This document shows positions 1-34,316 of a stretch of DNA of 34,316 bases, piece by piece. Within the stretch, counting starts at the first letter, position 1. Each line of letters begins with the position of its first letter. The notes under the pieces were generated by a model, which saw only the letters and a program-made list of their open reading frames with translations, was not told where the DNA came from and ran no database searches. Source of the DNA: Hyphomicrobium sp. (GTDB lineage: Bacteria > Pseudomonadota > Alphaproteobacteria > Rhizobiales > Hyphomicrobiaceae). The stretch spans positions 40,660 through 74,975 of the forward strand of contig JALHQM010000002.1 in assembly GCA_022841965.1 (NCBI GenBank), read 5' to 3'. The translations under genes and the position numbers were made by a program.

Positions 1-14
1 AACCGGAGAGAGCC

Positions 15-521
15 ATGTCCGTATCGATGTATCAGATTGCCGTTCCGTCGTTTCAGAAGCACTTGCATGCGCTTGACGGGGTCATCGACAAGGCGGCGGC
101 GTATGCGGGCGCACGCAAGATTGCGCCAGAGACGCTGCTGACGGCGCGGCTTTTTCCCGACATGTTCAACTTGACGCGGCAGGTGCAGGAGAGCTGCAAA
201 TTCGCGGCTCTTTCCGTGCAGCGGTTGGCGAACGTGGATGCGCCGGCGGAAGCGGACGGGGAGAAGACATTCGATGATCTCAAGGCGCGCATTGCGCGTA
301 CGTTGGAGCTGCTTTCGAGCGTGAAACCGGAGCAGATGGACGGGTCGGAGGACCGGCCGATCACGATCAAAGTCGGACCGAACGAGATGAGCTTCTCAGG
401 CCGCGACTATCTTCTGCATTTCGCGTTGCCCAACTTCTATTTCCACTGCTCGACGGCCTACGGCATCTTGCGCCACAACGGGCTGGAGATTGGCAAGCGG
501 GACTTCATGCGGCGGACGTGA
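15..521 (+). CDS. DUF1993 family protein
   Basis: A 168-residue soluble protein recognised as a DUF1993 member by its opening (MYQIAVPSFQKHL), the central helix-rich stretch with ARLFPDMFNL, and the late HFALPNFYFHCSTAYGILRHNG block. The family is a small helical bundle related in fold to DinB-type proteins; its biochemical role is unknown. The ATG at 15 is preceded by GGAGAG at a normal distance. Its last 17 bases overlap the 3' end of the convergent acyltransferase gene. No membrane segment or signal peptide is visible. The family call is confident, the function is not assigned. Confidence 0.88.
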   Translation: MSVSMYQIAVPSFQKHLHALDGVIDKAAAYAGARKIAPETLLTARLFPDMFNLTRQVQESCKFAALSVQRLANVDAPAEADGEKTFDDLKARIARTLELLSSVKPEQMDGSEDRPITIKVGPNEMSFSGRDYLLHFALPNFYFHCSTAYGILRHNGLEIGKRDFMRRT

Positions 522-1584
522 GGGCCTGTGAGCGTGCGGCGGGCACGGTCTTGCGGTCGTAGGTGCCGCGGAGCTTCAGGAAGGGTTGTTCGATGAGGCG
601 GTAGGAGAGCATCGCGATGCCGACGATCAGCGGGAAGGTCAGGATCGCGAAGGCGAGCGCTAGGGGAAAGCTCGTCATGTCGAAGCCAGCGTTCGAGAGC
701 TGTTTGACGATGGTCGGATAGAAGATGAAGTGGAGCAAATAGATCGAGTAGGACACCTCGCCGACTTTCGCCAACGCGCGATCGGCAAGGCGCGGTAGTT
801 GGAAGCGTGCGTGTTCGTAACCCACGATGGCGGCACCGAACGCGAGGCCCTGGAGTGTCGGTATGATGATCCACAGGGGGCTGTCGCTCGTGCCGTAAAA
901 GCCGCCGGTGATGTTGAATGCGTGCCAGGTGGCGACGGTCGTGATGAGGCTGGTGGTCAGCCATAGCCCAGCATGACGGCGGACCGCATCGCGCTTGGAC
1001 AGTTCGTGCCAGAGCATCCCGGCTAGGAAGAGATCGATGCAGCCGCCGATGGTCCAATAACTGAAGGCCTGGACGCTGCCGGTGATCGACCACACGGCGA
1101 AGCGGGTCAGGATCGAGACCACAAAGAGCGCAGCGAGCGCTCCAATGCGGTGGCCGCGTTGCAGCCAGAGGATCGCGGGGAAGAGGGCGTAGAAGTGCAA
1201 CTCGACCGCAACGGACCATGCGCCGCTGTGCCAAGTGGGGAGAATGAATCCCTTCAGAAAGCTGTCGAGGCCCATGTCGCCGCGCAGGGCCCAATAGGCG
1301 AGCACGAGTGACAAAAGCGGGCTCAAGCGGAGGACCCGGTTGCGATAGAAGCGGGCGAGATCTAGGGGGCGGCCGTCGATGATCTTGGCGAACAGATAGC
1401 CCGATAGCGTCATGAAGAGCGCAACGCCGATGTGGCCCTCTTCGAGCATCGAAAGCGGCGCGAAGGCGGGGACGGTCTCGAATGGGACCTGGGTGTGGAC
1501 GAAATGCCAGCAATAGACCAGGAACGCCGCGCACGCGCGGACATGGTCCAGCTTGCTGATATACAACCCCGAACTCGACTGCAT
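505..1584 (-). CDS. Acyltransferase 3 family membrane protein (OafA/YrhL type)
   Basis: A 359-residue polytopic membrane protein of the acyltransferase-3 family, which transfers acetyl or other acyl groups to cell-surface sugars such as O-antigen, exopolysaccharide or Nod-factor-like glycans. The N-terminus has the family pattern LDHVRACAAFLVYCWHF with the conserved His at residue 27. SGYLFAKII follows at about residues 60-68, and then a WSVAVELHFYALFP block typical of the family. Roughly ten hydrophobic segments span the rest. The start gives the usual short cytoplasmic N-terminus; an upstream in-frame alternative is not needed. The gene is convergent with the DUF1993 gene and has no glycan cluster around it, so the acceptor substrate cannot be named. 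Confidence 0.9.
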   Translation of the reverse strand: MQSSSGLYISKLDHVRACAAFLVYCWHFVHTQVPFETVPAFAPLSMLEEGHIGVALFMTLSGYLFAKIIDGRPLDLARFYRNRVLRLSPLLSLVLAYWALRGDMGLDSFLKGFILPTWHSGAWSVAVELHFYALFPAILWLQRGHRIGALAALFVVSILTRFAVWSITGSVQAFSYWTIGGCIDLFLAGMLWHELSKRDAVRRHAGLWLTTSLITTVATWHAFNITGGFYGTSDSPLWIIIPTLQGLAFGAAIVGYEHARFQLPRLADRALAKVGEVSYSIYLLHFIFYPTIVKQLSNAGFDMTSFPLALAFAILTFPLIVGIAMLSYRLIEQPFLKLRGTYDRKTVPAARSQALTSAA

Positions 1585-1725
1585 GAGTTCCCGCCCACCC
1601 GATTGCCGTCAACCGGTCGATCTTACTGTCGAGGCCTTAAGCAAGCGTGTTCTTTGGGGGAGGATTGGGCGCTAATGTGAGGACCCATGGTGGGCGCGAG
1701 GGGGCTCAAGAACCATGAACCGTGC

Positions 1726-1754
1726 TTGACTTCGGCTAAGCGAACTCGTAGTGA
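1726..1754 (+). promoter_or_regulatory. Candidate promoter of tRNA-Asp (weak)
   Basis: TTGACT at 1726-1731 is a good -35 match and sits about 50 nt upstream of the mature tRNA. At 17-nt spacing the -10 position reads TAGTGA (1749-1754), a poor match to TATAAT. Alphaproteobacterial promoters often have weak -10 boxes, so this is plausible but unproven. The rest of the 1585-1803 gap shows no convincing gene. Confidence 0.3.
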
Positions 1755-1803
1755 ACGGCCCGTGACACGCGCGGTGTGGTTTGCCTGCGCGTCCGACAAG
1801 TTT

Positions 1804-1880
1804 GCGGGAGTAGCTCAGTTGGTTAGAGCGCCGCCCTGTCACGGCGGAGGCCGCGGGTTCAAGTCCCGTCTCTCGCGCCA
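1804..1880 (+). tRNA. tRNA-Asp (anticodon GTC)
   Basis: A 77-nt cloverleaf can be folded by eye. The acceptor arm GCGGGAG pairs with CTCTCGC (one G-T pair). The D-arm carries TAGCTCAGTTGGTTAGAG. The anticodon stem CCGCC/GGCGG (1831-1835/1843-1847) encloses the loop CTGTCAC with anticodon GTC at 1838-1840. The T-arm has the GTTCAAGTC loop, and the discriminator G is followed by an encoded CCA. GTC decodes aspartate codons. Confidence 0.97.
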
Positions 1881-1886
1881 TTTTAT

Positions 1887-2143
1887 GCCTCACGCTTGCT
1901 GATCCTCGCTGCGCTCGGGCAAGCTCCGGCGGGACGCCGCTTGCGGCGGGTCGCCTTGCTCCCCGGACCTTCGGTCCGATGTTCTTGCCTCACGCGCGCT
2001 GATCTGATCGCTTTGCGATCAGGCGCGCTCCGGCGGGGCGCGGCTTGCCGCGGCTCGCTTTGCTCCCCGGCCCTTTGGGCCGATGCCGCCTACTCTCACG
2101 CTTGCTTATCCTGGCTTCTGCTCGGGCGGCCCTTTGGGCCGCC
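1887..2143. repeat. Tandem hairpin-rich repeat, about 2.5 units of about 100 nt
   Basis: Three copies of a unit beginning CTCACGC start at 1889, 1989 and 2095; the first two are about 100 nt and the third is truncated at about 49 nt. Each full unit has an outer pair (GCTTGC 1894/GCAAGC 1919 in unit 1; GCGCGC 1994/GCGCGC 2023 in unit 2). Each also has a CGCCGC-TT-GCGGCG (1935-1948) or CGCGGC-TT-GCCGCG (2039-2052) hairpin, and a CGGACC-TTC-GGTCCG (1964-1978) or CGGCCC-TTT-GGGCCG (2068-2082) hairpin. Unit 2 adds CTGATCGC-TTT-GCGATCAG (2004-2022); unit 3 ends with GGCGGCCC-TTT-GGGCCGCC (2125-2143). Differences between units preserve pairing. This fills most of the 410-nt gap between the tRNA and nuoA; ORFs drawn through it look spurious. 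Confidence 0.85.
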
Positions 2144-2290
2144 AATCAACACCCCAAGGCTAGAGCTGCTAGCTGTTGAAGTTCTTGGCGTTGGCGGCTT
2201 TTGGTCTGGTTGCGCACGAGGGAGGGGTGGGCTAACAGGGTTGGGATCGATGCGCGGCATAGGATGCGGCGTGGACCCAAGGAGAACCCG

Positions 2291-2656
2291 GTGGATCAAC
2301 TGCTCACCGATTATCTGCCGCTCGCTGTGTTTCTCGGCGTGTCGTTGGCCTTTATGGGCCTCCTGATGATTGCGCCGTTCCTTATCGCGGTGAAGAACCC
2401 CGATCCTGAGAAGGTGTCCGCCTACGAGTGCGGGTTCAACGCTTTCGACGATGCGCGCATGAAGTTCGACGTGCGCTTTTACCTGGTCGCGATCCTGTTC
2501 ATTATTTTCGACCTGGAAGTGGCGTTTCTCTTTCCGTGGGCGGTGGTGCTTAAGGATGTGGGCGTCCAGGCTTTTTGGTCGATGATGGTCTTTCTTGGCG
2601 TGCTGACGATTGGCTTCATCTACGAGTGGCGCAAGGGAGCACTCGAATGGGATTGA
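2291..2656 (+). CDS. nuoA: NADH-quinone oxidoreductase subunit A
   Basis: NuoA (ND3 homologue) is a 121-residue membrane subunit at the junction of the peripheral and membrane arms of complex I. I place the start at GTG 2291 because AAGGAG at 2279-2284 lies 6 nt upstream and the protein then begins like the family. The longer reading from 2201 would add an unrelated basic extension. Three membrane helices are visible (about 9-33, 60-83 and 90-110). The first loop contains YECGF at 45-49, equivalent to the ND3 loop whose Cys takes part in the active/deactive transition in mitochondria. The [21 protein letters not shown] signature follows. The 3' end overlaps nuoB by 10 nt. No clear sigma-70 promoter was found upstream. 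Confidence 0.97.
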
Positions 2657-3231
2657 TCGTTCCGCCCGACTACCGCGAGCGGCTGGTCTACGAGACGGCT
2701 AAGGAAGGGCTTGGCGGTCCCGGCATTATCAAGCCGGATGATCCAACCTTTACGGCGATCTCGAACGAATTGGCCGACAAAGGCTTCCTCGTCACCACGA
2801 CGGACGATTTGATCAACTGGGCGCGCACGGGCTCGCTCATGTGGATGACGTTCGGGCTCGCCTGCTGTGCGGTGGAGATGATGCAGGCAGCGATGCCGCG
2901 CTACGACCTGGAGCGGTTCGGATTTGCGCCGCGGGCCTCTCCGCGACAGTCGGATGTCATGATTGTCGCCGGTACGCTGACCAACAAGATGGCGCCGGCG
3001 CTCCGCAAGGTCTACGACCAGATGCCGGAGCCGCGTTACGTGATCTCCATGGGATCGTGCGCGAACGGCGGCGGGTACTATCACTATTCCTATGCGGTCG
3101 TGCGCGGGTGTGACCGGATCGTGCCGGTGGACGTGTATGTTCCCGGCTGCCCGCCGACGGCGGAAGCGCTGCTTTATGGCGTGCTGCTGTTGCAGCGGAA
3201 AATTCGCAGAACCGGCACAATCGAGCGTTGA
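2647..3231 (+). CDS. nuoB: NADH-quinone oxidoreductase subunit B (N2 cluster)
   Basis: NuoB (PSST homologue) is a 194-residue subunit that carries the terminal [4Fe-4S] cluster N2, which hands electrons to ubiquinone. All four ligands are visible: the tandem pair Cys73-Cys74 in [10 protein letters not shown], Cys138 in [16 protein letters not shown], and Cys168 in PGCPPT. The start is ATG 2647, inside the end of nuoA, which removes the non-homologous upstream reading from 2575. It is followed after one base by nuoC, consistent with translational coupling. Length matches the alphaproteobacterial family. Confidence 0.97.
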
Positions 3232-3232
3232 T

Positions 3233-3841
3233 ATGTCAGAGATCCTGAAAGAGCTGGGCGAATACGTCGAAATGAAGCTCGGTGCTGCGATCCGTGGGTC
3301 GGCGGTGCATTTCGGGGAGCTGACGCTGACGGTCGAGCGGGAGCAGATCGCGCGCGTGCTGCGGTTCCTGCGCGATGATGGGCGTTGCCGGTATGAGATT
3401 TTGATCGACATTTGCGGAGTCGATTACCCTGAGCGCGTGGAGCGGTTCGACGTTGTCTATCACCTGCTGTCGCCTCGGCTGAACCAGCGCATTCGCGTCA
3501 AGTTGACGACCGACGACGTGACGCCGGTGGCGAGCGTGGTCGAAGTGTTTGCGGCGGCCAATTGGTTCGAGCGCGAAGCCTACGACATGTATGGCATTCT
3601 GTTCTCGGGCCACCCCGATCTGCGCCGGTTGCTGACCGACTATGGCTTCCAGGGTTTTCCGCTGCGCAAGGACTTCCCGCTTACCGGCTATGTCGAGGTG
3701 CGGTACGATGATGAGAAGAAGCGCGTCGTTTATGAACCGGTGAAGCTGACGCAGGAATTTCGCACGTTCGATTTCGAGAGCCCGTGGGAGGGCATGACGG
3801 GCAATGTGCTGCCCGGCGATGAAAAGGCGACGCGCTCGTAA
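3233..3841 (+). CDS. nuoC: NADH-quinone oxidoreductase subunit C
   Basis: NuoC (30-kDa/NDUFS3 homologue), 202 residues, is part of the connecting fragment of the peripheral arm and packs against NuoD. The family signature region reads [20 protein letters not shown] followed by [20 protein letters not shown]. NuoC is a separate gene here, not the NuoCD fusion of enterobacteria. The start at ATG 3233 is one base after the nuoB stop; an in-frame upstream ATG at 3092 lies inside nuoB and is rejected. Unusually, the next gene on the strand is not nuoD. Confidence 0.97.
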
Positions 3842-3861
3842 CGCCTTCTGAGCGAGGGCCC

Positions 3862-4323
3862 ATGTGCATGACTGATGACGATCCCAGGCTCGCCATGATC
3901 CTTGGCAATTCCGCACTCGTCGTGGAAGAGCTGGGTCCGATCTCGGGGCTCGAGGGGTTCGGCTACGGGCGAGAATCGGTGGCTTGGGTCGACGGCTACA
4001 TCGAACGGCAGCGCCAGCGGATGGATGACCCGGACGCGGTGTCGAGCCTCGTTTCGGTGCTGGGGTCTTATCTGGGTGAAGCGATTATCAAAGCTGCGGG
4101 CGGCGTGTGGGACGTTCACGCGCGCGATGAGATCGGCGTGCGGTTCGACAACGGCGATTGGTGCTTTCCGTTTTCCAAGGTGGCCAAGCAGTTCGCTTGC
4201 GGGACGGCGGACAGTGGGGAGTCGATCCTGTCTTTCTACAATGTCAGCATCGGTTACATTGCCGGTGGTGCGGCGCGTCACGCAGCGGTTGCCGCAGGTG
4301 ATGAGGTGGAGGCACCGGAATGA
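3862..4323 (+). CDS. Conserved hypothetical soluble protein (possibly DUF3806-like)
   Basis: A 153-residue acidic soluble protein with no signal peptide or membrane segment. A helical region (WVDGYIERQRQRM) is followed by VLGSYLGEAIIKAAGGVW, then VRFDNGDWCFPFSKVAKQF and DSILSFYN-like residues. The pattern resembles small DUF3806-type proteins, but I hold that loosely. The start may be ATG 3862 or ATG 3868; only a weak GAGGG lies upstream. It begins 20 nt after nuoC and its stop overlaps the next start (ATGA), so it is probably cotranscribed with nuoC and the thioesterase-like gene. No function can be assigned. Confidence 0.75.
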   Translation: MCMTDDDPRLAMILGNSALVVEELGPISGLEGFGYGRESVAWVDGYIERQRQRMDDPDAVSSLVSVLGSYLGEAIIKAAGGVWDVHARDEIGVRFDNGDWCFPFSKVAKQFACGTADSGESILSFYNVSIGYIAGGAARHAAVAAGDEVEAPE

Positions 4324-4772
4324 AAGACACCTTAAAAGTGGGAGATACGGCACGGCTTGACTACAAGGTGCCCGCCAACAAGACGGTGCCGCATCTCTAT
4401 CCGGAGGCGCACGACTTTCAGATGATGCCGACGGTCTTTGCGACCGGCTTCATGGTGGGGTTGATGGAGTGGGCGTGCATGAAGGTGCTGGAACCGCACA
4501 TGGAGGTGGGGGAAGGCAGTCTCGGCGTTCACATCGATGTGTCTCACATTGCAGCGACCGTGCCGGGCCAGTTGGTGACGGTCGACGCCGAATGCACGGG
4601 CGTTCAGGGCCGGCGCGTTTCATTCAAGGTTGTCGCTCATGATGGGCTGGAGAAAATTGGCGAGGGGCGGCACGAGCGCATGATCATCCCTTGGGAGCGG
4701 TTCGTGGCGCGGGTCAATGAGAAGGCAAAGCGGGCACGGGTCGGGGAAATCGCCGTGGTCGGGAAGACGTGA
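4320..4772 (+). CDS. Hotdog-fold thioesterase, fluoroacetyl-CoA-thioesterase (FlK)-like
   Basis: A 150-residue single-hotdog protein resembling the FlK-type thioesterases. Residues I recall as important in Streptomyces cattleya FlK fall at the same numbers here: Phe33, Thr42, Glu50, Gly69, His76 and Arg120. Residue 36, a Phe in the FlK lid, is Met here. This supports an active acyl-CoA thioesterase; it does not show that fluoroacetyl-CoA is the substrate. Most FlK-like proteins in bacteria are of unknown specificity, and a housekeeping acyl-CoA clearance role is likelier. The start ATG overlaps the preceding stop by four bases. It sits between nuoC and nuoD with no obvious mechanistic link to complex I. 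Confidence 0.85.
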   Translation: MKDTLKVGDTARLDYKVPANKTVPHLYPEAHDFQMMPTVFATGFMVGLMEWACMKVLEPHMEVGEGSLGVHIDVSHIAATVPGQLVTVDAECTGVQGRRVSFKVVAHDGLEKIGEGRHERMIIPWERFVARVNEKAKRARVGEIAVVGKT

Positions 4773-4823
4773 GTTCTCGGCCGGCAACTGGGCCGATCGT
4801 GCGGTGGACAGAGGAGAGCGACA

Positions 4824-5255
4824 TTGACCCAATACGACAAACGCAGCGGACGCTGCCTGTGCGGCAAGGTCACGTACTCATTCGTGCCCGCCGAGCTTGA
4901 GATTGACGCTTGCCATTGCCGGATGTGTCAGCGTTGGGGCGGGGGACCTGGGCTGTCGGTGAAGGCCGCTGGTGATGCCGACGTGACCGGGCGCGATTAT
5001 GTGGCCATATACAAGTCCTCGGACTGGGGCGAGCGGCGGTTTTGCCGGGATTGTGGAACGCATCTGTTCTACAGCGCGCCCGCGTTCGGCTATTTCGGTG
5101 TGAGCGCTGGTACGATAGACGATCTGGACGGATTAGCGCTGACGTCTGAGATCTTCGTCGACTGCAAGCCTGACGCCTACGATTTTGCCAACCCAACCCG
5201 AAAGCTGACCGAGGCCGAGTTCATCGCCATGGTCTCCTCGACGGGCAATGAGTGA
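4824..5255 (+). CDS. GFA/CENP-V domain zinc protein
   Basis: A 143-residue protein of the glutathione-dependent formaldehyde-activating (GFA) family. All seven expected cysteines are present: Cys11 and Cys13 (GRCLCGKV), Cys30, Cys32 and Cys35 (CHCRMCQRW), and Cys74 and Cys77 ([10 protein letters not shown]). These bind zinc ions in the family. Many members are not true formaldehyde-activating enzymes, so the substrate is open. The start appears to be TTG 4824, with GAGGAGAG at 4811-4818 ahead of it. No ATG lies at the right place. The gene ends 5 nt before nuoD and is probably transcribed with it. Confidence 0.88.
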
Positions 5256-5260
5256 TCCCC

Positions 5261-6451
5261 ATGGCTGAAACTGAAATTCGCCAGTTCAATATCAACTTCG
5301 GGCCGCAGCATCCCGCCGCGCATGGCGTGTTGCGTCTGGTGTTGGAACTCGACGGAGAAGTGGTCGAGCGGGTGGACCCGCACGTGGGGCTTTTGCATCG
5401 CGGGACAGAAAAGCTCATCGAGGCGAAGACGTACACGCAAGCGATCGGGTATTTCGACCGATTGGACTACGTCGCGCCGATGAACCAGGAACACGCATTT
5501 TGCCTGGCGGCGGAGAAGTTGCTGGGTATCGAGGTTCCGCGCCGGGCGCAGCTGATCCGGGTGCTCTATTCGGAGATTGGGCGGCATTTGTCGCACATCC
5601 TCAACGTGACGACGCAGGCGATGGACGTGGGCGCGTTGACGCCGCCGCTGTGGGGCTTTGAAGAGCGCGAAAAACTGATGGTGTTCTATGAGCGCGCGTC
5701 GGGCTCGCGGATGCATGCGAAGTATTTTCGTATCGGGGGCGTGCATCAGGATCTGCCGCCGGAGTTGGTCAACGACATCTACGATTGGTGCGACCCGTTT
5801 CTGAAGGTGCTCGACGACATCGAAGGGCTGTTGACCGACAACCGCATCTTCAAGCAGCGCAATGTCGATATCGGCATCGTGCCACTGCAAGAGGCGTTCG
5901 ATTGGGGCTTCTCGGGCGTGATGGTGCGCGGCTCGGGGGCGGCCTGGGATCTGCGCAAGGCGCAACCCTATGAGTGCTATTCGGAGATGGACTTCGATAT
6001 TCCGATCGGCAAGAACGGCGACTGCTACGACCGCTATCTCTGCCGCATGGCGGAGATGCGCGAGAGCGTGAAAATCATGAAGCAGTGCTGCGATAAGCTG
6101 CGTGCGCCGGACGGGCAGGGGCCTGTGATGACGGCCAACAAGAAGGTCGCGGCGCCGAAGCGGGGTGAGATGAAGCGCTCGATGGAAGCGCTGATCCACC
6201 ACTTCAAGCTCTACACGGAAGGCTTCCACGTGCCGGCGGGCGAGGTCTATGCGTGCGTGGAAGCGCCCAAGGGCGAGTTCGGCGTTTATCTCGTGGCGGA
6301 TGGATCCAACAAGCCGTACCGCTGCAAGATCCGTGCGCCGGGCTTCCCGCATTTGGCGGCGATGGATCATATCAATCGCGGTCATATGCTGGCGGATGTT
6401 TCGGCGATCCTCGGTTCGCTCGATATCGTGTTCGGCGAGATTGACCGGTAG
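5261..6451 (+). CDS. nuoD: NADH-quinone oxidoreductase subunit D
   Basis: NuoD (49-kDa/NDUFS2 homologue), 396 residues, forms most of the ubiquinone-binding pocket with NuoB. The N-terminal [17 protein letters not shown] motif, [27 protein letters not shown] and the C-terminal [21 protein letters not shown] are all typical. It descends from the large subunit of [NiFe] hydrogenases but lacks the metal-binding cysteines, as expected. I use ATG 5261; a GTG nine bases earlier would add only three residues and overlap the GFA stop. The separation from nuoC by three genes is unusual. Downstream the plus strand has no long gene until position 6880. Confidence 0.97.
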
Positions 6452-6485
6452 CGCGGTTCGCCTGCGGGTGGGCGGAAGTGCCCTT

Positions 6486-6785
6486 TCAGCTCTTGCGACC
6501 CGGAAAGTTCAAAACGTTACCAGCGCCCTCGCCCTCTTCCTCGTAGACTTCGAGGAAGGCGATCAGACTGTCGAGGTGGACGAGGTAGTCGGTTCGATCG
6601 AACTGACCGTCGCTCAGGATGTGACTTGAGAAGTCGGCGTCGTCGATGGCGTCTTCCAACAGCCCAACAGCGTTATCGAATGGGGTCGTGTTCCAGTACT
6701 GGACATCGTCGTGTGCAATGACGCGATCGCGGATGCCGCGGAGGCTAGCTGCAACGGCACGGATGCGGCGGAGATCGGCTGACAT
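6486..6785 (-). CDS. Hypothetical protein antisense within the nuo cluster
   Basis: A 99-residue acidic protein (MSADLRRIRAVAASL...) of unknown family. I chose the ATG at 6785 because AGGAAAA lies just upstream on that strand. The longer reading starting at 6887 crosses this site and adds a basic tail without homology. The C-terminal third is very acidic (EVYEEEGEGAGN), with no membrane segment or signal peptide. Its 3' end faces the end of nuoD, 34 nt away. Real-gene evidence is the ribosome binding site, protein-like composition and the lack of a competing plus-strand gene. No function can be assigned. Confidence 0.65.
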   Translation of the reverse strand: MSADLRRIRAVAASLRGIRDRVIAHDDVQYWNTTPFDNAVGLLEDAIDDADFSSHILSDGQFDRTDYLVHLDSLIAFLEVYEEEGEGAGNVLNFPGRKS

Positions 6786-6933
6786 CGCGGTTTTCCTGTT
6801 TTGAAAAGAATTAATCACAATCTCGAACCGGGGAAAGGGCGATGGCGGAGCAACTGTTCGGTAACTCGGCCGTTGTAGGATGCGCATCGAAGGTGTGTCG
6901 TTTAGGTTCCCTCAAGCTGAAGCGGCTAACTCA

Positions 6934-7083
6934 ATGTTCCAGAACGATATTCAGACAGAACTTCTGATCGCCCTCAGCATCCTGGTGTGGATGATTGGGC
7001 TGTTCTTGTTTGATACCATTCGGCGGCACCGGCAAGAGAAGCGGGAAGCCTGGAAAAAGGAATCCGAGCGGCGGTGGAATTGA
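6934..7083 (+). CDS. Small single-pass membrane protein (possible)
   Basis: A 49-residue ORF with one strong hydrophobic helix (about 9-27, LIALSILVWMIGLFLFDTI) followed by a charged, helix-prone tail rich in Arg, Lys and Glu. An in-frame ATG at 6880 would add 18 residues and has a GTAGG stretch before it, so the start is uncertain. A probable terminator follows at 7133. The shape resembles other small membrane proteins inserted in this nuo cluster, but its size means it could be a chance ORF. Confidence 0.45.
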   Translation: MFQNDIQTELLIALSILVWMIGLFLFDTIRRHRQEKREAWKKESERRWN

Positions 7084-7132
7084 GCCCGCTCGAGCCGGCC
7101 CTTCGCCCCTCCCACCGAGCAGCGCCTTAACC

Positions 7133-7170
7133 GCCGCCCCAGGTTGCACTGGTGGCGGCTTTCGTTTTTT
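7133..7170 (+). terminator. Probable rho-independent terminator
   Basis: GCCGCC (7133-7138) pairs with GGCGGC (7154-7159), extended by CCAG/CTGG inside with one bulged T, and is followed by TTTCGTTTTTT. It lies 50 nt after the small ORF ending at 7083 and would end transcription from nuoD through it. This suggests nuoE-nuoN have their own promoter or depend on read-through. Confidence 0.7.
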
Positions 7171-7273
7171 GCCAGTACTCTGACGACGGCGGTTTGGCTC
7201 GCGCCAGCGGTCGTATGTACAGCGTAACCCTGTGTCCGGCGCCCGCCGGCGGGGACTGACGGGATGGGCGATC

Positions 7274-7633
7274 ATGATCGATGAGCGGTTTCTTTTGGCG
7301 GTCGCCGCATTGGGCTGGGGCCTGTCGCTGTTGACTTACCGATTGTTCGCGCGACGGAACGGGTGGCCGATGGGGTCGCTGCAGGCCGATCTGCCGGCGG
7401 TTCCGGTGATTCTTGGGCTTGCGTCGTTCCTATCGGGGTTGCTGTTCGCCGCAGCGCTGGGGCCGGAGTATGGCGGGTGGATCATCTTGCTGTTTGGCGT
7501 GTTGCTGGCCATCTTCTGGACGGGGTTCTTGCGCGTGGGATCGCAGGTGTCGCTGTTTCTGGCTCCTGTTGCCATGGCGTTGCTGCTGATCGCGTGGTTC
7601 AGTGATTTCGATAAAGTGTTGCACTGGACCTGA
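7274..7633 (+). CDS. Small polytopic membrane protein in the nuo cluster
   Basis: A 119-residue protein with four likely membrane helices (about 6-24, 41-63, 67-86 and 91-109) and almost no soluble portion. The ATG at 7274 gives a compact protein beginning MIDERFLLAVAALGW; the upstream GTG reading from 7232 adds an Arg-rich stretch that looks non-coding. I do not recognise a family. It lies after the terminator and before nuoE, on the same strand as the nuo genes. A role in complex I assembly or the membrane arm is possible only by position. Confidence 0.7.
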   Translation: MIDERFLLAVAALGWGLSLLTYRLFARRNGWPMGSLQADLPAVPVILGLASFLSGLLFAAALGPEYGGWIILLFGVLLAIFWTGFLRVGSQVSLFLAPVAMALLLIAWFSDFDKVLHWT

Positions 7634-7941
7634 CGGATCAACGATTGCGGCCGTGATGGTGCTTTAAACCGCAGTCACATGCTCGGAATTCGGGATTGGA
7701 ACGTGGCCTCTCGCGACATCGAAGCGCGGGAACCCGACGTTTGTCCAAGGCTTCGGCGCTTGCTTTGATTGCGTGCAGGCCGTAGTTGAAACCCTAGGGC
7801 TATCGATGGGTTCGGGGCGGGGTAGACCCCCCTTGCCGGTGCGCCCGGGCGATTGTTTTTGCATTGCATTGCGCCGAGAACCGGACCCCGTCTTTCGTGG
7901 GCCTCCCCTGGGGAGGTTGAGGCCGCTTCTGGGAGCCGTGC
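7634..7941. other. 308-nt non-coding gap upstream of nuoE
   Basis: No convincing gene is seen. The stretch contains short palindromes, including CCTCCCC-T-GGGGAGG at 7902-7916 and CGCCCGGGCG near 7845. TTGCTT near 7757 with 17-nt spacing to TAGTTG is a very weak promoter candidate. Because a terminator precedes the region, a promoter for nuoE-nuoN would be expected here or just upstream. Confidence 0.5.
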
Positions 7942-9144
7942 ATGGCCGTTCGCCGCCTACATCCAGATCAACCCGCTCACTTTGCTTTCACGCCTGAGAA
8001 TATGGCGTGGGCGACCGCGACAATTGCCAAGTATCCGCCGGGCAAACAGGCGTCGGCCGTGATCCCCGTGTTGTGGCGGGCGCAAGAGCAGATCGGTGGG
8101 TGGATCACGGAGCCGGCCATGCGCGTGGTGGCCGATCTGCTCGGGATGGCGCACATTCGTGTGCTCGAAATCGCGACATTCTACACGATGTTTCAATTGG
8201 CGCCGATCGGGACCAAGGCGCATGTGCAGGTTTGCGGGACGACGCCGTGCATGCTGCGCGGGTCGAAAGATCTGATCAAGGTCTGTAAGACGCGGATCGC
8301 GGACGAGGCCTTTCACGTTTCAGATGACGGCGCATTCTCGTGGGAAGAGGTCGAGTGTCTGGGCAGTTGCGCCAATGCTCCGATGGTCCAAATTGGTAAA
8401 GATACTTACGAGGACCTGACGGCTGAGAGCTTCGGCGCGCTGTTGGATGGTTTTGCGGCGGGTACGCCGCCCAAGCCCGGGTCGCAAGTCGGACGGACGG
8501 CCTCGTGTCCCGAAGGCGGGCCGACGACGCTTTCGGACGCTGCGCTTTATGACGGGTCGCGGATCGGCCAGTGGCAGAAGCGTTTTGCTGGCGGCGGTGG
8601 CGCAGCGCCGGCAACGCCCGCAGGTCCTTCGACGCCTGTGGCGGCGGCAACGCCGGCTGCTCCGGCAGCAGAGGCGAAACCATTCGTGCATCCGGCCGCT
8701 CTCGCGGCGATGGCCAATGCTGGGATCGTGAAGGAACTGGAAGCGCGGTCGAGTGGGGGACGGCCGCTTGCGGCTAGCGAACTGGCCAATCTGGCGCAGT
8801 TGGCCCGGGTCAAAGGTCCGGCCGCGTATGGTGCCATGCCGGAAGATGTTGTGACTATTCAGCCGGTGGAGCCGGTGCTGCTGAAGGGGCCGCGGGACGG
8901 GGTGCGCGATGATCTGAAATTGATCTGGGGCGTCGCCGAAAAGCTGGAAGAGCGCATGAATGCGTTGGGCATCTGGCATTTCGACCAAGTCGCCAACTGG
9001 TCGCCCAATGAGGCCGCTTGGTTTGAAAGCCAAATGCCGGGTTTCAAGGGCCGCATTGAGCGCGACAAGTGGATTGAGCAGTGCCAAAAACTGGCGACGG
9101 GCTGGCGTCCTGATAGCGATGCCGGCGAACGGCCGAAGGGATAG
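7942..9144 (+). CDS. nuoE: NADH-quinone oxidoreductase subunit E with C-terminal extension
   Basis: NuoE (24-kDa/NDUFV2 homologue) carries the [2Fe-2S] cluster N1a in the NADH-oxidising tip. The ligands Cys98, Cys103, Cys139 and Cys143 are visible (CGTTPC and ECLGSC). At 400 residues it is more than twice the usual length. After the thioredoxin-like domain (1-175) comes an Ala/Pro linker (about 215-245), a mixed segment, and a terminal domain at about 330-395 (LIWGVAEKLEERMNALGIWHF). The latter resembles the helix-hairpin-helix-like tail seen in other rhizobial NuoE proteins. The first Gly-Pro of the usual GVGP hairpin is replaced by GVAE. The start at ATG 7942 matches family N-termini. Confidence 0.95.
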   Translation: MAVRRLHPDQPAHFAFTPENMAWATATIAKYPPGKQASAVIPVLWRAQEQIGGWITEPAMRVVADLLGMAHIRVLEIATFYTMFQLAPIGTKAHVQVCGTTPCMLRGSKDLIKVCKTRIADEAFHVSDDGAFSWEEVECLGSCANAPMVQIGKDTYEDLTAESFGALLDGFAAGTPPKPGSQVGRTASCPEGGPTTLSDAALYDGSRIGQWQKRFAGGGGAAPATPAGPSTPVAAATPAAPAAEAKPFVHPAALAAMANAGIVKELEARSSGGRPLAASELANLAQLARVKGPAAYGAMPEDVVTIQPVEPVLLKGPRDGVRDDLKLIWGVAEKLEERMNALGIWHFDQVANWSPNEAAWFESQMPGFKGRIERDKWIEQCQKLATGWRPDSDAGERPKG

Positions 9145-9147
9145 CGG

Positions 9148-9372
9148 ATGGGCCAGATGGCACTTCTTTTCGGCTTGAAGATCGTCAGCCTCTTGGCGGC
9201 TACGGCTCAGACGGTGGGGTTCGTGGGTCTCTTTGCGTTCGAGGCGCTGGATCCGTACAAGTGGCAGCTGTTGATCGGAGGGACGGTGGCCATTTTGATC
9301 TCGGAGGGCTTGTCGTATTTGCTGGTCAAGCGGATGGCGGCGACCAAACAGGGAGTGAGCGATGCTCGCTGA
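9148..9372 (+). CDS. Small two-helix membrane protein between nuoE and nuoF
   Basis: A 74-residue protein with two predicted helices (about 5-30 and 40-60). It begins 3 nt after the nuoE stop and overlaps the nuoF start by 11 nt, so it is almost certainly translated as part of the operon. No known domain is recognised. Tight coupling to subunits of the NADH-oxidising module is odd for a membrane protein, since NuoE and NuoF are soluble. It could help assembly or be an accessory membrane-arm component; both are inference. Confidence 0.8.
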
Positions 9373-10645
9373 CGCAGACCGCATTTTCACGAACCTCTAC
9401 GGGTTCCACGATTCCGGTCTCAAGGCTGCGATGAAGCGTGGGCAGTGGGATGGGACGAAACTGCTGATCGACCAGGGGCACGACTGGATCATCAACGAAG
9501 TGAAGCAGTCCGGCTTGCGCGGGCGCGGGGGTGCGGGTTTCCCGACGGGTCTCAAGTGGTCGTTTATGCCCAAGGCCGATCCGCGGCCGAGCTATCTCGT
9601 CATCAACGCGGATGAGAGCGAACCGGGCTCGTGCAAGGACCGCGAGATCTTGCGCCACGATCCGCAGTTGCTGATCGAGGGCGCGCTGATTGCCTCGTTC
9701 GCGATGCGGGCGCACACCTGCTACATTTACTTGCGCGGAGAATACATCCGCGAGCGCGAGGCGTTGCAGCGGGCTGTGGATGAAGCGTATGCGGCCCGGC
9801 TGATCGGGAAGAACAACATTCACGGTTGGGATTTCGATCTCTACCTGCATCACGGGGCCGGCGCCTATATTTGCGGAGAAGAGACCGCTCTTCTGGAGAG
9901 CCTGGAAGGCAAGAAGGGTCAGCCTCGTTTGAAGCCGCCGTTCCCAGCGAACGTCGGTCTCTATGGCGCGCCGACGACGGTCAACAACGTGGAGAGTATC
10001 GCGGTTGTGCCCGACATTCTGCGGCGTGGCGCGACGTGGTTTGAGTCGCTTGGCAAGCCGAACAACTCCGGGACCAAGCTTTTTCAGATTTCGGGGCATG
10101 TGAATAAGCCCTGCGTGGTGGAAGAGGAGATGGGCATTCCGCTTCAGCAGCTCATCGAAGAACATGCGGGCGGTGTGCGCGGCGGGTGGAACAACCTGAT
10201 GGCCGTCATTCCGGGCGGGTCGTCGGTTCCGCTCGTGCCAGCGGAACTGTGTCAAGACCTGACGATGGATTTCGACGCGCTCTTGAAGGTCAAGTCGGGC
10301 CTGGGGACGGCGGCGCTGATCGTGATGGACAAGTCGACCGACATCGTGCGGGCGATTGCGCGGATCTCATATTTCTACAAGCACGAGAGCTGCGGGCAGT
10401 GCACGCCGTGCCGCGAGGGCACGGGCTGGATGTGGCGGGTGCTCGAACGAATGGCGGAAGGCCGGGCCGAAAAACGCGAAATCGATCTCTTGTTCGACGT
10501 GACGAAGCAGGTGGAAGGGCACACGATCTGTGCGCTGGGCGATGCGGCGGCCTGGCCGGTGCAGGGGCTGATCCGGCACTTCCGCGGCGAGATCGAGAAG
10601 CGCATCGACACGTATCACGGCGGCCACAAGGAAGCGGCCGAGTAG
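9362..10645 (+). CDS. nuoF: NADH-quinone oxidoreductase subunit F (FMN, NADH binding)
   Basis: NuoF (51-kDa/NDUFV1 homologue), 427 residues, binds NADH and FMN and holds [4Fe-4S] cluster N3. The glycine-rich nucleotide motif [13 protein letters not shown] occupies residues 54-66. A second motif, [19 protein letters not shown], follows in the middle. Cluster N3 ligands are Cys344, Cys347 and Cys350 ([12 protein letters not shown]) and Cys390 (TICALGD). Start ATG 9362 lies within the end of the preceding small membrane-protein gene. The length and motif set are those of a functional subunit. Confidence 0.97.
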
Positions 10646-10667
10646 AACTTTTCAGACGAGACAACGC

Positions 10668-12734
10668 ATGGCACGCAAGCTCATCGTCGACGGGGTTGAT
10701 ATCGAGGTGGAAGACGGCACCACGCTGATGCATGCGTGCGAGGCCGCTGGCGCCGAGATCCCGCGCTTTTGCTATCATGAGCGGCTGTCGATCGCTGGCA
10801 ACTGCCGTATGTGCCTGGTCGAAGTCGAGGGCAGCCCGAAGCCGATTGCCTCGTGCGCCATGTTGGTGAACGATCTGCCGCCGAACCGCGACGGTTCGCC
10901 AAAGAAGGTGTTCACCACGAGCAAGGTCGCGCAGAAGGCGCGGGAAGGCGTGATGGAGTTTCTGCTCCTCAATCACCCGCTCGACTGTCCGATCTGCGAC
11001 CAGGGCGGGGAGTGCGATCTTCAAGACCAGGCGATGGCGTTCGGCGTCGGCGGGTCGCGCTATGAGGAGAACAAGCGCGCGGTCGAGGACAAGTATATCG
11101 GTCCGCTGATCAAGACGGTGATGACGCGGTGCATTCATTGCACGCGGTGTGTCCGCTACATGACGGAGATCGCGGGTGTGGAGGAGTTGGGCCTCATCGG
11201 GCGGGGCGAGGATGCAGAAATCACGACGTATCTCGAAAAGGGCATTCTGACCGAGATGAGTGCGAACGCGGTGGACCTGTGTCCGGTGGGTGCGTTGACG
11301 CACCGGCCGTGGGCGCACAATGCGCGGCCGTGGGAATTGACGAAGACCGAGAGCGTCGATGTGATGGATGCGGTGGGGTCGGCGATCCGTGTCGACACGC
11401 GCGGGCGCGAGGTGATCCGCATTTTGCCGCGCAACAACGACGCGGTGAATGAAGAGTGGATCTCGGACAAGACGCGGCATGTGGTTGATGGGCTCAAAAC
11501 GCAACGTCTCGACCGGCCGTATGTGCGCCGCAACGGGCGGTTGGTGCCGGCGACGTGGGCCGAGGCGCTGGATGCGGTGGCGCAGCGGTTGAAATCGACG
11601 ATTGCCGGGCGGATCGGCGCGATAGTGGGCGATCTGGCGGGCGCGGAAGAGATGTTCGCGCTGAAGGAGTTGATGACTGGGCTCGGGGTCACGAACCTCG
11701 ATTGCCGGCAGGCGGGCGAAGCGCTCGATCCTGCTCTGGGACGGGCGGGGTATTTGTTCAATTCCACGATCGAGGGAATCGAAGTGGCCGATGCGATTAT
11801 GATCATCGGCGCCAATCCGCGTCTGGAAGCGCCGGTTCTGAATGCGCGGATTCGTAAACGCTCGCGGCAGGGCGGGCTGCTCGTTGGAGTTATCGGCGAG
11901 GCGGTCGATCTCGGCTACACATATACGCATCTCGGTGTTGCTCCGTCCGCATTGAAGCAATTTGTAGATCATGCTGCTGCCGCTAAAGAGCGGCCCATGT
12001 TGATCATCGGTGCAGGCGCGATGGCGCGTCCGGATGGCGGAGCGATCCTTGCGCTGGCGGCTCAGGCGGCACTGTCACTCGGCTGCGTGAAAGACGGCTG
12101 GAATGGGTTCAACATTCTCCATGCGGCGGCTGCGCGGGTAGCTGGGCTCGACCTTGGCTTTGTGCCGGGTGCGAAGGGGCTAACGACGGCGCAGATGGCG
12201 GCGGGCGGTGTTGATGTGCTGTTCAACCTGGGGGCGGACGAGATCGATGTCGCGCCGGGGCCTTTCGTGATCTACCTGGGCAGCCATGGTGATCGCGGTG
12301 CGCATCGCGCCGATGTGATCCTGCCGGGGGCGGCTTACACGGAGAAGAGCTCGACGTATGTGAATACGGAGGGTCGGGCGCAGCAGACGGTACGGGCGGC
12401 GTTCCCACCGGGGGAAGCGCGCGAGGATTGGACCATTCTTAGGGCGTTGTCGGCAGAGATCGGGCGGCCGCTGCCGTTTGATACGCTGGAACAACTGCGC
12501 GCGAAGATGTATGCGGCTGTGCCCCAGTTGGCGGCTCTGAATGCAGTTGCGCCTGCGGATGCGTCGGCGATTGGTGAGTTAGCCAAACGGGCCGGGACCG
12601 TGCGGGACGACCCGCTCCGGTCGACGGTGACGGATTTCTATTTGACCAACCCGATCGCGCGGGCATCACAAGTGATGGCCGAGTTGAGCGCGCTGCGGCA
12701 TGCATCGAACAAGATGCTGTCGGCGGCGGAATAA
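10668..12734 (+). CDS. nuoG: NADH-quinone oxidoreductase subunit G
   Basis: NuoG (75-kDa/NDUFS1 homologue), 688 residues, conducts electrons from NuoF toward NuoI. The [2Fe-2S] cluster N1b is held by Cys35, Cys46, Cys49 and Cys63. Cluster N5 has the His103-Cys107-Cys110-Cys116 set (HPLDCPICDQGGEC). Cluster N4 has Cys155, Cys158, Cys161 and Cys205. The extra N7 cysteines found in E. coli and Thermus are absent, as in mitochondria and alphaproteobacteria. The remainder is a degenerate molybdopterin-oxidoreductase-like domain without cofactor residues. It starts 22 nt after nuoF with only a weak GACGAG ribosome binding site. Confidence 0.97.
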   Translation: MARKLIVDGVDIEVEDGTTLMHACEAAGAEIPRFCYHERLSIAGNCRMCLVEVEGSPKPIASCAMLVNDLPPNRDGSPKKVFTTSKVAQKAREGVMEFLLLNHPLDCPICDQGGECDLQDQAMAFGVGGSRYEENKRAVEDKYIGPLIKTVMTRCIHCTRCVRYMTEIAGVEELGLIGRGEDAEITTYLEKGILTEMSANAVDLCPVGALTHRPWAHNARPWELTKTESVDVMDAVGSAIRVDTRGREVIRILPRNNDAVNEEWISDKTRHVVDGLKTQRLDRPYVRRNGRLVPATWAEALDAVAQRLKSTIAGRIGAIVGDLAGAEEMFALKELMTGLGVTNLDCRQAGEALDPALGRAGYLFNSTIEGIEVADAIMIIGANPRLEAPVLNARIRKRSRQGGLLVGVIGEAVDLGYTYTHLGVAPSALKQFVDHAAAAKERPMLIIGAGAMARPDGGAILALAAQAALSLGCVKDGWNGFNILHAAAARVAGLDLGFVPGAKGLTTAQMAAGGVDVLFNLGADEIDVAPGPFVIYLGSHGDRGAHRADVILPGAAYTEKSSTYVNTEGRAQQTVRAAFPPGEAREDWTILRALSAEIGRPLPFDTLEQLRAKMYAAVPQLAALNAVAPADASAIGELAKRAGTVRDDPLRSTVTDFYLTNPIARASQVMAELSALRHASNKMLSAAE

Positions 12735-12752
12735 GAAGAGGCAGGGGAGAAC

Positions 12753-13814
12753 ATGGCCGAACAGTCGACCCTGTGGGACAGCCTAATCTGGCTCGCGATC
12801 AACGTCGGGCTGAGCCTGCTGTTGTTGACGGGGCTGCTCATCATTATCGCGTATCTGCTGCTGCTCGACCGTAAGGTGTGGGCGGCGGTTCAGATGCGCA
12901 AGGGGCCCAATGTGGTGGGGCCGTGGGGGCTGCTGCAGTCGTTCGCCGACCTGATCAAGTTCGCTGTCAAAGAGCCCGTGATCCCGGCGGGGGCGAATAA
13001 GGGCGTGTTTTTGTTGGCGCCGCTGGCCACCGCCGTTTGTGCGCTGGCGGCGTGGGCCGTGATCCCGGTCAGCGAGAACAGCTGGGGTAAATGGGTTATT
13101 TCCGATTTGAACGTCGGGATCCTCTACATTCTCGCGATCTCGTCGCTGGGCGTTTACGGCGTCATCATGGGCGGGTGGGCGTCGAACTCGAAATATCCAT
13201 TCATGGGGGCACTGCGTTCGGCGGCGCAAATGGTGTCGTACGAAGTTTCGATTGGTTTTGTGATCATTACGGTGCTCTTGCTCGTCGGCTCGCTCAACAT
13301 GACCGAGATCGTGCGGGCGCAGGCCGATGGGATCGGGACTTCGGCGGGCTTGCCGGCGTCGTTCCTCGATTGGCACTGGCTGGTTCTGCTGCCGATGTTC
13401 GTCATCTTTTTCATTTCGGCGCTGGCGGAGACCAACCGGCCGCCGTTCGATCTGGTGGAAGCGGAATCGGAGCTCGTTGCGGGGTTCATGGTCGAATATT
13501 CATCGACACCGTACTTGCTGTTTATGCTCGGTGAGTACGTGGCGATCGTGACCATGTGCGCGCTGGGGACGATCCTGTTCCTCGGTGGCTGGCTGCCGCC
13601 GGTTGATATTTTTCCGCTCAATGCCGTGCCGGGAATTGTCTGGTTCATTGCGAAGGCGACGTTCCTGTTCTTCATGTTCGCCATGGTGAAGGCGTTCGTG
13701 CCACGCTACCGGTATGACCAACTGATGCGGCTGGGGTGGAAGGTGTTCCTGCCGCTGTCGCTCTTGGCGGTTGTGGTGGTGGCGGCTGTGGTGCAATTCG
13801 GGGGCGTGTCGTGA
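12753..13814 (+). CDS. nuoH: NADH-quinone oxidoreductase subunit H
   Basis: NuoH (ND1 homologue), 353 residues and about eight membrane helices, forms the membrane side of the quinone chamber and anchors the peripheral arm. The acidic quinone-site loop is present: [20 protein letters not shown], with the Glu-rich part at about residues 235-245. [20 protein letters not shown] near the N-terminus is also characteristic. A strong AGGGGAGA lies just before ATG 12753. The stop overlaps the next small gene by four bases (GTGA). Confidence 0.97.
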
Positions 13815-14026
13815 TCAACACGCTCATTGGTTTGGGGGCCGGGTTTGGCGTGGGGCTGTTCGGCTTCGTTGCGATCCGCAAGCTGTCCGACAGGATCGCG
13901 GCGTCGCGGCCGGATGAAGCGGGGCAGCGGACGGTGTCGCTGCTGCGGTCGACGGCGATCCTCGATCTCATTCTGTTTACGGCTGGCGGGGCGCTCGTCG
14001 GTCACTTCTTCTTTCCGAGCGGTTGA
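13811..14026 (+). CDS. Small two-helix membrane protein between nuoH and nuoI
   Basis: A 71-residue ORF starting at GTG 13811, overlapping the nuoH stop (GTGA) and ending 3 nt before nuoI. Two hydrophobic helices (about 3-22 and 47-67) flank a charged loop ([18 protein letters not shown]). The longer reading from 13736 is a shadow of nuoH. The overlap arrangement and steady codon pattern suggest a real translated gene. No family is recognised; by location it could be a lineage-specific accessory or assembly protein of complex I. Confidence 0.75.
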
Positions 14027-14029
14027 GCC

Positions 14030-14518
14030 ATGAACATCGCGCAGGGCGTGAAATCACTGTTCCTCATTGAATTCGTGAAGGCCTTCGGCCTCTCGATGCG
14101 GTACTTCTTTGCTCCGAAAAAGACGCTCAACTACCCCTTCGAGAAGGGACCTTTGTCGCCCCGGTTTCGCGGTGAGCATGTGTTGCGGCGCTATCCTAAC
14201 GGGGAAGAGCGCTGTATCGCGTGCAAGCTGTGCGAGGCGATCTGTCCGGCGCAAGCCATCACCATTGAAGCGGGGCCGCGGCGCAATGACGGCACGCGGC
14301 GCACGACGCGGTACGATATCGACATGACGAAGTGCATCTATTGCGGGCTGTGCCAGGAGGCGTGTCCGGTGGATGCGATCGTGGAAGGGCCGAATTTCGA
14401 GTTTGCGACGGAGACGCGCGAGGAGCTTTTTTACGACAAGGATAAGTTGCTTGCGAACGGTGACCGTTGGGAGCGCGAGATTGCGCGAAACATGGCTGCG
14501 GACGCAAAGTACAGGTGA
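14030..14518 (+). CDS. nuoI: NADH-quinone oxidoreductase subunit I
   Basis: NuoI (TYKY/NDUFS8 homologue), 162 residues, is an 8Fe-ferredoxin-type subunit that carries clusters N6a and N6b between NuoG and NuoB. Two complete motifs are seen: Cys62-Cys65-Cys68-Cys72 ([12 protein letters not shown]) and Cys102-Cys105-Cys108-Cys112 ([12 protein letters not shown]). An amphipathic N-terminal helix would dock to the membrane arm. It is followed by a 99-nt gap containing a palindromic element before nuoJ. Confidence 0.97.
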
Positions 14519-14569
14519 GGTTGGTCGGGATCGGGTGGACGCCGTGCAAGCGGCTGCCGCTGACCCCGA

Positions 14570-14595
14570 CCCTCTCCCCGCGCGCGGGGAGAGGG
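14570..14595. repeat. 26-bp perfect palindrome (REP-like) between nuoI and nuoJ
   Basis: The left arm CCCTCTCCCCGCG (14570-14582) is the exact reverse complement of the right arm CGCGGGGAGAGGG (14583-14595). It has no spacer. It is the only element in the nuoI-nuoJ gap. Similar CCCTCTCCCC...GGGGAGAGGG palindromes are, from memory, dispersed in rhizobial genomes. As there is no T-run, it is probably not a classic terminator, though a hairpin in mRNA could stabilise the upstream message. Confidence 0.85.
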
Positions 14596-14617
14596 GGTTC
14601 AAACGGATGACCGGGAT

Positions 14618-15250
14618 ATGCTGACGGCAGGGTTCTTTTATCTGTTTGCGGTGCTGGCGATTGCGTCGGCGACGATGGTGATCGTTGCGCGCAACCCTGT
14701 GCATGCGGTTTTGTACCTCATCCTGACTTTCTTCAATGCTGCGGGTCTTTTCATCCTGCTGGGTGCTGAGTTTCTGGCGATGCTGCTGGTGATCGTCTAC
14801 GTCGGCGCGGTCGCGGTGTTGTTCCTGTTCGTCGTGATGATGCTGGATGTGGACTTTGCGGAGTTGCGTGCGGGCTTCATAAACAATGCGCCGATCGGGT
14901 TGCTGGTGGCCGGCATTGTGCTGGTCGAACTCATTGCGCTGTTCGTGTGGGGGGCTGCCGGCGGGTTGCCGACGGCGATCCCCACCGCCGCTGCCGGGAC
15001 GGAAACGCTCTCCAACACGGAGCAGATCGGCCGCGTGCTCTATACGAAGTATGTGTACTTCTTCCAGGCGGCAGGGCTGGTGCTGCTGGTGGCGATGATC
15101 GGGGCGATCGTTTTGACCTTGCGGCATCGCGAGGGTGTGAAGCGGCAGTCGATCGCGGCACAAAATGCGCGCACGCCAGCGACGGGGCTGGAGATGGTCA
15201 AGGTGGCATCGGGCGGCGCTGTCGTGCCGTCGAGCGAGGCCAAGCCATGA
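14618..15250 (+). CDS. nuoJ: NADH-quinone oxidoreductase subunit J
   Basis: NuoJ (ND6 homologue), 210 residues with five expected membrane helices, takes part in the proton path next to NuoK. The conserved stretch EFLAMLLVIVYVGAVAVLFLFVVMM marks the pi-bulge helix region. The C-terminal tail after the last helix is soluble and somewhat long. Start ATG 14618 follows a weak ribosome binding site soon after the palindrome. The stop overlaps the next small gene (ATGA). Confidence 0.96.
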   Translation: MLTAGFFYLFAVLAIASATMVIVARNPVHAVLYLILTFFNAAGLFILLGAEFLAMLLVIVYVGAVAVLFLFVVMMLDVDFAELRAGFINNAPIGLLVAGIVLVELIALFVWGAAGGLPTAIPTAAAGTETLSNTEQIGRVLYTKYVYFFQAAGLVLLVAMIGAIVLTLRHREGVKRQSIAAQNARTPATGLEMVKVASGGAVVPSSEAKP

Positions 15251-15558
15251 CGGGGTTTCTGCTCAAAGGGCTGGGTTTTTTTCTGGTGGCGGCGGCGGTG
15301 AGTGCGCTGATCACATGGTTCGCGCCGGGCAAGCTTTTGCCGGTCGTGAAGATCTTCGTCTGGCTATTGCCACTCGTGTTCTTAGGGATCGAGTTCTGGG
15401 CGAGTCAAGCTGCGAATGACTTTAGCTGGAATGCGATCTGGCGCGGGACGGTCTCGGCTGGCGCGCAGTCGGTTCTGTTCTGGCCCGGCGCGTTGGCGGG
15501 GCACTATGGCGTGCGGGCGTTGCGCGGTGAATACGGCCGCCCGCGGGGGATGACCTGA
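15247..15558 (+). CDS. Small membrane protein between nuoJ and nuoK
   Basis: A 103-residue protein with two or three hydrophobic helices (about 5-25, 32-52 and possibly 68-88) and a basic C-terminal tail ([12 protein letters not shown]). It overlaps nuoJ by four bases and nuoK by one, which indicates coupled translation. I do not recognise a family. Its place between the ND6 and ND4L homologues is striking because those subunits are normally adjacent. A role as an accessory membrane-arm subunit or assembly factor is inferred from position only. Confidence 0.78.
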
Positions 15559-15866
15559 TGACGATCGGACTTGCGCACTACCTTACGGTTGCGGCGTGCC
15601 TGTTCACGCTCGGTATTCTCGGCATCTTCCTCAATCGGAAGAACGTGATTGTTATTCTCATGTCGGTCGAACTCATGTTGCTGGCGGTGAATGTCAATCT
15701 GGTCGCGTTCTCGGCCTATCTCGGCGACATCACAGGGCAGATTTTTGCGCTGTTCATTCTGACGGTGGCGGCGGCGGAGGCGGCCATCGGGCTTGCCATC
15801 ATCGTCGTCTACTATCGCAACCGCGGGTCGATCGCGGTTGAAGATATCAACATGATGAAGGGCTGA
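15558..15866 (+). CDS. nuoK: NADH-quinone oxidoreductase subunit K
   Basis: NuoK (ND4L homologue), 102 residues and three membrane helices, is part of the proton-translocating membrane arm. The conserved acidic residues in [18 protein letters not shown] and [12 protein letters not shown] are both present. Its start codon overlaps the preceding stop (TGATG), and nuoL follows 7 nt after the stop. Length is standard for the family. Confidence 0.97.
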
Positions 15867-15873
15867 GGCGGCG

Positions 15874-17856
15874 ATGATTTACTCCGCAATCGTCTTCCTG
15901 CCGCTTCTGGGCGCGCTGATTGCCGGTCTCTTTGGCCGGTTCATCGGTGAGAGGCCCTCGGAAGTGATCACGACCGCGCTGATGATGATTTCGGCGGCGC
16001 TGGCATGGTTCGTTTTCATCGAAACGGGGTTTGCTGCCGATGCGGCGAAGACGGCGGTGAAGGTGCCAGTGATGCGCTGGATCACGTCGGGAGATCTCGA
16101 GGCGGCATGGGTGTTGCGCATCGATACGCTGACGGCGGTGATGCTGATTGTCGTGACGACCGTTTCGTCGCTCGTGCATCTTTATTCGATCGGCTACATG
16201 CACGAAGACGACAGCCGGCCGCGGTTCTTCTCGTATTTGTCGCTGTTCACGTTCGCTATGCTCATGCTGGTGACGAGCGACAACCTCTTGCAGATGTTTT
16301 TCGGTTGGGAAGGCGTGGGGCTCGCTAGCTATTTGCTGATCGGATTCTGGTATCACAAGCCGGAGGCGAACGCGGCGGCGATCAAGGCGTTCGTGGTCAA
16401 CCGGGTCGGCGACTTCGGGTTCGCGCTCGGCATCTTCGGAGTGTTCTTCATTTTCAATACGATCAGCCTGGATGAGATCTTCCGTCAGGCCCCTTCGATG
16501 ACGGGCAAGACGATGAACTTCCTGGGTTATGACGTCGATATTTTGACGACGCTGTGCCTTCTTCTGTTCATGGGGGCGATGGGTAAGTCGGCGCAGTTCC
16601 TGCTGCACACGTGGTTGCCGGACGCGATGGAAGGTCCGACGCCGGTGTCGGCACTCATTCATGCAGCGACGATGGTGACGGCCGGCGTGTTCATGGTGGC
16701 GCGGTTGTCGCCGTTGTTCGAGCAGGCGCCGGCAGCTTTGGAGGTCGTGGTGTTTGTGGGGGCGATCACGGCGTTTTTTGCCGCGACCGTGGGCCTCGTG
16801 CAGAACGACATCAAGCGGGTGATCGCGTATTCGACGTGCTCGCAGCTGGGCTATATGTTTGTGGCCTGCGGCGTGGGGGCCTATACGGTGGGTATCTTCC
16901 ATCTCTTCACGCACGCCTTCTTTAAGGCGCTGCTGTTTCTGGGTGCCGGCTCGGTGATCCATGCGATGCATCACGAGCAGGACATGCGCAACATGGGCGG
17001 GCTGAAGGGCAAGATTCCGATCACGTGGGCGATGATGCTGATTGGTACATTGGCGCTAACCGGTGTCGGCATTCCGCATATCGGGGGGTTTGCGGGCTTC
17101 CATTCGAAGGATGCCATCGTGGAGGCGGCCTATGCGGCGCAGACGCCCGGCAACTACGCTTTCTGGCTTTTGGTGATCGCGGCGTTCATGACGTCGTTCT
17201 ATTCGTGGCGGCTGATGTTCTTGACCTTCTATGGCAAGACGCGGGCGGAGCCGGACACCTATAAGCACGCGCACGAGAGCCCCCCGGTGATGCTGATCCC
17301 CCTGTTCGTTCTGGCGGCGGGCGCAATCCTGGCTGGCATCGTGTTTGCCAAACCGTTCATCGGGTACGGGCTGGCCGAGTTCTGGGGCACCTCGGTGACG
17401 CCAGATAAGGACATCATGCACCACATGCATGAGGTGCCGGAGTGGGTGTTCTGGTCACCGTTCGCGGCGATGGTGTCGGGGTTCGGCTTGGCCTACCTTT
17501 ATTATATCGCGAGACCGGAGCTGCCCGAGAAGACGGCAACAGCGTTCAGGCCGCTGTATTTGTTCTTCCTCAACAAGTGGTACTTCGACGAACTCTATGA
17601 CGCGATCTTCGTGCGGCCGGCGAAGGCACTGGGGCGGCTGTTCTGGAAGGGTGGTGATGGGACCATCATTGACGGCACCATTGACGGGACCGCGGCCAGC
17701 GTGGGTTGGGCAACGGGCAAGATCGTCCGGTTGCAGACCGGGTATGTCTATCACTACGCCTTTGCGATGCTGATCGGTGTCGCGCTGTTCGTTACGTGGT
17801 TTGCGTGGCCTTCGGGATTCGGGTCGACGGGACTTGGTCCGGCGGGGGTTCGCTAA
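15874..17856 (+). CDS. nuoL: NADH-quinone oxidoreductase subunit L
   Basis: NuoL (ND5 homologue), 660 residues, is the distal antiporter-like proton pump with about 16 membrane helices and a long C-terminal lateral helix. Typical motifs include [50 protein letters not shown] (read in two parts) and [20 protein letters not shown]. The C-terminal part after residue 560 contains the connecting helix and final transmembrane segment. The stop is immediately followed by the nuoM ATG. Confidence 0.97.
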
Positions 17857-19362
17857 ATGATCATTACAACCCAACCGATCCTGTCGATCATTACATTCCT
17901 GCCGTTGGTGGGAGCGATCTTCATCGCGACGTTGCCCAAGGCTGCTGCGAATAATGCGCGGTGGGTCGCCTTGTGGACGACGATCGTCACGTTCTTCGTG
18001 TCGCTGCTGATCTGGGTGAATTTCGACACGTCGACGCCGGCGTTTCAGTTTGTCGAAGAGTATGCGTGGCTTGGGCCGATCAAGTACAAGATGGGTGTGG
18101 ACGGCATTTCGATGCTGTTCGTCATTCTCACGACGTTTCTGATGCCACTGTGCGTTCTCGCCAGTTGGCAGTCGATCGAAGAGCGCGTGAAGGAGTACAT
18201 GATCGCGTTTCTGGTGCTGGAAACGCTGATGATCGGCGTGTTCTGCGCGCTCGATCTGGTGCTGTTCTACCTGTTCTTCGAAGGCGGCCTTATTCCGATG
18301 TTCCTTATCATCGGCGTGTGGGGCGGGCCGCGGCGTGTTTATGCAAGCTTTAAGTTCTTCCTCTACACGCTGCTCGGTTCGCTTCTGATGCTGATCGCGA
18401 TCCTGGCGATCTATGGCTACGCGGGAACGACGGACATTCCAGCCTTGCTGACGACCACCCGTTTGCCGCCGGATATGCAATTCTGGCTTTGGCTTGCCTT
18501 CTTTGCGTCGTTCGCGGTGAAGATGCCAATGTGGCCGGTGCATACATGGCTGCCGGATGCGCATGTGGAGGCGCCGACGGCGGGTTCGGTCATTCTGGCG
18601 GCGATCCTGTTGAAGATGGGCGGGTACGGGTTCTTGAGGTTCTCGGTTCCGATGTTCCCACTTGCGACGGAACAGTTGGCGCCGCTGGTGTTCGCGCTGT
18701 CAGTGATTGCGATTATCTACACGTCGCTCGTGGCGTTCGTGCAGGAGGATATGAAAAAGCTCATCGCCTATTCGTCGGTGGCGCACATGGGCTTTGTGAC
18801 CATGGGCATCTTCACCGTGACGACGCAGGGCGTGGATGGGGCGATCTTCCAGATGCTGTCGCACGGCATCGTTTCGGCAGCGCTGTTCCTGTGCGTGGGT
18901 GTCGTTTACGACCGGATGCACACGCGGGAGATCGCGGCCTATGGCGGGCTTGCGGATCGGATGCCGATTTATGCGGCCTGTTTCATGGTGTTCACGATGG
19001 CCAACGTGGGCCTGCCCGGGACGAGCGGGTTCGTGGGTGAATTTCTGACGCTACTCGGTGCATTCAAGGTGAATACGTGGGTGGCGTTTTCGGCGACATT
19101 CGGCGTGATCTTGTCGGCGTGCTATGCGCTTTATCTCTATCGCGCGGTCATGTTCGGTTCGCTCGACAAGCCGGCTTTGAAGCTGCTGCCTGATTTGTCG
19201 ACCCGTGAAATCGCGGTTCTAGCGCCACTCGTACTTCTCACCGTCGTGCTTGGCTTCTACCCGGCGCCGATCCTCGATGTGACAGCGGTTTCGGTGAAGA
19301 ACCTTGTCGCGCAGTACGAGGCCGCGATTGCTGGGGCCTCGCAGGCCGCGACGTTGCCATGA
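17857..19362 (+). CDS. nuoM: NADH-quinone oxidoreductase subunit M
   Basis: NuoM (ND4 homologue), 501 residues and about 14 membrane helices, is the central antiporter-like subunit. Seen are [20 protein letters not shown] with the pump glutamate, [20 protein letters not shown], and the broken-helix segment [12 protein letters not shown]. It starts directly after the nuoL stop. The final stretch overlaps a frame-shifted reading that is only an upstream extension of nuoN and should be ignored. Confidence 0.97.
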
Positions 19363-19375
19363 TCCGGAGCTCTTG

Positions 19376-20824
19376 ATGGAAACGCTCGCCTCCTACTCCC
19401 CCGCTCTGCCGGAGATTGCGCTCGCGATTGGCGCCATGGCGCTGCTCATGCTGGGCGTGTTTCGCGAAGATACCGCACGCAACGGCGTCTCGGTCGGGTG
19501 GCTTTCGGTTGTCCTGATGGCGGTGGTGGCCCTGCTTGTGGGATGGGGCGGAGCGGAGCGGGTCGAACTCTTCGACGGCGCTTATGTCTCTGACGCGTTT
19601 TCGCGGTTTGCCAAGATCCTGATCCTCGCAGCGGCGGCGGCGTCTTTGATCTTGGGGTTCGGGTATTTCGAGCGCGCCAAGATCATGAAGTTTGAGATCC
19701 CGGTGGTCGTCCTGCTGTCGACCATCGGCATGTTCATGATGGTGTCGGCGAATGACCTGATCTCGCTCTATTTGGGCCTCGAACTTATGAGCCTAGCGCT
19801 GTATGTCTTGGCTGCTGTGCGCCGGGATTCCCTCAGGTCGTCGGAGTCGGGGCTCAAGTATTTCGTTTTGGGCGCGTTGTCGTCTGGCATGCTGCTGTAC
19901 GGCGCGTCGCTGATTTATGGTTTCACGGGGACGACGTCGTTTACGGCGCTTGCGGAGGCGCTGAAAGATGGGTCGGGCGCGCAGAACGTGGGCCTCGTTG
20001 TCGGCCTCGTGTTCTTGCTCGTGGGGCTGGCGTTTAAGATTTCCGCGGTGCCGTTTCATATGTGGACGCCGGATGTCTATGAAGGCGCACCCACACCGGT
20101 AACGGCCTTTTTTGCGGGTGCGCCGAAGGTGGCAGCTGTGGCGCTGCTCTTGCGGGTGCTGCACGACGCTTTTCCGGGGATGCTGTTTCAGTGGCAGCAG
20201 ATCATCGTGTTCTTGTCGGTGGCGTCGATGCTGCTGGGATCGTTTGCGGCCATCGGGCAGACAAGCATTAAGCGGCTGCTGGCGTTCTCGTCGATCGCCA
20301 ACGTTGGGTTTATTCTGATCGGGTTGGCGGCGGGGACGGAGTACGGCGTCTCATCCGTGCTTATTTACTTAGCGATCTACGTCGTGATGACGCTCGGCAG
20401 TTTCGCTGTGGTGCTGGCGATGCGGCGCAAGGACGAGATGGACGAGACCATCCAATCGCTTGCCGGGCTCTCGCAGACGAACTTGCCGATGGCGGTGGCT
20501 TTTGCGGCGCTGCTGTTCTCGATGGCTGGCATTCCGCCTTTGGCTGGATTTTTCGCCAAGTTCTACGTGTTCGACGCAGCCATCAAAGCTGGGTTGACGC
20601 CACTCGTGATTGTCGGCGCCCTGGCCAGCGTTGTGGGGGCGTTTTACTATCTGCGGGTCGTCAAGATTATGTTCTTTGATGAGCCGGCGGATAAGTTTTC
20701 GCCGGCGGAACCGGGCGTGCGCTGGGTGATGGGACTCTCAGCGGCTCTGGTCATCTTCTACGTTGTTTATCCATTGCCGTTGCTCGACGCTGCCAACGCG
20801 GCGGCGCGCGCTCTCGTGCCGTAA
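19376..20824 (+). CDS. nuoN: NADH-quinone oxidoreductase subunit N
   Basis: NuoN (ND2 homologue), 482 residues and about 14 membrane helices, is the third antiporter-like subunit. LYLGLELMSLALYVLAAVRR, KISAVPFHMWTPDVYEGAP and LAFSSIANVGFILIGL are characteristic. I use ATG 19376 (METLASYSPALPEIALA) because the longer reading from 19304 lies within the end of nuoM. It ends the nuo cluster; birA begins 3 nt later, so birA is probably in the same transcript. Confidence 0.97.
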   Translation: METLASYSPALPEIALAIGAMALLMLGVFREDTARNGVSVGWLSVVLMAVVALLVGWGGAERVELFDGAYVSDAFSRFAKILILAAAAASLILGFGYFERAKIMKFEIPVVVLLSTIGMFMMVSANDLISLYLGLELMSLALYVLAAVRRDSLRSSESGLKYFVLGALSSGMLLYGASLIYGFTGTTSFTALAEALKDGSGAQNVGLVVGLVFLLVGLAFKISAVPFHMWTPDVYEGAPTPVTAFFAGAPKVAAVALLLRVLHDAFPGMLFQWQQIIVFLSVASMLLGSFAAIGQTSIKRLLAFSSIANVGFILIGLAAGTEYGVSSVLIYLAIYVVMTLGSFAVVLAMRRKDEMDETIQSLAGLSQTNLPMAVAFAALLFSMAGIPPLAGFFAKFYVFDAAIKAGLTPLVIVGALASVVGAFYYLRVVKIMFFDEPADKFSPAEPGVRWVMGLSAALVIFYVVYPLPLLDAANAAARALVP

Positions 20825-20827
20825 AGG

Positions 20828-21595
20828 ATGGCTGTCGCGCTCTCCTGGCTGCCGCTCGAACAGCGGACTGTGCATCTGGCGGAAGCCGGATCGACGAACA
20901 GCGAGGCGATGCAACGGGTTGGTGATGGCGTGCCCAGCGGCACGTGGGTGATCGCTGACCGGCAGACGGCGGGCCGGGGACGTTCGGGCCGGGTGTGGGA
21001 GTCGCCGGCCGGGAACTTTTACGCCAGTCTTGTTTTGAGGGATGTCTTCCCGCTGGAGAAGGCCGCGCAGTTGGCGTTGGTCAGCGGGGTTGCGCTACAT
21101 GCAGCGGTGACAGCTGCGGCGGGCGGGGTCTTGGGCGCAGGGTTGGAGCTCAAATGGCCGAACGATATTTTGCTGGGGCGGTCCAAGGTTGGGGGCATTC
21201 TGGTCGAGAGTAGCGTGGGGCGCCGGGATCAGGGGGCGCTGGCGGTGATCGGCGCCGGGCTCAATCTGGCGCATCACCCGGAGTTGGCGGAGAAGCCCGC
21301 AACTGATCTGTCTGCGCACGGTGCGGCGATTGCTCCGTTGAATTTCCTTCCCCTTTTGGACCGGAGCATGCAGGAATGGATTTCGAATTGGGCGTCGGGT
21401 CGGGGATTTGCCGCTGTGCGTGACGCATGGCTTGCGCGGTCTTTGCCCTTAGGCGCTGGTCTTACGGTCCATTCCGGTCAAGGGGCCGTGAAGGGGGTGT
21501 TCGCGGGGCTCGATCCCGATGGCGCACTTCTTCTCACGGTACCGTCCGGAGCCTTGCAGACGGTGACGTTCGGCGACGTGGCGCTCTCAGTGTGA
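20828..21595 (+). CDS. birA: Biotin--[acetyl-CoA-carboxylase] ligase
   Basis: A 255-residue biotin protein ligase that attaches biotin to the carrier domain of acetyl-CoA carboxylase and other carboxylases. The biotinyl-AMP loop GRGRSGRVW is at 49-57 and KWPNDIL begins at residue 109. The C-terminal SH3-like domain is present. It lacks the N-terminal DNA-binding domain of E. coli BirA, so it is a monofunctional enzyme and not a repressor. Coupling to nuoN is common in Rhizobiales as I recall it. It could serve propionyl-CoA carboxylase in the same pathway as the epimerase encoded nearby. Confidence 0.93.
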   Translation: MAVALSWLPLEQRTVHLAEAGSTNSEAMQRVGDGVPSGTWVIADRQTAGRGRSGRVWESPAGNFYASLVLRDVFPLEKAAQLALVSGVALHAAVTAAAGGVLGAGLELKWPNDILLGRSKVGGILVESSVGRRDQGALAVIGAGLNLAHHPELAEKPATDLSAHGAAIAPLNFLPLLDRSMQEWISNWASGRGFAAVRDAWLARSLPLGAGLTVHSGQGAVKGVFAGLDPDGALLLTVPSGALQTVTFGDVALSV

Positions 21596-21662
21596 GCGTC
21601 CGCGGCGCTTCGTGCGTTTTCAGTGTGCCGGGTTTTTTCAACGGCGAAGGTTGACGGCACGG

Positions 21663-23363
21663 ATGGCAAACAACGGTAAAGGCGAGGGCAAGGCCCCCGA
21701 ACTCGTGTTCGCGGCTCTGGGGGGGCTCGGCGAGGTGGGCATGAATGTCTACCTCTATGGCATCGGTCCACCCGACAACCGCGAGTGGTTGATTGTCGAT
21801 CTGGGGATCACATTCCCCGAAGGCGAGGATGATCCGGGGGTGGATGTGATCCTGCCGGACGTGCGGTTTTTGGAAACGCAAAAGTCGCAGATCGCCGGTC
21901 TCGTGATCACGCATGCGCACGAAGATCATATCGGCGCGGTGCTGGAATTGTGGCCGCGGCTGCAGTGCCCGGTTTATGTGACGCCGTTCACGGCGGGCAT
22001 GCTGAAATCGAAGATGGCCGACTATGGCCGCGGGCGCGACATGCCGATGAAAGTCGTGCCGCTCGATAGCCGCTTTAAGGCGGGGTCTTTTGATATTGAG
22101 CTTGTGAGTGTTGCTCATTCGGTCCCGGAGACGAGCGGACTTATCGTTCGCACGCCACTTGGCACGGTCTATCATACGGCAGACTGGAAGATCGACGCGA
22201 CGCCCTACATCGGGAAACCGGCTGAACCTGCGCGGCTGCAGGCGATCGGGGACGAGGGTGTGCTGGCACTGGTGTGCGATTCTACGAATGCCATGCGCGA
22301 GGGCGAAAGTCCGAGCGAAACAGACGTCGCGACCAGCATTGCGGAGATCGTGGCGAAGGCGCCGTTCCGGGTGGTGGTGACGACCTTCTCGTCCAATGTG
22401 GCGCGGATCAAGGCGTGTTACGAGGCGGCGCGTGGGTCGGGACGCAAGTTGGTTGTGGCGGGCCGTGCGCTGCACCGGGTCATTCAGGTTGCGATTGAAA
22501 CGGGCTATTTGCCGAAGGATTTCACGTGGTCGGATCAGCAGCAGTTCAAATACATGAAACGCGAAGAGGTCGTGCTGTTGTGTACGGGAAGCCAGGGCGA
22601 GCCCAGGGCTGCGATGGCGAAAATTGCCGAGCATCAGCATCCTGAAGTTTCGCTCGATAAGGGCGATTTGGTGCTGTTCTCTTCGCGCGCTATTCCCGGC
22701 AACGAGAAGGGCATCGGGCATATTCAGAATGCGCTTGTGCGCATGGGGTGCCACATCCTGACCGATAGTGATGCGCTCATTCATGTGACAGGGCATCCGC
22801 GGCGGGGTGAACTGAAGCAGATGTATGGATGGATCCGGCCGCAGATCGTCGTGCCGATGCATGGCGAGGCGCGGCATCTGATGGCGAACGCGGAGTTGGC
22901 GCGGTCGCTGGGTGTGGGCGAAGTGGTGCCGGCGTTCAATGGCGAAATGGTGCGGCTGGCGCCCGGCCCGGCGCGCAAGATCGACGATGTGCCGGTGGGG
23001 CGGTTGTTCCGCGACGGAAATCTGTTGGTGCCGGAGGGCGAGGGGCCGGTGCGCGAGCGGCGCAAGCTGGCGTCCGTTGGAATCGTGGTGGCGAGTGTGG
23101 TGCTGTCGCGCAAAGGTGAATTGGTTTCCGATCCGATTGTGGAACTCGATGGAGTGCCAATCGAGGATGCGGAGGGCGAGAGCATGCTCGATATCGCCTA
23201 CGATGCGTTGGAGGGGACGCTGAAATCGATCCCGCCGGCGCGGCGGCGCGATCCCGATCTCGTCGAGGAGGCTCTGCGCAAGTCGTTGCGGGCTGTCATC
23301 AACCAGGCCTGGGGCAAGAAGCCGATTTGTAAAGTCATGGTGTCGGTGGTCGATACGCGCTGA
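21663..23363 (+). CDS. rnj: Ribonuclease J
   Basis: A 566-residue RNase J: a metallo-beta-lactamase domain interrupted by a beta-CASP domain and followed by a C-terminal domain. The metal motif HAHEDH is at residues 84-89. LDSRFKAGSFDIELVSVAHSV, DSTNA and the later HVTGHPRRGELKQM motif are also typical. RNase J has 5'-exonuclease and endonuclease activity in mRNA decay and rRNA maturation. I use ATG 21663, which gives the family-like MANNGKGEGKAPELVFAALGG; upstream codons are within the birA-rnj gap of 67 nt. Alphaproteobacteria often have both RNase J and RNase E. Confidence 0.95.
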   Translation: MANNGKGEGKAPELVFAALGGLGEVGMNVYLYGIGPPDNREWLIVDLGITFPEGEDDPGVDVILPDVRFLETQKSQIAGLVITHAHEDHIGAVLELWPRLQCPVYVTPFTAGMLKSKMADYGRGRDMPMKVVPLDSRFKAGSFDIELVSVAHSVPETSGLIVRTPLGTVYHTADWKIDATPYIGKPAEPARLQAIGDEGVLALVCDSTNAMREGESPSETDVATSIAEIVAKAPFRVVVTTFSSNVARIKACYEAARGSGRKLVVAGRALHRVIQVAIETGYLPKDFTWSDQQQFKYMKREEVVLLCTGSQGEPRAAMAKIAEHQHPEVSLDKGDLVLFSSRAIPGNEKGIGHIQNALVRMGCHILTDSDALIHVTGHPRRGELKQMYGWIRPQIVVPMHGEARHLMANAELARSLGVGEVVPAFNGEMVRLAPGPARKIDDVPVGRLFRDGNLLVPEGEGPVRERRKLASVGIVVASVVLSRKGELVSDPIVELDGVPIEDAEGESMLDIAYDALEGTLKSIPPARRRDPDLVEEALRKSLRAVINQAWGKKPICKVMVSVVDTR

Positions 23364-23444
23364 GGGGATGAGGGCCGGGGGTGGAAACTCCGGGTCGCGC
23401 ACGCTAGATAGCGGGATGAATTCCTTTTCGGAGAGGGCAGGGGC

Positions 23445-23849
23445 ATGATCGGACGTCTCAATCATGTGGCGATCGCGGTGCGGGATCTCAACGCGGCCGT
23501 GGCGACTTACAGAAACGCGCTGGGGGCCAAGGTGACCGAGGCGACGCCGCAGCCGGAACATGGCGTGACGGTCGTGTTCGTGGAATTGCCCAATACCAAG
23601 ATCGAGTTTCTGGAGCCGCTGGGGGAGAATTCGCCGATTGCGAAATTCCTCGAACGGAACCCGGACGGCGGCATTCATCACGTCTGTTATGAGGTGGACG
23701 ATATTCTGGCGGCGCGGGACCAGTTGAAAGCGCAGGGTGCACGGGTTCTAGGCGACGGAAACCCGAAGATCGGGGCGCACGGGAAGCCGGTGCTGTTCCT
23801 GCATCCGAAGGATTTTCTCGGCACGCTGACGGAACTGGAGCAGGTCTAG
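23445..23849 (+). CDS. mce: Methylmalonyl-CoA epimerase
   Basis: A 134-residue vicinal-oxygen-chelate protein. It begins MIGRLNHVAIAVRDL, with metal-binding His7, and has the epimerase signature NSPIAKFLERNPDGGIHHVCYEV. The enzyme interconverts the (R) and (S) forms of methylmalonyl-CoA in propionyl-CoA breakdown to succinyl-CoA. It is encoded 81 nt after rnj with GGAGAGGGCAGGG before the ATG. Neighbouring metabolic partners (propionyl-CoA carboxylase, mutase) are not in the window. Confidence 0.93.
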   Translation: MIGRLNHVAIAVRDLNAAVATYRNALGAKVTEATPQPEHGVTVVFVELPNTKIEFLEPLGENSPIAKFLERNPDGGIHHVCYEVDDILAARDQLKAQGARVLGDGNPKIGAHGKPVLFLHPKDFLGTLTELEQV

Positions 23850-23852
23850 AAC

Positions 23853-24146
23853 ATGACCATCGCGCTGGCTTTCGCTCTCTTTTTCATGATCTGGTGGCTG
23901 GTTCTGTTTTTGGTGCTGCCGTTCGGGGTCGTGACCCAGGACGAGACCGCGGATGTGGTTCCGGGGACACCCGGCAGCGCGCCTTCGCGGTTCAACCTGC
24001 GAAAAGTCTTCCTGATCAATACTGTTGTCGCTACCTTTGCTTTCGCGGTCGTTTGGACGGCGCTGGAGAACAATTGGCTGGGTACGGAACCGCCGGTTGA
24101 AGATGCTCCGGCCGTGCTGCGGACCGCGCCGCCGAGCCCGGGCTAA
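23853..24146 (+). CDS. DUF1467 family membrane protein
   Basis: A 97-residue protein with two membrane helices, about 5-25 and 52-70, separated by the stretch PFGVVTQDETADVVPGTPGS that is characteristic of DUF1467. The C-terminal tail is Pro/Ala rich. It begins 3 nt after the epimerase stop and is likely cotranscribed with it. The family is almost confined to alphaproteobacteria and has no known function. Confidence 0.88.
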   Translation: MTIALAFALFFMIWWLVLFLVLPFGVVTQDETADVVPGTPGSAPSRFNLRKVFLINTVVATFAFAVVWTALENNWLGTEPPVEDAPAVLRTAPPSPG

Positions 24147-24218
24147 GGAGAGGAATCGCCTTTTGCGCCGGCAGCGCGTGTCCCCGGGGGGTGAGACGCG
24201 CGGTAGGATGGCTCTGTG

Positions 24219-25040
24219 ATGAGAGAATGTGGGGCGTTGCGTATGCGTGGGGGCTTAGGGGGATTGGCGCGGATCGCTGCGGCGATGATCGTGCTCGCCA
24301 CTGCCGGGCCGGCTTCGGCTGCAGAATTGCGGATTGAATTCAAGGAATTGGCGGCGATTGCGCAGCAGGCGCTGGGTGGTGCGACGCTGCGGCTGCACAA
24401 TGCGCCGGCGAGCGGGCTGCTCGATTTTTCGCAAGGGTCATTTGTTTCGATTGGCGCGACGCAGGTGCCCGTCAGCGTGCCGGTGCGCACGTTTCCGATC
24501 GCTGGCGGGACCTACGCGTATTATGTCAACGACATCAATTCGACGGGGGTGGCCTTCGAGGCGGTGCCGGGCGCGGTGCGGTTGACACTGCGATTTGAGA
24601 GCGATGCGCCGGAACTGTTCGGGCGCTGCCGCTCGGGCATTTGTGCGCCGGTGAACGCGCTGCCACGGATCGAGTGGAGCGATGCTTCGGTGTCGATTGA
24701 TCTGGCTCCTGTGGGGGTCGGGGATAGTCTGTCCTTGGCGGCGAAGGCGGTGAAGATCGGGGGCACATTTTCGCCGTCGTGTTCGCCGAGTGCGGCGCTG
24801 ATTTCGGGCGGGATTTGCAAATCGGTTCTGTCCAAGGCACGGCAGGCGATCGCGAAGTTGCGCGGGGATCTTGACGGGATGCTGCGCGAGCAGATGAACA
24901 AGCCGGAAATCCAGGCCAAGATTGCGGGCGAGTTGAAGACGCGGCTGGTGCTGGGGCCGGCGGGGGAATTGAAGATCCGCTCGGTTGGCGTGAACGATGC
25001 CGCGGTGACGATTTCGTTCTGCTTGGCGTGTGGGGGATAA
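24219..25040 (+). CDS. Secreted hypothetical protein with six cysteines
   Basis: A 273-residue exported protein. A basic start is followed by a hydrophobic stretch (IAAAMIVLATAGPASA) and a likely signal peptidase I site after Ala34 (ASA/AE). The mature part is beta-rich and contains six cysteines (in GRCRSGICAP, SPSCSPSA, GGICKS and FCLACGG) that could form three disulfides in the periplasm. A long helix precedes the C-terminal segment. The start is ATG 24219, with AGGATGG upstream; GTG 24216 and ATG 24243 are alternatives, the last giving a shorter signal peptide. No family recognised. It is absent from the usual gene order as I remember it. Confidence 0.75.
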   Translation: MRECGALRMRGGLGGLARIAAAMIVLATAGPASAAELRIEFKELAAIAQQALGGATLRLHNAPASGLLDFSQGSFVSIGATQVPVSVPVRTFPIAGGTYAYYVNDINSTGVAFEAVPGAVRLTLRFESDAPELFGRCRSGICAPVNALPRIEWSDASVSIDLAPVGVGDSLSLAAKAVKIGGTFSPSCSPSAALISGGICKSVLSKARQAIAKLRGDLDGMLREQMNKPEIQAKIAGELKTRLVLGPAGELKIRSVGVNDAAVTISFCLACGG

Positions 25041-25042
25041 CG

Positions 25043-26569
25043 CTACGCGGCGGCGCGGGTGGGTTCGGCTTCGGCGGCGTTTTGGAGCCAGCGGAGGATC
25101 CGTTCTATGTCCGGCGGCGGGGCTGAGCGGAGCACGCTTTGGCCATCGCGGGTGGTTGCGAATTTGAGGATCGCTGCGCACAGGACGCTCGGGTCGGCCG
25201 CGACGATGTCTTCGAGGTTTGCATAGCCGGCACCAACCAGAAGCTGAGCGTGGGTGCCGCGCAGGAACGGCACCGTGCAAACGAGGCGGGCTTGGGCTTG
25301 CCAATCGCGGACGCGCTGAGCGGTGATGAATTTGGTGCGGGCGGCTGCTGATACAGCTTCGGCGTCGGCTGCGAGGAGTTCGCGGACGGTTGGTATTCCA
25401 GCGTCAACTAGGCGTCCGGCGGTTTTTGGGCCGATGGAGGGTGCGCGCTCGATGTGGTCGTCGAGAGCGAGGTAGAAGCGCTTGGCGCCGTCGGTTGTGG
25501 CGGAGTCGTCGTCGCGTTCGACGGTGGCGCGATTGTTGGTGCGCGCACGGGATTGGCCGGAACCGGACCGGCGTTGCGACCAGGAGCGGGACGTGGCGGG
25601 TTCGCTCTGCCGCTCGTGAACGGCGTCGGGGTGGCGCTTGTTGATGCGGTTTCGCAGACGACGGGTCTGGTCTTGGCGCTGGCGCAGGCAGCGGCGTAGG
25701 TAGATGCGATCGGTGGTCGATTGCGTGGTGAGGACGTGGTGGCCCGGAAGAAACGTCTGGCCGCGCGAGGTGCTGCGTGTGGACGCGGACTGACTGGACC
25801 GAGAGCGAGCGGATGCACTGGCGGCTACAGCCGCACGCAATTCGACCAGTTCTGCTTCCTGACGGTCGAGGCGGGCGAGCAGAGTGGCCAGCGTTGGCTG
25901 GTCGGTCGAGGTGAGGGCGGGCTTGTTCTGCTCGATACTGACGCTCCGGGACGCTGCAACTTCGGCGTTGCGTGGTGGGGCGGTGGTCAGAAGGTCTTGG
26001 AGAGCTGGGCCGTGACTGGATTGGACACGCGATGCTGCGGGGGCCCCGCGCTCGATCTCGCGTGCGCTTCGCTCCGATGGGGTGGCTGAGAGGTCCGCTA
26101 GGAGACCGATCAGGTCTGAAAGGCTGGCGTGGGTGCGGCCGTCGCGGAGGGCGCGGGCCTCGGCGCGGGCGAGTAGGGTTTTCAGTTCGTCCGAAGCTGT
26201 GAGGGGCGCGATAGCGTGCCGGCGATCCATGTGTGTCAGCCAGCGGGTGGCGCTGGCGGTCATGGCGGCCGGATCGATGTTGAGTTGCCAGAAGATGGTC
26301 AGCGCTTCGGGGGTGCGGGCGAGGGCAGAGATGACGTGGGCGACGTCGACGCGGGCATGGCCGCTGGATTCGGCTTCGGCGAAGGCCTGATTGCAGAGGC
26401 CAAGTACAGTCTCCTCAACCTGCAGCGTCATGCTGACGGTTGGGCGGAGCTCGTGGCCACAGCAGGCGCAGGTGTGAGCCGGGTCGCGGCCGTCGCTGAA
26501 CATTGGCAATTCCATGGATAAGTTCGGGGCGACGTTACGCCGAGTCTCCGTGGGCTGCTTTTCGTTCAT
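25043..26569 (-). CDS. Clp-N-like / DUF4332-like fusion protein
   Basis: A 508-residue protein with three parts. First, a short cysteine motif (Cys34, Cys36, Cys37, CACCGHE) that could be a partial zinc site. Next, a helical domain at about 60-165 resembling the Clp R-domain (AFAEAESSGHARVDVAHVIS, later HASLSDLIGLLADL), the substrate/adaptor docking module of ClpA/ClpB/ClpC. Then a Ser/Arg-rich, basic, probably disordered linker at about 240-355, and a C-terminal helix-hairpin-helix-like region at 370-490 (APSIGPKTAGRLVDAGI, LLVGAGYANLEDIV) as in DUF4332. There is no AAA+ ATPase domain, so it is not a Clp unfoldase. It is convergent with the secreted-protein gene and divergent from proS. Function unknown; an adaptor or nucleic-acid-binding role is speculation. 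Confidence 0.82.
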   Translation of the reverse strand: MNEKQPTETRRNVAPNLSMELPMFSDGRDPAHTCACCGHELRPTVSMTLQVEETVLGLCNQAFAEAESSGHARVDVAHVISALARTPEALTIFWQLNIDPAAMTASATRWLTHMDRRHAIAPLTASDELKTLLARAEARALRDGRTHASLSDLIGLLADLSATPSERSAREIERGAPAASRVQSSHGPALQDLLTTAPPRNAEVAASRSVSIEQNKPALTSTDQPTLATLLARLDRQEAELVELRAAVAASASARSRSSQSASTRSTSRGQTFLPGHHVLTTQSTTDRIYLRRCLRQRQDQTRRLRNRINKRHPDAVHERQSEPATSRSWSQRRSGSGQSRARTNNRATVERDDDSATTDGAKRFYLALDDHIERAPSIGPKTAGRLVDAGIPTVRELLAADAEAVSAAARTKFITAQRVRDWQAQARLVCTVPFLRGTHAQLLVGAGYANLEDIVAADPSVLCAAILKFATTRDGQSVLRSAPPPDIERILRWLQNAAEAEPTRAAA

Positions 26570-26858
26570 CCACAGGCGTTTGACAGTTCGGGAGGGTTTT
26601 GTGGTCCGGTGTGGGCGAGAGGTGGCGGTGGGCTCAGCTGTTTGGGGCCCCTTGTTGCCGGGGGGCGGGAAGCCCGGTATGGACGGCGGGTGACGGGTCC
26701 TGCGAGTCGATCATGGGTGCCTGAGCCGTTCGCGCGCTTTCACGTGCGCTTGCCGATATGTCCGCAACTCCACCGAGTCTTTGTGATGCAACCTTCGCCG
26801 CCTCTTCTTTGCCCAACGGACGCCGCTGCCGCTTGCCTTCTGGTGACGGGGGCTGGGC
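26570..26858. other. 289-nt divergent intergenic region before proS
   Basis: This stretch separates the minus-strand fusion gene from proS and must hold both promoters. TTGACA at 26580-26585 is a perfect -35 on the plus strand, but no -10-like hexamer lies at 16-18 nt. No T-box, tRNA-like or attenuator structure is evident by eye, and I see no credible gene inside. Confidence 0.5.
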
Positions 26859-28394
26859 ATGAGTAAGCGCGCGCTCAGCGTTACGCGGGAGCAGAATTTT
26901 CCGGAGTGGTATCAGGAGGCGGTGCGCGACGGCGACATGGCCGAGCAGAGCCCCGTGCGCGGCTGCATGATCATCAAGCCGTGGGGCTGGGGCGTGTGGG
27001 AGCGCGTCCAGGCCGAACTTGACGGCCGCATCAAGGATACGGGACACGAGAACTGCTATTTCCCGCTGTTCATTCCGATGAGCTTCATCGCCAAGGAAGC
27101 GGAGCACGTGGAGGGCTTCGCCAAGGAGATGGCGGTTGTTACGCATCACCGCCTGAAGAACGAAGGCGGCAAGCTGGTTCTCGATCCGGACGCAAAACTG
27201 GAAGAGCCGCTGATCGTGCGGCCGACGTCTGAGACGATCATCGGGGATGCGTTTCAGCGCTGGGTGAAGAGCTATCGCGATCTGCCGCTGCTCATCAATC
27301 AGTGGGCGAACGTGGTGCGCTGGGAGATGCGCACGCGGTTGTTTCTGCGCACGACTGAGTTTCTCTGGCAGGAGGGGCACACGGCTCACGCGGACCGCGA
27401 CGACGCGATGGCGGAGACGCGGAAGATGCTGGAGGTTTATCGCGAGTTTTCGGAAACCGTGCTCGCGATGCCGGTGATTGCGGGCGAAAAGCCAGCGAAT
27501 GAGCGTTTTCCGGGAGCGGACAACACGTATTCAATCGAAGCGATGATGCAAGATGGCAAGGCGTTGCAAGCCGGCACGTCGCACTATCTGGGAACGCACT
27601 TTGCGGAAGCGCAGAACATTCAGTTCCAGAACCAAGAGGGCAAGCTGACCTTCTGCCATACGACGAGTTGGGGCGTGTCGACGCGGCTGATCGGCGGCGT
27701 GATCATGAGCCATGGCGATGACGATGGATTGCGGATGCCGCCAAAGATCGCACCGCGCCAGATCGTGATTGTGCCGATGCTGCGCGACAAGCCTGAGGAC
27801 GCGGAGTTGAAAGCCTACTGCGCGGAACTGGAAGCGGAATTGAAGGCGAAGGGCATTCGCGTGCTCGTCGATCTGAAGCCGATCAAGTCGGCGGAGAAGC
27901 GCTGGAATTGGGTGCGGCGGGGTGCACCGGTGATTATCGAGATCGGCGGGCGCGATGCGGCGGGGGGGAATGTCACCTTCATGCGGCGCGACAAGCTGCG
28001 CGATGGCGACAAGGTGATTTCGCACACGGAGGCGCGGGCGGAATTCGTCGCAGGGGCCATGACGCTCTTGGAGTCTATTCAGGCGGCGCTCTTTGCGGAC
28101 GCCAAGGCGCGGCTTGACGGAAACATCGCGACCAACATGACATCGTTCGCGGATCTGGAAGCCTACTACGGCGCGTCGGCTGGCGACGACGAGGCGGGGG
28201 AGTTCAAGGGTTGGGCCGGTGTCATGTGGGCGAAGCCGGAGGGGGCTGAGCTGGACAAGGTCGCGGACCGGCTGAAGGCGCTCAAACTCACGATCCGAAA
28301 TGCGCCGTTGGAGCAGCCTTCCGTTGAGGGTCGTGTTTGCGTGTTTACGGGGGCGCCGGCGCGGGAATACGTGCTGATTGGGCGATCGTACTGA
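26859..28394 (+). CDS. proS: Proline--tRNA ligase, archaeal/eukaryotic type
   Basis: A 511-residue class II aminoacyl-tRNA synthetase that charges tRNA-Pro. The N-terminal pattern FPEWYQEAVRDGDMAEQSPVRG, HENCYFPLFIPMSFIAKEAEH and motif 2 RWEMRTRLFLRTTEFLWQEGH (from residue 154) match the archaeal/eukaryotic ProRS type known from Thermus and archaea. They do not match the bacterial type with or without an insertion domain. Motif 3 (IGGVIMSHGDDDGLRMPPK) and the anticodon-binding domain follow. The extra C-terminal domain is present and ends in the type's conserved final Tyr, but the zinc cysteines seen in some members are missing. It is alone on its transcript side, with a 162-nt gap to lolC. 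Confidence 0.93.
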   Translation: MSKRALSVTREQNFPEWYQEAVRDGDMAEQSPVRGCMIIKPWGWGVWERVQAELDGRIKDTGHENCYFPLFIPMSFIAKEAEHVEGFAKEMAVVTHHRLKNEGGKLVLDPDAKLEEPLIVRPTSETIIGDAFQRWVKSYRDLPLLINQWANVVRWEMRTRLFLRTTEFLWQEGHTAHADRDDAMAETRKMLEVYREFSETVLAMPVIAGEKPANERFPGADNTYSIEAMMQDGKALQAGTSHYLGTHFAEAQNIQFQNQEGKLTFCHTTSWGVSTRLIGGVIMSHGDDDGLRMPPKIAPRQIVIVPMLRDKPEDAELKAYCAELEAELKAKGIRVLVDLKPIKSAEKRWNWVRRGAPVIIEIGGRDAAGGNVTFMRRDKLRDGDKVISHTEARAEFVAGAMTLLESIQAALFADAKARLDGNIATNMTSFADLEAYYGASAGDDEAGEFKGWAGVMWAKPEGAELDKVADRLKALKLTIRNAPLEQPSVEGRVCVFTGAPAREYVLIGRSY

Positions 28395-28556
28395 GCAGGG
28401 TGTGCGGTAGGGTTTGAATTCTGCGGCTTTTCAGTGCGTTCTGCGGCATTGGCGATGAAACGCAATCTGGCCCGATTGCGGGGTTAGCGGTACGCCGATG
28501 ATGGCGGACAGGTCTTCGATCTGGCATTCGTGGGGACATGAGGGAGTTTGACGGGA

Positions 28557-29825
28557 ATGGCAGAAGCGCCGGACACCAAGCCTTTCTCGCCATTCGAGTG
28601 GATGCTCGCTTCGCGTTATCTGCGGGCAAGGCGCAAGGAAGGGTTCATCTCGGTTATTGCCGGGTTTTCATTCCTGGGCATCATGCTGGGGGTGGCGACG
28701 CTCATCATTGTGATGGCGGTGATGAACGGGTTCCGGAAAGACCTGTTCTCCAAGATCCTCGGGCTCAACGGGCACATTATCGTCTACAAAATTGGCGAGC
28801 CGTTCGCGGACTACAAGGATAAAGCCGCCAAGATTGCCGCCGTTCCAGGTGTGACGCATGCACTGCCGATCGTCGAAGGTCAGGTGATGGTGTCGTCGAG
28901 TGCGCAGGCGCTGGGTGCGTTGGTGCGCGGGATGGCTGAGGCCGACATCAAGTCGCTGAAACTGGTGGCGGAGAATATTCGAGCCGGCTCACTTGATGGA
29001 TTCGATGGGACGCAATCGATCGCCATTGGGCAACGGCTTGCCAATGCGCTGTATGTGAATGTCGGTGATACGCTGACGCTGGTGTCGCCGCGCGGGGCGT
29101 CGACGCCGTTCGGGACCGCGCCGCGCTCCAAGCCATACATGATCTCGGCGATTTTTGAATTGGGCATGTCGGAGTACGACAAGACCATGATCTTCATGCC
29201 GCTTGCTGAAAGCCAGCGGTATTTCAATAAGGCCGATGAGGCGGATGTTCTGGAGGTCGTTGTGGACGATCCCGAACGGGTCGATCAATTCTCAGCCGAG
29301 ATCCGTGCGGCCGGCGGTCCGACCATCAACGTGACCGATTGGCGGCAGAAGAACGAGACGTTCTTCACGGTGCTCGAAGTGGAGCGGAACGTCATGTTCA
29401 TCATCCTGTCGCTGATCATTCTGGTGGCGGCGCTCAACATTATTTCGGGCATGATGATGCTGGTGAAGGACAAGGGGCGCGATATCGCAGTTTTGCGCAC
29501 CATGGGGGCGTCAAAAGGCTCGGTGATGCGCGTGTTCCTGATCACGGGGGCTTCGATTGGCGTGGTGGGGACGCTCGCGGGGTTGATCCTCGGCATCGTG
29601 TTTTGCTGGAATATCGAGAGCATCCGTCAGTTCGTTTCGACGCTGACTGGGACGCCGATGTTCGATCCTAACGTCTATTATCTGACAAAGCTGCCGGCGG
29701 AGATCAATCCGACGGAAACGGCTTGGATTGTGGTGATGGCCTTGTCGCTGTCTGTTCTGGCTACGCTGTATCCGTCGTGGCGGGCTTCCAAGCTCGATCC
29801 CGTCGAAGCGCTCCGGTACGAGTGA
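28557..29825 (+). CDS. lolC: Lipoprotein-releasing ABC transporter permease (LolC/LolE family)
   Basis: A 422-residue inner-membrane permease with the MacB-like layout: one N-terminal helix (about residues 35-60), a large periplasmic domain, and three C-terminal helices. It works with LolD to release outer-membrane lipoproteins from the inner membrane to LolA. LASRYLRARRKEGFISVIAGFSFLGIMLGVATLI is a clear family N-terminus, seen here in two parts. I start at ATG 28557 with AGGGAG 10 nt upstream; a TTG nine bases earlier is too close to that site. Only one permease gene is present, so a homodimer (often called LolF or LolCE) is likely. Confidence 0.93.
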   Translation: MAEAPDTKPFSPFEWMLASRYLRARRKEGFISVIAGFSFLGIMLGVATLIIVMAVMNGFRKDLFSKILGLNGHIIVYKIGEPFADYKDKAAKIAAVPGVTHALPIVEGQVMVSSSAQALGALVRGMAEADIKSLKLVAENIRAGSLDGFDGTQSIAIGQRLANALYVNVGDTLTLVSPRGASTPFGTAPRSKPYMISAIFELGMSEYDKTMIFMPLAESQRYFNKADEADVLEVVVDDPERVDQFSAEIRAAGGPTINVTDWRQKNETFFTVLEVERNVMFIILSLIILVAALNIISGMMMLVKDKGRDIAVLRTMGASKGSVMRVFLITGASIGVVGTLAGLILGIVFCWNIESIRQFVSTLTGTPMFDPNVYYLTKLPAEINPTETAWIVVMALSLSVLATLYPSWRASKLDPVEALRYE

Positions 29826-29834
29826 GGCACAGGT

Positions 29835-30548
29835 ATGCTCGATACACCCACCGGCACGGCGATCCTGAAGCTTGATGGACTGATGCGCACGTTCAAGCAG
29901 GGCGAGCGCGAGATTGCGGTTTTGAATGGGGCGAGTGCTGCGATCTATCCGGGCGAAGCGGTGGCGCTGGTCGGGCCTTCGGGGGCGGGGAAATCAACGC
30001 TGTTGCACATCGCGGGGCTGTTGGAAACCCCGACGGCGGGGTCGGTCATCATGGGCGGGCGGGATTGTTCCAAGCTCGGCGACGATGAGCGCACACGCAT
30101 CCGGCGTTCGGATGTGGGCTTCATCTATCAGTTTCACCAATTGCTGCCGGAGTTTTCGGCGCTGGAGAATGTCGTGCTGCCGCAGATGATTTTGGGGACC
30201 AGCCGGAAGGCTGCCAATGCGCGGGCGACGGAGTTGCTCACGACGCTGGGGCTCGGGGACCGGCTCGAACACCGGCCGGCGCAGTTGTCGGGCGGCGAAC
30301 AGCAGCGGACCGCGATCAGCCGGGCGCTGGCCAACAAGCCGAAGCTCATTCTCGCGGATGAGCCGACGGGCAATCTCGATCCGAAAACGTCGGAACTCGT
30401 GTTTCACGAATTGATCGGGTTGTTCAAGAGCGAGGGCGTGGCGGCGCTCATTGCTACCCATAATCTCGAGCTCGCCTCGCGCATGGACCGGGTGCTGCGG
30501 ATGGAGAACGGGCAGTTGGTTGAGGTGGCACCAGGGGCGGTGCGCTAG
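29835..30548 (+). CDS. lolD: Lipoprotein-releasing system ATP-binding protein
   Basis: A 237-residue ABC ATPase that drives lipoprotein release with the permease encoded 9 nt upstream. Walker [10 protein letters not shown] is at 47-55, the signature LSGGEQQR starts at residue 151, and Walker [12 protein letters not shown] follows. The Q-loop region [16 protein letters not shown] is of the LolD/MacB subfamily. Its stop is 7 nt before the end of a convergent tiny ORF. Confidence 0.95.
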
Positions 30549-30554
30549 GTCCCG

Positions 30555-30638
30555 TCACTCCAAGCGGGGATCGCCGTCGCGGAGCGGCGCACCGGGGAAG
30601 TCGTCGTTTTGCATCATGAGATTGATCAATTCGTTCAT
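30555..30638 (-). CDS. Tiny ORF, 27 residues, with strong ribosome binding site
   Basis: On the minus strand ATG 30638 is preceded by AAGGAGA (30644-30650) at 5-nt spacing, the best Shine-Dalgarno in this part of the window. It encodes a 27-residue acidic peptide starting MNELINLMMQNDDF. It lies 20 nt downstream of a 71-residue ORF on the same strand, and the two look bicistronic. No family recognised. The alternative is that the ribosome site is coincidental. Confidence 0.45.
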   Translation of the reverse strand: MNELINLMMQNDDFPGAPLRDGDPRLE

Positions 30639-30658
30639 AGCTGTCTCCTTTTGCGGGG

Positions 30659-30874
30659 CTAAACGGGGACGATGGCGCGGAGGCGTGCGACCCAACCGGC
30701 GGGGGCATGGGGTTCGCGCGCAAAGCTGATGACAGGTGGCGGGGGCGGCGGTGCGGCGGTCCGGGCGGCGTCGGCCAGGGCTTTGAGCTGGCTGGCGGGT
30801 TCACCTTCCCCGATGATGGGTTGAAGGGCGGGCCGGTTTAGGCTGATCATCGCAAGGCGGGCAAATGCACTCAT
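30659..30874 (-). CDS. Small hypothetical protein, 71 residues
   Basis: ATG 30874 on the minus strand has AGGAGA at 30881-30886, six bases upstream. The protein starts with a basic amphipathic stretch (MSAFARLAMISLNRP), contains an Ala/Pro-rich middle with six consecutive prolines, and ends WVARLRAIVPV. It is divergent from dnaE and convergent with lolD. The function is unknown; a small exported or regulatory peptide are both possible. Confidence 0.55.
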   Translation of the reverse strand: MSAFARLAMISLNRPALQPIIGEGEPASQLKALADAARTAAPPPPPPVISFAREPHAPAGWVARLRAIVPV

Positions 30875-31044
30875 GACAAATCTCCTGTCGCAAGGGTTGA
30901 ACTCTGATTTCGCGTCGTCTCAAATGCTCTGCGGTGGAGCCTTCGTAGCCTGCGGGCTTTGAAGCCGCTGTCTCGCGCGGGACAGGGCACGGCGGTTGTG
31001 GAAAACGTGCGCAGAGCATGGCGCTGCCGGGCTAAGATCGGGGC
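30875..31044. promoter_or_regulatory. Divergent control region of dnaE and small ORFs
   Basis: A 170-nt region holding both promoters. A perfect 10-bp inverted repeat, ATGCTCTGCG (30924-30933) and CGCAGAGCAT (31010-31019), flanks it, with an 18-bp near-palindrome CTGTCTCGCGCGGGACAG (30968-30985) at its centre. The layout looks like operator sites, but no -35/-10 pair is convincing and no regulator is known. Confidence 0.45.
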
Positions 31045-34000
31045 ATGACACAGACGATTCCGCCGCCGCCCAAATTCATTCACCTCAAGGTTCACTCAGC
31101 TTATTCGCTGCTGGAAGGCGCGTTGCTGATCGGCCGGCTCGCGAAGCTGGCGGACGGCTATGGATTTCCCGCACTCGGGTTGACCGACACGAACAACATG
31201 TTCGGTGCGTTGGAGTTCTCCGACAAAGTGGCGGGCTCGGGCATTCAGCCGATCGTGGGGGTATCGGTGTCATGCCTCCTGACGGAGAAAAAGGCCAAGC
31301 CCGGACAATTGCCGGGTCCAGTCGTGCGGCAGCATGCGTGGCGCGATGGGGTGCTGGCGCTCTATGCGATGAATGAGGCGGGTTACGCGAACCTGATGAA
31401 GCTCGTTTCGGCGGCGCATCTGGGGACGGAGGGCGAAGACGCGCCGTTCGTGAGGGCCGAGCAGATCGCGGCACATGCGGACGGATTGATCGCGCTAACG
31501 GGCGGACCGGATGGGCCGATCGATCGGGCGCTGCTCGATGGGCAGCCTGGGCTGGCGGACGAACGGCTTCAGTTTTTGAAGCGGGCGTTTGGCGACCGGC
31601 TCTACGTGGAGGTGCAGCGGCATGGGACTCGCGCCGAGCAGGAGGTGGAGCCGCAGCTGTTAGAGCTTGCGTACCGGCATGGCGTTCCGATTGTCGCGAC
31701 GAATGAGGTCTACTTCGCGACGCCCGATGATTTCGAGGCGCATGATGCGCTGCTGTGTATCGCGGATGGGCGATATGTTTCGGAAGATGATCGGCGGCGG
31801 GTGACGCGGGAACATCATCTGAAGTCGGGCGAGGCGATGGCGGAATTGTTTGCCGATCTGCCTGAGGCGGTTGCGAATACGATTGAGATTGCGAAGCGGT
31901 GTGCGTTTCGCCCGAAGGGCAAGAAGCCGATCCTGCCGCGGTTCGTGCAGACGAGTACGGGAACGGATGCCGATCAGTTGGCAGCGGAAGCAGCTGAGCT
32001 CAAGCGGCAGGCGGAAGAGGGCTTGCGTGAGCGGCTAAAGGTTGTGCCGTTGGCGGCGGGCTTTAGCGAGGAGGACTACTGGGCGCGCCTCGCGTTCGAG
32101 GTCGACGTCATCACGAAGATGAAGTTTCCCGGCTACTTTCTCATCGTGGCCGACTTCATCAAGTGGTCGAAGTCGAACGGCATTCCGGTGGGGCCGGGGC
32201 GCGGTTCGGGTGCGGGTTCGCTGGTTGCGTATTCTCTGACGATCACCGATCTCGATCCGTTGCGGTTCGGCCTGCTGTTTGAGCGGTTTCTCAACCCGGA
32301 ACGTGTGTCGATGCCGGACTTCGACATCGACTTCTGCCAGGACAAGCGCGATCAGGTGATCCGCTACGTTCAGCAGAAGTATGGCTCGGATCGGGTTGCG
32401 CAGATCATCACACACGGGAAATTGCAGGCGCGCGCGGTGTTGCGCGACGTGGGCCGCGTTTTGCAGATGCCGTATGGGCAGGTGGACCGGCTGTGCAAGC
32501 TGGTGCCGAACAATCCCGCCAACCCGGTGACGCTCGATAAGGCGATCGAGGGTGAACCGAAACTCCAGGAAGCACGAGACACGGACGAGGTGGTGCGGCG
32601 GCTGTTGCAGGTGGCGCAGAAGCTGGAGGGGCTCTATCGGCATGCCTCGACGCACGCGGCTGGCATCGTGATCGGGGACCGGCCACTGGATGAACTGGTG
32701 CCGCTCTATCGCGATCCGAAATCGACCATGCCGGTGACGCAGTTCAACTGGAAAATGGTGGAAGCGGCGGGGCTCGTCAAATTCGACTTCCTCGGCTTGA
32801 AGACGTTGACGGTGCTGGAAAAGGCGGTTGATCTGATCCAGCGTGGGCGCGGGATTTCCGTCGATCTGGCGACGCTAGCTCTGGATGATGTGCCGTCGTA
32901 TCAGCTGTTGGCGAAGGCTGACACAGTCGGTGTGTTCCAGCTGGAAAGCACGGGCATGCGCGAGAGCTTGAAACGCCTCAAGCCCGACCGCTTCGAAGAT
33001 ATCATCGCCATGGTGGCGCTCTATCGCCCGGGCCCGATGGACAACATTCCGACCTACATCAATCGCAAGCACGGAGAAGAGCCGGTCGATTTCCTGCATC
33101 CGATGCTGGAAGGCATTTTGAAGGAGACGTACGGCGTCATCATCTATCAGGAACAGGTGATGCAAATCGCGCAGGTGTTGGCGGGCTATTCGCTCGGCGA
33201 CGCTGACTTGTTGCGCCGTGCGATGGGTAAGAAAGACAAGCTGGAGATGGCGCGGCAGCAGGCGCGCTTTGTCGAAGGGTCGATGACGAACGGCGTCAAT
33301 AAGGATGACGCGGTCACCATTTTCGAGCTGGTCGACAAGTTCGCGGGCTATGGGTTCAACAAGTCGCACGCGGCAGCCTATGCACTGGTCAGCTATCACA
33401 CGGCGTATTTGAAGGCGAATTTCCGCGAGGAATTCCTGGCCGCATCAATGACGCTCGACATGGGGAATACCGACAAGCTTTCGATGTTCGCGGCGGAGGC
33501 GAAGAAGAGCGGCATTCCAGTGCTGCCGCCGTGCGTCAATGCATCGGATGTGGATTTTCTGGTGGAGACAAAAAAGGGGTCAGGCATGGGGTCAGACCCC
33601 TTACAGGGGTCTGACCCCGCTGCTCACGCATCTCAACGCGCCATCCGGTATTCGTTGGCGGCGTTGAAGAACATTGGTGCGTCGGCGGTGGAGACGATTG
33701 TGGCGTCGCGGACGGCCGATGGGCCGTACCGGTCGCTGTCGGATTTTGCGTCGCGGATTACGCCGAAGGCCTTGAACAAGCGCGGGCTCGAAACGCTATC
33801 GATGGCGGGTGCGTTCGATGGTCTGGAGCCGAACCGGGCGTTGGTGCGCGGCAATGTGGAAGGCATGTTGGCGCTCGCCAACCGGCAGGCGGAGAATACG
33901 GCACAGGGGACGAGCGATCTCTTCGGTGGCGGGGGCGGGGGCGCGCCGTCGCTCGATCTGAAACCGGCGAAGGCTTGGACACCAATGGAGCGATTGCAGG

Positions 34001-34316
34001 AAGAGTTCGATGCGGTCGGGTTCTTCCTGTCGGGGCATCCGCTGGATGCCTACGAAACGGTGTTGAAGAAATTGGGCGTGCGGCGCTTCGTGGAGTTCGA
34101 GGCGGCGACTGCGCGGGGCATCTCGGCTGGGCGGTTGGCGGGGATCGTGATTTCGGCCCGCGAGCGGCGGTCGCAGAAGGGCAACAAGTTTGCGTTTGCG
34201 CTGTTTTCGGACGCCAGCGGGCAGTTCGAGGCGGTGATTTTTTCCGATACGCTTGCAGCGTCGCGCGATCTTCTCGAAGGGGGGACGCCGGTGGTGCTCA
34301 ACGTGGAGGCCGAGCG
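31045..34316 (+). CDS. dnaE: DNA polymerase III alpha subunit, 3' end beyond window
   Basis: The replicative polymerase, 1090 residues visible and open at the right edge. The N-terminal PHP domain starts FIHLKVHSAYSLLEGA; two metal ligands of the usual HLHVHSDYS are replaced, so it is probably catalytically silent, as in E. coli. GRGSGAGSLVAYSL and the catalytic PDFDIDFC (424-431) are intact. After the fingers come tandem helix-hairpin-helix motifs, a beta-clamp-like motif TSDLFGG near 956-962, and the start of the OB-fold (LAGIVISARERRSQKGNKFA). An in-frame palindromic insertion adds residues about 843-864. Its place after lolD matches the housekeeping copy in rhizobia, not the mutagenic DnaE2. 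Confidence 0.95.
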   Translation, partial: MTQTIPPPPKFIHLKVHSAYSLLEGALLIGRLAKLADGYGFPALGLTDTNNMFGALEFSDKVAGSGIQPIVGVSVSCLLTEKKAKPGQLPGPVVRQHAWRDGVLALYAMNEAGYANLMKLVSAAHLGTEGEDAPFVRAEQIAAHADGLIALTGGPDGPIDRALLDGQPGLADERLQFLKRAFGDRLYVEVQRHGTRAEQEVEPQLLELAYRHGVPIVATNEVYFATPDDFEAHDALLCIADGRYVSEDDRRRVTREHHLKSGEAMAELFADLPEAVANTIEIAKRCAFRPKGKKPILPRFVQTSTGTDADQLAAEAAELKRQAEEGLRERLKVVPLAAGFSEEDYWARLAFEVDVITKMKFPGYFLIVADFIKWSKSNGIPVGPGRGSGAGSLVAYSLTITDLDPLRFGLLFERFLNPERVSMPDFDIDFCQDKRDQVIRYVQQKYGSDRVAQIITHGKLQARAVLRDVGRVLQMPYGQVDRLCKLVPNNPANPVTLDKAIEGEPKLQEARDTDEVVRRLLQVAQKLEGLYRHASTHAAGIVIGDRPLDELVPLYRDPKSTMPVTQFNWKMVEAAGLVKFDFLGLKTLTVLEKAVDLIQRGRGISVDLATLALDDVPSYQLLAKADTVGVFQLESTGMRESLKRLKPDRFEDIIAMVALYRPGPMDNIPTYINRKHGEEPVDFLHPMLEGILKETYGVIIYQEQVMQIAQVLAGYSLGDADLLRRAMGKKDKLEMARQQARFVEGSMTNGVNKDDAVTIFELVDKFAGYGFNKSHAAAYALVSYHTAYLKANFREEFLAASMTLDMGNTDKLSMFAAEAKKSGIPVLPPCVNASDVDFLVETKKGSGMGSDPLQGSDPAAHASQRAIRYSLAALKNIGASAVETIVASRTADGPYRSLSDFASRITPKALNKRGLETLSMAGAFDGLEPNRALVRGNVEGMLALANRQAENTAQGTSDLFGGGGGGAPSLDLKPAKAWTPMERLQEEFDAVGFFLSGHPLDAYETVLKKLGVRRFVEFEAATARGISAGRLAGIVISARERRSQKGNKFAFALFSDASGQFEAVIFSDTLAASRDLLEGGTPVVLNVEAE
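33576..33618. repeat. Palindromic repeat inserted in frame in dnaE
   Basis: GGGGTCAGACCCC (33588-33600) and its exact reverse complement GGGGTCTGACCCC (33606-33618) flank TTACA. Each arm is itself nearly palindromic. A partial copy GGGGTCAG (33576-33583) precedes, after a run of seven A's with one flanking base. The dnaE frame stays open across it and reads KKGSGMGSDPLQGSDPAA. GGGGTCAGACCCC-type motifs are, as I recall, dispersed REP-like sequences near IS200-like transposases in several proteobacteria. No transposase is present here. Confidence 0.85.

Follow-up and report, generated by a model that had tools for sequence, protein, structure and literature searches.

A palindromic repeat lies in frame within the gene for the replicative DNA polymerase of a Hyphomicrobium species, which raises the question of how it arrived there and how the polymerase tolerates it. 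The window, the whole stretch of 34,316 nucleotides that was analysed, corresponds to G000:C2:40660-74975, where G000 is the host genome, a 3.05-Mb draft of 150 contigs that is 88.8% complete. The dnaE gene, encoding the DNA polymerase III alpha subunit, forms an open frame at positions 31045-34316 of the forward strand; it continues past the window end, and its C-terminus is lost in an N-run. Directly past the window end (L038), the N-run fuses dnaE and the next gene, presumably that of a ribosomal protein S2-like product, into one false ORF of 1464 aa. The encoded protein is of the replicative type (NCBIfam NF004226, 1421 bits versus a cut-off of 1002), and its closest named relatives are from Hyphomicrobium (73%). 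Over gap-free columns dnaE is under strong constraint, with dN/dS values of 0.08-0.11 relative to five members of the same genus. The only other match of the DnaE segment (residues 586-1052) in the host genome is a paralogue, with 32% identity along the query's first 256 residues.

The repeat is part of an expanded loop of 28 residues (33559-33642, forward strand) between PCVNASDVDF and IRYSLAALKNIG, which in two relatives of the same genus, G001 and G003, comprises 13 residues. The loop encodes the peptide GSDPLQGSDPAAHASQR. Its central feature is a 31-bp palindrome, here called element A (33588-33618), in which the 13-bp left arm GGGGTCAGACCCC (33588-33600) and the 13-bp right arm GGGGTCTGACCCC (33606-33618) are separated by the 5-nt spacer TTACA; a partial arm copy, GGGGTCAG, is positioned just upstream (33576-33583), all on the forward strand. 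Each arm alone is a near-palindrome, and the two arms together form a perfect stem of 14 bp with a 3-nt loop. None of 300 codon shuffles of the host loop contains an inverted repeat as long as this stem. The RNA fold predicted for the stretch containing A has an energy of -44.9 kcal/mol (z -4.57), and none of 200 shuffles folds equally well. The 13-bp inverted repeat with its partial copy and the uninterrupted frame, both described in an earlier note on this DNA, are thus present, whereas the approximately 20 extra residues given there shrink to 15 in comparison with the nearest empty relatives.

The alignment to the alpha subunit of Escherichia coli (5fku) places the insert in the turn FHVND/DGEIVYG, at about residue 827 when counted by hand on the alignment. 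An AlphaFold2 model of residues 600-1090, calculated with 30 relatives, has a mean pLDDT of 89.9 and a pTM of 0.81. In this model the loop corresponds to segment residues 240-267 and connects strands 240-243 and 266-269; residues 248-254 have pLDDT values below 50, as does one other short stretch, 363-365. The insert is therefore predicted to be a disordered surface beta-hairpin turn, in agreement with the surface hairpin that had been suggested from the sequence, and the region after the turn is, we assume, the helix-hairpin-helix region. The turn is short in named alphaproteobacterial DnaE proteins, with 6-14 residues in 76 of 80 loci; L115, L128 and L148 were misparsed and dropped, and L090, also misparsed, appears to be a contig of G124, a genome discussed below.

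Element A belongs to a multicopy family. The genome-wide search for further copies proposed in the earlier note found the exact arm 42 times in the host genome (20 forward, 22 reverse), versus 0 and 0 for the reversed control. With up to two mismatches there are 75 and 80 matches, but the control also yields 25 and 16, so that only near-exact copies exceed chance individually. At least 25 two-arm copies were read in the host genome (26 among the matches listed, from which a weak copy on contig C7 was dropped). The spacer is 6 nt long in 23 of the 25, with the form T....A in 22 of those, and a 5-nt spacer is found among them only in the dnaE copy and in one on contig C119. Exact two-arm copies number 17 in the host, including the one in dnaE, 26 in G004 and two in G003, and there are none in the other 100 of 103 genomes of the family or in 384 further genomes drawn from the class. 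The element is present in three of six members of the genus and absent from the 97 family genomes of other genera, and it is thus confined to one genus as far as searched. The 12-nt flanks of the 25 copies, inspected by eye, contain neither a GTAG (GT(A/G)G) nor a CGTC tag at the palindrome foot, and a common target motif was discarded because none is clear in them. An Rfam search at eight loci with E up to 0.1 gave 13 matches, all under the gathering scores (12 miRNA families and one rpsB sRNA), which are not informative about the dnaE loop.

The likely mobiliser of element A, to judge from sequence, is a Y1 transposase encoded in the sister species G004. The corresponding domain, PF01797, was found in 14 of the 103 family genomes, and within the genus only in G004 (C1:243630-243953; 39.2 bits versus a cut-off of 23). 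Exact copies of A flank the gene at C1:243421-243452 and 244205-244236, with imperfect copies nearby. Against NF047646, the model for REP-associated tyrosine transposases, the protein scores 66.8 bits over residues 4-138, where the curated cut-off is 80; it contains the readable segments NHVHLLLQ and YIHGNPV, which we take to be the HxH and tyrosine motifs. The anatomy of the locus, so read, is that of a REP/RAYT unit without a GTAG or CGTC tag. No Y1 transposase was detected in the 88.8%-complete host genome either by PF01797, for which one candidate was scored, or with the G004 protein as query; the same query found no relative in G001, G002, G003 and G005. With neither a Y1 transposase nor a remnant of one detected in the host, the case for mobilisation in that genome comes from G004. 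The suggested search for a RAYT/IS200-like transposase thus came out negative in the host and positive in its sister species. The 31-bp palindrome would be one member of a family of small, REP/REPIN-like mobile repeats that are non-autonomous; a REP-associated tyrosine transposase of the Y1 type like that of G004 probably mobilised it in trans. The proposal that a REP-like mobile palindrome is kept in frame in dnaE is supported by the multicopy family, the empty loops of G001 and G003, the flanked Y1/RAYT-like gene of G004 and the position in a surface beta-hairpin turn.

The reading frame of dnaE passes through the arms as G|GGG TCA GAC CCC and GGG TCT GAC CCC, and a 6-nt spacer would turn the reading of the second arm into GGG GTC TGA. 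Frames were computed for perfect arms combined with the 25 actual spacers on both strands. The frame used by dnaE is closed in all 46 readings with the 23 six-nucleotide spacers and open in three of four readings when the spacer is one of the two of 5 nt. The dnaE copy therefore carries a spacer of the length that its frame requires. The remaining two frames, with six-nucleotide spacers, are open in 46 and 30 of 46 readings. G003 and G001 have a dnaE loop that is shorter than that of the host by 45 nt. A clean empty site was rejected: exact excision of the 31 bp shifts the frame, and in pairwise comparison with the host G001 and G003 give alignments with many gaps. Because 31 bp cannot be divided evenly into codons and the flanks are unlike those of the empty relatives, the presence/absence difference is real but not clean. 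The expectation of a clean difference between relatives accordingly holds in that G001 and G003 lack the element and fails in that the flanking loop sequence is altered as well. Element A may have arrived in the beta-hairpin turn itself or recombined into a turn that was already expanded, and the copy would have been retained because the 5-nt spacer together with the flank changes provides the stop-free frame that is observed. The insert is presumably translated.

An assembly artefact or a collapsed repeat would be conceivable in a draft of 150 contigs and 88.8% completeness, in which the 3' part of dnaE runs into a stretch of N. However, both flanks of the element belong to one dnaE frame, the 5-nt spacer is common to only one of the other 24 copies among those listed, and the same kind of loop is present in the better assemblies of G004 (20 contigs) and G077 (6 contigs). 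This explanation is hardly credible.

The same DnaE loop is occupied by other palindromes in related genomes. A DnaE orthologue was identified in 94 of the 103 family genomes (78 full and 16 split matches); eight contain weak paralogue matches only and one none. The loops of 67 genomes were read by a script, with long and split matches taken first, so that the sample is not random; the loop of G013, misparsed by the script, is otherwise 13 aa long, and the other 26 were judged from match length alone (405-408 nt, which corresponds to loops of 13-14 aa). The loops range from 6 to 82 aa without a common sequence, and 21 of the 67, a sample partly chosen for length, have at least 21 aa. Element A is present in one of the 67, that of the host, whereas G001 and G003 combine the empty 13-aa loop with an open dnaE. 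A different palindrome, type B (CCCTCTCCCC...GGGGAGAGGG), is in the loop of 12 genomes from six genera: G002, G004, G005, G018, G029, G070, G075, G078, G111 and G124, and as variants in G077 and G123. Element C occupies the loop of a single genome, G066, with one intact and one degenerate copy. Seven long loops are without intact A, B or C (G009, G014, G016, G021, G032, G033 and G076). B-like remnants are found in the loop of G032 and in the 17-aa loop of G117, and the G014 loop has its own 9-bp inverted repeat, reached in 26 of 300 codon shuffles. The longest loop, 82 aa in G029 (L204), contains DAAPPAHS tandem repeats and B hairpins.

The longest inverted repeat of the loop is beyond all 300 codon shuffles in G000, G002, G004, G018, G066, G077, G078 and G111, and it is reached by 2, 3, 9 and 11 of 300 in G075, G029, G124 and G070, respectively. 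The loops of G123 (40/300) and G005 (122/300) are B-like, but their longest inverted repeats are not beyond the codon shuffles. Like A, the two other elements are multicopy: for B, 74 of the 103 genomes together contain 1112 exact two-arm copies, versus one for the reversed control, in G022, and C was found in 8 of 103 genomes, with 92 copies in G066. Elements A and C have the core GTCAGACCC in common, so that the clear independence is that of B from A and C. The DnaE loop is thus a recurrent survival site, where the unrelated B and a relative of A, C, occupy the position elsewhere. The window itself contains an intact B element, CCCTCTCCCCGCGCGCGGGGAGAGGG, at 14570-14595, between the ORFs 14030-14518 and 14618-15250; it is preceded by GTGCAAGCGGCTGCC, a stretch that recurs within the dnaE loop of G018, where B is present.

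The explanation that we favour, with a probability of roughly 80%, is that RAYT-type repeats insert repeatedly and survive where the disordered surface loop of DnaE tolerates them. The residues encoded by the insert are predicted to form a disordered surface loop that is probably tolerated rather than used, and the recurrence would most likely result from many insertion attempts and an unusual structural tolerance, with no dedicated targeting system. Several observations stand against this explanation. Among them are the negative transposase search in the host, the sub-cut-off score of the G004 protein, the frame shift on exact excision together with the altered flanks, and the inverted repeats of G005 and G123 that do not exceed the codon shuffles. 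Another is the loss of codons at two further sites described below, which simple insertion does not predict. A further one is the number of 12 B-carrying genomes, which is high for tolerance alone: if the 1112 copies were spread evenly, 0.011 would be expected at one 40-bp site, and 0.108 if a tenth of the genome were open. This expectation is rough, since shared ancestry and longer retention of dnaE copies may inflate the observed number and exact two-arm copies account for only part of the 12.

The excess of B raises the alternative that the DnaE turn is a preferred DNA target, recognised by sequence or single-stranded structure, or that palindrome families interconvert there by recombination, so that the hotspot is partly a property of the DNA. 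Five of the six genera with B carriers also contain non-carriers; if these genera are natural groups, B must have been gained or lost five times or more. A scan for A, B and C with up to one mismatch in 28 family dnaE genes of full or nearly full length, including 5 of the 14 carriers, found matches exclusively within the loop (G000, G002, G004, G005, G018 and the G032 remnant); the one match outside the loop is in G042, which is not a family member. Moreover, the edges of the host loop, VET on the left and mostly RAIRYS on the right, match by reading those of the B carriers of the genus and not those of the empty relatives, as if one palindrome had been replaced by another. In a tree of 29 rows, the host is placed beside G002 (B) and G003 (empty) with support of 100/99, whereas the grouping of G001 (empty) with G004 (B) reaches only 90/60. 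In that tree, loop columns were dropped only if less than 30% filled, G017 and G042 have very long branches, and the host row crosses the N-run into the next gene. The B elements in the loop may go back to one ancestral insertion. Evidence against a preferred target comes from the 25 flanks of A, which by eye have no clear motif in common, and from the two further coding sites, which are unlike the dnaE site. The turn itself appears permissive, as many repeat-free family loops have 12-13 aa, exceeding the 6 aa common in the class. Overall, a DNA-level preference is unlikely.

The inserted peptide might instead have been recruited to adjust the polymerase or one of the contacts within the replisome, with selection retaining the element. 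The frequency of long loops (21 of 67 read) would fit such a function, as would the B-encoded peptides that recur across genera, by reading roughly PSPRxRGEG and PSPLPxxxGERG. Against it, the empty-loop relatives keep an open dnaE, and neither length nor sequence is conserved among the loops. Stop codons are frequent in the other loop frames, which could alone explain the recurring frame. Recruitment is thus improbable, and tolerance of repeated insertion remains the preferred explanation.

Two other proteins contain such elements well inside the gene. Element A is in frame in the MazG linker of the host (L239; PF03819), and B is in frame at the same linker site in G002 (L243), a member of the same genus; neither is present there in G001, G003, G004 and G005. 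In G004, a 30-bp copy of A with a 4-nt spacer is in frame in RNase R (PF00773; L176 913-942). The net gain over relatives is two codons in MazG, for a 32-bp element, and six codons in RNase R. These gains are below the element size, which indicates that native codons were replaced or lost. The placement of A copies relative to ORFs in G000 and G004 was too noisy for a count. Pfam assigned a family to 4 of 10 ORFs spanning A, and only in MazG and RNase R is the element well inside the gene. One further copy of A in the host (L009 1501-1532; G000:C5:71772-71803) is followed by the last 18 codons of an ORF whose product has the N-terminal domain of seryl-tRNA synthetase, with an N-run close by. 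Another, in G004 (L184 979-1010; G004:C4:195978-196009), is 32 codons past the first possible start of an ORF whose product has a class I tRNA synthetase domain, and it may be upstream of the true start.

A more far-reaching reading regards the DnaE hairpin turn of these Hyphomicrobium-related bacteria as a genuine hotspot, where selfish palindromes of unrelated families arrive, displace each other and stay in frame, as they would in MazG and probably in other essential proteins. This reading is tentative and, in our judgement, less likely than not. If it is true, an essential replicative polymerase contains a natural landing pad, and palindromes supply the proteins of this family with new disordered loops quite generally.

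Protein-coding palindromes are best known from Rickettsia and from scattered REP cases. In dnaE, and likewise in MazG and RNase R, a multicopy palindrome lies in an open frame and is absent from an orthologue, as for the Rickettsia palindromic elements (RPE; Ogata and others 2000, 2002, as cited in excerpts of PMC3733652 and PMC10969869), which are in-frame palindromes in protein genes. The RPE differ in size, about 150 bp by the description in the excerpt of PMC10969869 versus 30-34 bp for A, which is tied to a Y1 transposase of a sister species. With REP/RAYT units, as outlined in the available portions of PMC2817692 and in NF047646 and PF01797, element A shares the palindromes on both sides of a transposase gene, in G004, and the multiple copies elsewhere; it differs in the missing GT(A/G)G head, the sub-cut-off NF047646 score and the host genome, in which no transposase was found. 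The closest parallel is provided by intragenic GTAG/CGTC REPs, which, according to the excerpted text of PMC3733652, are likewise short palindromic repeats inside genes, many of them in genes of DNA synthesis and repair; A, examined by eye, is without their constant GTAG/CGTC end tag. The same excerpt describes a REP within DnaE of Rickettsia conorii as well as DnaE2 genes with REPs. Coding REPs were therefore already known from DnaE: the occurrence that the earlier note singled out stands as an observation but has a precedent in print. Among the literature matches listed, none is recognisable by its title and the opening of its abstract as describing a single DnaE loop that palindromes of different families use repeatedly. 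In recB of two Xanthomonas species different REPs are found at about the same site, whereas REPs in other genes of a category are at different sites (PMC3733652, as excerpted). In contrast to the latter, one loop of an essential polymerase has been occupied repeatedly by the different palindromes A, B and C across genera, and the related species, in which it is empty or filled with A, B or C, form a natural series for direct tests of the origin of inserted protein segments, of frame repair and of the tolerance of the polymerase.
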